Position numbers and translations under genes: made by a program
In this document: piece after piece, positions 1 to 64,000 of the stretch
Layout of the letters: every line of letters begins with the position of its first letter
Numbering within the stretch: the first letter of the stretch is position 1
The notes under the pieces: model-generated
Databases searched by the model: none
What the model saw: the letters and a program-made list of their open reading frames with translations, nothing else
Told to the model about the DNA's origin: nothing
NCBI GenBank assembly: GCA_015232855.1
Contig: JADFYW010000006.1
Span: 17,610 to 81,609 of the forward strand
Source: Fibrobacteria bacterium
GTDB taxonomy: Bacteria; Fibrobacterota; Fibrobacteria; UBA11236; JADFYW01
Direction of reading: 5' to 3'
Length of the DNA: 64,000 bases

Positions 1-27
1 ACCGGATGAATAACAGGAGGTGATATT

Positions 28-459
28 TTGGCAAAATTAAAAACCAAAAAAATACTCGATTTAGCTGCTGCAAGGCAGATCATTAAACGGGCCACAACAA
101 AGGCAGAAGAACTGAAGGTGGGCGGTGCAGTGGCAGTTGTCGATGATGGCGGACACCTCATAACCCTTGATACGCTGGATGGCTCCATGCCGGCTGCCGC
201 AGAAATTGCTATTGGCAAAGCAGCCACCGCAGCAGTTTTCCGCAGGCCTACTTCCAAAATAGAGGAAGTCATTCAAAACTCAAGACTCCCCATGCTCACT
301 CTGGGTGGTGTAATCCAGACACCATATGCCCCTCTTGATGGAGCCTATCCTATTATGCTGGAAGGAAAATGTGTGGGGGCAGTATCAGTAGCCGGTGCAG
401 CGTCTGCAGAAAATGACGAGCTAATTGCTGCTCATGCCTCTGAATGGAAACCGGATTAA
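28..459 (+). CDS. GlcG/HbpS (DUF336) family heme-binding-like protein
   Basis: 143-aa ORF with TTG start behind an AGGAGGTGAT Shine-Dalgarno; 'GGAVAVVDDGGHLITLDTLDGS...AIGKAATAAVF' and 'GAVSVAGA' are typical of the GlcG/HbpS fold. Confidence 0.85.
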   Translation: MAKLKTKKILDLAAARQIIKRATTKAEELKVGGAVAVVDDGGHLITLDTLDGSMPAAAEIAIGKAATAAVFRRPTSKIEEVIQNSRLPMLTLGGVIQTPYAPLDGAYPIMLEGKCVGAVSVAGAASAENDELIAAHASEWKPD

Positions 460-766
460 GGGTAGTTCACATTTTCTCAACAAGCTGCTAATTCTCACCG
501 ATAGAATACATCTGCGCGAGGAAGAGTTTATGGTCCACAATTTCCGATAAATTTAATAGGTGAAGAGGTTACCTTTTTATGCCGTTTATAATCCAGAAAC
601 TGCAATCCTGTCTCAGACAGGAACTTTAAAGAATTATCAAGCACTTCACCTGTATTTTGGTTATCATATAATTATTACTTTTTTAGATAATTAGCAAAGG
701 ATGGATAGAAATAAGATCTAATTCATAGATACTTTGCATTTGGTGATAGAAAAGGGATGGGATAAT

Positions 767-1348
767 ATGTCAATTTTTTCAGCAACAGCGCTCCTCTTTC
801 TCGTTATTGACCCACTCGGAAATATCCCCACCTTCACATGTGTTTTAAGATCCGTTGATCCCAAACGACATTCCAAAGTTATGGTCCGGGAATTACTCAT
901 CGCCCTCGGCATACTTGTCATATTTCTTTTTGTAGGCCGCCCCATTCTGGCACTTTTACAAATATCTCAATCATCCCTTGGTATTGCGGGTGGGATTATC
1001 CTCTTTTTGGTTGCCATTAAAATGATATTTTCAGGTTCTGAAAAAATATTTGAAGATTCCACAGACAAAGAACCCTTTATTGTTCCCCTTGCAATTCCAC
1101 TCATTGCAGGCCCCTCTGCAATGGCCACCGTCATCCTTCTTATGGCCAAAGAACCCGCACGTTGGCCCGAATGGCTCCTTGCCGTATTCTGTGCCTGGCT
1201 AGCCTCCGGTATACTGTTAATGCTCTCAAACCGCTTAAGCACACTTTTAGGAGAACGCACATTAAAGGCCTTTGAACGCCTAATGGGTATGATTTTAACA
1301 GCAATTGCTGTTGAAATGTTTATAACCGGCATACATCAAACATTTTAG
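767..1348 (+). CDS. MarC family (UPF0056) integral membrane protein
   Basis: Hydrophobic multi-TM protein; 'FLVIDPLGNIPTF' and 'PLAIPLIAGPSAMATVILL' are MarC-family signatures; ORF opens at 734 but the ATG at 767 gives the usual N-terminus. Confidence 0.88.
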   Translation: MSIFSATALLFLVIDPLGNIPTFTCVLRSVDPKRHSKVMVRELLIALGILVIFLFVGRPILALLQISQSSLGIAGGIILFLVAIKMIFSGSEKIFEDSTDKEPFIVPLAIPLIAGPSAMATVILLMAKEPARWPEWLLAVFCAWLASGILLMLSNRLSTLLGERTLKAFERLMGMILTAIAVEMFITGIHQTF

Positions 1349-1462
1349 CGTTAACCATTACGTAATTATTAATTTCGCCTCATTCAGGCTTTCTTATTGA
1401 AATCGCTATATATTCTGCATATAATAGAAGTAGATAGTTTTTCATAAGCGTTTAAAAATCAC

Positions 1463-4400
1463 ATGAGCGAGCAACCTATGAAGGCCATTAAAAACCTGTT
1501 GAGCGAAACGGAGTTAAATCCTCTTTCTCCGAAGGATCTGCCTCAAAAAGCAGTGGAATTAGCAGAACTTTTACTTTCTACGGCTAAAAACACGCAAACC
1601 CCTGAAGAAATAAATCATGCCATTAAAATGGCACCCATGCTAAAAGATACCCAGGGAAAAGCCTTAACTATGGCCTTAACGGACCAGGTGTTTCGCAGTT
1701 ATTCCAAATCCCGGGTTGCAGACCAACTGCGATATTTAATTGACCAATATGGCGTACCGGGATATTTATCCGCACTTGATGGCTTGGGTCTGAAACTAGC
1801 CAGTGTGGTAGGGCCCATTATCCCCGATTTTGTTATGCCCTTAGTCACTTTAAAACTGCGAAATGAAACCCGCACCGTATTAAAGCCCAGCGAAGAAGAA
1901 CCCTTCCAAAGATATCTGGCAGAGCGCAAAGCCTCCGGGATGCGCCTTAATGTCAATCAGTTAGGAGAGGCTGTCTTGGGGGAAAAAGAAGCTCAAGCCC
2001 GACTTAAAAAGTATTACACCCTGCTTAAACGTGATGACATCGAGTACATCTCTATTAAGCTCTCTTCCGTATGCAGTCAGATTGATTTCCTGGCGTGGGA
2101 AGATACGGTAGAAATGGTAAAGAAGCGCTTACGAAATTTGTACCGTCTCTGTATGCAACATCGATATACCTTACCCAGCGGGAAACGCATTACCAAATTT
2201 GTCAACTTGGATATGGAAGGGTATCATGATCTGGACCTCACCATCGCGGCATTCCAACAAGTACTGGATGAGCCTGAATTTTCCACACTCTATGCGGGAA
2301 TTGTTTTACAGGCCTACCTTCCCGATTCATTTCCCATTCAGAAAAAAATAACCGCATGGGCAAAAAAGAGATGTGATAAAACCGGGGGTCGCATTAAAAT
2401 TCGTTTGGTAAAAGGAGCGAACTTAGCCATGGAAAAAGTAGAGGCTTCCATGGGCATCTGGCCACAAACGCCTTATTCAAATAAATGTGATGTAGACGCT
2501 AATTTTAAATGCATGATAGCTTACGGCTGCCGTCCTGAGAACGCAAAAATAGTACACATAGGAATTGGGAGCCATAATCTTTTAGATATTGCCTATGGTC
2601 TTCTTTTGCGGGCGGGTCACAAGATACCTAAATATATCGACTTTGAAATGTTGGAAGGCATGGCCAATCATCAGGCCCGGGTGATACAAAAAATAACGGG
2701 AAAATTATTTTTGTATTCTCCCATCGTTAAAAAAGATGACTTCCATGTTGGTATCGCCTATCTGGTCAGGCGCCTGGATGAAAACACGACGCCAGGCAAT
2801 TTCCTCAGAGACCTTTTTGATCTGGAGGCCGATAACAACTGGGACAAACAAAAAACGCATTTTCTGGAATCATGTAAACGTATGACCTCCGTTAGTCATG
2901 CAGTCCGCCGTAAACAAGACCGAAGCAAAAGGAACCGAAAATCCGTCGAAAAAGAATACTTTTCCAATACTCCCGATACCGATTGGGCCTTAACCGCTAA
3001 TCGTCAATGGGCAGCATCTCTTATTTCAGAATGGTCCAAAAAACTTCTACCGGTAATACCGATTCAAATAGGAGGCCGGATTATCAAAACCCCTTCAGAG
3101 GGGACAGGCATAGACCCTTCCCGGCCAGGAACAGAGGCCTACCAATTTGTCTTGGCAGAGAAATCACATGTCGAACGTGCAATGGACATTGCCCAAACAG
3201 CACAAAAAGAATGGGGAGCTAAATCTCTTAACGAACGAGCCTCCCTTCTCCAAAAGGCAGCAAGAGAACTTGAGAAAAACCGTGGCTCCTTAATTGGCTG
3301 CATGATTTTAGATGCCGGCAAACGGATTAGTGAAGCGGATGCCGAAATTTCAGAAGCCATAGATTTTGGTAACTATTATGGGCGCGCATTTATTTCTCTT
3401 GCAGAAGAAATAAAACAAGCACGTTTCAGTCCTCTGGGAACCGTCCTCGTAGCTCCCCCCTGGAATTTTCCCCTCGCCATACCTGCAGGTGGTGTTTTTG
3501 GGGCTTTGATGGCAGGGAATTCCGTTTTGCTTAAACCTTCCCGTGAAACCGTACTCGTTGCCTGGAAGATGGCAGAATGTATGTGGAAAGCAGGCATTCC
3601 CAAAAAAGTATTGCAATTCCTACCCTGCCGGGGAGAAGTCGGGAAGCAGCTTATAGTAGATAAACGAGTGGATGCCGTTATATTAACCGGCTCCTACGAA
3701 ACCGCCAGAATGTTCCAATCCTGGCGCCCAAACCTGAGGTTATTTGCCGAAACCAGTGGGAAAAACAACATCATTATCACCTCCCTCGCAGACCGGGACC
3801 TGGCAATACTCGACTTGATACATTCTGCCTTTTCCCACAACGGCCAGAAATGTTCAGCTGCGAGTCTTGCGATATGTGAAAAAGAAGTATACGACAACCC
3901 CTTATTCAGGAAACAACTCAGAGATGCAGTAGAAAGTCTTCCGGTGGGTCCGGCCTGGAAATTAAACAGCCGAGTGACGCCACTTACCCAGGAGCCGGGA
4001 AAAAACCTCTGGCGCGCCCTCACACGACTAGAGCCCGGTGAAGAATGGTTGGTAGAGCCAAAAATAATTGATGATAACCCGAGACTTTGGCGACCAGGGG
4101 TACGGTTGGGGGTAAAACAAGGCTCCTGGTTTCACAAAACAGAATGTTTCGGTCCGGTACTTGGTATCATGAAAGCAGAGGACATTCACCACGCTGTGGA
4201 CATAGCAAACGATAATGATTACGCCCTTACTGCAGGTATTCAAACGCTGGATGATCGGGAAAAGCAATTCTGGCAAGAGCATATTCACGCCGGAAACCTT
4301 TATATAAACAGGCCCATTACAGGCGCCATCGTCCAGCGACAACCTTTCGGTGGATGGAAAAAATCATGTATTGGCCCCGGTGCCAAAGCAGGTGGCCCCA

Positions 4401-5053
4401 ATTACGTATCTCAGTTCGGACATTGGAAACAAATTAAAACATTCAAATCCTCTCATCCTATTCCAGAAGAACTTAAAGAAATTCTCACTTATGCTTTTAA
4501 ACACATCACTGAAATCAAAGCAAGGGCCTCACTAGAAATGAGCGCGAGCTTGTATGCACAAGCCTGGGACAAGCACTTTTCAAAATCATGGGACCCAAGT
4601 GCAGTACATGGAGAAGCGAATTTTTACCGGTATACCAATGTTTCATTAATAATAATACGAGCTACAAGGAGTACGCCACCTGAAGACCTCCTGCAAATAC
4701 TCTTAGCAGCCAGAACGTGTAGAGCCAGTGTAATGCTCAGTCTCCAGCAAGACATTATGCCCTGGCAATGGGTCTCTCAAATTACAAACGTTTCTGTTGA
4801 ATATCAGCTTGAACCCGAGCTGATTACATTGATAAAGAGTGCAGATCCTCTAACCCGCCTGCGTTGTATTGAGCCTCTGTCTATGGATTTACGGGACGCA
4901 CTTAACGATAACAATATTGCGGTACTCGATGAACCTGTATCTGCAATCGGGCGTTTAGAATTATTACAATACTTAAGAGAACAAAGTTATACCTTTACCA
5001 ATCACCGGTATGGTAACATTCTCCCTGAGATTAATTCAGACAACGACAGTTAA
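1463..5053 (+). CDS. putA: Bifunctional proline dehydrogenase / L-glutamate gamma-semialdehyde dehydrogenase (PutA-like)
   Basis: 1196 aa; N-terminal PRODH barrel ('IKIRLVKGANLAMEK'), C-terminal ALDH domain ('APPWNFPLAIPAGGVFGALMAGNSVLLKPS', 'FAETSGKNNIIIT', 'SAFSHNGQKCSAAS'). Confidence 0.95.
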   Translation: MSEQPMKAIKNLLSETELNPLSPKDLPQKAVELAELLLSTAKNTQTPEEINHAIKMAPMLKDTQGKALTMALTDQVFRSYSKSRVADQLRYLIDQYGVPGYLSALDGLGLKLASVVGPIIPDFVMPLVTLKLRNETRTVLKPSEEEPFQRYLAERKASGMRLNVNQLGEAVLGEKEAQARLKKYYTLLKRDDIEYISIKLSSVCSQIDFLAWEDTVEMVKKRLRNLYRLCMQHRYTLPSGKRITKFVNLDMEGYHDLDLTIAAFQQVLDEPEFSTLYAGIVLQAYLPDSFPIQKKITAWAKKRCDKTGGRIKIRLVKGANLAMEKVEASMGIWPQTPYSNKCDVDANFKCMIAYGCRPENAKIVHIGIGSHNLLDIAYGLLLRAGHKIPKYIDFEMLEGMANHQARVIQKITGKLFLYSPIVKKDDFHVGIAYLVRRLDENTTPGNFLRDLFDLEADNNWDKQKTHFLESCKRMTSVSHAVRRKQDRSKRNRKSVEKEYFSNTPDTDWALTANRQWAASLISEWSKKLLPVIPIQIGGRIIKTPSEGTGIDPSRPGTEAYQFVLAEKSHVERAMDIAQTAQKEWGAKSLNERASLLQKAARELEKNRGSLIGCMILDAGKRISEADAEISEAIDFGNYYGRAFISLAEEIKQARFSPLGTVLVAPPWNFPLAIPAGGVFGALMAGNSVLLKPSRETVLVAWKMAECMWKAGIPKKVLQFLPCRGEVGKQLIVDKRVDAVILTGSYETARMFQSWRPNLRLFAETSGKNNIIITSLADRDLAILDLIHSAFSHNGQKCSAASLAICEKEVYDNPLFRKQLRDAVESLPVGPAWKLNSRVTPLTQEPGKNLWRALTRLEPGEEWLVEPKIIDDNPRLWRPGVRLGVKQGSWFHKTECFGPVLGIMKAEDIHHAVDIANDNDYALTAGIQTLDDREKQFWQEHIHAGNLYINRPITGAIVQRQPFGGWKKSCIGPGAKAGGPNYVSQFGHWKQIKTFKSSHPIPEELKEILTYAFKHITEIKARASLEMSASLYAQAWDKHFSKSWDPSAVHGEANFYRYTNVSLIIIRATRSTPPEDLLQILLAARTCRASVMLSLQQDIMPWQWVSQITNVSVEYQLEPELITLIKSADPLTRLRCIEPLSMDLRDALNDNNIAVLDEPVSAIGRLELLQYLREQSYTFTNHRYGNILPEINSDNDS

Positions 5054-5277
5054 TTACAAAGTTCAATCCCGATGACGAGTCAATGCGCTCTTTAAGCTTA
5101 ACATATATAGAATATAGACGTATAGAAATATATGCCTTTATCTAAAATCCTAGGGTTGTGACAATTTTCTCTTTTAATTCCAAAGACACAAGTGAACCCA
5201 GAATGTTTTGTTGGGAATGATTTTAATATCAATCATCAATTTTAACTCATAAATACGCAAATATTTGCTCAATTGTT

Positions 5278-5422
5278 CCCATTTACTTAATCATAAGAAG
5301 TCCCAATAATTTTCCCATAATGAAGAATTTAACCCTGTTTTCAAATAATTTCACACATTTAGAACAATTTCAATTAAATTATAAGTATGTTTTTTCCCAA
5401 AAAGAGGACATCGGTATAGTAA
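5278..5422 (+). promoter_or_regulatory. Upstream region A, near-duplicate of 7078-7232
   Basis: Shares 'aatttcaattaaattataagtatgt' (25 bp exact) plus flanking similarity ('tcaaataattt', 'ttcccaaaaa', 'gtagtaattg'-like); lies directly upstream of the 5423 gene. Confidence 0.7.
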
Positions 5423-6202
5423 TTGATTATGAAAACACTAATTTATTTTTTATGTTTTCTCTCGACAATACATGCAGGACCTAATCATTTTTCTGATAGG
5501 ATAAATTTTGGAACAACCTTTTTTATAGGTGGGCACTTTAGTGAATATAAAAATGAAGAAAATAGAATCACTAAAGAAGTACATTTATTAACTGAATTAG
5601 CCCTTCTCCCTATGTATTTTGAAACAGATATTGCAGGTGGTGGAATGACATTTTGGTTAGACTATATGCTCTCAGAAAATTTTGGAATAGGTATACATTT
5701 TGAAAAACGAAGAGTCACGCAATCAGTTGCTTCGCCATCTTCAATAGATCCAGAAGTATATATTGAAGGAAATGGTGGGGGACCGCTCATTAATTATTAT
5801 AAAGATATAACTCAATCTTTATCTCTTCACATTAATTTAGCAGGGGGAATATCAAAAGGTACTATACACAGATTGATACAATTAAAAAAGGAATATGATA
5901 GACAAGCAGACAGGAGAACGGAATCAGACACAACGTTTAATAAATTAATTTATGATAATAGTGGACCTAAAGAAATATTTGAATGCTATTCGAGAGTGAA
6001 TATCAATTTAGGCTACAAATTTAAAAGGCTCATATTTAGTATGGGGCCTCAGTATAGAATTAGCTATTCATATTTACAGTCTGATAACGATTCTGATTAT
6101 CCAAATAATTCATACATACATAATATTGGAATCGATCTTTGTTTAAGAGTGCCTTTAAACATTTTTTTTAGAAAGAATAACCACGAACCTGGAGGTTCAT
6201 AA
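5423..6202 (+). CDS. Secreted hypothetical protein, probable outer-membrane beta-barrel
   Basis: N-terminal signal peptide (MKTLIYFLCFLSTIHAG); alternating-hydrophobicity strands; no recognised family. Confidence 0.6.
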   Translation: MIMKTLIYFLCFLSTIHAGPNHFSDRINFGTTFFIGGHFSEYKNEENRITKEVHLLTELALLPMYFETDIAGGGMTFWLDYMLSENFGIGIHFEKRRVTQSVASPSSIDPEVYIEGNGGGPLINYYKDITQSLSLHINLAGGISKGTIHRLIQLKKEYDRQADRRTESDTTFNKLIYDNSGPKEIFECYSRVNINLGYKFKRLIFSMGPQYRISYSYLQSDNDSDYPNNSYIHNIGIDLCLRVPLNIFFRKNNHEPGGS

Positions 6203-6326
6203 TGTGGAACTCTATTCTTGTATTTTTTTTACATTCTTCAAGTTGTGTAACAGGCCAGCTCCCCGTTACACCCACAAGTGGATAAGTTTCAGTGAACCAA
6301 CTGCTGACGCACCGCGTAATTCAGCT

Positions 6327-6875
6327 TTATGAGGGAAAAGAACGACTAAAAAGTTCTTCAATCGCTTTTTTACCTTCTACTGAAAGATTTCTGGTTCCCG
6401 TTCCGCAAAATGTTTTGTGTGAGATTACAGGTTCGTCGCTAACCCATGCATTATCCTTCCAGGTAGACCATTTGTTTGTATCCTGATCAAAAACACTGAT
6501 GGGTCTATTAAAAAATTTCGCCAGTTCAATCCCCCATCCGGTTCCGCCTTTAATTGTGTTATCAGGCTGAATCCAGCCTATAGCAAAGACCTGGTACCCT
6601 TTATTAATCATATGGAAGATTACCTGAAAGATTTTTTTGATCTTTTCCGCATGTGCATATCTTCTATTCATTCTTGCAGAGACTATCTCCATGCTTATAT
6701 TCCCTTTTCGCAGTTCTTCCTCACTTAGTATGGTAAGGTTTTTGTCCCGCGCAGGGGTATGCCCTTCAAATGAGAAGTTTTTTTCATCTATATTGTATTT
6801 TTCTGCACATTCACCAAAAGTTTTTTCTGCGCCTTTAAGTCCACCACTGTACAGGCAATAATCTTTGTTATCCAT
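6327..6875 (-). CDS. SLOG/cpYpsA-like putative nucleotide-binding protein
   Basis: 182 aa; 'GGTGWGIELAKFFNRPISVFDQDTNKW...FCGTGTRNLS' resembles SLOG-superfamily/YpsA-related proteins; RBS-like AGGAGA upstream of ATG. Confidence 0.5.
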   Translation of the reverse strand: MDNKDYCLYSGGLKGAEKTFGECAEKYNIDEKNFSFEGHTPARDKNLTILSEEELRKGNISMEIVSARMNRRYAHAEKIKKIFQVIFHMINKGYQVFAIGWIQPDNTIKGGTGWGIELAKFFNRPISVFDQDTNKWSTWKDNAWVSDEPVISHKTFCGTGTRNLSVEGKKAIEELFSRSFPS

Positions 6876-7077
6876 TTTTATTCTCCTTTTAAACCCTAAA
6901 AATCACTTTAAATTGATAAAATAATGAAGTTGGTAAAGCTGTTGATTGCCTGGCTTTAATTACTTGTACAGGCAGTTTTCACTTGTCTTAGAGATATTGT
7001 CCCTAAGAAAATCGAAGCAGGTATAATACTAATTTTACTACAAATACCATAGGATTTTTATTAAAAGCTTAATCTCA

Positions 7078-7232
7078 TCCATTTACTAAACCACAAAAAG
7101 CTCAATAATCCGAAATCTTTCACGTAATAAAGCGCATTGCCTTTGTTCTCAAATAATTTTACTCATTTTTCTAATTTCAATTAAATTATAAGTATGTATT
7201 TTCCCCAAAAAAACACCGTAGTAATTGTTATA
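7078..7232 (+). promoter_or_regulatory. Upstream region B, near-duplicate of 5278-5422
   Basis: Same shared core; lies ~110 bp upstream of the 7339 gene. Confidence 0.7.
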
Positions 7233-7338
7233 AACATCGTTTGAATAGTCAGGCAAAATGATAGAGCAGAATTATCACTCAGGAATAGAACTTATGGGCG
7301 ACAATTCCGCTCACCTAAACATTTTTTAGCATATTAAA

Positions 7339-8997
7339 ATGCGACACCTCTCATTAAGACAACTACTCTGGAACTCGAGCTTTTTAATTTTAAGCCTTTT
7401 TTTGGGATGTCATTATAGATATACATTCCCTTCGTCTCATTCGAATGATGCAAAAATTCGTGTAGAAAAAAATAAGCTTGAGAAATTACCTGAAACATGT
7501 GAAGAGTTTACCGAATCATTAACGAGCATCGAATTTCTTTCTGATGCACTTGTTAGAAAATCCAATTTATTCCCAGATTTAAAAAATGACACAACGGGTA
7601 TCGGTACACTTGCATCTGAATACCGAAAGCTGGATAGTTTAAGAGAATTGGTGAACTATACCATTCTTGAAAAGGATCCTTTATGCATGGGTCCTTATCT
7701 TTATTATGGTATACCAGCTGCAATCGGGGTAATCGAAGATAAAAATAACTTGGAAAAGGCTAAAGATTGGCTTTTGCCAGCTTTAAAGTTTGCGCCAAAG
7801 GAACCTTTATTAAACTTCTTACTTGCCTTTGCGTATGACATGGCCGATTCGGTTAAACAATCTCTTGTATATTATGAAAGAGCCAAATTCTATAATGATG
7901 AACATAATACTACTCGAAAAATTTATAACATATTAAATCAGGAAGAAATATTTGATTCATTCAATAAGAAGACACAATCAAGCTTTATAAAAGTTACTCG
8001 CAGGCGTACAACAAATCACAGTCCGACGTGGAATGATGCTCCATATGTAAAATTACATGCTAACGGCTCTCTCGAACTCTATGAGTATTTTGGCAAGAGT
8101 GACAAACCTTATTTATTTAAAAACACAATAAGCGACAGCCTCGCGAATCAATATTTTAAAACTCTTCGAAACATACGGTTTCTCAGCCTTTTCCGACCAT
8201 TCTCATCAGATGACTCTCCGCATAGCAGGGCAGGAACCTATGGCGATTTTGTAGTTTTACCTGATTGGATGCTACCTGAGTATTCCGTTGAACTATCAAC
8301 ACCACTGGGAGAGCACTCTGTTAAAATCTACGGTTTAAATCATATTGATTCCGCTTATTCTGATAACCCTCCTTCCCTTGAATTTATTGATACGTTGCAT
8401 CATATCCGTTTTAATTCCCCTGTCATACCCCGGCTTGTCGAACTATCTAAAATCAGTAAGGCTTTATTCGATACCTCTTTTATTTATAAACAAATAGGGA
8501 AGTTATATGGTGATTATCAATTTTCTGATTATGGAAACACCAAAAGCAAAGATTATATATATGTAGAAAAAGATTCTTCCTTTATTCACCTGGGATTTCC
8601 CGATTACCAGCCAATATGGAAAACTTCCGTTACCGCTAATATTAATCCAGCACTTGATAAAATTCACCAATACGAGATTTTTCTGTTACCAGGTGCCGTT
8701 TATGGTCTACACCCAAATTCTGGCCAAATAAAATTCAAAAAAACATATGACCCTGAAAAATATTCGCATGTTATTATACATCAAAGGTATTTAAAAATGG
8801 GATATAAAATAGCTCATACCATATTTGTTGATTTCTATCAAATATCAGACTTGGATTTTGTATGTACGCTGAAAATAGACAAAGATAACACGGTTAAATT
8901 GCTAGGGTCTGATCCAGGATATTTTTTTGATGTACAACACCATCAGAAAGATATGCTAATGATTAAAAAAGAAATCAATGATAATCCGAGACTTTAA
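7339..8997 (+). CDS. Lipoprotein of unknown function with a possible TPR-like region
   Basis: 552 aa; lipobox-like 'LILSLFLGC'; 'AKDWLLPALKFAPKEPLLNFLLAFAYDMADSVKQSLVYYERAKFYN' looks TPR-like. Confidence 0.6.
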   Translation: MRHLSLRQLLWNSSFLILSLFLGCHYRYTFPSSHSNDAKIRVEKNKLEKLPETCEEFTESLTSIEFLSDALVRKSNLFPDLKNDTTGIGTLASEYRKLDSLRELVNYTILEKDPLCMGPYLYYGIPAAIGVIEDKNNLEKAKDWLLPALKFAPKEPLLNFLLAFAYDMADSVKQSLVYYERAKFYNDEHNTTRKIYNILNQEEIFDSFNKKTQSSFIKVTRRRTTNHSPTWNDAPYVKLHANGSLELYEYFGKSDKPYLFKNTISDSLANQYFKTLRNIRFLSLFRPFSSDDSPHSRAGTYGDFVVLPDWMLPEYSVELSTPLGEHSVKIYGLNHIDSAYSDNPPSLEFIDTLHHIRFNSPVIPRLVELSKISKALFDTSFIYKQIGKLYGDYQFSDYGNTKSKDYIYVEKDSSFIHLGFPDYQPIWKTSVTANINPALDKIHQYEIFLLPGAVYGLHPNSGQIKFKKTYDPEKYSHVIIHQRYLKMGYKIAHTIFVDFYQISDLDFVCTLKIDKDNTVKLLGSDPGYFFDVQHHQKDMLMIKKEINDNPRL

Positions 8998-9109
8998 CAG
9001 CAAGAAAAGAACGCTGAAATAAATATACCCCTGGATTTTACACCAAAACTCATTTATCACTTCACACGCACTTTAGGTCCCCAGTTTTAATAGTGGTAGT
9101 TGAAGTCCA

Positions 9110-9976
9110 TTACCAAACTGAAGATTTACTGTTGAAAACACTCCTTATTCTCCGTCCCTTGATATCCAGGACGCCTTCCGCGTCAGATTTACCAGGTATC
9201 ACCATCCTGCCAAAATTAGATTCAAATACTAACCGGGTATGGCTTGTTTGATAATTGCCTGATTTAGCGCTATTAATTTGAATAGGAGTTGGAATGTCTC
9301 CATCAGTCACAAGCACATTGGAGAAGATTACTCCTACAGGGCCGGTATAATAGTTCCCTTCCCCTTTATAATTCACATCACCTAAAAATATGTGGGTCAT
9401 TTCAAGTTCGTCTGTATTGGATATTTCCGCTATCTTAATATCATTCCGCCAGGCAATGACCTTTCCACCGCCCCATTTTACAGTCCAACGGTAGGTGGTC
9501 TCTTTTCCACCCCATTCCAGCACATCGGAAAAGACGTTGACAATATTCGGTGTTCCCTGCCATCCAACTTGGGTTTTCACTTCACCGTGGTGATTGAGCC
9601 CATCATCATCTTCATTAAAAATCCCGTTGTACCTAACTTCAATAAATTTAGCTCCTGTGTAGCTCTTATTTTTGTCACCGGAAGAATTTGAGTAAATACC
9701 GAAGAAGTAAATTTTATCGGAAGAGCTCCCAGACAAGGAATCATAAAAACCACGCGTATTGAAAACAACAGCGCCTTCTGTATAGGCGCGGCCGAGATCG
9801 TATACAATCTGATCATGTCCTGTGGATTGCTGCCAGCCTTCGCCACTAATCCAGGTGCCTCCCGCTTGGGCTCCGAGTAAAGTTTGGCTGTCTGTCAGGG
9901 AATCATCAATTAAGATTTCGCAAAACCCTACTGATATGAAAATAAGATTCAATATAACTGTTGAGATTTTTTTCAT
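9110..9976 (-). CDS. Secreted protein, possible concanavalin-like domain, with an eroded C-terminal sorting-like tail
   Basis: Signal peptide; beta-rich 'GGTWISGEGWQQSTGHDQIVYDLGRAYTEGAVVFNTRGF'; C-terminal 'GVLDIKGRRIRSV' resembles FCB-group secretion tails. Confidence 0.55.
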   Translation of the reverse strand: MKKISTVILNLIFISVGFCEILIDDSLTDSQTLLGAQAGGTWISGEGWQQSTGHDQIVYDLGRAYTEGAVVFNTRGFYDSLSGSSSDKIYFFGIYSNSSGDKNKSYTGAKFIEVRYNGIFNEDDDGLNHHGEVKTQVGWQGTPNIVNVFSDVLEWGGKETTYRWTVKWGGGKVIAWRNDIKIAEISNTDELEMTHIFLGDVNYKGEGNYYTGPVGVIFSNVLVTDGDIPTPIQINSAKSGNYQTSHTRLVFESNFGRMVIPGKSDAEGVLDIKGRRIRSVFNSKSSVW

Positions 9977-10415
9977 TATTTTCCTTGTCCTATCTATTCG
10001 CTTTTTTCAAAACCTGAACACCCTCTATTCAATTTAGGGGGAAAAGTTGCTCGTGCAACAGTCCTATCGCTAATTTCCATGGTGTTGACGATAAGTTGAT
10101 TAGCCTTGGAGGTAATGATTGCCTAAATTGGTTTGCAAATATTTTGAGTTGTAAATATTGTGACAATTGAACCTATCAAGATGAAACCTTACTAATGATG
10201 GTATGAAGACTGAAGATTGATTGTACTTTCTATTGCTATTTTCGGTAGGCTGGGATATTTAGCCTGTTATTGACAACCAGTATCTTTCTGCTCGAACTCT
10301 AGATTTTACCTTAGAATTCGGTATTGTTCAGGATGTAGATTTTAAAGTCTGGATAGACCATGGAGCAGGTGAGTTCGGGGCCAAGGTGCCAACATACGAA
10401 AACCTGAAGCTCAAG

Positions 10416-10530
10416 GGCTTCACTAGAAATGTGCGCAAGATTATATTCACAAGCCTGGGACCAGTACTTTTCAAAATCATGGGGCCCCAAGCGCGGTGCA
10501 TGGAGAAGCGAATCTTTACCGGTATCTTGG
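10416..10530 (+). pseudogene. Remnant of the 3' part of a putA-like gene
   Basis: Base-by-base similarity to putA positions ~4525-4640 (shared blocks 'tcactagaaatg', 'cacaagcctgggac', 'cttttcaaaatcatggg', 'catggagaagcgaat', 'tttaccggtat'); encodes LYSQAWDQYFSKSWGP vs PutA LYAQAWDKHFSKSWDP, then a +1 frameshift, then AVHGEANLYRY vs AVHGEANFYRY. Confidence 0.9.
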
Positions 10531-10671
10531 TTATTGGTTGAGACTTTGCTTGCAAGACCATGGCCCTCCCCTTATCGGGTATTTTATGGGGCCCTTTTTC
10601 CTGACTGCTCAGTACCTCAGCCGTTGAGCAGAAGCACCGGAGGGTGATTTAACAGGTTCGTCTGGTCACAA

Positions 10672-11655
10672 CTAATCCAAGACGCATCGTACACTATACC
10701 CATTCCATTTGTTTGCAGAGGAACGGCTTACTTTATCCCATCCAAGAATCAGTTCTCTTGTCCAACTTCGTGAAGCTTCTTCTGTAGATGTCCAAAATTG
10801 AGCAGATTCATTTTTAGTCAAAAAATGAGCATCTCCTGGATCACCAAGCTGATTATATCTAACACCCGCAGGGAGTGTAGAAAAACTATAATCATCGGTA
10901 CCTCCCATTGTATTTGTTTTTAACTTTTTACCAGCAATATCAAGCCCACCAACATAGTTGGCAAGTACAGTCCATTCAGCATCACTAGGCAAATGCCATT
11001 CATCCGGACACGCTCCCTGTACATTGCTAGGATTTGCAGAACTTGAAGAAGCTCCATCCATAGCCGCATCCCAGTTATACAAAACACCGTAATTCTGATA
11101 ATTGCTTGTAATTTTCGCATTCAAAACTTGTACCGATTCCGTAGCACCTATAGGCACATAATCATAGACATAATAATATTTTCCACTGGACATTTCAGTA
11201 CCATCAGAGACAGCATCAACTTGAGGTAAATACGCTAAATTTTCTGCCATCCAAGTCTGTGTTCCAATGGTAACAACTTTATATTCTTTGCCATCTCTAC
11301 TGTCTATGAAAATTTTTGGCTCTGACTTTGACAAAATATGAAGAAAATCAATTGTGCAACCATTATCATTTCCATACAACCTTATTTGTGATTTAGAGGA
11401 TTGAGCAGACAATAATATCTGCATGACCGATTTTGAATTGTCGGCTCGATCTTCTGCTGTTTGGCCTTTTCCCTGCCAAGTCAACCAACTTCCTTCCGGG
11501 CATGCATCAGACATGTTCCAATCAACTTGAAAAGTGACTTTTGCCGGCATATATGTTGGTTCGATCACAGTTATAAATGCTACTTTCTCTCCCCAATCAT
11601 ACGCTTGAACCGTAGCAAACATAATGAATAAAACACCCATAAAAACTATTTTCAT
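10672..11655 (-). CDS. Secreted protein with FISUMP-like domain (Fibrobacter succinogenes major paralogous domain)
   Basis: 327 aa; signal peptide; 'DSRDGKEYKVVTIGTQTWMAENLAYLP...YGVLYNWDAAMDG...CPDEWHLPSDAEWTVLANYVGG...AGKKLKT...FSTLPAGVR...FWTSTEEAS...GYSVRCVLD'. Confidence 0.92.
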   Translation of the reverse strand: MKIVFMGVLFIMFATVQAYDWGEKVAFITVIEPTYMPAKVTFQVDWNMSDACPEGSWLTWQGKGQTAEDRADNSKSVMQILLSAQSSKSQIRLYGNDNGCTIDFLHILSKSEPKIFIDSRDGKEYKVVTIGTQTWMAENLAYLPQVDAVSDGTEMSSGKYYYVYDYVPIGATESVQVLNAKITSNYQNYGVLYNWDAAMDGASSSSANPSNVQGACPDEWHLPSDAEWTVLANYVGGLDIAGKKLKTNTMGGTDDYSFSTLPAGVRYNQLGDPGDAHFLTKNESAQFWTSTEEASRSWTRELILGWDKVSRSSANKWNGYSVRCVLD

Positions 11656-12040
11656 TTTTATCTCCGTTTGGTTATAACTTTATTGATTTTTTATTGACAA
11701 CTCCATGCCTACAACGACATGTACAGCGAATTACTAATTTTAACAAGCATATCACATATCATATACCTTTCATGTTACCTATATTAATTTTAACATAATT
11801 CAATTTTTTTATTTTGTCTGTGCCTTTTTTATAGAACACTAGAGTTTGATTTTTCTTTTTCTTCTATCGCAAGACGCCTAAATCCGCCTTGGGAAAGGGG
11901 GCGTTTATAAGCTTCACTACAATAATAATGTAATAACTGGGGCTGTGATTAAATAATGAAAGTATATCTAACAACTCGTTCGAGCAGAATTGCCGCCCAG
12001 GACAAGAACTTATGGGTAACAATCAGGGTGTTCGAAGATA

Positions 12041-12108
12041 TCACTTCACAACCACTCTAACACCCTCACTGTGGCTTGCGAATTCAGGAGCATACATACA
12101 TTGGATAG
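12041..12108 (-). pseudogene. Remnant of the extreme 3' end of an alpha-2-macroglobulin-like gene
   Basis: Closely matches 24183-24250 (3' end of the intact A2M gene); minus-strand translation IQCMYAPEFASHSEGVRVVVK-stop vs intact IQCMYAPEFASHSEGVRVLVK-stop. Confidence 0.9.
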
Positions 12109-12126
12109 CCAAGACCTTCGTTAAGC

Positions 12127-14193
12127 CTATATATTAATCGAAAGTGTTATACTGGCTCCCCGAAATTTGATTTTTAGAAAATATAGACCTGCTTTCAACC
12201 TCGTCTGCATCTCCTTCGAGAGAAAGAGATTAACTTCGTTTGAAGAAACCATTGCCAGATTGGTTAATGAAACCCGTATTATTCTTCCCTTTAAATCAAT
12301 AATCTCCACTTTTTCGGGTACTAAATTCTGAGCATTCGGAATTACAATTTTAAGTTTTCCATTTCGATAAGAAGCCTTTATTCCCATCAGATTGTGTTTG
12401 GTTATTTTTTCGGTTCGTAATATTGATAGTTCATCGGTTGGGTCAGTTATATATATGACCTCATCAGGAACCGAAGAATAATCAGCCTGGTAGCTGGTAA
12501 ACATGGATTTAACTTCACTCTCTAGGCTGAGCTTTATTATTTTATCCCGATCTTCACGCTGAGAAATATTCAGGTCAGATTGAATCTCCAAATTTTTCAA
12601 AGATTCCATATACCAAAACTGTTGTAACCATTCTGCATTTGTTCCCGTAAGTTCAACTGTTTGAAGTTCCACATTATTGTCACCGGCCTGAAGCGAAGGA
12701 TACGTAAAATTGTGAAAAAAGGTTGTGTCTCCCGGTATATATTTACCTACGGTGTAATAATGAGTTCCATTATATATCTGAGGATTATTTCTTTTTGGAA
12801 AATTAGTTGTTGTAGAGTCAGAGGTCAGAGGGTGAGAAGCATCCATGATCCAGTGGCTTTTCAAGCTCTTTGTCAGCAACAAGAGTTTATCACTTACCGA
12901 TTCATTAGTATTAACAAAAGTGGCAAACCCCATATTACTATGGGAAATATATTCCATTCGTTTATGGTTCACCGCATCCCCAAGTCCCACCATAAACACG
13001 GGATGTTCATTCGGATTACCAATTTCACCACTCCACCATTGTGAAAATCCATCTGTCATAACAATAATTCTGCTGTCTGCCTCTTTTAGGAAGGATTGAT
13101 TTAAAACATCATTCAAAACCGGTAAAATCTGGGTTTGCCCGGTCAATTGGTTGGATTCAATGGCACTAAGAGCACCAATAATTTCTTTTATTTTTGAGCT
13201 ACTGGCCTGCGCATCTTTGGCAATCCATTCCACATTTCTGTTAAAGAGCGCGATACTCAATTTATCATCCTGGTTTAACTGCATCAAAAAGGTTTTTAAT
13301 GCCTCAACACTTTGTTCAAACTTGAAACCCTTCATACTGGTTGACGCGTCCAATAACAAAACCCAATGCCGATTGGCAGACGTTAATTTACTTTCGGTAT
13401 TACCAGGAAACAGATTAGAAATGTAATAACCTTCTTTTCCATTCATTTTACTGTAAAGTACGAAATTTGTCGATTGTTCCGGTTTAATCCGATAACTAAA
13501 CGTAAAATCAGAAGATGGAATATATTTTGATTTTTCCACAAAGAATTCAGAACTATTGATATTATCACTTTTGCTGGTTTTAACTTCTGTCATGGTGCCA
13601 AATTCAAATTGAGCATTCGTTTGAGCGGGATGCATGACTTTGATATGAAAGCTAAGATAATTCAGTGAAGAAGGCTGAAAATTGCCACCGTAGAGTGGAT
13701 ACCTATAATATACCTTGTTACTTAGGAAGTCCAGTGATTGGGTGTACCGGAAGACAATTTTCTGTACCCCCCCGGCCGGAATGTTTTTAACGGTAAAACT
13801 TACTTTGTTTTTTCCCAAGTACTGGTTAAGCTCAGCTACAAACCCTCCTTCACCGGTACCTGGAACATTACTTTGGGGAATTGGTTGTAAAATAGCCTTA
13901 TAAATAGAATCTTGATACGAATAGAGCATTTGAGTACCATAGGCACCGTCGGGTAGGGGAAAAGAATAGGTAGCATTGGTAGTTTCATTACCATCATTGA
14001 TAAATTCCTGATAAACAGTTGTTTGAGCTGCTGTGCCGTACACATCTACTTTTATTTTACTTACAGTGTGCCGCAGCAATTCAAAGGGATACCCTAAGTC
14101 TGTTGAACGGAGGAGACCATCAGCCAGAAGAGTTTTTGTCGAAAAAACAATTACTGAAATTAATATTAATAAAATAGTTTTTGTGCTTATCAT
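12127..14193 (-). CDS. VIT domain + von Willebrand factor A domain secreted protein with C-terminal sorting-like domain
   Basis: 688 aa; VIT-like N-terminus ('HTVSKIKVDVYGTAAQTTVYQEFINDGNETTNATYSFPLPDGA'), vWA MIDAS-like 'LLLDASTSMKG', C-terminal 'EIIDLKGRIIRVSL...LKAGLYFLKIKFRGASITLSINI'. Confidence 0.85.
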   Translation of the reverse strand: MISTKTILLILISVIVFSTKTLLADGLLRSTDLGYPFELLRHTVSKIKVDVYGTAAQTTVYQEFINDGNETTNATYSFPLPDGAYGTQMLYSYQDSIYKAILQPIPQSNVPGTGEGGFVAELNQYLGKNKVSFTVKNIPAGGVQKIVFRYTQSLDFLSNKVYYRYPLYGGNFQPSSLNYLSFHIKVMHPAQTNAQFEFGTMTEVKTSKSDNINSSEFFVEKSKYIPSSDFTFSYRIKPEQSTNFVLYSKMNGKEGYYISNLFPGNTESKLTSANRHWVLLLDASTSMKGFKFEQSVEALKTFLMQLNQDDKLSIALFNRNVEWIAKDAQASSSKIKEIIGALSAIESNQLTGQTQILPVLNDVLNQSFLKEADSRIIVMTDGFSQWWSGEIGNPNEHPVFMVGLGDAVNHKRMEYISHSNMGFATFVNTNESVSDKLLLLTKSLKSHWIMDASHPLTSDSTTTNFPKRNNPQIYNGTHYYTVGKYIPGDTTFFHNFTYPSLQAGDNNVELQTVELTGTNAEWLQQFWYMESLKNLEIQSDLNISQREDRDKIIKLSLESEVKSMFTSYQADYSSVPDEVIYITDPTDELSILRTEKITKHNLMGIKASYRNGKLKIVIPNAQNLVPEKVEIIDLKGRIIRVSLTNLAMVSSNEVNLFLSKEMQTRLKAGLYFLKIKFRGASITLSINI

Positions 14194-14200
14194 AATTTAC

Positions 14201-16510
14201 CTACCGTCCAAAACGTGAAATGAAACTTTGATTAATATTTCGGCCTTGCTTGTCTACCCCAAAAAGCTGCACCACTACCGGCGTGTCGCTGTATTGTTGC
14301 AGAATCCCCTGTACATTAATTGATTCATGGCTAAGTCGTTTTGTTACTAATCTCCTACCTTGCAAGTTAGTGATGGAAAACATTCCCTTAACCATGTCAA
14401 TGGTTGCAAGAGTATTGGTACAATTATTGGCTTGGCATGGTGTATTCTCATCATGCATATCAGCACTTCGTTTGGCCCATGGGACATTGGTATTAACATC
14501 AATATCCAAGGTTCCCCCAATATCTGCTTTGTGCAATGCGAGGGTTAATGTTCGAACCCCGGAAAGACTGCTATTTGGTACACTCAACAGCATATTGGTA
14601 CTGAAATCCAGGTTGGCAATATCAAGTAAAATATCCTGAAAGTTACCGTTTATATCATAAAAACTGCCACCGGTGGTTGAGTAAATAGGTAAATATTCGG
14701 TTTGTTGCCAAGTGGGTGACCCTATACAGTGAACGGTAATATCTTTTGATAAAAGTGTATTAACAACCTCTGTTGTCGTCCTTGAAGTGATGTTATCTGC
14801 TTCATGGTAATTATAATCAGTAATCCAGATAAATATTTTTTGGCTGCCTTTCCGAAAATCAAGCAGTGCACCTTCCATTAGGGCATCCAGAGAATTTTCC
14901 GGACCATCACCTCCGCCACTTGCCTGTTGTTGACCGACATAGCTTTTGAAAAGTTCAATATCCTGAGTTAACGGATAAATATTTCCAATAACATCATAAA
15001 AAGTGACCATACCCAACTGATAATCAATCCCTTGTAAAGATAACGCATCGCCAAATTGAATAATATTATCTCGTACTGCGGCAATTTCCCCTCCCATACT
15101 ACCAGTGACATCCAATATAAACACCACATCGACCATTGATGCCCCAGAAAGGGTATCCTTTGAAATTTCAAATCCGGAAAAAGGAACATCGTCCAGTTGA
15201 ATAAAAATATTGTCTTTGGAAATATTAAACAAATAGCGGTTGCGCTCTTCATCAAGGGCATTGAAACTAAACTGGGTTAAACTGTTCCCTTCTTTTACAA
15301 CTGAATCAAGGGTTATATTTATCCCATCGAAACTTTTTGGTAGAGCGGGAACATACATTTGACCATTTACATACCCTTGAGTAGTTCCACTGGATAAAAC
15401 CTGTACTTCATAAGTATCCACCCGGCTTTGAGTATAATTCTCTTTGAGTGTTATAGGTACATTCAAATAGGCGGTTTTACCTGCAGGTATAGCAGATACT
15501 TTAGCATTCAAATCTACATTGGGCATGATTGGCCAGTTATAAACTAAATCAACATCCTTTTGTGAAGAGGATCGGTTTGTAAATTGTAACTGAGCTGTGG
15601 GGGCTATTGGCAACATCTCCCCTTCACCAAGCTCTGTCCATTTTGGTATGTGCCATCGGGTAAAAATGCTTTTACCATAGTCGCCGGTGTTCAGTTTTAT
15701 CTTTAAGGAGTGTGTTATACTGTCTCCAGGTGCTAAATCAATTTCTGAAAAATTCACCTTAAATGACAGATCATAAATGGGAAAGCTTGCTACAGTATTA
15801 TCATCGATATCCAGCCAGTTATTCCAGAAAGTATTTTTATAGTGAGAAGATACAACTGTCCACTGAGTGTTTAGCCCCGTTAAGCCCTTTTTGTGTTCCG
15901 TAATAAGAAAGGTTTTTTTATCAGAAGTATGAGGTGTTAAAATCAAGTTATTTTCTATGCGGGCATACCCATCACCTCCTGAATGACATAAGGCAGGGTC
16001 CACCACAATCTGTATACCAGCGCTATGCTTTTTATCATCAGTATTTCTAAGAGTAATATCCAGCGTTATTATTGAAGAGTCCGTTGAATTGAATAAAACG
16101 ATTACATCCAATTCTATCCCGTTATCCAGGGCATAGCTTTGTAACATCCTTTTGGATTCAAGTATTTCTTTTAGTAACTCAAAATCTTCAAAGCTTGATA
16201 ACTTACCCCAGTTTCCATCAATACCGGCTTTAACATAGGACGTCTTTGCATAAGGATGCCCAAAGGTAATGGAACAATTATTATCTAATTTTTCATCCTT
16301 GAATCCCTCTTTAGTCCCTATGGTAAAATATCCTCCAGAAACAAGCGTTGCACTTAACATCGAATTAGAAAGCACGGTAGTTTTCGGCCAATAAACAGCT
16401 TTACCAGACTTGCTGAGAACCTTATGGAGATCTAGCCCCTGTTTATAACCACTAAACCCAACTGAGGCAGAAAGTAAGAAGATGACTATAAATTTAGGTA
16501 CTGACAACAT
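14201..16510 (-). CDS. Secreted von Willebrand factor A domain protein
   Basis: 769 aa; signal peptide; vWA MIDAS 'VVFILDVTGSMGGEIAAVRDNI' and 'FIWITDYNYHEADN'; C-terminal 'MFSITNLQGRRLVTKRL'; 7 bp upstream of the VIT/vWA gene, same strand. Confidence 0.82.
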   Translation of the reverse strand: MLSVPKFIVIFLLSASVGFSGYKQGLDLHKVLSKSGKAVYWPKTTVLSNSMLSATLVSGGYFTIGTKEGFKDEKLDNNCSITFGHPYAKTSYVKAGIDGNWGKLSSFEDFELLKEILESKRMLQSYALDNGIELDVIVLFNSTDSSIITLDITLRNTDDKKHSAGIQIVVDPALCHSGGDGYARIENNLILTPHTSDKKTFLITEHKKGLTGLNTQWTVVSSHYKNTFWNNWLDIDDNTVASFPIYDLSFKVNFSEIDLAPGDSITHSLKIKLNTGDYGKSIFTRWHIPKWTELGEGEMLPIAPTAQLQFTNRSSSQKDVDLVYNWPIMPNVDLNAKVSAIPAGKTAYLNVPITLKENYTQSRVDTYEVQVLSSGTTQGYVNGQMYVPALPKSFDGINITLDSVVKEGNSLTQFSFNALDEERNRYLFNISKDNIFIQLDDVPFSGFEISKDTLSGASMVDVVFILDVTGSMGGEIAAVRDNIIQFGDALSLQGIDYQLGMVTFYDVIGNIYPLTQDIELFKSYVGQQQASGGGDGPENSLDALMEGALLDFRKGSQKIFIWITDYNYHEADNITSRTTTEVVNTLLSKDITVHCIGSPTWQQTEYLPIYSTTGGSFYDINGNFQDILLDIANLDFSTNMLLSVPNSSLSGVRTLTLALHKADIGGTLDIDVNTNVPWAKRSADMHDENTPCQANNCTNTLATIDMVKGMFSITNLQGRRLVTKRLSHESINVQGILQQYSDTPVVVQLFGVDKQGRNINQSFISRFGR

Positions 16511-16822
16511 ACACCTCCGGATTAATGGTTCTGAATCTTAGTGTAACGCAATAAACGGGCCAGTTTTCTGAGCGGAATTAGCGGTTTTTCAAGGGGCACC
16601 ATCTCATAGATGAGATTGAGGCAATCAAAATTAAGACTTAAACGTTAGAAATCGGAAAAGGGTATACCTATTAAGGTTGTATTTGAAATAAATAAGGAGA
16701 AAGCTTCCCCAGGTTTAATGAAAGTATATAGTTGTAAAAAAACAATCACTGCAAAAACCGCAATTATTAGCTAAATTTATTGGAAAACAGGCAACCAAGT
16801 TGGATTTTACTTACTATAAATT

Positions 16823-18388
16823 ATGACAGAAAAACAAGCACTTCACACCGAACTCTGGAACATCGCCAACACCCTGCGGGGTAAAATGGGGGCAGACGAT
16901 TTCAGGGACTATATCCTGGGTTTTATCTTTTACAAATACCTCAGCGAAAAGATGTACCACTACGCAAACACCGTGCTTGCCCCGGACAAACTTCAATACG
17001 AAGATATCAAAGAAAAATCCAAAGACGGTAAAATGTATTTGGAAGCCATTAAAGAAGAGGCTATTGCTAATCTGGGATATTTTTTAAAGCCCTCCGAGTT
17101 ATTTGGTGAAATGGCCCGGCGTGGTAATGCTGAGGGTAAAAACAACTTTATCTTAGGCGACCTCACCAAGGTCCTCAACAGCATTGACCAAAGCACGATG
17201 GGCACAGATAGTGAAGATGATTTCGCCAACCTCTTCGAAGACATAGACCTTGCCAGCAGTAAACTCGGTAAATCGGAAAACGCCAAAAACGAACTCATTG
17301 TAAAAGTGCTTACCCATCTCGACAAAATCGATTTTAAACTGGACGACTCCAAAGTCGATGTATTGGGAGATGCCTACGAATATCTAATAGGGCAGTTTGC
17401 CAGTGGCGCGGGTAAAAAGGCCGGTGAGTTTTACACTCCTCAGCAAGTAAGTACCATTCTGGCTAAAATTGTCACCACCGGTAAAACACGGTTAAAAAAT
17501 GTGTATGACCCCACCTGCGGTTCAGGCTCTCTGCTTTTACGGGTATCTAAAGAGGTAAAAAAGGTCGGTGAATTTTACGGACAAGAAAGTAACCCCACCA
17601 CCTATAACTTATGCCGCATGAATATGATTATGCACAATGTGCATTTTACCCAGTTCGACATTCGTAACGACGATACCTTAGAACACCCTCAACACAGCGA
17701 CTATAAATTCGATGCTATTGTAGCCAATCCCCCTTTTTCTGCCAAGTGGAGCGCTAACCCATTGTTTATGAGTGACGACCGTTTTGCCCCCTATGGAAAA
17801 CTGGCCCCCGGCACCAAAGCTGATTTTGCCTTTGTGCAACATATGATACATCAACTCCACGAAAAAGGCACCATGGCATGTATATTACCCCATGGAGTAT
17901 TGTTTCGGGGAGCGGCTGAGGGGCATATTCGGAAGTATTTGATTGAAGAAAAAAACTATTTAGATGCGGTAATTGGTCTCCCTGCCAATATCTTTTTTGG
18001 TACGGGTATTCCTACCTGTATTTTAGTGTTAAAGAAAAAACGGAAAGATGCCGAAAATATTCTTTTTATTGACGCCAGCGGCGAGGGCCATTTTGAAAAG
18101 GTCAAAACCCAGAATGTATTAAGGCCTGAAGATATTGATAAGATTGTAAATACTTTTCGGGAAAGGAAGACGGAAGATAAATACAGTTATGTAGCTCCTT
18201 TGAGTGAGATTACTGAGAATGATTATAATCTGAATATTCCCAGGTATGTGGATACCTTTGAAGAAGAGGAACCAGTTGATTTACAAGCTACATCACAGGA
18301 TTTAAAAGATCTGGAAAAAGAAATGAAGGCCACGGATAAAGAAATCGCCGGATATTGCAAAGAACTTGGAATCGAAGCACCGTTTTAG
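16823..18388 (+). CDS. hsdM: Type I restriction-modification system methyltransferase subunit
   Basis: HsdM N-terminal region ('FRDYILGFIFYKYLSEKM'), SAM-binding 'YDPTCGSGSLLL', catalytic 'ANPPFS'. Confidence 0.96.
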   Translation: MTEKQALHTELWNIANTLRGKMGADDFRDYILGFIFYKYLSEKMYHYANTVLAPDKLQYEDIKEKSKDGKMYLEAIKEEAIANLGYFLKPSELFGEMARRGNAEGKNNFILGDLTKVLNSIDQSTMGTDSEDDFANLFEDIDLASSKLGKSENAKNELIVKVLTHLDKIDFKLDDSKVDVLGDAYEYLIGQFASGAGKKAGEFYTPQQVSTILAKIVTTGKTRLKNVYDPTCGSGSLLLRVSKEVKKVGEFYGQESNPTTYNLCRMNMIMHNVHFTQFDIRNDDTLEHPQHSDYKFDAIVANPPFSAKWSANPLFMSDDRFAPYGKLAPGTKADFAFVQHMIHQLHEKGTMACILPHGVLFRGAAEGHIRKYLIEEKNYLDAVIGLPANIFFGTGIPTCILVLKKKRKDAENILFIDASGEGHFEKVKTQNVLRPEDIDKIVNTFRERKTEDKYSYVAPLSEITENDYNLNIPRYVDTFEEEEPVDLQATSQDLKDLEKEMKATDKEIAGYCKELGIEAPF

Positions 18389-18397
18389 GGGAATGTA

Positions 18398-19630
18398 TTG
18401 ATGGGGAAAGTAATTTTAAAATATCCTTCTTTACGATTCAAAGAATTTTCTGATGAGTGGAGAGTTGTAAAAATTGAAAAAATATGTGAAGCCATAATTG
18501 ATTGTGTTAATAAAACTGCAACTGTCGTTGACTATGAAACTCCTTATAAAATGATAAGAACTTCAAATGTCCGGAAAGGTAAAGTTGATTTAACATCTGT
18601 TAGATATGCAACTAAAGATATATATGAAAAATGGACTAGAAGAGGAGCACCTAAACCTGGCGATTTGATTTTTACTCGTGAAGCACCTGTTGGGGAAATT
18701 GGAATATTAACTGATAACAAAGGTATCTTTCTAGGACAAAGAACAATAATGTATAGAATAAATAGTTTTTTCAGTAATAACGCATTTGTTTTGTATTCGT
18801 TTCAAACTCATTTTTGCAAAAAACAAATTGAAGATTTTAGTAATGGAGGTACTGTTGCACATATGAGGGTGCCAGATTGTGGTAAGATTAAAATATCAAA
18901 CCCCACCCTCCCCGAACAAAAAAAGATTGCCTCTTTTCTTTCTGCGGTAGACAAAAAAATTGAACAGCTCACCCGCAAAAAACAGCTGCTGGAGCAATAC
19001 AAAAAAGGCGTGATGCAAAAACTCTTCTCCCAGGAAATCCGCTTTAAGGATGAGAATGGGAATGATTATCCGGATTGGTTTAAAGTTAGTTTTCTTTCTC
19101 TTGGAGAAATAATAGGTGGGGGCACACCAGACTCAACGGTTAAAAAATTTTGGAATGGAAACATTAATTGGTTTACACCAACAGAAATAAAATCAAAACA
19201 TGCCATCTCAAGTAAACGAAAAATTAGCAAACTTGGACTGCAAAATTCTTCAGCGACTCTTTTACCATCTGGTACAATTTTGTTTACCAGTAGAGCTACA
19301 ATTGCCGATATTAGTTTTGCAACTCAAGAATGTACAACAAATCAGGGTTTTCAATCATTAATTGTTAATAACAAAAATGATTCACATTTCATTTACCACA
19401 TGATATTATTTAACAAAAAAGAGTTTTTAAGAAAATCTCAAGGCTCAACTTTCCTTGAAATAAGTAAAACTGAAATAAAAAAAATCAAACTATTCATTCC
19501 TAGTAAGCTAGAACAAGAGAAAATTGGAATATTTCTTGATCATATTGATGACAAAATTGAATCAGTAAGAAATCAAAAGCAGCAAACCCAATCCTTTAAA
19601 AAAGGCCTTCTGCAGCAGATGTTCGTATGA
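18398..19630 (+). CDS. hsdS: Type I restriction-modification system specificity subunit
   Basis: Two target-recognition regions separated by conserved coiled regions ('LPEQKKIASFLSAVDKKIEQLTRKKQLLEQYKKGVMQKLF' and 'LEQEKIGIFLDHIDDKIESVRNQKQQTQSFKKGLLQQMF'). Confidence 0.95.
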   Translation: MMGKVILKYPSLRFKEFSDEWRVVKIEKICEAIIDCVNKTATVVDYETPYKMIRTSNVRKGKVDLTSVRYATKDIYEKWTRRGAPKPGDLIFTREAPVGEIGILTDNKGIFLGQRTIMYRINSFFSNNAFVLYSFQTHFCKKQIEDFSNGGTVAHMRVPDCGKIKISNPTLPEQKKIASFLSAVDKKIEQLTRKKQLLEQYKKGVMQKLFSQEIRFKDENGNDYPDWFKVSFLSLGEIIGGGTPDSTVKKFWNGNINWFTPTEIKSKHAISSKRKISKLGLQNSSATLLPSGTILFTSRATIADISFATQECTTNQGFQSLIVNNKNDSHFIYHMILFNKKEFLRKSQGSTFLEISKTEIKKIKLFIPSKLEQEKIGIFLDHIDDKIESVRNQKQQTQSFKKGLLQQMFV

Positions 19631-21198
19631 CTGAAACTAATCGTATAGAATATAAACGCCAGCTAACTGATGCTCTTGAAAAAGAGGTGGTGGCGTTTTT
19701 AAACTATCGTGAAGGTGGTGTTCTTTATTTTGGTATTGAAGATTCGGGCAAAGTTTTCGGTGTACCTGATATTGACTCTGTTCAACTTAAAATCAAAGAT
19801 CGAATTAAAAGTAATATCACTCCTTCTACCATGGGTTTGTTTGATGTTGTGGTAGAAAATCATGAGGGTAAAGACATTGTCAAGGTTACCGTGGCCAGTG
19901 GTTCTGAAAAGCCCTACTATCTGAGTAAAATGGGGATGTCGCCCAAAGGCTGTTACCTTAGGGTTGGTAGTGCCGCAGAACCTATGCCGCAGAACTTGAT
20001 TGATGATCTTTTTGCCAGTCGGGTTCGTAATTCTATAGGTAATATCAGTTCCCGGAAACAAGACCTACGTTTTGAACAACTCAAAATTTATTACCAAAGC
20101 ACTAGTTTTGAACTTGGACAACAGTTTGCCGCTAACCTTGAATTACTGACTAAAGCCGGGGAATATAACTATGCGGCCTATTTACTTTCGGATAACAACG
20201 GATGTTCCATTAAAGTGGGGAAATATGCCGGGCTGGATAGAGTGGATTTGTTGGAAAATGAAGAGTATGGATATTGTTCGCTCGTAAAGGCCACCAAGGC
20301 TGTTTTAGAAAAGCTAAAAGTTGAGAACCGCACCTTTACCCAAATCACTGCTGCCGAAAGATTAGAACGCAAAATGCTCGACCCTGTGGCTATTCGCGAG
20401 GCCATTATCAATGCCATTATTCATAATGATTTTAGTAATGAAGTGCCACCCAAGTTTGAACTCTTTGCGGATAGGTTTGAGATAACATCGGCGGGTGGGT
20501 TGCCCCCTGGCTTTACGGAAGAACAATTTTTTATGGGATATTCTGTTCCCCGTAACAAAGAGTTGATGAGGGTTTTTAAAGATTTAGAAATGGTGGAGCA
20601 AATGGGCTCCGGGGTGCCTCGTATTCTTCAGGCCTATCCAAAAACTATTTACCAGTTTACCCAGAATTTTACTCGCCTTGTTTTCCCTTATACAGAGGGT
20701 TTTGTCGAATCTTTGCAATCTACCATGCAAGCTACCATGCAAGCTACCACGCAAGCTACCACGCAAGCTGAAAAGGTACTGGATTTTTGTAAAAGTGAAA
20801 AATCAAGAGACGAAATTCTACATCACTTAGGGCTAAAAAACCGTGAATATCTGCGAAATACCGTATTACAGCCCCTCATAGCCCAAAATAAATTACGGCT
20901 TACCCTGCCTGATAAACCTACCAGTCCGAACCAAAAATTCATTACCATTCTAGAGGCTTCACAAGGTGTACCTCGCAAGCTTACCACGCAAGCTACCACG
21001 CAAGCTGAAAAAGTATTGAAATTCTGTAAAACTCCCTACTCCAGAGATGAAATACAAGAACATTTGGAATTAGAAAACAGAGAATATTTTAGAAAGGAAA
21101 TTTTAACTCCTCTCATTGAAGAAGGTAAATTACGGCTCACTATACCCGATAAACCCACTAGTCCGAATCAGAAGTATATTTCGGCGGAGAAGAACTGA
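19627..21198 (+). CDS. AlbA_2 (schlafen-like) domain / ATPase-like C-terminal domain DNA-binding protein encoded inside the R-M operon
   Basis: 'NRIEYKRQLTDALEKEVVAFLNYREGGVLYFGIEDSGKVFGV' (AlbA_2), 'REAIINAIIHNDFS' and 'EMVEQMGSGVPRI' (HATPase-like C-terminal region); duplicated ~70-aa winged-helix-like C-terminal modules; overlaps hsdS by 4 bp and touches hsdR. Confidence 0.88.
   Translation: MTETNRIEYKRQLTDALEKEVVAFLNYREGGVLYFGIEDSGKVFGVPDIDSVQLKIKDRIKSNITPSTMGLFDVVVENHEGKDIVKVTVASGSEKPYYLSKMGMSPKGCYLRVGSAAEPMPQNLIDDLFASRVRNSIGNISSRKQDLRFEQLKIYYQSTSFELGQQFAANLELLTKAGEYNYAAYLLSDNNGCSIKVGKYAGLDRVDLLENEEYGYCSLVKATKAVLEKLKVENRTFTQITAAERLERKMLDPVAIREAIINAIIHNDFSNEVPPKFELFADRFEITSAGGLPPGFTEEQFFMGYSVPRNKELMRVFKDLEMVEQMGSGVPRILQAYPKTIYQFTQNFTRLVFPYTEGFVESLQSTMQATMQATTQATTQAEKVLDFCKSEKSRDEILHHLGLKNREYLRNTVLQPLIAQNKLRLTLPDKPTSPNQKFITILEASQGVPRKLTTQATTQAEKVLKFCKTPYSRDEIQEHLELENREYFRKEILTPLIEEGKLRLTIPDKPTSPNQKYISAEKN
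20720..20767. repeat. Four tandem 12-bp repeats (CTACCAYGCAAG)
   Basis: Read directly: ctaccatgcaag x2, ctaccacgcaag x2; encodes TMQATMQATTQATTQA. Confidence 0.9.
20981..21004. repeat. Second, shorter 12-bp repeat array (2 units) in the same gene
   Basis: ttaccacgcaag + ctaccacgcaag; encodes TTQATTQA before the second C-terminal module. Confidence 0.85.
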
Positions 21199-24059
21199 TG
21201 CATCAGTCAGAAGCAGTGTTGGAAAAAGAATTGGTCGGGCAACTTGCCGGACTAGGTTATGACCCGGTTATTATACATGATGAACAGGAGCTTACTGATA
21301 ATCTGCAGGGGCAGCTTGAGCGGTTTAACGGTACCGGCTTTTCAGACAAGGAATTCGCTCAAATCCTTAATCACTTGTCTAAGGGCACAGTATTTGAAAA
21401 AGCCAAAACCCTGCGTGACTGGTTTCAGATAACCCGGGACAGTGGTGAAAGTTTTTATGTCAATTTTTTTGATTCTGAACACCCGGAACGGAATTTTTTT
21501 CAGGTTACTCATCAGGTAACTATTGAGGGACAATACAAAAATCGCTACGATGTCACCCTGTTAATTAATGGCCTGCCCCTGGTACAAATAGAACTCAAAC
21601 GCCGCGGGCTTGAGCTCAAAGAGGCTTTTAATCAAATTAACCGTTATCAGCGTCACTCCTTTTGGGTGAATACCGGCTTGTTTCAGTATGTACAACTGTT
21701 TGTGATAAGTAATGGGGTAAATACCAAGTATTATGCCAATAACAAAAAGCAGTCCTTTAAACAGACCTTTTTTTGGGCAGATGTACATAACACAAACATT
21801 ACCAAACTTACCGAGTTTGCTACAGCGTTTTTAAATACCGGCCATCTGGGTAAAATGATTGCCCAATATATTGTACTAAACGAAACCCATAAAATTCTCA
21901 TGGTCCTTCGGCCTTATCAGTACTATGCTACTGAGGCTATAATAGATAAAGTGCAAACCGGGAACCAAAACGGGTATATCTGGCATACTACGGGCTCTGG
22001 TAAAACCCTTACTTCCTTTAAAGCCAGTCAAATTATTATGGACTTACCCGAAGTCCACAAGGTGGTGTTTGTGGTCGACAGAAAAGACCTCGACTACCAG
22101 ACCATGAAGGAGTTCAACAGTTTTAAAGAAGATAGTGTCGATGTTACGGGTAACACCAAAGCCCTGGTCCGGCAGTTTTCTGATGATACCAAACTCATTG
22201 TAACCACCATCCAAAAACTCAACAACGCTATTTCCAAAGAGCACTTTAAAGAAAAAATGCAGGCCCAGGGGAGCAGGCGCATGGTGTTTATCTTTGATGA
22301 ATGTCACCGCAGCCAGTTTGGCGAAACTCATAAAAAAATCACTGAGTTTTTTACAAACACTCAATTATTTGGTTTTACCGGAACCCCTATTTTTGCCGAC
22401 AACGCCAATAAAAATGAACTGGGAAAGCGTACCACTAAAGATTTGTTTGAAGCATGTTTACATAAATATGTAATTACCGATGCTATCCGTGACCAGAATG
22501 TGCTGAAGTTCAGTATTGAGTATCTGGGCAAATACAAAAAGAAAAGCAATACCTTTTTAGATATTGAAGTGGAAGCTATCGACACCAAAGAGGTAATCGA
22601 ATCAGAAGTGAGATGTCAAAAAATTGTTGATTACATTATTCGTTACCACAACCAAAAAACCCATAACCGCGAGTACTCCGCTATTTTTGCTATAAGTAGT
22701 ATAGACGCTCTGCTGAAATACTACGAGCTTTTTAGGCAAAAAATTAATGCCGGTGAAACCGATTTACGCATCGCTACTATTTTTACCTATGGCGCCAATG
22801 AAAACGACCCGGATGCCACCGGGGGCTTGCCCGATGATGATCAGGATGGGGCAGGTAAACCAACTGTCAGCACCAAACATACCCGGGAAAAACTGGATGA
22901 GTGCATAAGCCATTATAATAAGATGTATAGTACCAGCTTTTCTACTAAAGATGGCCAGCAGTTTGAAAATTATTTTAAAGACATAAGCAAAAGACTTAAA
23001 GAGCGTGAAAAAGACAGCTTTCAAGACAAAGACCGCCTTGATATCCTACTAGTCTGTAATATGTTTTTAACCGGATTTGACGCTAAAAAGTTAAATACCC
23101 TTTATGTAGACAAAAACTTAAAACACCATGGTTTAATACAGGCTTTTTCGCGTACTAACCGCATTATAAACGAACAAAAATCCCAGGGTAACATTCTTTG
23201 TTTTCGGAATCTCAAAGATGCCACCGATGATGCTATCACCCTGTTCTCCAATAAAGAGGCCAGGGAAGAAATACTAACTCCTCCTTTGGAAAGTATTATA
23301 GAGCAGTTTAGCAAGGCCTTTGCCGAGTTGCTCATTCTTACACCAACTCCGGATAGTGTAAACGGTTTAACAGACGAAGAAAGAGAGTTGGAATTTATCC
23401 AGGCCTTCCGCAGGCTCATGCGTCTTAAAAACGTGCTCACCTCCTTTACTGATTTCTCGTGGACAAGTCTCCCCATGACCGAGCAGTCCTTTGAAGATTA
23501 TAAGAGCAAATATCTGGACCTTTATGATAAGGTAAAGGGGAGTCACCAGCCCGATAAAACTTCCATCCTGGAAGATGTGGACTTTGAACTTGAGTTGATT
23601 CACCGGGACGAAATCAATGTTGCTTATATTCTTAAGTTGTTAGCCAAACTGAAGGCTACCGATGAAGCCTCTTTTAATCAGCAAAAACAATCTATTATTG
23701 ACCTGCTTGCAGGGGAAGTGGAGCTACGTAGCAAAAGAGAACTCATTGAACAGTTTATTTCTGAACAACTCCCCCATATTGGTAATGTAGACGATATCCC
23801 CGATGAATTCGAAAAATATTGGAATGACCAAAAGATACTGGCCCTTGGTAATATTTGTGAAAAAGAACACCTCGACCAAAAGCAATTTCAGTCGTTAATA
23901 GACACCTACATCTTTAACGATAAAGAACCTATACGGGAAGAGGTGATAAAGTGCCTGGATGAAAGACCTAGCATATTACAAGCCCGCCAGATTGGGGAAC
24001 GCATAATTTCAAAAATGAAAGAATTTGTGCAGGTGTTTATTCGTGGGATGGTGGCTTAA
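21198..24059 (+). CDS. hsdR: Type I restriction endonuclease subunit R
   Basis: N-terminal nuclease-like region ('LPLVQIELKRRG'), helicase motifs 'IWHTTGSGKTLTS', 'FIFDECHRSQFGETHK', 'LFGFTGTPIF'. Confidence 0.96.
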   Translation: MHQSEAVLEKELVGQLAGLGYDPVIIHDEQELTDNLQGQLERFNGTGFSDKEFAQILNHLSKGTVFEKAKTLRDWFQITRDSGESFYVNFFDSEHPERNFFQVTHQVTIEGQYKNRYDVTLLINGLPLVQIELKRRGLELKEAFNQINRYQRHSFWVNTGLFQYVQLFVISNGVNTKYYANNKKQSFKQTFFWADVHNTNITKLTEFATAFLNTGHLGKMIAQYIVLNETHKILMVLRPYQYYATEAIIDKVQTGNQNGYIWHTTGSGKTLTSFKASQIIMDLPEVHKVVFVVDRKDLDYQTMKEFNSFKEDSVDVTGNTKALVRQFSDDTKLIVTTIQKLNNAISKEHFKEKMQAQGSRRMVFIFDECHRSQFGETHKKITEFFTNTQLFGFTGTPIFADNANKNELGKRTTKDLFEACLHKYVITDAIRDQNVLKFSIEYLGKYKKKSNTFLDIEVEAIDTKEVIESEVRCQKIVDYIIRYHNQKTHNREYSAIFAISSIDALLKYYELFRQKINAGETDLRIATIFTYGANENDPDATGGLPDDDQDGAGKPTVSTKHTREKLDECISHYNKMYSTSFSTKDGQQFENYFKDISKRLKEREKDSFQDKDRLDILLVCNMFLTGFDAKKLNTLYVDKNLKHHGLIQAFSRTNRIINEQKSQGNILCFRNLKDATDDAITLFSNKEAREEILTPPLESIIEQFSKAFAELLILTPTPDSVNGLTDEERELEFIQAFRRLMRLKNVLTSFTDFSWTSLPMTEQSFEDYKSKYLDLYDKVKGSHQPDKTSILEDVDFELELIHRDEINVAYILKLLAKLKATDEASFNQQKQSIIDLLAGEVELRSKRELIEQFISEQLPHIGNVDDIPDEFEKYWNDQKILALGNICEKEHLDQKQFQSLIDTYIFNDKEPIREEVIKCLDERPSILQARQIGERIISKMKEFVQVFIRGMVA

Positions 24060-24183
24060 AAAACAAAATTTTAAGAAGTTGTATGTTTACAAACTAAAAT
24101 AACTAACCGGATTATGTTTAGATGGCCCCAGGAAAGCTCTAGAGAATAGACGGCCACTTAATTTAATTTCGTCGTACAACACA

Positions 24184-27100
24184 TCACTTCACAAGCACTC
24201 TAACACCCTCGCTATGACTCGCAAATTCAGGAGCATACATACATTGGATACTGGTAACTCCATTTGAAAAGTCTCCGCTGTGGGATACGCGTAGAGGATA
24301 CTCAAAAACATACGTCCCTTTAGGTAGCCTATCCATAAAGAAATTAGTGGAAGCGTCCTTCGTACTTTCGTAATATCCAAGACCATCCTGCCATTTGAAA
24401 CGAGATATCACATTTTCCGGTTCAAAACCTGAGGCCCGCATATCTTTCATGTGTACAAACTCCATATCACGGTCAACTCGTAGCTCAATACGCACCTTAA
24501 TCCGGTCTCCTTGTTTAATGGTAGTATTTGAAGATATCGGTTTGAGAACAGGTCCTGTTTTTGATGGCTGTTCCAAAAAAAACTTCTTCTTTAGTTTAAG
24601 GGGAGTATCATGGGCCGTTATTTTATCAAGCTGCTCAAAGTATTGCCAGTAAAGCGCTCCCCAGGCAGGCGCCTTGTTTTTATTAACCACGGTAACTTTT
24701 GCCATTTCCGGGTTAATTTCTTTACCACTCCAGGATGTTTTAAAGTAACCCGTCCCCGCTTCAACCTTAACATCTTCCATTTTTTCCGGTTCCAGTTTGG
24801 TGTTCCCAATGGTAATCTCTGCCAGCTTACTGTTTTCGAGCCAATCGTCCCCCTGGAGAAGAAGGGCATAACAGGCGTCAGCCGTAGCTTTCGTAGTACC
24901 CCAATCCTGGGTCTGCTTGGATTTTATCAGCCAGGTCTTTAAGCCGTCCACCGATTTAGGGTCCCCGGTAATTTCATGAAAGGCCTCAATCATAAGAGCG
25001 TGTGTCTCTATGGGTGCCTGATGCCAATAGTAGCCATAACTGTCCTTCCAATACATACCCATTTCTTCTGAATAGAGGGCGTGTTCTTTAATAGAAGCGA
25101 GTATCTCTTTGGACGTCTCAGGGTCATCATAACGATTGAGGGTTATGGCTATCATACCCTGAAGGTAACGGTTAAAATCAAGCCAATAAGTCTTTGCCTG
25201 CCCGCGATAATACGCAAAAGCCTTCAAATGTTTTTTATTAATTTTGTTGTCCTTAAAATAACTGCGGGCATAGAGATAATGGATCTGCATATTTCTCAGG
25301 TTTTTCTTATCCAGTTCAATTTTATTATTTATGAGATGATCATAATCCCCGGCTATTTGCTCGTCTAAGTATCTCAGGGCACGGGATATAACATTATTTA
25401 TACGCCCCTGGTTCTCTTCATCTTTTACCCCAAGGGCTTTAAGATGGGCAAGTCCGGTGATAATATGCTGAGTGATATATCTGTTTGGATACATTCCATT
25501 AAACCAGGGCCAGGCACCGGAGGGCAACTGACCCTTTTCAAGTTTACGCCAGGCTTTCCCAAGTTCACGTCCCATTTTGTTTAAATCAAACAATAAAGCT
25601 ATGCGTTTTTTCCGTTCCGCTTCATTTTTTGCGTCCATCACCCAGGGGGTTTCCTGCAAGAGGAGAGATTTCAACTCCTGGTTCTTCTCCAGATTAGAGA
25701 GCAGGGCCGGTGTGCCCTTTCCTTTTTTCCAGGTATTAAAAACCTGTTTAATTTTAGGCTTATTGTTTACAATGTGAGATGCCAAACTGTTAGCGTAATA
25801 ACGGCTGAATACCTGCTCGTTACACTCGTAGGGATATTCCATCAAATAAGGAAGGGACTGCACCGCGTACCAGGCCGGGTTTGAAGTAAACTCCAGAGTA
25901 AGCTTATGATGTTTTAAGGTGTTTGACTGATTCGCATCACGGAGTTTGGTAAAGGTAAAATTTTTAGTCTCCGCAGACCCAACCGGAAGTGGCATGGTTT
26001 CAGTAACCAACATCCTGTTCTTTAATACCGGTAATATATTTTCTTCACCATCAGAGAATTGGCCGGCATTGGCAACAATCCGATACGTAATGGCAGAAGC
26101 ATTATCAGGTACATTAAGTTGCCATTTCACCAGGGCGCTTCCCTCTGGTTTGATGGTTATATTTTGCTCTGCATTTTTCAAATTAAATGAATTTTCAATA
26201 GGCTTCAGTGAGGCCGCATCAAATAACATGAGTTTAGCCCGGCCTTCTAAAAGATTATTTGAGAGATTGGTAACTTTAGCGGTAAGCACCAGTTTATCAT
26301 TCTCACGCAAAAACCGGGGAGCGTTGGGAACGACCATAAGTTCTTTTTGGGTGATAAGAGATTTTTCGATTACACCGGTCTGTAAAGATTTGGTATGGGC
26401 AAGCCCAATCATACGCCAGCGGGTGAGGGCCTCTGGCATGGTGAAAGCGATAATAACATTCCCCTCTTTATCGGTTTTTAAATGAGGATAAAAGAAGGCG
26501 GTTTCGTTAAGGTTAGTACGGGCCTTCACCTTATCAAGAGAGGAAAGTTCTTCTTCATGTTTTATGGCATCACCCTCAATCACACCTTCAAGAGATCCGA
26601 CGTTTTCAATAAAATTTTCCGAGACGGTAACTTCTGCATCAGCACTTCCCAAAAGCCCTCCAAGCATATCATCAATACCCCCGGTAGCAGCTTTTGATTT
26701 TTTTGCACTGCGAGGAGCCATAGCCCGCGATTCCATCTTAGCACTCCCTCTTCCCCTTGAGCGCCCATTTCGAATTCTATGGGGTGACCAATTAAATCCA
26801 AACCAGTTGAGCCTGTTAAACGTCCGACTGACCGAAGAAGGAAAAGGCTTGTTAAAACGACCGTCACTCTGAGAGCGCTTTGAACCAAACCAGTTATCAT
26901 TGCTAAAATTAGATTGCGGGTAAAAGGTGCTAAAAATATTGAGGTCCCAGTGGTGGGAACGAAAAGCGTCTAATGAAGCATCATACAAAGTGGCCACCAT
27001 TTCTGAAGCTACCCGGTCTTTTTGGGGTCCGCTAATGATTAAACGCCACTCTTCTTTTTCACCTGGGGTAAGTTTATCTTTAAAGGTTTCAAACCGGAGA

Positions 27101-30100
27101 GAAAGCTCCTTATTTGACCAGGGAACAACAATCGTCTGGTTATGGGTATATACTCTGTTATGCTTAATAAAAATAAATGAAACTGAAAAATTACCCCGGT
27201 GGTTTTCCTTCACATGAAAGACAAGCTGTCTCTGCTCATTTGAAAGAGTCATCCGTTTGCGGGCCGTTACTTTGTTCCGATGTTCTATCTGGTAAAAAAC
27301 CATTACTGCGGTATCTGAAGTTCCAATTAAAAATTTTGCTTCTTCACCGGGTTCCACCTTCTCCTGTTGAGGCAAAAACCAGTCTTGTGTAGTATAAGGG
27401 GTAGCTTTTGCTTTATCATCATACAGAGTCAGGTAGCTGATATCTCTAATGGTGTCTCCGGATTTTTCCAGCGAAACAGCCTCTATCAGATACTTGCCTG
27501 CAGGCCGGTTAGCTATGTCAAAATGATTTCCATTGGTATCTTCCGTATTAAAATTACCGGTAATACCTATTGATTCTTTCTCCCAGTGATGAAAGTCATT
27601 TTCCTGATTGTGTGCCAGGTGAGGAAAGGATTGACTATGCTCCTTTTTTGAAAGGAGTGAAGTATCTGGAAGCTCCCAATAACGTTCCTTATATATTTTC
27701 CCCGGGTCCTGTAAGTGATACACGGTATAACTTCCTTTTGCGGGCACGGGATTACCACTTAGATTTGAAGCCTTAATTCCAAAAGAGAGTTTGCCTTTAT
27801 TTCTGTTTATCGCCTCATCAACATCAAGAGAAAGCCGGAGAGAAGTGTACCCTATGGTGACCACCTGACTACCACTTCGGGTCTCTCCGTTTTTGTCTGT
27901 GATATCTGCGGTTATTTTGTAGCGGAAGGCGGGTTTATCTTTTTTGGCAAGGCTTCGGTCAGGAATAGCTTTAAAGGAAATGGTAAATTCGCCTTTACTA
28001 CCTGTCATAATCTTCCCGTTTTTTATTTCCATGCTTGCAGAAGAAGGATACCCACCCCACCAACGCCGCCAGTAAGGCCAAAAAGCTTCCCGGACAATGC
28101 GATAGCGAACTTCAGCATTATCAATATTATACCCTGCCAATGCCTTTGCGCTTCCCTTTACTTTGACAATTTCATCAAGCTTATATGTTTTATTGAGGTC
28201 ATCAAACTTAACTTCAAACTTAGGCCGTTTATATTCTTCAACGGAGAAAGAAATACTACCATGGGCATTACTTATAGTGAAGGATCCATTCAGTTGACCC
28301 TCAGGCAATTGAAAGCTTCCACTGAAAGAACCATAGTCGTTTGAGCGAAGTTTAAGGCTGGATACCTTCTGGTAGTTAACATCTTTTAAAGTTACTTCTG
28401 TTGCGGTACGTGCAATAATACCATTCTTTTCGGGTTGGAGAGAGTGGGTTTTATACATGATACCCTTAAAATATACCGTTTGGCCCGGACGGTATATTGA
28501 GCGGTCCGTAAAAAAACGAGTGTGGGTATATACTCTTTCTTTGGAACTCCCATACCTGTTTCCAAACTGAGTTCCAACTTCAAGCGTATCATCCTGGTGA
28601 ATCAACGTATAATAATAAACGTGTTGTTTTTTATCCTGGCCATCGATTACGATGTCACCCTGTTTATCACTTTTATAAGTGTAGGCCTTATTGAATACAT
28701 ATTGCCTGTTCGTTTTTTCCCACTGTTGCCTGAATAACTGTAGCGTTACCTCTTTCAGGGGTAACCCGGTTTCGCGGTTGACTATTGTTAACTGTTGGGT
28801 GGCATGGTTATCATCATGACCTATACAAGAAAGGCCTGTTACCTGAAAAAGACTGTAGCAAAGTGCTGTTGATTTTTTCCCCAGAGATTCTTTGTTGGAG
28901 GCAAGCAAGATATATCGTCCCTTCTTCAGTGCCTTTATTTTAATTTCGGCACGCATCGTTTGAAAGTCTTTGGTATCGGGCAAGTGTTCACGCCATTGCA
29001 GTATCGCATCCCGTTTATAGATTTCTTTTTTTAAGTTTTTTCTTTCATCATAATTTCCTTTTTCTAAAAGTAGCCATTCTTTCTGGTTCAATTTTACGAT
29101 ACGTAAAAATAACTGATTCATATTGGTGAATTTTATCAGAACAGGAAAAGGTTGCTCAGGAGGAACTGCTTTTTCCAGGGTAACATCCAGTGTCTTATTT
29201 TCAATAATATGCATTAAGGTTGCACATTGTTTCGCCCCAAATGACCCTGGAAATTGGTTTACCGCTTCACTACATATGTTATGAGCTTCTTTGGTTAACC
29301 ACCGGTAATGGGGAGTAGTACTCTTGTCATATTTACTTCCCAATGTATATTTAAAATTTGCCAACTCGCAACTGATTTCAGCAGCAGCGGGAACATTACT
29401 AAATTGAGTTCTCAGTCCTCTGAGCCGTGTCTCATACAAGCTGTTTTTGTTATCAATCACCCCATGTTCATTTACAAAACCAAGCCGGACCAGGTCTGAA
29501 GATACGAGCGCATTAATATTACCGGTCTTTAAATGAAAGGCTAACAGTTTTTGCATGATACAAAGAGCCCGGTAATGAAAAGAAAGCGTATCTTGAGTTT
29601 CTATTTTGAGAAGGGAGAAGGTTCTCGTGGTTGCGAAATATTCTTTTCTGTTCATACTAAAAGCGTCTGCAGGCCTGGTGAGACTCGCCTCACTCAACCT
29701 GAAAAACTCAATGGCCCGATAAGCCAAAAAGTCATACAAAGTGGGCCGGTAAAGAGAATCAGCGTTTCCGGGGAAAAGAATCGGCTTGAACAAATTTATA
29801 TCTGTTGTTTGTAATTTGAGGGCGTTATCCAATGAATGTGTATAATGAAAAACCGTAGCACTTACTATTTTCCGCAGATCCCAGGTACGTATATCGTTAT
29901 CTTTTATCTCCGTTGCATGTGTACGGTCTAAAAAGCGATAACGGTTTCTTTGGTAATAAGCCCAATATTGCTCTGCTATCATAGAGTGAAGTACCGCTTT
30001 TTCAGCAAACCCGAATTGCTTAAGGGCGGCATTTAATTCATCCTGTATTTTTACCAGAGATTCTTCTTCAACTTCCTGCATAAAGCGAAGTTTATGAATA

Positions 30101-30339
30101 AGGGCTTTTAAGGATTGAATGCTGTTTTTTTCTGCTTCGGCTTTTTGGGCGATGGCATCTACCAATTTCAGGGCTGATTGGGGTAATCCTTTTTTGTTGT
30201 AGAGTTCATCTACTTTTGCCCATTCTGTTTCATACGCATGAAAGGAATCGTTGTCGTTTGCGGCCTTAATACCAAAACAAAGGACAACCATTAATCCCAA
30301 AAAGGAAAAAATTATGACTTTAATTGTATTTGATTTCAT
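24184..30339 (-). CDS. Alpha-2-macroglobulin family protein (giant, thioester-containing)
   Basis: 2051 aa; signal-peptide-like N-terminus; MG2-like 'FTDRSIYRPGQTVYFKGIMYK'; 'EALTRWRMIGLAHT'; thioester-type CxEQ motif 'YPYECNEQVFSR' at 25813-25824 on the minus strand. Confidence 0.92.
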   Translation of the reverse strand: MKSNTIKVIIFSFLGLMVVLCFGIKAANDNDSFHAYETEWAKVDELYNKKGLPQSALKLVDAIAQKAEAEKNSIQSLKALIHKLRFMQEVEEESLVKIQDELNAALKQFGFAEKAVLHSMIAEQYWAYYQRNRYRFLDRTHATEIKDNDIRTWDLRKIVSATVFHYTHSLDNALKLQTTDINLFKPILFPGNADSLYRPTLYDFLAYRAIEFFRLSEASLTRPADAFSMNRKEYFATTRTFSLLKIETQDTLSFHYRALCIMQKLLAFHLKTGNINALVSSDLVRLGFVNEHGVIDNKNSLYETRLRGLRTQFSNVPAAAEISCELANFKYTLGSKYDKSTTPHYRWLTKEAHNICSEAVNQFPGSFGAKQCATLMHIIENKTLDVTLEKAVPPEQPFPVLIKFTNMNQLFLRIVKLNQKEWLLLEKGNYDERKNLKKEIYKRDAILQWREHLPDTKDFQTMRAEIKIKALKKGRYILLASNKESLGKKSTALCYSLFQVTGLSCIGHDDNHATQQLTIVNRETGLPLKEVTLQLFRQQWEKTNRQYVFNKAYTYKSDKQGDIVIDGQDKKQHVYYYTLIHQDDTLEVGTQFGNRYGSSKERVYTHTRFFTDRSIYRPGQTVYFKGIMYKTHSLQPEKNGIIARTATEVTLKDVNYQKVSSLKLRSNDYGSFSGSFQLPEGQLNGSFTISNAHGSISFSVEEYKRPKFEVKFDDLNKTYKLDEIVKVKGSAKALAGYNIDNAEVRYRIVREAFWPYWRRWWGGYPSSASMEIKNGKIMTGSKGEFTISFKAIPDRSLAKKDKPAFRYKITADITDKNGETRSGSQVVTIGYTSLRLSLDVDEAINRNKGKLSFGIKASNLSGNPVPAKGSYTVYHLQDPGKIYKERYWELPDTSLLSKKEHSQSFPHLAHNQENDFHHWEKESIGITGNFNTEDTNGNHFDIANRPAGKYLIEAVSLEKSGDTIRDISYLTLYDDKAKATPYTTQDWFLPQQEKVEPGEEAKFLIGTSDTAVMVFYQIEHRNKVTARKRMTLSNEQRQLVFHVKENHRGNFSVSFIFIKHNRVYTHNQTIVVPWSNKELSLRFETFKDKLTPGEKEEWRLIISGPQKDRVASEMVATLYDASLDAFRSHHWDLNIFSTFYPQSNFSNDNWFGSKRSQSDGRFNKPFPSSVSRTFNRLNWFGFNWSPHRIRNGRSRGRGSAKMESRAMAPRSAKKSKAATGGIDDMLGGLLGSADAEVTVSENFIENVGSLEGVIEGDAIKHEEELSSLDKVKARTNLNETAFFYPHLKTDKEGNVIIAFTMPEALTRWRMIGLAHTKSLQTGVIEKSLITQKELMVVPNAPRFLRENDKLVLTAKVTNLSNNLLEGRAKLMLFDAASLKPIENSFNLKNAEQNITIKPEGSALVKWQLNVPDNASAITYRIVANAGQFSDGEENILPVLKNRMLVTETMPLPVGSAETKNFTFTKLRDANQSNTLKHHKLTLEFTSNPAWYAVQSLPYLMEYPYECNEQVFSRYYANSLASHIVNNKPKIKQVFNTWKKGKGTPALLSNLEKNQELKSLLLQETPWVMDAKNEAERKKRIALLFDLNKMGRELGKAWRKLEKGQLPSGAWPWFNGMYPNRYITQHIITGLAHLKALGVKDEENQGRINNVISRALRYLDEQIAGDYDHLINNKIELDKKNLRNMQIHYLYARSYFKDNKINKKHLKAFAYYRGQAKTYWLDFNRYLQGMIAITLNRYDDPETSKEILASIKEHALYSEEMGMYWKDSYGYYWHQAPIETHALMIEAFHEITGDPKSVDGLKTWLIKSKQTQDWGTTKATADACYALLLQGDDWLENSKLAEITIGNTKLEPEKMEDVKVEAGTGYFKTSWSGKEINPEMAKVTVVNKNKAPAWGALYWQYFEQLDKITAHDTPLKLKKKFFLEQPSKTGPVLKPISSNTTIKQGDRIKVRIELRVDRDMEFVHMKDMRASGFEPENVISRFKWQDGLGYYESTKDASTNFFMDRLPKGTYVFEYPLRVSHSGDFSNGVTSIQCMYAPEFASHSEGVRVLVK

Positions 30340-30501
30340 CTTGCACCAGCCTTTTATTATTTCAGCATATACTTTTGTACTGGGATATCGGCAAAAGTAA
30401 AGGGACAGAAGCGTGAATTGTATCCCAATAAATGTACAAACTGGAACCGGATTCGGTTAAAAAGGATAAATAATTAGTTTCTGGCCCAAATACATCCTTT
30501 T

Positions 30502-30650
30502 CAACGCAAAGGCGCAAAGAACGCAAAGTTCACGCAAAGGGAATTGAAAATAATTTCCATCATAAAGTATTCAAAAATTATGTGTTACAATAAAAGCACA
30601 ATTTCATTTTTCTTTGCAAATCCTCTGCGTACTTTACGACTTTGCGGTAA
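30502..30650. repeat. Inverted pair of CGCAAAG-rich repeats flanking ~70 bp (possible MITE-like or stem-loop element)
   Basis: 30502-30539 'caacgcaaaggcgcaaagaacgcaaagttcacgcaaag' and 30612-30650, whose reverse complement reads 'cttaccgcaaagtcgtaaagtacgcagaggatttgcaaag'. Confidence 0.75.
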
Positions 30651-30938
30651 GTTTTTTTATCCCTGAACAAGAACCAATTAGGAACAAAACCTTTTTGCTA
30701 AGAGCAGTTTCAGGGTAAATTTTAACCAGAAAAACAGGCCCATTTTTGTTAAAAAACAACAAATTTCACTTTTTTTAATTAAAATTTATCGCTTTAAAGA
30801 GAAAAAACCGACATATAAGTAAGTAATTGGGTATAATGTGAAAGTATGAAAATTTTCTTTCTACAAAAAGCTGAATTATGCGGGAGCTATAGCACCCGCT
30901 TTAATGAAACATATGCCCTTGGGTATAGGTTTGCGCTG

Positions 30939-32558
30939 ATGAGAGTAGTCGCTAGTCTTATCCTTTTTGCTTTTGCATATGCAAATTGCCAGACAAGTAC
31001 CAGGTCTTTCCAGACTGATCTTGATGCCTTAAAAGCAATCCTCGACAGCAATGGACTAAAGAATGATATTAACATGGAAGAAGTGGTTACCACCAATAAA
31101 GAGCACCGGATAATTTCCCTGAATTTAAGTAACATGGGGATAAGCCATATCCCACCAAATATTGCAGAGATTGATCAGCTGGAAATCCTTACCCTCAGCC
31201 GTAACCGTCTATCCAGCCTCCCACCAGAAATATCGGCTCTCTCTCAGTTGAAACATCTTGACCTCAGCCGGAACGCTGTGGTAATGTTGCCAGATTCCAT
31301 TAACAAGCTGGGCTCTCTCATCATTTTGAATTTAGAACGAAACAGGTTAATGGTTGTCCCCCCGGGAGTTTTCCGTCTCAAGCATCTTGAAATTTTAAAT
31401 TTGAACCATAACCAAATTAGTTTTTTACCCCCTGCAATTGGCCAGTTGAATGCTTTACAAGATCTTTTTCTGAATTTTAATAAACTTAAAACCCTGCCCA
31501 AAGAAATCGGTTTACTTTTAAAGCTTAGAAATTTTTACCTCAGCATGAACCAACTGGAGTCACTTCCCTCCACCCTGTTTAAATTGTCCATGAGCATATA
31601 TGTGAATGATAACGCCTTATGCAATCTTTCTGGTTCGGAAGAACAATGGATATACAATAACGTACGCAGTTATAACTGGAACAACACCCAGAAATGCGGT
31701 AACAATGCCATGGATATAACGGATGCCGTGGAAGAACCATTACCCATACCAGCCCAAGCCAAAAAGCAAGAAATCCTGGCCCCACCTCCTGTTGATAGTC
31801 CAATCAATGGTGATTCCATTTTAGCCATGAATCAATCTCTTCCAAAAGACACTCAAATAACAGACACTCTCAAAATATTGCCTACCCTATCCCAAACGAT
31901 TCAAGATACCATTACCTTGTCTACCCCAGAAGAAACAACCGCTCTTATCGTTTCACCATCAAGAGATCCAAGTGATTTACCTGACACGGAAGAAAATATC
32001 ACAGAAGAGCTTGAAGCCATATCAGAGAAAATAGTGGATGCCCGCACCCGGAAAAGCACCAGCAAAATCGTCTTGGGGAGGTTTGAAGGCTTTTTTATTG
32101 AGGAGCAGGGAGAAGATACGGCAAAAGACGTCTCCATTAATTTTATTTTTTCTGATGAACCTATTATGGGCACGACTCTTTGTGATTATTATGACTCCAC
32201 TAAAAAAGCTATTGTCCTTGATTTTTACGATAACCGGCTGGGGAATAGTACTCCCGGCACCGTAACAGAATATCCCATTACCCGCACTGAAATTAAAGAA
32301 CTGATACTTGATTTAAATGAGGGTATTGAGGGACTCGAACCAGACATACGCCAGGTGGTTCGCATAATTTTTTATACACCATTTAACTTTCCTTATGAGA
32401 TTGGAATGGATGAATTTAACACTATTGCCTTTCAGTTTAAATGGAACAGGGATATTGAAAAGCGGCTGAGTTATAAACCCACTTCCACAATGTGGCTCAT
32501 ACCGGTGAGTATTATTATGCTGGGCGCAGCGGGAAGCGGATTATTATTTTTCTTTTAG
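30939..32558 (+). CDS. Secreted/envelope leucine-rich-repeat protein with C-terminal TM segment
   Basis: ORF opens at 30846; internal ATG at 30939 gives signal peptide MRVVASLILFAFAYANCQ; ~22-23-aa LRRs ('LKHLDLSRNAVVMLPDSINKLGSLIILNLERNRL'); C-terminal 'MWLIPVSIIMLGAAGSGLLFFF'. Confidence 0.82.
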   Translation: MRVVASLILFAFAYANCQTSTRSFQTDLDALKAILDSNGLKNDINMEEVVTTNKEHRIISLNLSNMGISHIPPNIAEIDQLEILTLSRNRLSSLPPEISALSQLKHLDLSRNAVVMLPDSINKLGSLIILNLERNRLMVVPPGVFRLKHLEILNLNHNQISFLPPAIGQLNALQDLFLNFNKLKTLPKEIGLLLKLRNFYLSMNQLESLPSTLFKLSMSIYVNDNALCNLSGSEEQWIYNNVRSYNWNNTQKCGNNAMDITDAVEEPLPIPAQAKKQEILAPPPVDSPINGDSILAMNQSLPKDTQITDTLKILPTLSQTIQDTITLSTPEETTALIVSPSRDPSDLPDTEENITEELEAISEKIVDARTRKSTSKIVLGRFEGFFIEEQGEDTAKDVSINFIFSDEPIMGTTLCDYYDSTKKAIVLDFYDNRLGNSTPGTVTEYPITRTEIKELILDLNEGIEGLEPDIRQVVRIIFYTPFNFPYEIGMDEFNTIAFQFKWNRDIEKRLSYKPTSTMWLIPVSIIMLGAAGSGLLFFF

Positions 32559-32602
32559 CAAAGACAGGTTAAAACGTAATTTAGGAGTAACAGAGAAGAC
32601 CA

Positions 32603-34723
32603 ATGAAAATGACAGCACTTAATAAAAATACCCGGTACACTCCATGGGGCTGGTGCAGTTTCCTGTTTATACTCATAGCTATTGTTTTGAGTAATGCCCA
32701 AAAAGGTACTTATTTATCAGACATGAAGGCCGTGCGCGCTATTTTAGATGCCAATAATCTTTTAGATATCATGGAAGAAGAAGTGGCCATGACTGATGAC
32801 AATGAGCGGGTGGTCGATATAAGTTTGAGTAAATTGAATATTGAGGTTTTGCCACCCCAGATAGGAAGATTGCGCGCCTTACAGTCCCTTGACTTAAGCC
32901 GGAACAAACTTTCAACCCTGCCAGGTAGCATAGGCGACCTCAAGCAGCTTGTTAGTCTTAATCTGAGTTATAACGATTTAAAAGAGCTTCCCCCGGAAAT
33001 TGGGAAATTAAAGTCACTTAAAACCCTCATTCTCAACTTTAATAAATTAACAGTCCTACCTGGGGAAATGTCCGGACTTCATAAGCTTGAGCAACTCTAC
33101 ATAAGTATGAACCAATTGAAGACGCTCCCTTCTTCAATTGTGGAAATTTCACCTTCCCTTTTTGTGAACAATAACAGGCTCTGCGCCCTGCCCGCCTTAG
33201 TGGAAGGGTGGATAATGGATTACAGCAGGAGTAATTCCTGGAAACGCTCACAGGAATGCCGGGAAGATGATATTGCTGACCTTGCAAATGGCGAAACCGT
33301 CAGCTCTTCTCCTGATGAGAGTGCAAAAGCACCTGCCCCGGTTTTACAAAAAGAACCAGAAGAAGTCGCATTTAACACCTCCGAATCAGATGTATTGTCT
33401 TCACCTCCACCTCCAGCAGAAGAGGAAGTAGAACAATTGCCAGAAGGAAAGGACACTGCCCTGTTATTTAAAGAGGCCCCCCCTCTGGAGCTTGCCACTG
33501 TTACAGATGAAATGACGGCACCTCCGGCAGAAAGCCTGGAAACAGCAGCCGTAGAAGAAACCATTTCTGATACAGCGGAAGCAGAACCAGTGGTACCTGA
33601 AGAAGCACCTGTTGAGGAAGCAGAAACAGTGGTGCCTGAAGAAGCACCGGTTGAAAATGTGGTTGCTGAAGAAACTCCTACTGAAAATACAACTGAAGAA
33701 TCCTGGGAAGAGACACAAGCAGTACCTGCAACTCCCATACCAGCTGAACCTGAGAAGATCGTCCAGGCAGAAGAAATACCAACGCCGGTTGTGGAAGAGC
33801 TGCAAGAAACCGTCCAGGCAGAAGAAATTCAGGCTCCTGCGGTTACAGCGGAACCCGAAAAACAAATAGAGGCCGAACCTTCACCTCCTGAACAAGGAAA
33901 CCTTACTCCTGATGTTAATGAAGAAAGCTGGGAAGAAGTGGTGAACAATAAGGTTTCTGAACCTGAACCACCAGAACAAATAGAAACAGCCGAAGCAGAC
34001 TCCTTGTCAGATACCTTAATCCAGGCCGAAGAAAAGACCGTAGAACCCGTTTCAGCACCAGCTGAAAAGAGTCTGGCCCAGGCAGAAGAACAAACAGCAC
34101 CCATCTCAGACACTCTCCCTAAAACAGAAGCCCCTTCAGTCGCAGTCATTACACCGGAAGAGAGTGATACCGCGATTAGTGATGAGGAAATGTTTTCTGA
34201 AGAAGGAAAGACCATGCCGGTACAGATAAAAAAACCTCATGTAGCGGTGGCTCTTCCCAGCGACGAACCTGACTCAGAAATAAAAGACCAAAGCGAACAA
34301 GCACCATCCACGGAAGAATCTGCTATACTGGCATCTGCAATGCCTGCTTCTGAATGTGTTTATTTTGGAAAGAACGGTTTTTTTAACAAAGATGCATGCG
34401 AAGAGCTTGAAGCCGCAAAGAGAGCAAAGGCCCTTGAAGAAAAAACTCTTGATGCAAAAGATCGATGGGGGAAGTCTCTGTATTATAATTTTTCAGATTT
34501 AAAAAACGGGGATAATCTTTTCCGAAACGCAGTTACTATGGAAATGAAAATTGATGCCTCGGGAAAATCATTGCGCATTTATAAATATGGGAAACTTGCC
34601 AAAAAATTTGAAGGTTTCGATGTAATAGATCTCAGCTGGCGTGTCAGTCAGGAAAAGAAAGGCGTCTATTTTTTAAAAGCCAATATCGACGGTATGACAG
34701 TCGTAAACCGGCTTGATTTATGA
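32603..34723 (+). CDS. Leucine-rich-repeat protein with long Glu/Pro/Val/Ala-rich low-complexity region
   Basis: 706 aa; LRRs 'LQSLDLSRNKLSTLPGSIGDLKQLVSLNLSYNDLKELPPEIGKLKSL'; paralogous N-terminus to the preceding gene (MKAVRAILDANNL vs LDALKAILDSNGL); repeat-like 'VVPEEAPVEEAETVVPEEAPVEN'. Confidence 0.82.
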   Translation: MKMTALNKNTRYTPWGWCSFLFILIAIVLSNAQKGTYLSDMKAVRAILDANNLLDIMEEEVAMTDDNERVVDISLSKLNIEVLPPQIGRLRALQSLDLSRNKLSTLPGSIGDLKQLVSLNLSYNDLKELPPEIGKLKSLKTLILNFNKLTVLPGEMSGLHKLEQLYISMNQLKTLPSSIVEISPSLFVNNNRLCALPALVEGWIMDYSRSNSWKRSQECREDDIADLANGETVSSSPDESAKAPAPVLQKEPEEVAFNTSESDVLSSPPPPAEEEVEQLPEGKDTALLFKEAPPLELATVTDEMTAPPAESLETAAVEETISDTAEAEPVVPEEAPVEEAETVVPEEAPVENVVAEETPTENTTEESWEETQAVPATPIPAEPEKIVQAEEIPTPVVEELQETVQAEEIQAPAVTAEPEKQIEAEPSPPEQGNLTPDVNEESWEEVVNNKVSEPEPPEQIETAEADSLSDTLIQAEEKTVEPVSAPAEKSLAQAEEQTAPISDTLPKTEAPSVAVITPEESDTAISDEEMFSEEGKTMPVQIKKPHVAVALPSDEPDSEIKDQSEQAPSTEESAILASAMPASECVYFGKNGFFNKDACEELEAAKRAKALEEKTLDAKDRWGKSLYYNFSDLKNGDNLFRNAVTMEMKIDASGKSLRIYKYGKLAKKFEGFDVIDLSWRVSQEKKGVYFLKANIDGMTVVNRLDL

Positions 34724-36177
34724 CTACCAAAGCCACTTCCATTCTGCTTTTCATTTTATTGCTGGGAAATCTTTTTCCTTGTTACAGTGATACATCAGAA
34801 GATTCGCTAAAAGTAGCGGTCCTCCCCTTTACCAGTAACACCCTTTCTGAAGGACTGCTAGGCGTTCTGGCTACCGATTTTCAAAAAGCGCTCAAAGAAA
34901 CAGATGCATTTCCAATAATGGAGAGTGAATTAATAGCTGAGATACTCCTGGAGCAGGGATATAAAACCTCAAACCAATGCGGCAAGCTAACTTGTCAGAT
35001 AGAACTGGGAAAACAGATAGGGGTGTCAAAACTTATTACGGTGACTATCAGTCATACCAAAGGCACTCGATATGCCATTACCGCAAGGCTTATTGATGTA
35101 GCAAGCAGTGCTGTAATCAGCACCATCTCTGAAAAACGGAAAGGTGATATCTATGAAACAAATAAAAGAATGTTACTAAACATAGCTTCTGCCCTTGCAG
35201 GTACGCCTAACCGGGATCGTCGGGATTACGAAAAGCAGGAAGCAAAGTCCCAGGCTGAAAAAAAATTAACTGAAAAAGCAGCAATTCAATCTTATGCTAT
35301 AAGCGCAGTAACCTATGTCTTTTATCCTTTTCTCTTTTTTCAGGATGACGATAATAAAGCCCGGCACACCTATTATACGCAAACAGCTCAACTGGAAACC
35401 TGGAAAACACCGGAAGCGACTCTTGAGTTCGGAGGAGATATTACATTTGCCTACCGCATAAATTCTTTTTTATGGCTCCAATCGGAGTTCAATTACTTTT
35501 ACTCGAGTAACAAGAAAGACGAACTTTTAGCGAGATTCATTATTGATGTTTCAGATACAACCAGTACCAGCAATAACATTCATTCCTACGGGACAGCAGA
35601 AGTCTCAGACACCCGCTATCAACGCCATCAGTATTTTACCCTGGGCCTGGGCGTGCGCACTATACTTTTTTCTTTCTCCCGATTTAAGCTGGGGTTACAT
35701 GCGGTCCCCTCCTGGGGAAGAGTCTTTTATAGCGAAAAAAAACAACTCTCCCGTGAAACAAGCATCACCCATTTCATCAACGACACCCTCGATAGAGGGG
35801 AAATAATCTTCCAGGATTCCCTACAGATTTCAGAATTGTCAGGGCAGCTTTTTGGTTTATCTACCGGCCTTGATATACAACTCTTTCTGAGACATAATTT
35901 AAGCGTTAACGCCTCTCTGGGTATTCGTGGTCTGTTCTCACCGGGCCTGGATGGTGAATCTGCATATTCTCATTTTATAACCTCTAAAGATTCAGAGGGG
36001 GATATTGAAGAAAAGAAAGAAACCACCTCCAAAGAGGTTTCTATGGTCAAAGGTGATACCTACGGTACCGGAGATATCAGAGTAATACAGGACGAGGCCT
36101 CTAGCGGGAAGTATGAAAAAACATACCTGGAATTTTCAGGGTTTCGGTTTTCACTGGGATTGTCCTATTATTTTTAA
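34720..36177 (+). CDS. CsgG/TolB-N-like protein with C-terminal outer-membrane barrel-like region
   Basis: 'LKVAVLPFTSNTLSEGLLGVLATDFQKALKETDAFPIMESELIAEILLEQGY...ARLIDVASSAVIS'; 4-bp overlap with preceding gene; C-terminal FRFSLGLSYYF looks like a beta-barrel terminal strand. Confidence 0.7.
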   Translation: MTTKATSILLFILLLGNLFPCYSDTSEDSLKVAVLPFTSNTLSEGLLGVLATDFQKALKETDAFPIMESELIAEILLEQGYKTSNQCGKLTCQIELGKQIGVSKLITVTISHTKGTRYAITARLIDVASSAVISTISEKRKGDIYETNKRMLLNIASALAGTPNRDRRDYEKQEAKSQAEKKLTEKAAIQSYAISAVTYVFYPFLFFQDDDNKARHTYYTQTAQLETWKTPEATLEFGGDITFAYRINSFLWLQSEFNYFYSSNKKDELLARFIIDVSDTTSTSNNIHSYGTAEVSDTRYQRHQYFTLGLGVRTILFSFSRFKLGLHAVPSWGRVFYSEKKQLSRETSITHFINDTLDRGEIIFQDSLQISELSGQLFGLSTGLDIQLFLRHNLSVNASLGIRGLFSPGLDGESAYSHFITSKDSEGDIEEKKETTSKEVSMVKGDTYGTGDIRVIQDEASSGKYEKTYLEFSGFRFSLGLSYYF

Positions 36178-36185
36178 GGCTTTAT

Positions 36186-36740
36186 ATGGATAACCAATTT
36201 CTGAAAATCATGAACACTATGAGTCGAAAAAATATCCTGATACTTGCTATGGGGATATTTCTCCTGAACTGTTCCCGGTATGAACAGATTGATTTGTCTT
36301 TAAATACGAATCCGAACCTCCCCAGCGCAGAGTTGATATCATTTTATGCAGGCATTGGTACTGAAGAAATTCAACTTGGAATGTCGCAGTATCAGGTTGA
36401 TAGTACATTACAGGCGATGCAATGCGTTCCGGGAGATGAAAGTTATCAATGTCCGGATGTGGGTGAGTACCTGGTGTTTTATACTGATACCCGAAAAGTA
36501 AACATGATAACACTTTTTTCTAAGCGGTTTATTTCCAAAAAGGTAAGTGGCACAGACACTATCCCAGGAGTTGCTCCTATGGCAAAAGTAGAAGACATGA
36601 AAAAGATATATGGTGACTATCCCACTACTGACCCTGACGTTCCATTCATCTTTTTTTATTATGATTTGGGTATTGGTTTTATCACGGACCAGGAAAAAGA
36701 AGAGCGTATCGCAGCGGTGATTGCGTTAGAACCACAATAG
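36186..36740 (+). CDS. Hypothetical lipoprotein
   Basis: Lipobox-like 'ILAMGIFLLNCSRYEQ'; translation may start at an internal Met. Confidence 0.65.
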   Translation: MDNQFLKIMNTMSRKNILILAMGIFLLNCSRYEQIDLSLNTNPNLPSAELISFYAGIGTEEIQLGMSQYQVDSTLQAMQCVPGDESYQCPDVGEYLVFYTDTRKVNMITLFSKRFISKKVSGTDTIPGVAPMAKVEDMKKIYGDYPTTDPDVPFIFFYYDLGIGFITDQEKEERIAAVIALEPQ

Positions 36741-36748
36741 GATAACCT

Positions 36749-37204
36749 ATGAAAGTGCAGGATAAAATAACTATTAAAGCAGATAAAACTGCAATCTGGA
36801 AGGTCATTGCAAAACTATCCGCTTATGCTGATTGGAATCCTTTCTTAACATCTGTGGAGGGATGCTTTGAAGTGAACAGCCTTTTGCATATTACGATATC
36901 CTCATCTAATGGAAGGCAGACCCGAAAACAAGCTGTTATCACCGGACTGGTTCCTGAGCGGTATTTTAGTCTCAGTATAACATCCCCATTTGGAAAATGG
37001 TTTTATGAATTAGAATATATCTTCCGTTTTGTAGTAAATGAAGAAGCTCATGATGAACCAGCAAATACCGTTGAAGTCATACATGAAGTATTCTGTCATG
37101 GATTAAGCCTGCGTTGGCGTAAAAACAAGTTTAAGCAATTTTTTCTTCGGGGCCTGGGACAAGTAAATACCGCACTGAAAGACAAAACCACCACTTCGGG
37201 ATAA
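36749..37204 (+). CDS. SRPBCC-family (START-like) protein
   Basis: 'VQDKITIKADKTAIWKVIAKLSAYADWNPFLTSVEGCFEVNSLLHITI' is a typical polyketide cyclase/SRPBCC N-terminus. Confidence 0.8.
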   Translation: MKVQDKITIKADKTAIWKVIAKLSAYADWNPFLTSVEGCFEVNSLLHITISSSNGRQTRKQAVITGLVPERYFSLSITSPFGKWFYELEYIFRFVVNEEAHDEPANTVEVIHEVFCHGLSLRWRKNKFKQFFLRGLGQVNTALKDKTTTSG

Positions 37205-37322
37205 CCCTGTTTTCTTCATAAAAACTTTAATTTGCCGCATATCCTGCAGATTTTTAACTTAGACGTATAATAATGTGTTTAGTAGCCGTGTATTTTAAGA
37301 ATCCGGCTGAAACCGGGAAACT

Positions 37323-38600
37323 ATGTCAGCATCAAAGAAAAGAAATTTTGGCACCGTAGAGAAAACCTTTCGTGCCTTGTTACGGGAAATCGTTGTCCCC
37401 ATATGTATGGCCCTTATTGTCATTCAATTTGTAATACAGGCCTTTAAAATTCCTACGGGATCTATGCAGGATTCTTTATTAATTGGTGATTTTCTTTTAG
37501 GTTTAAAGTTTGTTTATGGTGCGCCAGTCCCCTTTTCCAACAAGAAACTCCCCGCTCTCACAGAGCCTGAACCTGGGGATGTGCTTATTTTTCGTTACCC
37601 GGGCGAGCCTGAATATCCCGAATACAATCCGGAAAGGTATAACTTTGTAGCAAACTTATTTCTTTTCGGAAACCTTTACTGGGACAAAAACCCTAAAAAA
37701 GGCCAGGGCCATATGGTATGGCATGCTCCAAAAGATTTTATTAAGCGTTGTGTAGCGAAAAGCGGCCAGACCATTAAAGTAAAAAACAAATCTCTTTATA
37801 TTAATGGAGAAGAAAGTCCACTTCCTCCCCACGGGAAATTCATGTCTAACAGGCGTTATGCGCCTATGCGGGATTCCCTTGACTTTCATCTCCCGGCTCC
37901 AGGAACTACATACCGTTTTGATACCCTTGGCCTCACCCAGGCAGCATGGATTCGCTCTTTAGCATTACAAGAAAATCCAGATAGCAAAGTTTCTCTTCAC
38001 CTGGATTTGTATATCGACAGTTCACTTTCTAATTACGAAGTTTTGCCCGAACTTTTTTTACCCTATAATGAAGCCAGTAACAATATTCTCGGCATGATGG
38101 GACTTAAGGGCGCAGTGAGTATGAAATGGTCCACACCCACCTTTCGCGCAGAATCAGTACCTTTTCAGGCTATACAGAATGTCGCCAAAACCGGTTTCAT
38201 CAGGGGCCAGGATCTTCGCCATTTCTTTGGTGGCAAACAGCAGTCCTATCATTATTTCTTCGGACATTTCCTCGATATGTTAAAATACACTATCACCGAC
38301 TACGCCCGTTTTCAGGGTAAACAAGTGAATATTGTCCCCTCTCTTATAATTGATGGTAAAAAGATGAATGAATACACCACGAAGAAGAAATGTTACTTTA
38401 TGATGGGTGACAACCGTGATAATTCTTCTGACAGCCGTTTCTGGGGTCTCTTATCAGAAAATAATGTAAAGGCCAAAGCCTACATTATATACCTCTCCCT
38501 TGAAAATGAGGATGATGCGGTAAAACTCTATAACCCCATTACCTGGGTGTTTTTCCCACTCCGTGTACGTTGGTCACGAGTGGGTAAGTTAATAGAATAA
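37323..38600 (+). CDS. lepB: Signal peptidase I with large insertion
   Basis: Catalytic Ser motif 'IPTGSMQDSLLIGD', Lys region 'DFIKRCVAKSGQTIKVKNKSLYINGE', C-terminal 'YFMMGDNRDNSSDSRFWG'. Confidence 0.93.
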   Translation: MSASKKRNFGTVEKTFRALLREIVVPICMALIVIQFVIQAFKIPTGSMQDSLLIGDFLLGLKFVYGAPVPFSNKKLPALTEPEPGDVLIFRYPGEPEYPEYNPERYNFVANLFLFGNLYWDKNPKKGQGHMVWHAPKDFIKRCVAKSGQTIKVKNKSLYINGEESPLPPHGKFMSNRRYAPMRDSLDFHLPAPGTTYRFDTLGLTQAAWIRSLALQENPDSKVSLHLDLYIDSSLSNYEVLPELFLPYNEASNNILGMMGLKGAVSMKWSTPTFRAESVPFQAIQNVAKTGFIRGQDLRHFFGGKQQSYHYFFGHFLDMLKYTITDYARFQGKQVNIVPSLIIDGKKMNEYTTKKKCYFMMGDNRDNSSDSRFWGLLSENNVKAKAYIIYLSLENEDDAVKLYNPITWVFFPLRVRWSRVGKLIE

Positions 38601-38661
38601 ACCACTATGCACTGAAAGAGCAAAGTTTTAACTAGTTCTCGCATTCAGAAATAACAAAAAC

Positions 38662-38700
38662 TCACCGCAAAGGCGCAGAGAACGCAAAGAACTCGCAAAG
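38662..38700. repeat. Third copy of the CGCAAAG-rich intergenic repeat
   Basis: 'tcaccgcaaaggcgcagagaacgcaaagaactcgcaaag' matches 30502-30539. Confidence 0.75.
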
Positions 38701-38807
38701 AAGAAGGAAATGATAAAAATATATGCCTAATGTGCTTTGTGCATAGACCTATACATAATCTTCTCTAGTCATAATTTCCTGATATTAAGCAAAAGGCAGA
38801 AACCGTT

Positions 38808-39656
38808 GTGAAAAAACTCTATATATCAGACCTGGACGGAACACTCCTTACTTCAAAAACAACCCTGAGTAAGAAAAGCAGGGAGGGCCTGCAGGAACTG
38901 CTTGCAGAAGGTATGCCTTTTACGGTGAACACTCTGAGAAGCCTTATGAGTATCAAACCTTTGTTATCCGGGCTCCCGCTTACCATACCCGTAATTGGGC
39001 TTAATGGAGCTCTTATTCTTGATTATGCAACCGGAGAAAAATTACGGATATTTGATATTGATCAGACAAAACAAGAAGAGTTAGCCGTGTTTTTTGAGAA
39101 TCAGAAATTATACCCAAGTTATTTTTCTCTTGATGGAGATGAGAAGCTCTCTTTTGGAAAACTCGCAAACGCTGGTATCGAAAGTAGCTACCGGGAACGT
39201 ATCCAGGCTAAGGACAAGCGCCTTTGCCGATATACATCCCCCCATGAAGTTGTGGGAGGCTCCTGGATTGGGATAACCGTAATTGACGTTCCCCACAAGA
39301 TAAGAGACGCTGCCGAAGAACTTAATTCCCGCTTTGGTGCATATATCAATACCAGTGTAACCGAATCCCTTGAAACGCCCCCGGGCTATCTTTGGCTCAC
39401 CGTCAGCTCCGTTCGGGCTTCAAAAAAATTTGCGATAGAGGCTCTTAAAAAGGATTTCGGGTATAAAGACTATACCATTGTGGCTTTTGGCGATCAGCCA
39501 AGCGATATTCCCATGTTTGAAGCTTCAGATATTTCTATTGCGGTCGAAAACGCACATCCGGCAGTTAAAGAATGCGCTGATAAGATAATTGGGCACCATA
39601 ATGATGACGCGGTAATCAAATATCTTAAGGCTGATTGGAAAAGACAGAGCCGGTAA
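38808..39656 (+). CDS. HAD-superfamily (Cof-like) hydrolase
   Basis: 'LYISDLDGTLLTSKTTLSKKSREGLQELL' and 'IVAFGDQPSDIPMFEASDISIAVENAHPAVKECADKI'. Confidence 0.9.
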   Translation: MKKLYISDLDGTLLTSKTTLSKKSREGLQELLAEGMPFTVNTLRSLMSIKPLLSGLPLTIPVIGLNGALILDYATGEKLRIFDIDQTKQEELAVFFENQKLYPSYFSLDGDEKLSFGKLANAGIESSYRERIQAKDKRLCRYTSPHEVVGGSWIGITVIDVPHKIRDAAEELNSRFGAYINTSVTESLETPPGYLWLTVSSVRASKKFAIEALKKDFGYKDYTIVAFGDQPSDIPMFEASDISIAVENAHPAVKECADKIIGHHNDDAVIKYLKADWKRQSR

Positions 39657-39709
39657 AATTTCAGCACTAAAAAAGAGGGTAATTTCCTACAAAAGACCAA
39701 TTTGTGTTT

Positions 39710-39747
39710 AAAAATACCGATTTCCCCTTGCTATATCGGTATTTTTC
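39710..39747. terminator. Probable Rho-independent terminator
   Basis: AAATACCGAT ... ATCGGTATTTTT inverted repeat. Confidence 0.7.
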
Positions 39748-39831
39748 AGTAGATTCTGGTTTGGGAGGGTTAACGTAATGGATGGGCTCACGGTCCGCAA
39801 TCCATTCTTCATTATTGACCTTGGGGGTTAA

Positions 39832-41091
39832 ATGTATAAGTATTTGTTGATATCAGTTTTAACTGTTTGTGTTTTGGCGTGGCAGCTTAGTGCTGGTCCG
39901 CTCACATTGGGCGAAGAAATAGATTTGGTAAAAGGCACACAACCCATGTGCGTTCTCGATAAAGACAACAACCTGCATGTGGTTTTTGTGGATGGGGGTG
40001 TCAAATATATGATGGTCGCTCCTGAGGGAGATATGTCTGATGCATTTACCTTGTCTACTGAGGGCGATAACCCTTATATGACCGTTGATGTAAAGGGTAA
40101 TATCCATGTTGTCTGGGATACCAGCAAAAAATCTTTTTATCGTAAACGGGCTGATAGTACCTGGGAAGCAACGATTGAATTGCCAACTCCCCGGAGTGAC
40201 AGACACTGGTTTGCCCAGGTTGCAGCAGACAAAGATGGCGTGGCCTTTTGGTCACTTTGGGGTATTGACGGTGGTAGCAAAGCAAACGCCTCTTATTTTG
40301 GATGGATAGACGGCACACAAGCAAAAGACTTACACAACAGTGGAGAGAACCGTCCACCAAGTCTGTTGGGTCCCACAAGCCGTGATTCTGGTGATGGTAA
40401 TGTGTACGCCTTTCCAGGTAATGGTCAACCCGCTATTAAAATCATGACAACAACTGGCCTAAGCGAATACAAGGCAATGGATTTGTTTAATACCAAGACC
40501 GGAGAAGGGTATTGCCCTTTTTGGGTTAGTAATAAACCAGCCATTGTTTTTAATGATATCGATGGCTCATCGGTGTTTAGTATCACCTATAATTTCCTGC
40601 CTGACAATCAAGGCTATGAGTTAAAAGGGAGCATCAGCGAACATCATGGATTTCCCCGGGGAGCATGGGACGCCTCTAATGATATCGTGTACGCTCTTTG
40701 GCAAGAAGGTGGAACGGGATACTATACTACGTTTGACTATGGAACCAAACAAGTCTCCGAAATTAAAAACCTGGGAACAGTTACCGCAGCGGCCAGGGGT
40801 TGTGGAGCAGGTGGTATAGCTTATACCGGTAATGGTGGCGTATACATCGTATATTCCAAATCCGACAATTTAAAACGCTTAACGCTTGGTGATTTTGACT
40901 CAATTACCTCTACAAACTACCATAATCCTGTATTTGAATCTGCTGCAAAATCAAATCAAATGCGTATTTACGGACTCGACGGAAAGCTCCTTATGAATAC
41001 CGATTTATACCGCAAGTTTTATTCGGAAGACGCCAGAGGAACAAGCCGGATTACTGAGGGAAACAGAAAGTATATCCTTATTTACGAATAG
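39832..41091 (+). CDS. Secreted beta-propeller-like (BNR/sialidase-like) protein with sorting-like tail
   Basis: 419 aa; signal peptide MYKYLLISVLTVCVLAWQLSAG; repeating 'KDNNLHVVFVDGG', 'VKGNIHVVWDTS' units; C-terminal 'MRIYGLDGKLL...RKYILIYE'. Confidence 0.6.
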   Translation: MYKYLLISVLTVCVLAWQLSAGPLTLGEEIDLVKGTQPMCVLDKDNNLHVVFVDGGVKYMMVAPEGDMSDAFTLSTEGDNPYMTVDVKGNIHVVWDTSKKSFYRKRADSTWEATIELPTPRSDRHWFAQVAADKDGVAFWSLWGIDGGSKANASYFGWIDGTQAKDLHNSGENRPPSLLGPTSRDSGDGNVYAFPGNGQPAIKIMTTTGLSEYKAMDLFNTKTGEGYCPFWVSNKPAIVFNDIDGSSVFSITYNFLPDNQGYELKGSISEHHGFPRGAWDASNDIVYALWQEGGTGYYTTFDYGTKQVSEIKNLGTVTAAARGCGAGGIAYTGNGGVYIVYSKSDNLKRLTLGDFDSITSTNYHNPVFESAAKSNQMRIYGLDGKLLMNTDLYRKFYSEDARGTSRITEGNRKYILIYE

Positions 41092-42122
41092 CCCGTTTTT
41101 TTCAGCTGCCGGATACCTGCGATAATCATACCCCATTGCAGTTCCATCTGGTGGCTGACAGGCATAGGCTTCAGTTTTAAATTTTTCATAGCGGATGCTA
41201 ACTGTAGCCGTTTTTCTTCTGTCCGGGCCATTACCTGCCAGCGGGTAATTTCCTTTTTCCACATCTCTCCCACCGGGTCCGGAGGTCCGAGACATTCTCC
41301 AACCCCAGGCGTGATAAATAGCGGCATCTCAGACACCAGGGTTAAAGGGTTTCCTCCCAAAGAGCGAATAACTTCCATGGAAGAAGGCCTGAATAAAGCA
41401 GCAGTTTTTTTATCACCTTTCCCGAGAAAATATTTTTTCATTTCACCAGAATCAGGACGTGTACAAAAGCCTCTGCCCAGCCTGCGGAACCCCTTATCAC
41501 CCTGCCGTTCCACATCGTGGGGTAAATAACCAAGCTGTTCCCAGTTTCGCCTACATTCTTCCATAAACACATCACAATCATGTTCCCAGGCAGGCTCAAT
41601 AAGGTGCCATGGTCCAGCAGCAAAGCCCATGCCATGAAGAGATACATGCAGATGAAAGGGGGTATTACTTTCTGTTTGCCACCAGTGAGAAATTGTCCAA
41701 TTCTCCGGTCGTGCTCCCGAGTCATGGTCATCTACGGGAAACCCGAACTCAACATCTTCTCCAGGTTTCTCACGCACCACATATTGCAAATATTTTACCG
41801 GATCATAACTCTCGCTCTCAGGTAGAATCCATTGGCTATTGTTTATTTCTCCATCAGGATTTGCATGGGGAACTATCCACCAGGAGAAATTCCTTAAAAG
41901 TTGATTAGTCTCCGTTAGACTACTAAAATAGCAAACCAATTTCCGTAAAAAGGCAGGGCCAACGGGTTCATCAGCATGACAGCCACCAATAAGGCTTATT
42001 TTAAAATCCCCACTCCCAAACCGATATCCCTCTATTTCCCGCCCTTCCCGGGAAGTCCCCAAAACAGAAGGAATAACAGGACTTGCCTCAATAGAAATGA
42101 TTTCTTTTGCCAGATGGTGCAT
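41082..42122 (-). CDS. M14-family zinc carboxypeptidase-like protein
   Basis: 'SREGREIEGYRFGSGDFKISLIGGCHADEPVGPAFLRKLV' (HxxE zinc site) and 'WWIVPHANPDGE'. Confidence 0.87.
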   Translation of the reverse strand: MHHLAKEIISIEASPVIPSVLGTSREGREIEGYRFGSGDFKISLIGGCHADEPVGPAFLRKLVCYFSSLTETNQLLRNFSWWIVPHANPDGEINNSQWILPESESYDPVKYLQYVVREKPGEDVEFGFPVDDHDSGARPENWTISHWWQTESNTPFHLHVSLHGMGFAAGPWHLIEPAWEHDCDVFMEECRRNWEQLGYLPHDVERQGDKGFRRLGRGFCTRPDSGEMKKYFLGKGDKKTAALFRPSSMEVIRSLGGNPLTLVSEMPLFITPGVGECLGPPDPVGEMWKKEITRWQVMARTEEKRLQLASAMKNLKLKPMPVSHQMELQWGMIIAGIRQLKKTGYS

Positions 42123-42291
42123 AATTTTAAATTACCATTTCTCTCATTTATTAAAACTATATTTTGAATTGTATCAAATCTACCACAGACAGGAAGTGAT
42201 ATTGGTTAACTATACGCTATTAATATATACTATCACGCAAAATAAAACATATTTCTAAAACCAATTAATCCTCAAGCTAACAAAGGAGAAT

Positions 42292-42807
42292 ATGATGATA
42301 AAGAAATGGATTAAAGGCTCACTAACCGGCTTACTTGCCGCAGCAGTACTTTTCGGATGCTACGGAAAGTTTCCTCTTACCCGAAAAGTATATGAAATGA
42401 ACGGTTCTATTCAGAATAAGTTTGCAAAATCAGCTTTAACCTGGGTACTTATTATTGTTCAAGTATATTCAGTATTAGGCTTGGTGGATTTCGCAATTCT
42501 TAATGTTATTGAATTCTGGACCGGTTCAAACCCTCTCGCTATGGAAGAAGGCCAGGTAGAAGAGCAAATCGTTGAAAAAGATGGAAAGCAATATAAAATA
42601 ACCGCAACAAAAAATCGTTTAGATATTGAGAGTCTTAACCAAAGTGAAGCAACTCAAATAAGCATGCGATATAACGAAGAAAAAAAATCCTGGTTTGTAC
42701 AAACTCAAGATGGAACCTTTAAGGTGGCTGAGCTTGAAGATAATAACGTTTTAAGTCTTTTGGCTCCTGATGGACAACTCATAGAAAGAACTTCGGTAAC
42801 ACAATAA
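42292..42807 (+). CDS. DUF3332-family protein
   Basis: 'GSLTGLLAAAVLFGCYGKFPLTRKVYEMNGSIQNKFAKSALTWVLIIVQVYSVLGLVDFAILNVIEFWTGSNPL' is the DUF3332 pattern. Confidence 0.85.
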   Translation: MMIKKWIKGSLTGLLAAAVLFGCYGKFPLTRKVYEMNGSIQNKFAKSALTWVLIIVQVYSVLGLVDFAILNVIEFWTGSNPLAMEEGQVEEQIVEKDGKQYKITATKNRLDIESLNQSEATQISMRYNEEKKSWFVQTQDGTFKVAELEDNNVLSLLAPDGQLIERTSVTQ

Positions 42808-42821
42808 CTCTTTCATTCTGC

Positions 42822-42856
42822 AAAAAAACAGGGCCCTCATTGGCCCTGTTTTTATT
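42822..42856. terminator. Probable Rho-independent terminator
   Basis: aaaaacAGGGCCctcattGGCCCTgtttttatttt. Confidence 0.85.
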
Positions 42857-42927
42857 TTCCCCCAAACTGTTTTTGCAACTACGTTCATGATTGTTATCTT
42901 ATTTCTCTAAAAGGATGGAGGGATGCA

Positions 42928-43848
42928 TTGAAAGATATATTAGTTAAGACCCGGTTTTTTTCATCCGTGACCTACTCAAGTGTAATCTTTTACGCTATTT
43001 CCCTTATTTTTCTTTTCTCCTGTTCCCAGAAAAAGGCTGAACACTCACCTATGGTTTTTACCAGTGTGTTGCCACACAAATTTATAATTGAAAAAATAGC
43101 AGGGGATAACTTTTCTGCTCAAGTGTTAATTGGTGAGGGCCAGACTGCCCATCACTTTTCTCCCACCCCTGGGCAAGTTGCGAGATTATCCGAAGCGGTT
43201 TTATTCTTTCGGACCGGGGTTGAGTTCGAAGAAGCCATAATACCCAAAATCAAAAAGACCGTTAAAGGGCTTTCAATTATCGACCTGCGCAAAAACATAA
43301 GTTTACTTCAACATGAAGAAGAGGAAGAGAATGAGCATGACCATGGCCACGCTGAAAGCGAATATGATCCTCACATTTGGCTTTCTCCGGTATTAATGAA
43401 ACAACAGGCCCGGGTTATTACAACGGCATTACAAAAGATTGACCCGGATCAACATGCCCTTTATGAAAAAAATCTCAGTTCTTTACAGTCTGAGTTAGAT
43501 AGTTTACATACCATGCTCACCCATGTTTTGGGCCCCTTTAAGGGAGAGACCTTTTTTGTTTTTCACCCCGCCTTTGGGTACTTTGCCCGGGAATACACCC
43601 TCGTACAAAAAGCCGTGGAGGCGGGTGGGAAAGAACCCAGCGCCAAGGCTCTGACCCAGTTGATTGAGGCGGTTAAAAAAGAACAAGTAAAAGTAATTTT
43701 TGTACAACCGCAATATTCCCGAAAAAGCGCTGAAATTATTGCTCAGTTAACCGGCTGTATTGTAGTTCCTATAAACCCAATGCCAGCTGATTATATACAG
43801 GAAATGAAACAACTAGGCGAAATCGTTAGACAAAGTCTTTCTTTATGA
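42928..43848 (+). CDS. znuA: Zinc (metal) ABC transporter substrate-binding protein
   Basis: 'VFTSVLPHKFIIEKIAGDNFSAQVLIGEGQTAHHFSPTPGQVARLSEAVLFF', His/acidic loop 'EEEENEHDHGHAESEYDPHIWLSP'; TTG start behind AAGGATGGAGG. Confidence 0.92.
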   Translation: MKDILVKTRFFSSVTYSSVIFYAISLIFLFSCSQKKAEHSPMVFTSVLPHKFIIEKIAGDNFSAQVLIGEGQTAHHFSPTPGQVARLSEAVLFFRTGVEFEEAIIPKIKKTVKGLSIIDLRKNISLLQHEEEEENEHDHGHAESEYDPHIWLSPVLMKQQARVITTALQKIDPDQHALYEKNLSSLQSELDSLHTMLTHVLGPFKGETFFVFHPAFGYFAREYTLVQKAVEAGGKEPSAKALTQLIEAVKKEQVKVIFVQPQYSRKSAEIIAQLTGCIVVPINPMPADYIQEMKQLGEIVRQSLSL

Positions 43849-44657
43849 CTGACACCAGTAATGTTGTTTCTTTTCGTGATGTCTGTTTTTCATACGGAGA
43901 ACGGGAGGCCTTGCATAACGTTTCTTTTGATGTGGTGCCCAATAGTTTTATGGGTATCGTGGGACCAAATGGAGGCGGAAAGACAACACTCTTACGCCTC
44001 ATACTCGGCCTTGAGAAACCTGACCGGGGCGAAGTTCTCCTTTTAAACGGCAGCCCTGTAAAAACCCGAAACCAGGTGGGGTATGTAAATCAACAACTTG
44101 ATTTCGATGTTGCATTTCCCGTCACGGTACAAGATGTTGTACTCATGGGACTTTCCGGGAAACGAAGCTGGGGAGCCTATTCCAAAAAAGATAAAATCAC
44201 TGCCATGCAAAAACTGGAACTGGCCGGCCTGGACGAAAACGCAGAGAGGCCTTTTTCACAGTTATCAGGAGGGCAAAAAAAACGAGTATTAATAGCCCAG
44301 GCCCTGGTAGAAGAACCATCCCTCCTACTCCTGGATGAACCTACAGCCAATATCGATATGGAAGGTGAACGGGCCATACATACTTTACTGAGAGAACTTA
44401 AAAACCGAATGACGGTGGTCACCGTATCCCATAATGTAAATACGGTGATAAATACTGTAACTCATGTACTCTGTGTAAATGTTGGAGCGCATATGAGCCC
44501 TATTGAAGACCTGCATCCTGAGACTATTCAAAAGGCCTATGGAGGAGAAATAGCTCTGCTTCACCATCAGCATAACTGTACTATTTTTGATCGTTCTCAC
44601 AGCCATCAGATACCCCATAAGGCAGAACCAAACGCAGAAAAGGACATCCGGGAATGA
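43845..44657 (+). CDS. znuC: Zinc ABC transporter ATP-binding protein
   Basis: Walker A GPNGGGKTT, signature LSGGQKKR, Walker B LLLLDEPTANID; 4-bp overlap with flanking genes. Confidence 0.93.
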   Translation: MTDTSNVVSFRDVCFSYGEREALHNVSFDVVPNSFMGIVGPNGGGKTTLLRLILGLEKPDRGEVLLLNGSPVKTRNQVGYVNQQLDFDVAFPVTVQDVVLMGLSGKRSWGAYSKKDKITAMQKLELAGLDENAERPFSQLSGGQKKRVLIAQALVEEPSLLLLDEPTANIDMEGERAIHTLLRELKNRMTVVTVSHNVNTVINTVTHVLCVNVGAHMSPIEDLHPETIQKAYGGEIALLHHQHNCTIFDRSHSHQIPHKAEPNAEKDIRE

Positions 44658-45493
44658 TCCAGTTTTTTACTGATTTGCCCGCGTATTCATTTTTACAAGC
44701 AGCGCTTCTGGCGGGTTTTTTGGCCTCTCTTCCCGCAGGAGTAGTGGGAAGTCTTATTGTGGTGCGCCGCTCCAGCTACATTGCAGGAGCGATTTCGCAT
44801 TGTGTACTGGGCGGCATGGGAGCAGCTCGTTATTTTCAAGTTGTGTATGGTCTTGAATGGATGACTCCCCTGGCAGGAGCTGTTGTCGCGTCTCTGGTTG
44901 GGGCTACCATTATCGGGTTGGCCACGATATACATGAAGGAGCGGGCCGACTCGGTCATGAGTATTGTGTGGGCAGTGGGCATGGCTCTCGGTATAAGCTT
45001 TGTGATGAAAACACCGGGATACGGACAAGATCTCATGAGCTATCTTTTTGGCAATATATTAATGGTCTCCGGTACCGATTTATTATTAATGGCAATCCTT
45101 GATATTATCATACTGGTGTTGACACTGCTTTTTTATAACCGGATTCTGGCCATCTGTTTTAATGAAGAAGCAGCCAGAGTGAGGGGTGTCCCAGTGGGAT
45201 TTTATACCATGCTCATGTTTATGCTTATTGCCCTTACAACAGTATTATTGGTTCAGGTGGTTGGCATTGTATTAGTCATTGCCCTCTTGAGCATCCCCGC
45301 CGCAACGATTGCCCCTTTTACCCGGAAACTTTCGTTTATGATGATTGGAGCTACTATCCTCTGCTTCATCCTTATTTTTGCGGGACTCGTTATTAGCTAC
45401 AGCCCGGAATTACCTGCAGGAGCCACTATAATCGAGCTAGCCGGAGCCACCTATCTGGTATCGCTTTTCTTCCGCAAATGGAAGAGAAAATAA
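44654..45493 (+). CDS. znuB: Zinc ABC transporter permease
   Basis: ABC-3 family multi-TM; 'GVVGSLIVVRRSSYIAGAISHCVLGGMG', 'VVGIVLVIALLSIPAATIA'. Confidence 0.93.
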   Translation: MIQFFTDLPAYSFLQAALLAGFLASLPAGVVGSLIVVRRSSYIAGAISHCVLGGMGAARYFQVVYGLEWMTPLAGAVVASLVGATIIGLATIYMKERADSVMSIVWAVGMALGISFVMKTPGYGQDLMSYLFGNILMVSGTDLLLMAILDIIILVLTLLFYNRILAICFNEEAARVRGVPVGFYTMLMFMLIALTTVLLVQVVGIVLVIALLSIPAATIAPFTRKLSFMMIGATILCFILIFAGLVISYSPELPAGATIIELAGATYLVSLFFRKWKRK

Positions 45494-45501
45494 AGTTGGT
45501 T

Positions 45502-45546
45502 AAAAATTCGGAAAGTCTTCTACTCCGGATTTGCCATTTTTTTTAT
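45502..45546. terminator. Probable Rho-independent terminator after znu operon
   Basis: AAATTCGGA...TCCGGATTT stem (one G-U) followed by a T-run. Confidence 0.75.
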
Positions 45547-45680
45547 TCTGGTTCATACAGAACTAAATCGCAAGAACTGTACCAATTTTATTTTAACAAA
45601 TACAGCTGAATTTTTCTTAATGAAGCAACTTATGTATCAATATCAATAATAAATACAGAAAGATTGTATCATCATTGATA

Positions 45681-47693
45681 CTAAGGAGCTTCTTTTTTTG
45701 GAGGAACTAAATCAGGAGGCCACTGAATTTCCACTTCCGTGCGCTTACCAGGAGTTATTACCACTGTATCCTCAAGATTACCACGAGCTTCCTGGGCCGA
45801 CCAGGGTGCCAGACTACCGGGATCCCATTGATTGTTTATGTTTTTATCATGGAAATATTCTACAAGATATTTCCCAGCGGGGACTTGTTTAATATCATGA
45901 CGGTTTTGGGGCTTCACACCATAAGTAAACTCCCGCTTCCACGACAAGTGCTTAAGGATTACAGTCCAGGGCTTGCGATCACCGGGCTGCATTATTTCAC
46001 ATGTCCCCCAGTTACTGTCATTGGGGAGAGTAAAAGAGCCTAGCAGCACTTTTTTAAACCCTGGTTTAGAGTCAATGATTGATGTATCTGCGGTATCTTT
46101 AACCGGAATACTATCAAGCATTGTGTCCATAGTGTCGGGTGCAGATTCTTTTATATCTGCGCCAGATACCGTGGTATCTCTCTTATAAGCTATTGCATTA
46201 CTATCTGTCTCCAGAGTATCCCCAGTCACTTTCGATGATTCTGATATCGTATCAACAGGGATGGGTAAGAGTTGCTCAATCATAATGGATTGGCCTTTTA
46301 AGGGCAGCGGCTTACCGGGGGATATTTCAAGGGAAAAAACATGGTGATTTTTTCGGATAAGATCACAAAGGACCGTATCAGACCCTGACTGGCAAAGAAG
46401 CTGGTTTTGCAGGGTATCCAGAAGAGAAGGGGTGATTATTTTATTGATATAAAATTCCGGAAGTTCCATAAAAAAGACAGAAGAATCCCCGTTGTTAAAA
46501 CTAAGGGGTTGGATGGCAAGTGGCAAAGAATCGATTTTATCACTCACTTTGAGAAAGGCCTTCTTTTTTGCTGTATCCAGGCTGTTACCAGACTGATCAA
46601 AGCCTTTAAAACAATGAACAAGGTACAGACTCTCTGGTTCCAACGCCTGGGTAAAAAGTTCTAATTCCTGTTTTGAACCGGGTTTGAGGCAAATACTGGT
46701 AATACTGATAGTATCGGAAGAATCCGCTGATGTTACCAGAAAATTGTCTCTTTTCAGAATGGAAGGTATATACATATCTTCACTGAACTTAACCAGGGCG
46801 GTACCATTGGTTTTGAGGCTTTCGCCCGCACTATCAAGGGTCTCTCCCTGCCAAAGAGCAGAAACAAAAGCGGGAGGTATTGTATCATAGGCGTCCAACT
46901 GAAAAACCTGTGTTTTGGTGAACGGAGTAGTTAAGGTTGCTTCACCAATTGCTATTTTTTCTGTGCCTAAATCTGGTCTTAGATTATTGTTATTGTCTCC
47001 AAAAGCTAACAAGGCATATTTACCGGGTTTAATGCCCATATAGGTAAAAACTCCCAGAGTATCTGCGGGTATCAGATACATGGGCCGTTCTCTGCCTACA
47101 TGGGGGAGCGTATCCACTTCTTTATCCCCTGGCTGGGTCAGGTGTCTTAGTGTCTGCCGCCTCTCATCTACCGGGTAGAGACCTACAATCAAATTTTTAC
47201 TCTCTTTGGGGAAGAAAATTTTACCCTTAAGAGAGAGTGAATCGAGCCTTTCACCGGTAGTGAAAATCAGGTTGAAATTTTTTTCCAGAGGAAGATTATG
47301 TAAATCCTTGATGCCATTTTTTACCGAAATAATATAGGTGGTATTTGAGTCCAGCCGGGAAGCGCAGTTTACGGTTATCATTTTTCCATTCACTTTATAT
47401 TTCAGCTGTCGCGGAAGGGCCGGAGAAATAAAAATATCACTTTGTTTCAGGGTTTTATTCACCCATTCAGAAAATTCCAGACGAACATCCAATTCCATTG
47501 ATTGATTTACTGCCCCCGGTTTAGGAAAAACCGCACTAAGAGTAGGATGTGTTATATCTTCCGGGCCTCCAGGAGGAGCTTCGATATGGGCACACCCTAA
47601 AAACAATCCGGAAAGGAAGAAAATACCAAAAAGAACAGATACCATCTGAGCTATTTTTGCTTGAAAACCATGAATTTGCATTGAAAACTTCAT
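45681..47693 (-). CDS. Ig-like (SbsA-type) domain lipoprotein
   Basis: 670 aa; lipobox 'FLSGLFLGCAHIEAPPGGPEDITHPTLSAVFPKPGAVNQSMELDVRLEFSEWV' typical of FCB-group Ig_5-containing lipoproteins. Confidence 0.8.
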   Translation of the reverse strand: MKFSMQIHGFQAKIAQMVSVLFGIFFLSGLFLGCAHIEAPPGGPEDITHPTLSAVFPKPGAVNQSMELDVRLEFSEWVNKTLKQSDIFISPALPRQLKYKVNGKMITVNCASRLDSNTTYIISVKNGIKDLHNLPLEKNFNLIFTTGERLDSLSLKGKIFFPKESKNLIVGLYPVDERRQTLRHLTQPGDKEVDTLPHVGRERPMYLIPADTLGVFTYMGIKPGKYALLAFGDNNNNLRPDLGTEKIAIGEATLTTPFTKTQVFQLDAYDTIPPAFVSALWQGETLDSAGESLKTNGTALVKFSEDMYIPSILKRDNFLVTSADSSDTISITSICLKPGSKQELELFTQALEPESLYLVHCFKGFDQSGNSLDTAKKKAFLKVSDKIDSLPLAIQPLSFNNGDSSVFFMELPEFYINKIITPSLLDTLQNQLLCQSGSDTVLCDLIRKNHHVFSLEISPGKPLPLKGQSIMIEQLLPIPVDTISESSKVTGDTLETDSNAIAYKRDTTVSGADIKESAPDTMDTMLDSIPVKDTADTSIIDSKPGFKKVLLGSFTLPNDSNWGTCEIMQPGDRKPWTVILKHLSWKREFTYGVKPQNRHDIKQVPAGKYLVEYFHDKNINNQWDPGSLAPWSAQEARGNLEDTVVITPGKRTEVEIQWPPDLVPPKKEAP

Positions 47694-47851
47694 AATGAGA
47701 ATACTAGTGGCAAATTTAAGAATTTATAGGGGAGCTTTGATAAATAAGTGGTTTCTATGGTCGATTATTTCAATTTCTGCTATTTTCTTATAAAGCAGCA
47801 TAAGTAAGATTAAGTTTTAAGTAATACAATAATTAGCTAGTTTTAACTCAT

Positions 47852-48199
47852 ATGGCAGATATTCTATTCAAAAAATCTATCCTAAGGCCATTTCACCTCA
47901 TAGTTTTACTTTTGGTTACAGGAATATTTTTTGCCTGTGAACAAAAAGAGCACCTCAAAATTGACGAAAATTTTATAAACTTATACTTAGAGTTACGCTT
48001 GGCCAATCTGGGGAATTCCCATAAGGCAGAACGAGCGGCACAAATTAGGAAAGTTATAATACAGAAATACGGAACTTCAGCAGAGGAATATACGGCATAC
48101 CTTGAAAAATTGAAACAGGCCCCGGAAGTCTGGTCAGAATTTCAAGAGATTGTACTAAAAAACCTCGATAAAATGGAAAAAGCCCACAAAGGAGAATAG
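47852..48199 (+). CDS. Small hypothetical lipoprotein
   Basis: Lipobox-like 'LLVTGIFFACEQKEHL'; operonic spacing with trxA. Confidence 0.65.
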   Translation: MADILFKKSILRPFHLIVLLLVTGIFFACEQKEHLKIDENFINLYLELRLANLGNSHKAERAAQIRKVIIQKYGTSAEEYTAYLEKLKQAPEVWSEFQEIVLKNLDKMEKAHKGE

Positions 48200-48200
48200 T

Positions 48201-48530
48201 ATGGCTTCAGAAAATGTTCTAACATTAAACGACAGTAATTTTGACGAAACAATAAAAGATGCAGAAGTAATTCTGGTTGATTTTTGGGCACCCTGGTGCG
48301 GCCCTTGTCGGATGATTGGTCCGATTGTAGAAGAAATTGCTGGTGATTATGCGGGTAAAATCAAAGTGGGTAAAGTAAATACAGACGAGTCTCCCAATGT
48401 ATCCACAACTTTTGGTATTAGGAGCATTCCCACACTTATTATTTTTAAAAATGGTCAGGTTGTTGAGCAGATTGTTGGCGCAGTCTCAAAAGATTCCATT
48501 ACTGCAAAGATCGACAACCAGCTAGCATAA
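48201..48530 (+). CDS. trxA: Thioredoxin
   Basis: 'ILVDFWAPWCGPCRMIGPIVEEIAGDYAGKIKVGKVNTDESPNVSTTFGIRSIPTLIIFKNGQ'. Confidence 0.96.
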   Translation: MASENVLTLNDSNFDETIKDAEVILVDFWAPWCGPCRMIGPIVEEIAGDYAGKIKVGKVNTDESPNVSTTFGIRSIPTLIIFKNGQVVEQIVGAVSKDSITAKIDNQLA

Positions 48531-48534
48531 GACT

Positions 48535-49023
48535 GTGTATAAAGCATATTTAATTTCTTTCTGGCTGCTTATCAGCCTTATACCTGTTTATTCAGGTGAA
48601 AAGGTCAACTGGGTGCCCTTTAATGAAGGCCTGGAAAAAGCAGCCAAAGAAAAGAAATATATTCTGATTGATTTTTATGCTGACTGGTGTAATATCTGTA
48701 CGGTAATGGATAATACCACCTTTAAAGAACCGACCATTTTGGCGGAACTCAGTAAAAATTACGTATCCATTAAAATTAATACAGAAAGTAGTGAATCAAT
48801 TACCTGGCAGGGCAAAAAAATATCCAAAAAGGCTTTTGCAGGCGAGTTGGGAGTCTATGGTCTTCCTACCTATATATTTATGAATGCAAAAGCTGAAATT
48901 ATCGGCAGTTATTCTGCTTATGCCGATAAAGACCTGATGCTCAATATGCTCCAATACGTATCCTCAGGTGCAAGGGAACGGCAGGAAACACTGCAGGATT
49001 TTTTGAAAAAACAGCCTAAATGA
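48535..49023 (+). CDS. Periplasmic thioredoxin-fold protein (DsbD C-terminal-like)
   Basis: GTG start; signal peptide; 'YILIDFYADWCNICTVMDNTTFKEPTILAEL...YGLPTYIFMNAKAE'. Confidence 0.87.
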   Translation: MYKAYLISFWLLISLIPVYSGEKVNWVPFNEGLEKAAKEKKYILIDFYADWCNICTVMDNTTFKEPTILAELSKNYVSIKINTESSESITWQGKKISKKAFAGELGVYGLPTYIFMNAKAEIIGSYSAYADKDLMLNMLQYVSSGARERQETLQDFLKKQPK

Positions 49024-50195
49024 TTTTCCTTTTTTGGATAGGTATTTTTCTTCTCGCTCATACCTATTTGGTATACCCGTTTACACTGCAATTACTTGTT
49101 CCTCTCTTAAAGAAAAAACAGGACAAGCAATCCGCTTCCCAGCCAAAAGTTTCCATTTTGGTTGCGGTATATAATGAAGAAAAAATCATCCGGGAAAAGA
49201 TCCAAAATTTACTGGAATTAGATTACCCCAAAGAAAAGCTGGAAATTTTATTTGGTTCCGACTGTTCTTCAGACAATACCAATGAGCTGATTGAAAAAGA
49301 AATCTCCCCTGAACATAAAATGAAGCTCTTCAAGTTTAAATCCCGCCGTGGGAAGGCTGCAGTCCTCAATAGTCTGGCACCCCAGGCAAGCGGAGAGATA
49401 CTCCTTTTTTGTGATGCCAATACCATGTTGTTACAAAATTCGGTACAGCAGCTTATTGCAAACTTTTCAAATGAAAAAACAGGATGTGTATGCGGACGCC
49501 TGGTACTCAAAGACGCGACAGGTTCCATGCTGGGTAAGGGTGAGAGTTTTTACTGGAAGTTTGAATCAGAAATTAAATACCTCGAAGGCAAACTGGGCAT
49601 TGTAATGGGAGCTAATGGGGGCATTTATGCCATTCGCAAAGAACTCTATGTTCCCATTCCAGAAGGAAAAACTGTAATGGATGATTTTTTCCTGACCACT
49701 CAGATTATTTCCAGGCGTTATCAAGCGGTCTATGAGCCTCTGAGTATAGGCAGAGAAGAAACTTCTCTGGATAAATTTGGAGAGTTTCGGAGGAAGGTAC
49801 GTATTGGTGAGGCTAATTTTAACTACTTGCCTCTGTACATAAAAATGCTGAATCCCCTTCTCGGAATTACAGCGTACAGTTTCTTTTCTCATAAATTTTT
49901 GCGCTGGATTGGACCATTACTTCTGATAATGGTTTTTTTATTGAATATATTGATACAAATAGTTTCTCCATCCCCCCTCTTTTTGTTTTTATTTGGACTG
50001 CAGGCCCTTTTTTATCTTTTTGCCATTCTGGGTTACTTTATCCAGCGAAAAGGGAAAAAATCCCGCCTCATATTTACTATCGCCTATTATTTTTCATCTA
50101 TGAATTTTGCGCTTTTCCTTGGTATGGTTAAAGCAGCCCGGCAGAGAAAGCATCATTCAGGTGGTATGTGGGACAGAGAAGAGAGAACACATTAG
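49020..50195 (+). CDS. Glycosyltransferase family 2 membrane protein
   Basis: 'KVSILVAVYNEEKIIREKIQNLLELDYP', 'ILLFCDANTMLL', C-terminal TM helices. Confidence 0.9.
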   Translation: MIFLFWIGIFLLAHTYLVYPFTLQLLVPLLKKKQDKQSASQPKVSILVAVYNEEKIIREKIQNLLELDYPKEKLEILFGSDCSSDNTNELIEKEISPEHKMKLFKFKSRRGKAAVLNSLAPQASGEILLFCDANTMLLQNSVQQLIANFSNEKTGCVCGRLVLKDATGSMLGKGESFYWKFESEIKYLEGKLGIVMGANGGIYAIRKELYVPIPEGKTVMDDFFLTTQIISRRYQAVYEPLSIGREETSLDKFGEFRRKVRIGEANFNYLPLYIKMLNPLLGITAYSFFSHKFLRWIGPLLLIMVFLLNILIQIVSPSPLFLFLFGLQALFYLFAILGYFIQRKGKKSRLIFTIAYYFSSMNFALFLGMVKAARQRKHHSGGMWDREERTH

Positions 50196-50224
50196 CTATT
50201 AAATAAATTTATATTGTTTTTAAT

Positions 50225-50662
50225 ATGAAAAGACAAGTTATTCTAATTGCACTTTTTGCCTTGTTTGGCCTGCAAAATGCTTCAGCCAAATATGCCATTG
50301 GGGGTTCCATAGGCGCCTCTCATATCAATAGCAAGCATTCCTTCGCCTTTAGCGTTTATGGGTATTATAAGTTTGATGAGCAAATACTCCTTGGCATAAC
50401 CTCAGGCCAGGAGCAATCTGGTGTTCCCGTTACCGCTAATTTGTTAATGCGCCTCCCCTTTGGCCGGATTATTCTTCCATTTTTTACCGGGGATATGGGA
50501 TATTATTATCACAGCAACAACGCTGCCACCATGCTACGCGCCGGTGGAGGATTAGACTGGAAGAACGGAGAACGCTCCTCAATTCTCCTTATGGGTGGCT
50601 ACCAGAAAATTGGTAGCACAGAAGGACTTTATTCCCGGATAGGCCTGCTGCTGGAGTTTTAG
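50225..50662 (+). CDS. Secreted hypothetical protein, probable small outer-membrane barrel
   Basis: Signal peptide 'MKRQVILIALFALFGLQNASA'; beta-rich, terminates 'YSRIGLLLEF'. Confidence 0.6.
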   Translation: MKRQVILIALFALFGLQNASAKYAIGGSIGASHINSKHSFAFSVYGYYKFDEQILLGITSGQEQSGVPVTANLLMRLPFGRIILPFFTGDMGYYYHSNNAATMLRAGGGLDWKNGERSSILLMGGYQKIGSTEGLYSRIGLLLEF

Positions 50663-50709
50663 ATTTGGCCCTTATGCCGCTCGTGGTAAAAGAGCCGTGG
50701 GTTGAATTT

Positions 50710-51960
50710 TTATTTTTTTATAAAATAAAGAATGCTGCAGAGGCTGAGGGACACAAGCAAATAGCCCCCAATCATAAGAGATTGATAACTGTTCATAAAC
50801 CCCTCACTCATGTAAAAAGGTGTGGTGAGTACCACAGCACCGCTTATGACAATGATAACAATAAATATAAAGGCGAGTCTTCGTCGCCTGGGGCGTTCAT
50901 CCTGAAGGGCTGTATTAAGGGGGATAGACAACAGAAAAAGCCCGGCAGCACAAAAGAGGAACACATCTTTCCGGGATATAACATATGCGGCAATACATAA
51001 GCCTGTGGTTAAGAGACTTCCTGCAAGTATAAAGGTGTTTCGTTTTTCTTCCTTTGTGAATAAACCTTTAGCTTCCTTTGAAAAAATCAGCATCGCACTG
51101 GCAAGGCTATCACCAAGCCAGGTTAAAAACACAAATCCCGCATAGGCTATTGCCAAAACTGAGGCCGTTATCCCTAGTGGAGAATCAATCCGGGAAATAA
51201 GTATGAATACGATATATATCCCGAATATCCATAAAAACCGTTTTGCGGGAGACATACGCGATAACATGAGAAAGTATTTTAACAGAGGCCGATAAAAAAA
51301 CATCCGGGCTTTTAATGCCTGCTTTTTACCTGTTTTGGCCCAGCTATTTCCCGGTTCATATTCAAGGGCCGTGTTAAAAAAATTTAGCGCTTGTTTATAT
51401 TCTCCCCGATGCAAAAAGTTCCAACCCTGATTCACCAGTGACAGGCTGTTAGTAGGGTCATTTTCCAGGTGAAAGTCAAGAATATCTGAAGCCAGTTTAC
51501 TTTTACCCTGGCGAATTTCAACCATTGATAATACGTTTTTGCACATGTTATTATGTGGGTCGAATGAAAGGCCCTGCTTAACAATCTTTCGAATAGTTTC
51601 GAGCTTTGCATGACGGTTATACAAGCAAAGTGCCAGTACTCCATAGTATTCCGCATTGATAGGATTGATATCAATAGCACTGTTTATCTTTTCTTCAGCC
51701 AGTTTATAATGGGAGGTATTAAGCGACAGGCTGGCATACACATAATAAGCGAAATCATTGTTGGGATCGAGAGCCAGGGATTCTTCAAGGGAGCGCTCTG
51801 ATTCAGAGTACATTTTTGCCTTTAAGAGACAAAGCCCCCGAAAAGCAAAAAGTACCGGATTTGTGGGATCGTCTTCTATTGCTTTTTTCAGATGTTCCAG
51901 AGATTCACTATATTTACTTTGCCTGAATAGTGCTTCTGCTAAAAAAAAGTGGTTGGACAT
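50710..51960 (-). CDS. TPR-repeat protein with C-terminal TM helices
   Basis: Multiple TPR units ('FLAEALFRQSKYSESLEHLKKAIEDDPTNPVLFAFRGLCLLKAKMYSESERSLEESLALDPNNDFAYYVYA'). Confidence 0.85.
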   Translation of the reverse strand: MSNHFFLAEALFRQSKYSESLEHLKKAIEDDPTNPVLFAFRGLCLLKAKMYSESERSLEESLALDPNNDFAYYVYASLSLNTSHYKLAEEKINSAIDINPINAEYYGVLALCLYNRHAKLETIRKIVKQGLSFDPHNNMCKNVLSMVEIRQGKSKLASDILDFHLENDPTNSLSLVNQGWNFLHRGEYKQALNFFNTALEYEPGNSWAKTGKKQALKARMFFYRPLLKYFLMLSRMSPAKRFLWIFGIYIVFILISRIDSPLGITASVLAIAYAGFVFLTWLGDSLASAMLIFSKEAKGLFTKEEKRNTFILAGSLLTTGLCIAAYVISRKDVFLFCAAGLFLLSIPLNTALQDERPRRRRLAFIFIVIIVISGAVVLTTPFYMSEGFMNSYQSLMIGGYLLVSLSLCSILYFIKK

Positions 51961-52093
51961 AAATCAGAGGTGCTTGTTTTCAATTAGCATTGTACAATAT
52001 TTTTCTAGATTTGGAAATAGAAAAACCCTATGTTCAATTTTGAAAAAGATGTACATTAAAATACTTTTAGCCTATTAGAATCAAGGAGTATAT

Positions 52094-53167
52094 ATCACCC
52101 GTAAACCCAATGATAAACTGATAGTTCTTACCGGAGGTGGTACTGCCGGGCACGTCCTTCCCAATTTGGCAATCGTTAAGAAATTGCACGAAGATGGCTG
52201 GAAAACAGTTTATATAGGCTCCCAAAAAGGAATTGAAAAAGAGCTGGTGGGAAACTCCATGCCCTATTTTTCAATTCTTACTGGTAAATTACGAAGATAT
52301 TTTGATCTTCAAAATTTTTCAGATGTCTTCCGGGTGATTATAGGAACCATACAGGCCTTTTTCCTGCTCAGGAAAATTAAACCCCGGGTTTTATTTTCAA
52401 AAGGGGGATTTGTAAGCGTTCCCGTTACCGTAGCAGCCAAATGGTTAAAAGTCCCTGTTATTTTGCATGAATCTGACATCACACCGGGTCTGGCAAATAG
52501 AATTAGTATTCGTTTTGCAAAAAAAATCTGTACTGCATTTCCTGAAACCGGTGATTATCTACCTGAAGGCGTTGCAGAATATACCGGTATTCCTGTCCGT
52601 TCCGAACTCTTTACTGGAAACCGGGAACGTGGACTCTCTTTTTGCGGTTTTAATGGAAAAAAGCCCATATTGCTAATCACAGGGGGCAGTTTAGGCGCTG
52701 AAAATCTGAATAGGATTGTAAGAAAAACAATTAACCCACTCATAGAACAATTTGATATTATCCATATCTGTGGAAATGGAAAAATAGACGCTTCCATTTA
52801 TTTAAACGGTTACCGGCAATTTGAATTTATTAAATCTGAGTTACCAGACATTATGGCTATCGCAGACATTGTTGTGTCCAGAGCGGGCGCCAATACACTT
52901 TTTGAACTCTTAGCTTTAAAAAAGCCTCATTTTCTTGTTCCTCTTTCAGAGCGGGTTAGCCGGGGCGATCAGATTCTCAATGCAAAGTCTTTTTCAAAAC
53001 AAGGGTTCTGTCGGTTTAAACATGAAGAATCTGTCACTCCAGGGATACTCCTTAAAGAAATCCGGCAGCTCTACCAGGATCGCACACAATTTATTGAAAA
53101 AATGCAAAAAAGCGATATGCTGGACAGTATTGGTAAAATTGTGAGTGTGATCGAAAAGAACTGTTGA
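52094..53167 (+). CDS. murG: UDP-GlcNAc--undecaprenyl-PP-MurNAc-pentapeptide GlcNAc transferase (MurG)
   Basis: 'KLIVLTGGGTAGHVLPNLAIVKKLHEDGWKTVYIGSQKGIEKELV...GKLRRYFDLQNF...LFSKGGFVSVPVTVAAKWLKVPVILHESDITPGLANR'; the supplied ORF starts at an internal TTG (52166) but homology extends upstream; no ATG/GTG/TTG between the in-frame stop and 'TGGGTAGH'; AAGGAG lies just upstream of an in-frame ATC at 52094. Confidence 0.88.
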   Translation: MTRKPNDKLIVLTGGGTAGHVLPNLAIVKKLHEDGWKTVYIGSQKGIEKELVGNSMPYFSILTGKLRRYFDLQNFSDVFRVIIGTIQAFFLLRKIKPRVLFSKGGFVSVPVTVAAKWLKVPVILHESDITPGLANRISIRFAKKICTAFPETGDYLPEGVAEYTGIPVRSELFTGNRERGLSFCGFNGKKPILLITGGSLGAENLNRIVRKTINPLIEQFDIIHICGNGKIDASIYLNGYRQFEFIKSELPDIMAIADIVVSRAGANTLFELLALKKPHFLVPLSERVSRGDQILNAKSFSKQGFCRFKHEESVTPGILLKEIRQLYQDRTQFIEKMQKSDMLDSIGKIVSVIEKNC

Positions 53168-53280
53168 TCCCAAAAAAGCAGTCTTAAGGCATTATTGAAA
53201 AAATATTAATCTTTTTCTGTTTTCATAAGTATTTTATGTATTAGGGTATAGAAAGTTCGCAAAACATTACAAAAAAGGCT

Positions 53281-53988
53281 ATGGAAAGGCAAATGAAATT
53301 TAAAACGGGTGAGCATCTTTGTGCATTATTGTCCAATGAAAAAGACTTCCAGGACGTAATTATCCCGTTTATCTGCGAAGGTTTATTTTATGATCAAAAA
53401 GTCATCTACATTACCAACTCACGAACTTCTGATGTTATTATTGATTACCTTGAAGATAGCGGAGTTAAAACAGACGGATACATAGCAAAGGGCCAACTCG
53501 TTTTTTTAACTGCAAATGACACCTACTTACGGGAATACTCTTTTACTCCCCAATCTATGCTTGAATTATTAAAACAGGAAACCCAAAGAGCTGTATCCGA
53601 AGGCTATACCGCTCTTCGGGGCACCGGTGAAATGTCCTGGGCTGCCCAAAAGCCACTTAACGCTTCTTCCCTTTCTTCAAAACATGAGCAAATACTGATG
53701 AACTGGCTGCAAAGCCCTGTTCCCGGGAGTGAGCGATTAATTGAATATGAATATCTTCTCAATGAGTTCTTCCCAAAAAATAAAATCTCAGTAATATGCC
53801 AGTATGATATTGATCGTTTTGAAGCGGATACTCTGATATCGGTTTTACAGACTCATCCAAAAGTGATTATAGGTTCAAAATTATGTAATAATCGCTATTA
53901 TATTTCACCCCAGGAACTCAGGAATAAACGCTTACCAGAAGCAATGCTGGAGAGATACTTAGATAACATCAAAGCCGAAAGTCTTTAA
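53281..53988 (+). CDS. MEDS-domain (DcmR-type sensory) protein
   Basis: 'TGEHLCALLSNEKDFQDVIIPFICEGLFYDQKVIYITNSRTSDVIIDYLEDSGVKTDGYIAKGQLVFLTANDTYLREYSFTPQSML'. Confidence 0.82.
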   Translation: MERQMKFKTGEHLCALLSNEKDFQDVIIPFICEGLFYDQKVIYITNSRTSDVIIDYLEDSGVKTDGYIAKGQLVFLTANDTYLREYSFTPQSMLELLKQETQRAVSEGYTALRGTGEMSWAAQKPLNASSLSSKHEQILMNWLQSPVPGSERLIEYEYLLNEFFPKNKISVICQYDIDRFEADTLISVLQTHPKVIIGSKLCNNRYYISPQELRNKRLPEAMLERYLDNIKAESL

Positions 53989-54589
53989 TAATCTCCATAC
54001 ATTGCTCCAGTTTTTTCAGATCTTTTTTGCCTGGGGAAATTTCGATCCTGCTGTTGAGATCTACCGCGTATGGTTTAGAAGCTTTTAATGCATCTTCAAG
54101 ATTTTCAGGCCCAAGACCACCTGCCAGAAAAAAGGGTACCACTCCTTTGTAGGTAGACAGTAAGTTCCAGTTAAAACAGCTGCCTGTCCCCCCAAAGTGT
54201 TTATCTGTTTTAGTATCAAAGAGCAGATACCTTATACCACTAACAGGAGAAGGCAGTGCTTTTGTATCCGGAGCCACGGCTACAGCTTTGATAACAGGCA
54301 AAAGCATCTGTGAAATATAGGTTTCAGATTCAGAACCATGTAACTGGACCATAGATACTTTTGTCTGGCGGGTAATCGACAGGAGTGTATTGATGTCTTC
54401 ATCAACAAAGAGACCAATGGGAATAGAAACGGGCGAGAGATGCTGAATAATTTCCTGCGCTTTGTCAGGGGTGATGTAACGCTTGCTACTGGGAAAAAAA
54501 TTAAAGCCAAAATATCTTACACCGAGTCCCTCCATTGCCTGTGCTTCATCCAGACTGGTAATACCGCAGACTTTTACCTGAACCGTCAT
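53969..54589 (-). CDS. trpF: Phosphoribosylanthranilate isomerase
   Basis: 'VKVCGITSLDEAQAMEGLGVRYFGFNFFPSSKRYITPDKAQEII', 'VQLHGSES', 'FFLAGGLGPENLEDAL', 'AVDLNSRIEISPGKKD'. Confidence 0.93.
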   Translation of the reverse strand: MTVQVKVCGITSLDEAQAMEGLGVRYFGFNFFPSSKRYITPDKAQEIIQHLSPVSIPIGLFVDEDINTLLSITRQTKVSMVQLHGSESETYISQMLLPVIKAVAVAPDTKALPSPVSGIRYLLFDTKTDKHFGGTGSCFNWNLLSTYKGVVPFFLAGGLGPENLEDALKASKPYAVDLNSRIEISPGKKDLKKLEQCMEIIKDFRL

Positions 54590-54858
54590 AATCAGAAAGT
54601 TAACTTATTTATAATAAAAAGTCTGGTGACTTGCCTCTGCCTGTTTTGCCTTTTTCAATCCCCCCCTGGCCTCACCCGTAGTCTCCGATAGGAATCGTGT
54701 TTTTTTTTGATTTTTGGCGGTTTTTTATAGTAACCTTTAATTTATTGCCGATAAATGAAAAGGATTATTATTATCTTGTGATAAAGATAGAGTAATAAAA
54801 TATACTGGGCACTTATAGCAATGATAAATTTAAATCTGGATAATTAGGAGAGTAGCGT

Positions 54859-55704
54859 ATGCCTGACACCCAACCAATAGCAAAAATAACCAAAGCCTCT
54901 TTTTCGTATCCGGCCGGGAATAACGCAGTAGTCGACATCAATATGTCCCTGTTTGAGTCTGAAATTGTTGGACTAATTGGACCAAATGGATGCGGGAAGA
55001 CCACACTTTTTAAATTGATTTCAGGATATATGCCTGTAAGCAGTGGAACTATTGAGCTCGGTGGCACTCTGATTGAAGACTATAATGAGCGTATGCTCAG
55101 TGAATTTGTAACGATGGTTGAACAAAATCCTGAGAATCAACTCGCTGGTCCCACAGTTGAAGACGAGCTTGCCCGAAGCAGCCGTTTAATGGGTCTCAAA
55201 GGAAGGGCCATTGAAGAGAACGTCACCAGAGTATTGCGAGATGTAAATTTGGCAGATGCTCGTGAATGGTTCATTGATGAGATTTCAACAGGAGAGCGCA
55301 GAAGAGTTGCTCTAGGGCTTTCACTACTTGGATTACCAAAATTATTGCTCCTTGATGAGCCTTTTTCTGATTTAGATGAAGAGGGTATTTCAGCCACAGT
55401 AGATTTTTTAAATAAATACAAAGAAAAAAATGTAAGTATCCTGATAAGCAGCCATAAACTTGATGATTTATTAAAAATTTGTGACCGCATCGCCATACTT
55501 GAAAATAACACCATTGGTTATATTCATGAACCTGAACAGGTTATAAGAAACAAAGAACTCTTACAAAAAACGTCCTTGAAAATCCCTGATATTCCTGCAT
55601 TATTTTTAGAATTAGAAGCCGCTAATATTCTTTCTTTTGAAAAATGTCCGGTTGATTTGACTCAAGCAAAGTCTCTTATTAATAAAGTAATGAAAAGGAA
55701 ATGA
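54859..55704 (+). CDS. Orphan ABC transporter ATP-binding protein (CbiO/ECF-like)
   Basis: Walker A 'GPNGCGKTT', non-standard signature 'ISTGERRRVALG', Walker B 'LLLLDEPFSDLDE'; no permease adjacent. Confidence 0.87.
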   Translation: MPDTQPIAKITKASFSYPAGNNAVVDINMSLFESEIVGLIGPNGCGKTTLFKLISGYMPVSSGTIELGGTLIEDYNERMLSEFVTMVEQNPENQLAGPTVEDELARSSRLMGLKGRAIEENVTRVLRDVNLADAREWFIDEISTGERRRVALGLSLLGLPKLLLLDEPFSDLDEEGISATVDFLNKYKEKNVSILISSHKLDDLLKICDRIAILENNTIGYIHEPEQVIRNKELLQKTSLKIPDIPALFLELEAANILSFEKCPVDLTQAKSLINKVMKRK

Positions 55705-55781
55705 TTATAAGAGTTCTTCCAGAAATCATTACTCATTTTCTCCTGGCTATAAAGGGACGATAACACCAACAGCATACATCC

Positions 55782-57473
55782 ATGTCATTTCCCAGTATTC
55801 CTCCCGAACATTTGCCCCCAGACTCTTCTTTTGTAAAGATTCTTGGTGTTACTTACCTCTGGGTAAAACTGCCTAATGGTGACGATTTTTATCTCACCCA
55901 ATATGGTCATCCCTTTTTCAAGCACCTGGTTCCCGATAAATGGTATAACGACTTTGAAAACAAATGGGAGAAACAGGAGGGCAGTGGGACCGTTTATAAA
56001 ATTAAAATCAAAGAAGAGGACGGCTGCCCCATTGATATTGTCCTGAAATATTCTCGGGTTGGACAGGACGTGCCAGGACTTGACGTTGATAACTTATCTG
56101 ACTTCGGTACCGCTGAATTTAACAGCCCTTTTGAAGAATTTTCTCTTGTCATGGAAATGCGAAATACGCGTTATGAATCGGCAGGCACCATTTATACCCA
56201 TAAACCTCTTGGTATATATATACCAGCAGAAAGAGTACATTCTGACAAACTCGGTAGAAAAGAGTACAAGTTTGAGAAGAAATCACGTATGCAGGAGATA
56301 GATCTTGACCTAAACCGGCGTTATCTGGTGATGTATGAATGGGTAAAGGGGATTGACGCTGTTGAAGCCGCCAAACGCATCAATATGAGTGATGAAGAGC
56401 TTACCCATCTCATGCTAATGGTAGATAAAGACCTCCATCACAAAGGTTTTCGTGACCTGGACCGAAAACCTCGTCATATTATTGTCCGCCTGAATAAAGA
56501 CGGAAATTTTATTAAAAATAAAAATGGTGACATGCTCTATGCTTACATTGACTTTGAAATGCTCCAACGAACACCCGATAGGGAACAGCGGCTAAAAGCC
56601 TTCAGACGAAGCGACTACCTGAAACGACAGCGGGATCGATTTAACACATACATTAACCATGACATTCCACCTAATTTAAAAATGGTGAATATTTTTGGGC
56701 TCGACTACATTTACGGCAAAGTACAAAGTACTGGTGGCTCTCTGTGGGTGCTTGGACGCGACCCGGTTTTATTTGATTATTTCCTTCCGGAACGCTGGCG
56801 AAAAACACCCCGTAAAAAACTCAGTCATTCATATCCCGTTTACTACACACTTACCAAAGACAACATCCATATTGTATGGCGGGTTTCCCGGCTTGGCGAC
56901 AAACCGGATCTCTATGGGTTTGATGGCAAAGGCAAACAGATATTAGGTTATGGGTACAATAGCCCTTTTGAAGAATTCGCTATAGCGCATACCTTAAATG
57001 CTCAAAACATACATACTATTTACCCACGCGCTATATATATGACCGGTCAACAAACGTTAGCCATGGATTACATGGCCGATAACCGACGCTATGAATCCCA
57101 TAAACATATTCTTATGCCAGACGGTACTTTTGTGCTACAAAAAGAACGTAATTACATCACACTTTGGGGGCATTGGAACGGGCCAGACGAACTCCTTGCA
57201 GTGCGGGACGGTGAGTTTTATAGTGGCATTAATCTCGCCCTTGCCAGACGCAGCGGCGTTATATCTCCCAAAATGTCAAAGACTCTCTTAGAAAAGCAAA
57301 TGAACCGGCTTAAACAAGCAGGTATTACTGATCTTAATTTTCAACCTCACCATTATCTTATTTCTCTTAATAGCAAAGGAGAACTGGTATTGGATAGCGA
57401 TGGGTTGCCTGAATTGCGAATATCAAACATGGAACTCTTATGTAAAGAAGGAGATGAAACATGGAATGTATAA
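55782..57473 (+). CDS. Uncharacterised protein with internally duplicated kinase-like domain
   Basis: 563 aa; two halves align (SRVGQ/SRLGD, FNSPFEEF/YNSPFEEF, TIYTHKPLGIYI/TIYPRAIYMTG, GFRDLDRKPRHIIVRLN..YIDFEML / GITDLNFQPHHYLISLN..RISNMELL); first half has HxD-like and DFx-like motifs. Confidence 0.72.
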   Translation: MSFPSIPPEHLPPDSSFVKILGVTYLWVKLPNGDDFYLTQYGHPFFKHLVPDKWYNDFENKWEKQEGSGTVYKIKIKEEDGCPIDIVLKYSRVGQDVPGLDVDNLSDFGTAEFNSPFEEFSLVMEMRNTRYESAGTIYTHKPLGIYIPAERVHSDKLGRKEYKFEKKSRMQEIDLDLNRRYLVMYEWVKGIDAVEAAKRINMSDEELTHLMLMVDKDLHHKGFRDLDRKPRHIIVRLNKDGNFIKNKNGDMLYAYIDFEMLQRTPDREQRLKAFRRSDYLKRQRDRFNTYINHDIPPNLKMVNIFGLDYIYGKVQSTGGSLWVLGRDPVLFDYFLPERWRKTPRKKLSHSYPVYYTLTKDNIHIVWRVSRLGDKPDLYGFDGKGKQILGYGYNSPFEEFAIAHTLNAQNIHTIYPRAIYMTGQQTLAMDYMADNRRYESHKHILMPDGTFVLQKERNYITLWGHWNGPDELLAVRDGEFYSGINLALARRSGVISPKMSKTLLEKQMNRLKQAGITDLNFQPHHYLISLNSKGELVLDSDGLPELRISNMELLCKEGDETWNV

Positions 57474-57664
57474 AAGACAAAAACATAACTAGCTGTAATT
57501 GTAGTTCCGGTTCCTGCAGCAGAAAAGGAAAGTGCTGTGAATGTCTTTCTTATCATCTCAGGAAGCGTGAAGCTCCTGCCTGTTTTTTTCCGGATAACGC
57601 TGAAAGAACCTATGATCGCTCTTTTGCTCATTTTGCAAAACTGGTAACCAGTGGCAAAGTTTAG
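57461..57664 (+). CDS. Small Cys-rich protein, DUF6485-like
   Basis: 67 aa; 'CNCSSGSCSRKGKCCECLSYHLRKREAPACFFPDNAERTYDRSFAHF' pattern; start overlaps the end of the preceding gene. Confidence 0.8.
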   Translation: MECIKDKNITSCNCSSGSCSRKGKCCECLSYHLRKREAPACFFPDNAERTYDRSFAHFAKLVTSGKV

Positions 57665-57725
57665 TTTTTTAAAAGTTCTAATTTTTCAAATAGTGGCTAA
57701 TTTGGCCAAAATATCAGCTTTTTAA

Positions 57726-57752
57726 AGTCAAAATCTGATATTTGACTTTTTT
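57726..57752. terminator. Probable terminator hairpin
   Basis: AGTCAAA-atctgata-TTTGACT followed by a T-run. Confidence 0.65.
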
Positions 57753-57945
57753 GAGATATCCTTCTTTCCATCTATTTTTAAAAAAACTTGACTCCTGTTT
57801 TAGAATAATGGGATAATAGACCTATAGGCAGAAATTCTGCTTTCCCCCACCAATTTTTTTATTGGCTCCGCGTTGAAACTGTTTTGGTTTTTTCGCTCCT
57901 CTTCTCAAGCGTCCCCCTCATACTTATCAATTCAAGGAAAACATT

Positions 57946-58791
57946 ATGATTAATAAATTCTGGCAAAAGGATAATAAAATCCTCAGACGATATATCAAAG
58001 AGGCCAAGCGCTATCCTGCCTTAGAAAGAGAGCAGGAAAAAAGTCTTATTCTCAAGGTACAGCAAGGATCTCGAAAGTCATTAAACGCACTCGTAAATTC
58101 ACACCTTTTATTTGTTGTGAAGATAGCCTATAAGTTTCGCAACCAGGGTCTTGAACTTGAAGATGTTATCAGTGCAGGAAATATCGGCCTTATACAGGCG
58201 GCTATGCGCGTAAACCCGGCTTTGAAAAATAAATTTATCACCTATGCAATTTGGTGGATCCGCCAAAGCATACGCTATGCCATTTTTAACCAGTCACGAC
58301 TTATCCGTCTGGCTTCAAATAAAGAAGAAAAGCTACGTATCTTATTTAAACAAACACTTCCTATGAAATCCATTATTGGAGGCACTGAGTTTGACTGGGA
58401 AAATCTGAAAGGCGCCTTGGGTAAGGATACTGAAGACCTCAAAGCAATTGTAAGATTTATGGACACACCAGTGTCTATTGATTCCCGGGTAAAGAAAGAC
58501 GAGAATATTTCTCTCAAAGAAGTACTTGCTTCTGATGAAAATACACCGGAAGAGAGTTTTTACGAACAGGAACGAAAAGAACATATTAAAAACGCTACAA
58601 CATGCCTGAATAAAAGAGAATCCCGGGTACTGCGTGAATATTTTGGCCTGTCAGATATGCATTCTCTGAGTCTTTCTGAAATTGGTGAGGAGCAAAACCT
58701 CTCCAAAGAAAGAATTCGTCAGATAAAAAATAAGGCACTTAAAAAACTACGCTCAATTTTGTCTGAGCAGTACGCCTACTCCATGGCATAA
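57946..58791 (+). CDS. Sigma-70 family RNA polymerase sigma factor (RpoH/SigA-like)
   Basis: Region 2 'DVISAGNIGLIQAAMRVNPALKNKFITYAIWWIRQSIRYAI', region 4 'LSLSEIGEEQNLSKERIRQIKNKALKKLR'. Confidence 0.92.
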   Translation: MINKFWQKDNKILRRYIKEAKRYPALEREQEKSLILKVQQGSRKSLNALVNSHLLFVVKIAYKFRNQGLELEDVISAGNIGLIQAAMRVNPALKNKFITYAIWWIRQSIRYAIFNQSRLIRLASNKEEKLRILFKQTLPMKSIIGGTEFDWENLKGALGKDTEDLKAIVRFMDTPVSIDSRVKKDENISLKEVLASDENTPEESFYEQERKEHIKNATTCLNKRESRVLREYFGLSDMHSLSLSEIGEEQNLSKERIRQIKNKALKKLRSILSEQYAYSMA

Positions 58792-58827
58792 CGTTAGCAT
58801 ATCAAATAGACTGTCCCAGAAACAGTC

Positions 58828-58923
58828 ATTGCCCGGCTTTGACCGGGCAATCCAAACAAATACAAGATAGAATTTTATTGTTGCCAATTATTTTAGGCTG
58901 GATTCCCCGGTCAAGCCGGGGAA
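58828..58923. terminator. Two GC-rich hairpins between convergent genes (possible bidirectional terminator / dispersed repeat)
   Basis: ATTGCCCGG-ctttga-CCGGGCAAT (58829-58851) and ATTCCCCGG-tcaag-CCGGGGAAT (58902-58923) between convergent sigma-factor and hppA genes. Confidence 0.65.
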
Positions 58924-58977
58924 TGACATGTTATTAAGATAATCCTTTTAAGATTGTCTTTTGCATCGTTTAATCTT

Positions 58978-61143
58978 CTAACTAATGGATGGCGCAATAA
59001 TAAGCGCAACAACACTCATCAGTTTCAAAAGGATATTCAAAGAAGGACCTGAAGTATCTTTGAAAGGATCACCTACGGTGTCCCCTACAACAGCTGCATG
59101 ATGAGCTTCTGAGCCTTTCCCAAATTTCTGGCCATCAATCTCAATCCCGCCTTCAATAACCTTCTTAGCATTATCCCAGGCACCACCTGCATTGGACTGG
59201 AAGATAGCCATGAGTACGCCGGTGACGGTAACACCAGCCAGCAATCCACCAAGAGCTTCGGCTCCCAGAAAAGGGGTGTAACCAACTGCCACAGGAACGG
59301 CAATAGCTAAAAGTCCTGGTAAAACCATTTCTTTAAGAGAAGATTTGGTGGAGATGTCCACACACTTCCCATATTCTGCCTTACCTTCTGCTGCATCAAA
59401 AATCTTTTTATCCTCTGGTGTAGCATTATCCATATCAGAATCATATTTCCGCATAACAGAAAGAGCAGCTTTAAGTTCAGGAATGTCGGCGAACTGGCGC
59501 CGTACTTCCTTAATCATAGCCATAGCTGCTTTTCCAACCGCATTCATTGCAAGGGCGGAAAAAACAAAGGGAAGCATACCGCCAACAAAAACGCCAGCCA
59601 TAGTGGTGGGGTTGGCAAGATTAATCATGGTGAGACCTGCCTGCTGCATGAAAGCAGCAAAAAGAGCCAGAGCAGTAAGTGCCGCAGAAGCGATAGCAAA
59701 GCCTTTACCAATTGCGGCGGTTGTGTTACCAACAGCGTCCAGCTTATCGGTACGTTCCCGTACTTCTTTGGGTAAGTCAGCCATTTCTGCAATACCACCA
59801 GCGTTATCAGAGATAGGACCATAGGCATCCACTGCCAGCTGAATACCGGTATTGGCCAACATACCAACTGCAGCAATTGCTATTCCATAAAGACCGGCTA
59901 ATTTAAATGAACTCATAATGGCAACGGAAATAATCAGAATAGGAATACCTGTTGACATCATGCCAACACCGAGACCAGCAATAACATTGGTACCCGGACC
60001 GGTAAGAGACTGTTTCACAATAGACAATACCGGGGCTTTATCAGTTGCTGTATAATACTCTGTGATTTTACCAACGGCAAGGCCTGCTAAAAGTCCAACG
60101 ATTGTGGCCCAGAATACATTTAACGCTGAATATTCTTTACCGGCCATTGACCAGGTTTCAGGTAATATATTGGTGATGAGAAAATAGGATGCGACCAACA
60201 TGATGCCTGCTGAGAGAAATTCACCGGTATTTAATGCGGTTTGAGGATTCCCTCCCTCTTTTACTTTAACAAAAAATGTTCCGATGATGGAACAAACGAT
60301 TCCGGCAGATGCAAGCATCATGGGAAGGAGTACTGCGGACAGACCACTAAAGTTGTCTGAAAAGCCGGTGGCTCCTATAAAAGCACTACCGAGAACCATT
60401 GATGCGAGAATACATCCCACAAAAGACTCAAAAAGGTCTGCACCCATTCCGGCCACATCACCCACATTATCACCGACATTGTCTGCAATAGTCGCAGGGT
60501 TTAAGGGATGATCCTCAGGAATGCCGGCTTCTACCTTACCGACCAAATCTGCTCCTACATCAGCAGCTTTGGTGTAGATACCACCACCAACTCTTGCGAA
60601 AAGAGCAATGGAAGAAGCACCCAGAGAAAAACCAGAAAGTACATTGAGTACTTTATTCATGTCCCACTCTGCACCAAGTACTTGTGAATAAAGACAAAAA
60701 AGCCCGCTTAAGCCTAATACACCTAAGCCAACTACTCCAAGGCCCATTACAGAACCCCCAGCAAATGCTACCGAAAGAGCTTTGCCTAAAGAATGCTGAG
60801 CAGCGTGGGTGGTACGTACATTGGTTTTAACCGCAACTCGCATACCTAAGAAACCGGCAAGACCTGAACAAACAGCGCCCGTTACAAAAGAAAGTGCAAT
60901 AAGCGCACTGGATTCTTTTTCTGCCATACCCTTAAATGCCAGTAAAACAGCAATAGCCACAACAAAAACACTGAGAATTTTATATTCTGCTTTGAGGAAC
61001 GCCATAGCTCCTTCTGCAATGTGGGTACCGATAGCTTTCATTTTATCAGTACCAGCTTCTTGTTTGGAGACCCATCCGGTCTTCCAAAAGGTAAATAGCA
61101 GGGCTATTATACCAAAAACAGGTAAAACATATACAATTTTCAT
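58978..61143 (-). CDS. hppA: Membrane-bound ion-translocating pyrophosphatase
   Basis: '[55 protein letters not shown]', '[24 protein letters not shown]', '[29 protein letters not shown]'. Confidence 0.96.
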
Positions 61144-61387
61144 TTTTCATCCTTTCTTTGAAGAAAATAAATGGAATAGATATTTAGTTAATTGATTGTT
61201 TTAAAAATAGTATTACCCATATTCAAAATCTATGCCTAATAACTGTATTTATGGCAGAAAGGTTTAAATACTGCAAAACAAGTTGAATTTCCCTGGTTTC
61301 AACCTTTTTCAATACTTTTTTTGTAGGACTCAGGTGACCCTGTTAGAAACTAACTTTTTACAGCCTAATTCTAAGGGACTGAAGAAC

Positions 61388-62257
61388 CTATGAGTAAAAC
61401 TCAATAACCCGCGTAAGGGCATCGAATCCACCCATTTTTATAACATCTCTGAGACAAGCCATGGCAGGATGATCTTCGGGCAGGGTTTCGTATTTCCTGG
61501 CAACAGAGCCTATCACCATATCAAGCCCAAGAGGCATGGCCATAGTGAGGAAGGCACTTTCAAGTGCACTTTTAATCGGCATACCATCCGGTCGTTTGGG
61601 TGGGAGCATAACGGTAAAATTACTCAGGCCTACTGAAGCATGTATTCCGGCACATTCAGGGTCATCGTGGATGAGCTTAAGTGAATCGAGTACCCGTTTC
61701 AGTTGATCTTCACAGTCGCTTCCAATGGGGGCAATACCAGTATCTATGATACAGTCGCTTACTGGAATATCCAGCCCACGATCACGTATTTCCTTTAACA
61801 TACTTTTGGTGGTTTGATACGTTTCTTCTGCTGTTTTATTGGGTTGTGGTGAAGTCCCTTCCATACGTTCAGAAACCATAAGGATGGGCCGGAAAGGCAC
61901 TTCTTTATACAGGTCAAAAAGCTCTGGTCGCAGTGGTGATATGGAGTTGAGCACAGGAAGAGCGCCACCGGCTTTTGCGGTATCATAAGCTTTAAGTCCT
62001 GCTGCTGCAATTTCATAATCCGGGGTATCTACTACCAGGGGTTTTGTAGTAACGCTTTGTACTTTGGTAATCATCTCTGCCATAAAATCGGGAGTACGAC
62101 GGCCGATATTAACATCAATAAAAGCAGCACCTTTTTCGTCTTGCTTTTTAGCCAGGGCCAACAGCCCATCAATATCATTAGCCTCAAAGATGCCTTGTGT
62201 GGATGGAACGGAATCGTTAATTGATTCACCGATAATTGATAAACCTTCTATTGCCAT
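61388..62257 (-). CDS. Pterin-binding protein, methyltetrahydrofolate:corrinoid methyltransferase-like (AcsE/MtgA/DHPS fold)
   Basis: 'LSIIGESINDSVPSTQGIFEANDIDGLLALAKKQDEKGAAFIDVNIG', 'KPLVVDTPDYEIAAAGLKAYD', 'HASVGLSNFTVMLPPKRP'. Confidence 0.85.
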   Translation of the reverse strand: MAIEGLSIIGESINDSVPSTQGIFEANDIDGLLALAKKQDEKGAAFIDVNIGRRTPDFMAEMITKVQSVTTKPLVVDTPDYEIAAAGLKAYDTAKAGGALPVLNSISPLRPELFDLYKEVPFRPILMVSERMEGTSPQPNKTAEETYQTTKSMLKEIRDRGLDIPVSDCIIDTGIAPIGSDCEDQLKRVLDSLKLIHDDPECAGIHASVGLSNFTVMLPPKRPDGMPIKSALESAFLTMAMPLGLDMVIGSVARKYETLPEDHPAMACLRDVIKMGGFDALTRVIEFYS

Positions 62258-62306
62258 AATAAATCCTTTGTAAAGTAAAAACAGTATTTAAAAAAATGGT
62301 TTGGGC

Positions 62307-63824
62307 CTAGATCCCAAAAAGTAATTGTACCATCCAGTACCACTGACTGTTTTTCAAAAGCAGTGTTTCCCGGTCTTCGGTGTATTCATTCTGATATTGA
62401 TGCCGGAGATGGTCTCTTGCGGCCATGGCTGTTATCATGAAACCATCGGTAATAGTCTTTCTTGCCTGAATAGACCATTTCCAATTATCGGTATCGTAGT
62501 CATGGCAGGCATCAGATTCTTGCAGACAATTACCATACTGGCTTTCCCAGGGGGTAGCAGAATTTTCTTGTCCGCCGGTCTGTTTAAAATTCTGTTTGAG
62601 CTGGTTGGCATACTGGTAGCCATACCATTCAACTTCAATACTCAGATAATCAAGCAGGTTGAAAGCAGGAAAGTTAAAACCAAACATTACCGGTATGCGC
62701 TCTGATAATTTTTCATAATAAATGGGGTAGTCTTCCAAACCCAGTACGGAAAATTCACCATAGAGACGGAAATCTAAGGGACCAAAAAGATCATTTTCAA
62801 AAAATACTTTTGGGTCCAGTGCAAAACGGCCCATAAGTTTGAATCCTTCATAAGTGTAATAATCGAGGTCTACCTGTTGTATGTTGAGTGAGTCAGGAGT
62901 ATTAAGTGCACGTCCAACAACCGGGGCTCTTTTGTCGGCACAATAATAACCGTCTGCAAGACCAAGACTGTCATGACCAGTCAAAAGTACATAGCCATTT
63001 CTTACCAGACAGCTCATGGTATCATCAAGTGCAAGGTAGGTACCTGGAGCGGGAATATTTTCTGGATCCACATTGTTTAGCAGGCCTGATTCATAATAGG
63101 CATTTTTATTGTTTTTGGGTGTGGTAAGGGTATCGGTAGCAGGAATCATATGAGTCCATTGAAAACCAAAACCAAGGGTAAGGAATTCACCAATATTAAC
63201 ATCTGTTATGTAAGTTAAATCAAGATCATGGAGAGGAGGCATTTCGCTTCGTGAAGAGAGAATCAATTCATTATTCCAGATGCCGTCAAAGCTGTGTTTG
63301 AGTCTAAGACCCGTTACTCTTGAAAAATTAAACCCAAATTCAGACATGAGGTACCCTGGATACGTTCCACTGCGATACATATATTCACCAAGATTTTTTA
63401 CATCAGAATTGTATTTGTAAGGGAATATACCCACTCCAATTTCAAGCATCGGTGCTTCGGGATCACCAAACATATAAACACCCTCGGCTTGATGAATTGA
63501 CAAAGCAGTAAACTGAGCAGGAAGTACATAGGGATCGGTAACCTCGGTCATCGGGTGTGTACTAAACCAGGTTGCTGCCTCCAGGCTCGCAATAACTTTT
63601 AGGTTTTCATTAAAAACCGAACTCATTCCAAAATTCACAACAGAATTTTTGAGCCAGGAAATATCAGTCATGTCATGGTTACGGTATTTACCATCAACAA
63701 TCTGACCTAACTGTATAGCGGTGAAAAAGGAAGGATCAATTTGTACTCCTTCATCTTTTTCTGCAAAGCTATTTGTTAATAAAAAAAGACTTAAAAATAT
63801 GGCAAGATAGGACTTATTGCTCAT
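62307..63824 (-). CDS. Secreted hypothetical outer-membrane porin-like protein
   Basis: 505 aa; signal peptide 'MSNKSYLAIFLSLFLLTNSFAE'; beta-rich, ends 'SQWYWMVQLLFGI'. Confidence 0.6.
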   Translation of the reverse strand: MSNKSYLAIFLSLFLLTNSFAEKDEGVQIDPSFFTAIQLGQIVDGKYRNHDMTDISWLKNSVVNFGMSSVFNENLKVIASLEAATWFSTHPMTEVTDPYVLPAQFTALSIHQAEGVYMFGDPEAPMLEIGVGIFPYKYNSDVKNLGEYMYRSGTYPGYLMSEFGFNFSRVTGLRLKHSFDGIWNNELILSSRSEMPPLHDLDLTYITDVNIGEFLTLGFGFQWTHMIPATDTLTTPKNNKNAYYESGLLNNVDPENIPAPGTYLALDDTMSCLVRNGYVLLTGHDSLGLADGYYCADKRAPVVGRALNTPDSLNIQQVDLDYYTYEGFKLMGRFALDPKVFFENDLFGPLDFRLYGEFSVLGLEDYPIYYEKLSERIPVMFGFNFPAFNLLDYLSIEVEWYGYQYANQLKQNFKQTGGQENSATPWESQYGNCLQESDACHDYDTDNWKWSIQARKTITDGFMITAMAARDHLRHQYQNEYTEDRETLLLKNSQWYWMVQLLFGI

Positions 63825-64000
63825 AATTTTCCTCCGGGAATAAAATGTTGAATACGGAAAAGTAAGAAAAATGGGGTAAAACTCAAAACTTTTGAAGATA
63901 AGGTACCATCCAGAGACTGATTTTTTCTGTTTTACAGCTCTGTTTCCCTGTACTTTTTTCAGGTGAAAGTTAAGTATATTTACAAAAGAAAAATAACGAA

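Follow-up and report, generated by a model that had tools for sequence, protein, structure and literature searches.

Proteins in which a kinase is fused to a pseudokinase are best known from eukaryotes, such as the JAKs and the tandem kinases of plants. In the JAK family and in the wheat tandem kinases (Yr15, PMC6170490), a catalytic domain is joined to a homologous, inactive one, and both are full canonical kinase domains. The protein-kinase-like (PKL) superfamily, to which such domains are compared here, is defined by ten key residues, all but one of which are dispensable in some family (Kannan et al. 2007, PMC1821047). Our literature search for bacterial tandem kinase-pseudokinases returned, among the papers searched, only plant proteins and unrelated work, and neither 'tandem' nor Fibrobacter nor PEPCK occurs in a review of pseudokinase families in bacteria published in 2025 (PMC12599244). 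Here we describe a bacterial protein that shares the arrangement of the JAKs and the wheat kinases, although it has no sequence relation to them beyond the fold.

The protein is encoded in a 64,000-nucleotide stretch of the genome of a Fibrobacteria bacterium, referred to below as the window (Table 1). It probably represents a new family within the known PKL superfamily, marked by an unusually small domain, a His substitution at the metal site and a conserved, putative pseudokinase duplicate. No named family could be assigned to it, as the initial annotation had already concluded, since Pfam, NCBIfam, PADLOC and PHROGs all lacked a fitting model. A match of one homologue to PD-T4-6 (PADLOC, E 0.017) was too weak to use, and viral contigs contained no relatives of the tandem protein.

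Table 1. Features of the tandem gene and its surroundings, in window coordinates; residue numbers are those of the tandem protein, PKA-type equivalents in brackets.
Feature	Position	Strand	Basis
Upstream neighbour at 77 bp, an ABC ATPase of ECF/CbiO type (context of this locus only)	54859..55704	+	PF00005 4e-27; ECF_ATPase models below cut-off
Tandem kinase-pseudokinase gene, 563 aa	55782..57473	+	Intact ORF; same-length homologues in three phylum groups
Half 1 (aa 15-292 with its C-terminal linker helix), a minimal kinase domain, putatively active	55824..56657	+	Invariant catalytic residues; AF2 pLDDT 82, pTM 0.82; Foldseek PDB matches listed all kinase-like
Glycine-rich loop, G67 (G52)	55980..55991	+	G67 invariant 19/19
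K89, equivalent of ATP-binding Lys (K72)	56046..56048	+	Invariant 19/19
E118-E119, helix-C Glu (E91), in FNSPxEEF	56133..56138	+	Invariant 19/19; helix 116-127 in AF2 model
Catalytic loop D227-x-K229-P-x-H232 (D166, K168; N171 replaced by His)	56460..56477	+	D, K and H invariant, P 18/19; in register with DLKPDN of Rad53
D257-[FY]-E259, DFG-position motif	56550..56558	+	D and E invariant 19/19
Half 2, putative pseudokinase domain, aa 293-563	56658..57470	+	Homologous to half 1; catalytic Asp and Lys positions variable
N549-x-E551, DFG position, Asp replaced by Asn	57426..57434	+	N and E invariant 19/19
67-aa Cys-rich protein of the DUF6485 family	57461..57664	+	PF20095 44.4 bits (cut-off 24); adjacency not conserved

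The internal duplication that had been proposed for this ORF was borne out. The two halves can be aligned over ~240 residues with 23% identity (BLASTP, E=8e-14), and their local alignment score of 148 lies far above that of 1000 shuffles (mean 34.8, SD 5.4, maximum 64). Profiles built from 19 members for each half confirmed the homology when compared by HHalign (99.4%, E=4.9e-21). Among the shared blocks listed in the initial annotation, V-x-I-x-G-x-x-Y, S-R-x-G, NSPFEEF and the terminal block are genuine. The T-I-Y block is not, as the TIY of half 1 (136-138) is out of register with that of half 2 in the alignment, where the homologous block is instead I-x-T-x-x-P-x-x-I-Y.

Residue conservation was read from 19 aligned homologous sequences. 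Of the six catalytic residues of the PKL set, five never vary in half 1, namely those corresponding to G52, K72, E91, D166 and D184 of PKA, and these include the Lys, the catalytic-loop Asp and the DFG-position Asp that had been singled out as kinase-like. The HRDxxxxN-like loop described in the initial annotation is present as well, but its Asp is D227 and not D225, a position occupied by Val in 14 of the 19 sequences. The sixth position, that of the metal-binding Asn (N171), is His in every sequence, a replacement that the initial annotation did not contain. The loop carries an invariant Lys in a D-x-K-P context, the canonical catalytic-loop Lys of Ser/Thr enzymes and a signature of Ser/Thr protein kinases. 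The His and Arg of HRD are not retained in the 19 half-1 sequences, and the H158, H164, D220 network is likewise absent from them, positions 219 and 225 being variable and the domain stopping before helix F.

Beyond D-[FY]-E, half 1, half 2 and a single-domain form of the protein extend for only ~10–35 residues, and none of the three has an activation segment, an APE motif or helices F–I. With the repeat stopping so soon after this motif, half 1 is not a canonical Ser/Thr kinase. The single-domain form, found in one genome (G183; L050:6713-7630, 305 aa), has all half-1 motifs and ends directly after VDFELL, and this stop at the same point supports it as a true domain boundary.

The initial annotation had suggested a kinase-like fold, and structure searches agreed with it at a distance. 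The half-1 model (AF2, 16 half sequences) gave 43 PDB matches listed by Foldseek at E<=0.001, all of them kinases or kinase-like, including WaaP, PknB, Rio2, YabT, BubR1 and FIKK13 with probabilities of about 1.00; nearly all of its named matches in BFVD were kinases too. The best PDB match, WaaP, had an E-value of 4e-5 and a TMt of 0.46, the rmsd values being 6 Å and more, and because TM-scores fall below 0.5 the likeness to kinases is to be regarded as remote. The model of the whole protein (8 sequences; pTM 0.78, pLDDT 72) gave TM-scores <0.4 with large rmsd, perhaps because the tandem was aligned as one unit; the half-1 model did better. The family profile, searched against the PDB, matched Rad53, ULK2, titin-type kinases and the bacterial kinase 4eqm, with the hinge and catalytic loop of Rad53 in register; these matches (E ~1e-3, with designed helical repeat proteins scoring higher through a helix) carry weight solely through this agreement in the register of the motifs.

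Half 1 can thus be set beside several known kinases. WaaP (LPS core heptose kinase, PDB 6dfl) resembles it in the short C-terminal part of its kinase fold, a fold that half 1 probably shares, but WaaP is a single-domain protein, identity is 11% and there is no sequence match to the WaaP family; no LPS genes were noticed beside the homologues examined. Hanks-type Ser/Thr kinases (PknB, YabT, PrkC), which both Foldseek and the profile matches reached, share D-x-K-P, the Gly of the G-loop, the Lys, the helix-C Glu and the DFG-position Asp with half 1. They differ in possessing the segments that in half 1 are missing after D-[FY]-E, in having Asn where half 1 has the metal-site His and in having the Gly of DFG where it has Glu, and Pfam Pkinase (PF00069) matched none of the 19 family members. 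The atypical kinases Rio2 and ABC1/UbiB were also found by Foldseek and have a reduced C-lobe, as half 1 does. However, no match reached family thresholds (five family members gave sub-threshold ABC1 matches, E 0.017 at best) and the KxGQ motif of UbiB was not seen in the family by eye. To our knowledge, no pseudokinase tandem occurs among Rio2 and ABC1/UbiB kinases.

Half 2 had been called degenerate, with its motif positions eroded, which is true of the motifs and not of the domain. Across the 19 sequences the positions of the catalytic Asp (D166) and catalytic Lys are variable, and the DFG Asp has given way to Asn. The ATP-Lys position (367: K, R, T, G or E) is only partly lost, Lys being retained in 13 of 19, and W366 beside it is invariant. 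E397, N549 and E551 are kept, the changes at N549 and W366 are fixed, and mean column identity is 61% in half 2 against 59% in half 1. With conservation equal to that of half 1, half 2 appears to be selected for something other than ordinary catalysis. We infer that this half arose by an ancient duplication and has been retained as a putative pseudokinase, and the whole can very likely be described as a PKL protein whose second copy is dead. With invariant motifs in half 1, motif loss in half 2 and kinase matches in the structure searches, the kinase-pseudokinase architecture first proposed proved largely right.

Full-length homologues, 36–54% identical over their whole length, are present in at least 20 genomes from three phylum groups. 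Carriers make up 14 of 168 genomes in the phylum of the window (the window genome included, as well as one fragment cut off where its contig stops), 3 of 16 in a second group whose records are labelled Elusimicrobia (one with the single-domain form) and 4 of 45 in a third (one cut by a contig end), and there are two further carrier bins (L022, L023). The family is patchily distributed, as no homologue was seen in those relatives of the window genome that belong to its own order and class. In a tree of all halves, the half-1 and half-2 groups lie on opposite sides of a branch with 100/100 support, which places a single duplication before the spread of the family; the stand-alone domain of G183 clusters with half 1, on a long branch. 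One genome has two adjacent full-length tandem copies, 73% identical (L024:5150-8742, G016:C32), with a PfkB sugar kinase 1 bp beyond.

A possible link with central metabolism is visible in the loci of relatives, and was therefore out of sight when the window alone was read. GTP-dependent PEP carboxykinase (PEPCK) adjoins the homologue in G037, in divergent orientation, and in G167 and G023, on the same strand. Phosphofructokinase (PFK) adjoins it in G040 (divergent) and in G205, where it is on the same strand and is followed by pyruvate kinase; in G016 and G017 a gene for a PfkB sugar kinase lies 1–3 bp downstream. A single gene order passed on by descent does not explain these loci, which differ in orientation and come from two phylum groups. 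By a rough count over 22 genomes, 5 immediate PFK or PEPCK neighbours were seen against 0.046 expected, and PEPCK alone gave p=5.5e-7 (about 0.003 after a rough correction for 5000 families), in a category chosen post hoc, after the data had been seen. Fifteen of 22 carriers, the window genome among them, have no glycolytic gene as immediate neighbour.

Some further observations concern these enzymes themselves. The PFK of G040 is closest to PPi-dependent PFKs. In Fibrobacterota, GTP-PEPCK occurs in a canonical type and in a divergent type (profile E about 1e-89 to 1e-105; loci in G000:C125, G037, G040, G023:C162, G015, G020, G034, G035 and G038), and it is the divergent type that adjoins the kinase gene in G037 and G023. 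This type is commoner in carriers of the kinase gene (4 of 14) than in other genomes (5 of 154; Fisher p=0.003, kinship ignored). In G183, the single-domain kinase gene overlaps a DUF4914 gene (PF16260, L050:4770-6716), whose P-loop GASGGGKSE and V-x-DDMA motif align with PEPCK (HHalign 41%, E 3e-4). A comparison of DUF4914 with the PDB gave no match; judging from these motifs, it may be a PEPCK/HprK-like P-loop enzyme.

The reading that we favour, and hold on balance to be probable, is that of an atypical kinase-pseudokinase that regulates the branch between glycolysis and gluconeogenesis, its activity and target being inferred. Half 1 would be an atypical minimal PKL kinase domain that probably binds ATP, and the transfer of phosphate by this half is likely. 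D227 and K229 would act in the catalytic loop and D257 would bind metal, with the invariant His at the second metal-binding site, that of the Asn. Half 2 plausibly provides docking or allosteric control, because half 1 is without the C-terminal helical part that normally holds the substrate and the activation segment. As homologues often lie beside genes for committed steps of sugar breakdown or synthesis, the protein may control such steps, the irreversible reactions of PFK and PEPCK being the likely ones, and the simplest modes would be phosphorylating such an enzyme or answering a metabolite. That its role concerns glycolysis and gluconeogenesis is plausible, although we propose it tentatively; that PEPCK or PFK itself is the target seems unlikely. 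We give equally little credence to the most specific version, in which a kinase core cut right after the DFG position and with a His-based metal site phosphorylates PEPCK or PFK and so switches between glycolysis and gluconeogenesis.

Half 1 could instead be a small-molecule kinase acting on a sugar, lipid or sugar-phosphate, with half 2 as its structural partner and the glycolytic neighbours reflecting a shared pathway. A best PDB match to a heptose kinase, a domain without activation segment and APE helix, and the PfkB genes directly downstream in G016 and G017 would all fit, whereas the D-x-K-P Lys is a feature of protein kinases and the profile matches were protein kinases, not APH or choline kinases. 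Glu in place of the DFG Gly is a choline-kinase-type change, but choline kinases have Arg at the K72 position (PMC1821047), where K89 is invariant. We consider this explanation rather unlikely, if credible. Alternatively, both halves could be pseudokinases, forming an ATP- or metabolite-binding scaffold that regulates partners without phosphotransfer, or the protein could be a SelO-like AMPylator. The His at the metal-binding Asn position in every member and the loss of the HRD His and Arg and of the H158 position speak for it; G67, K89, E118/119, D227, K229 and D257 are nevertheless all invariant, and half 2 provides, within one and the same protein, an example of catalytic sites that have been relaxed, which makes it an improbable account.

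The small ORF downstream, taken as DUF6485-like in the initial annotation, is a true DUF6485 protein that starts inside the 3' end of the kinase gene, overlapping it by 13 nt, with AGGAG 7 nt before its ATG. A two-gene module in which this Cys-rich protein serves as substrate or as metal or redox sensor would agree with the overlap, the good ribosome-binding site and the curated status of the family, but is very improbable, since just 1 of the 13 genomes that contain both genes has them side by side, and DUF6485 gave no match in 10 of 23 carriers. In the 12 other genomes they lie on different contigs, and we therefore rejected the partnership as a conserved feature, the adjacency being unique to the window genome. 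Small Cys-rich proteins near two homologues, a CxxCxxCC protein (PF03692, L031:10278-10676) and a DUF5320-like one (by eye, L020:3341-3706), are perhaps there by chance. Two genes beyond DUF6485, the window contains an ORF that by eye resembles a membrane-bound proton-pumping pyrophosphatase (58978-61143, minus strand).

A bacterial family with one ancient duplication offers a simple case for asking what a pseudokinase does for its partner, and the half-1 domain tests how little of the kinase fold suffices for catalysis. If the link of this kinase-pseudokinase with PEPCK and PFK is real, the family would point to an unrecognised switch that directs central carbon flow in Fibrobacterota and in other phyla, most of them uncultured. 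Should phosphorylation of PEPCK or PFK hold true, the protein would be the bacterial equivalent of kinases dedicated to metabolic enzymes, and would carry its pseudokinase regulator within itself.
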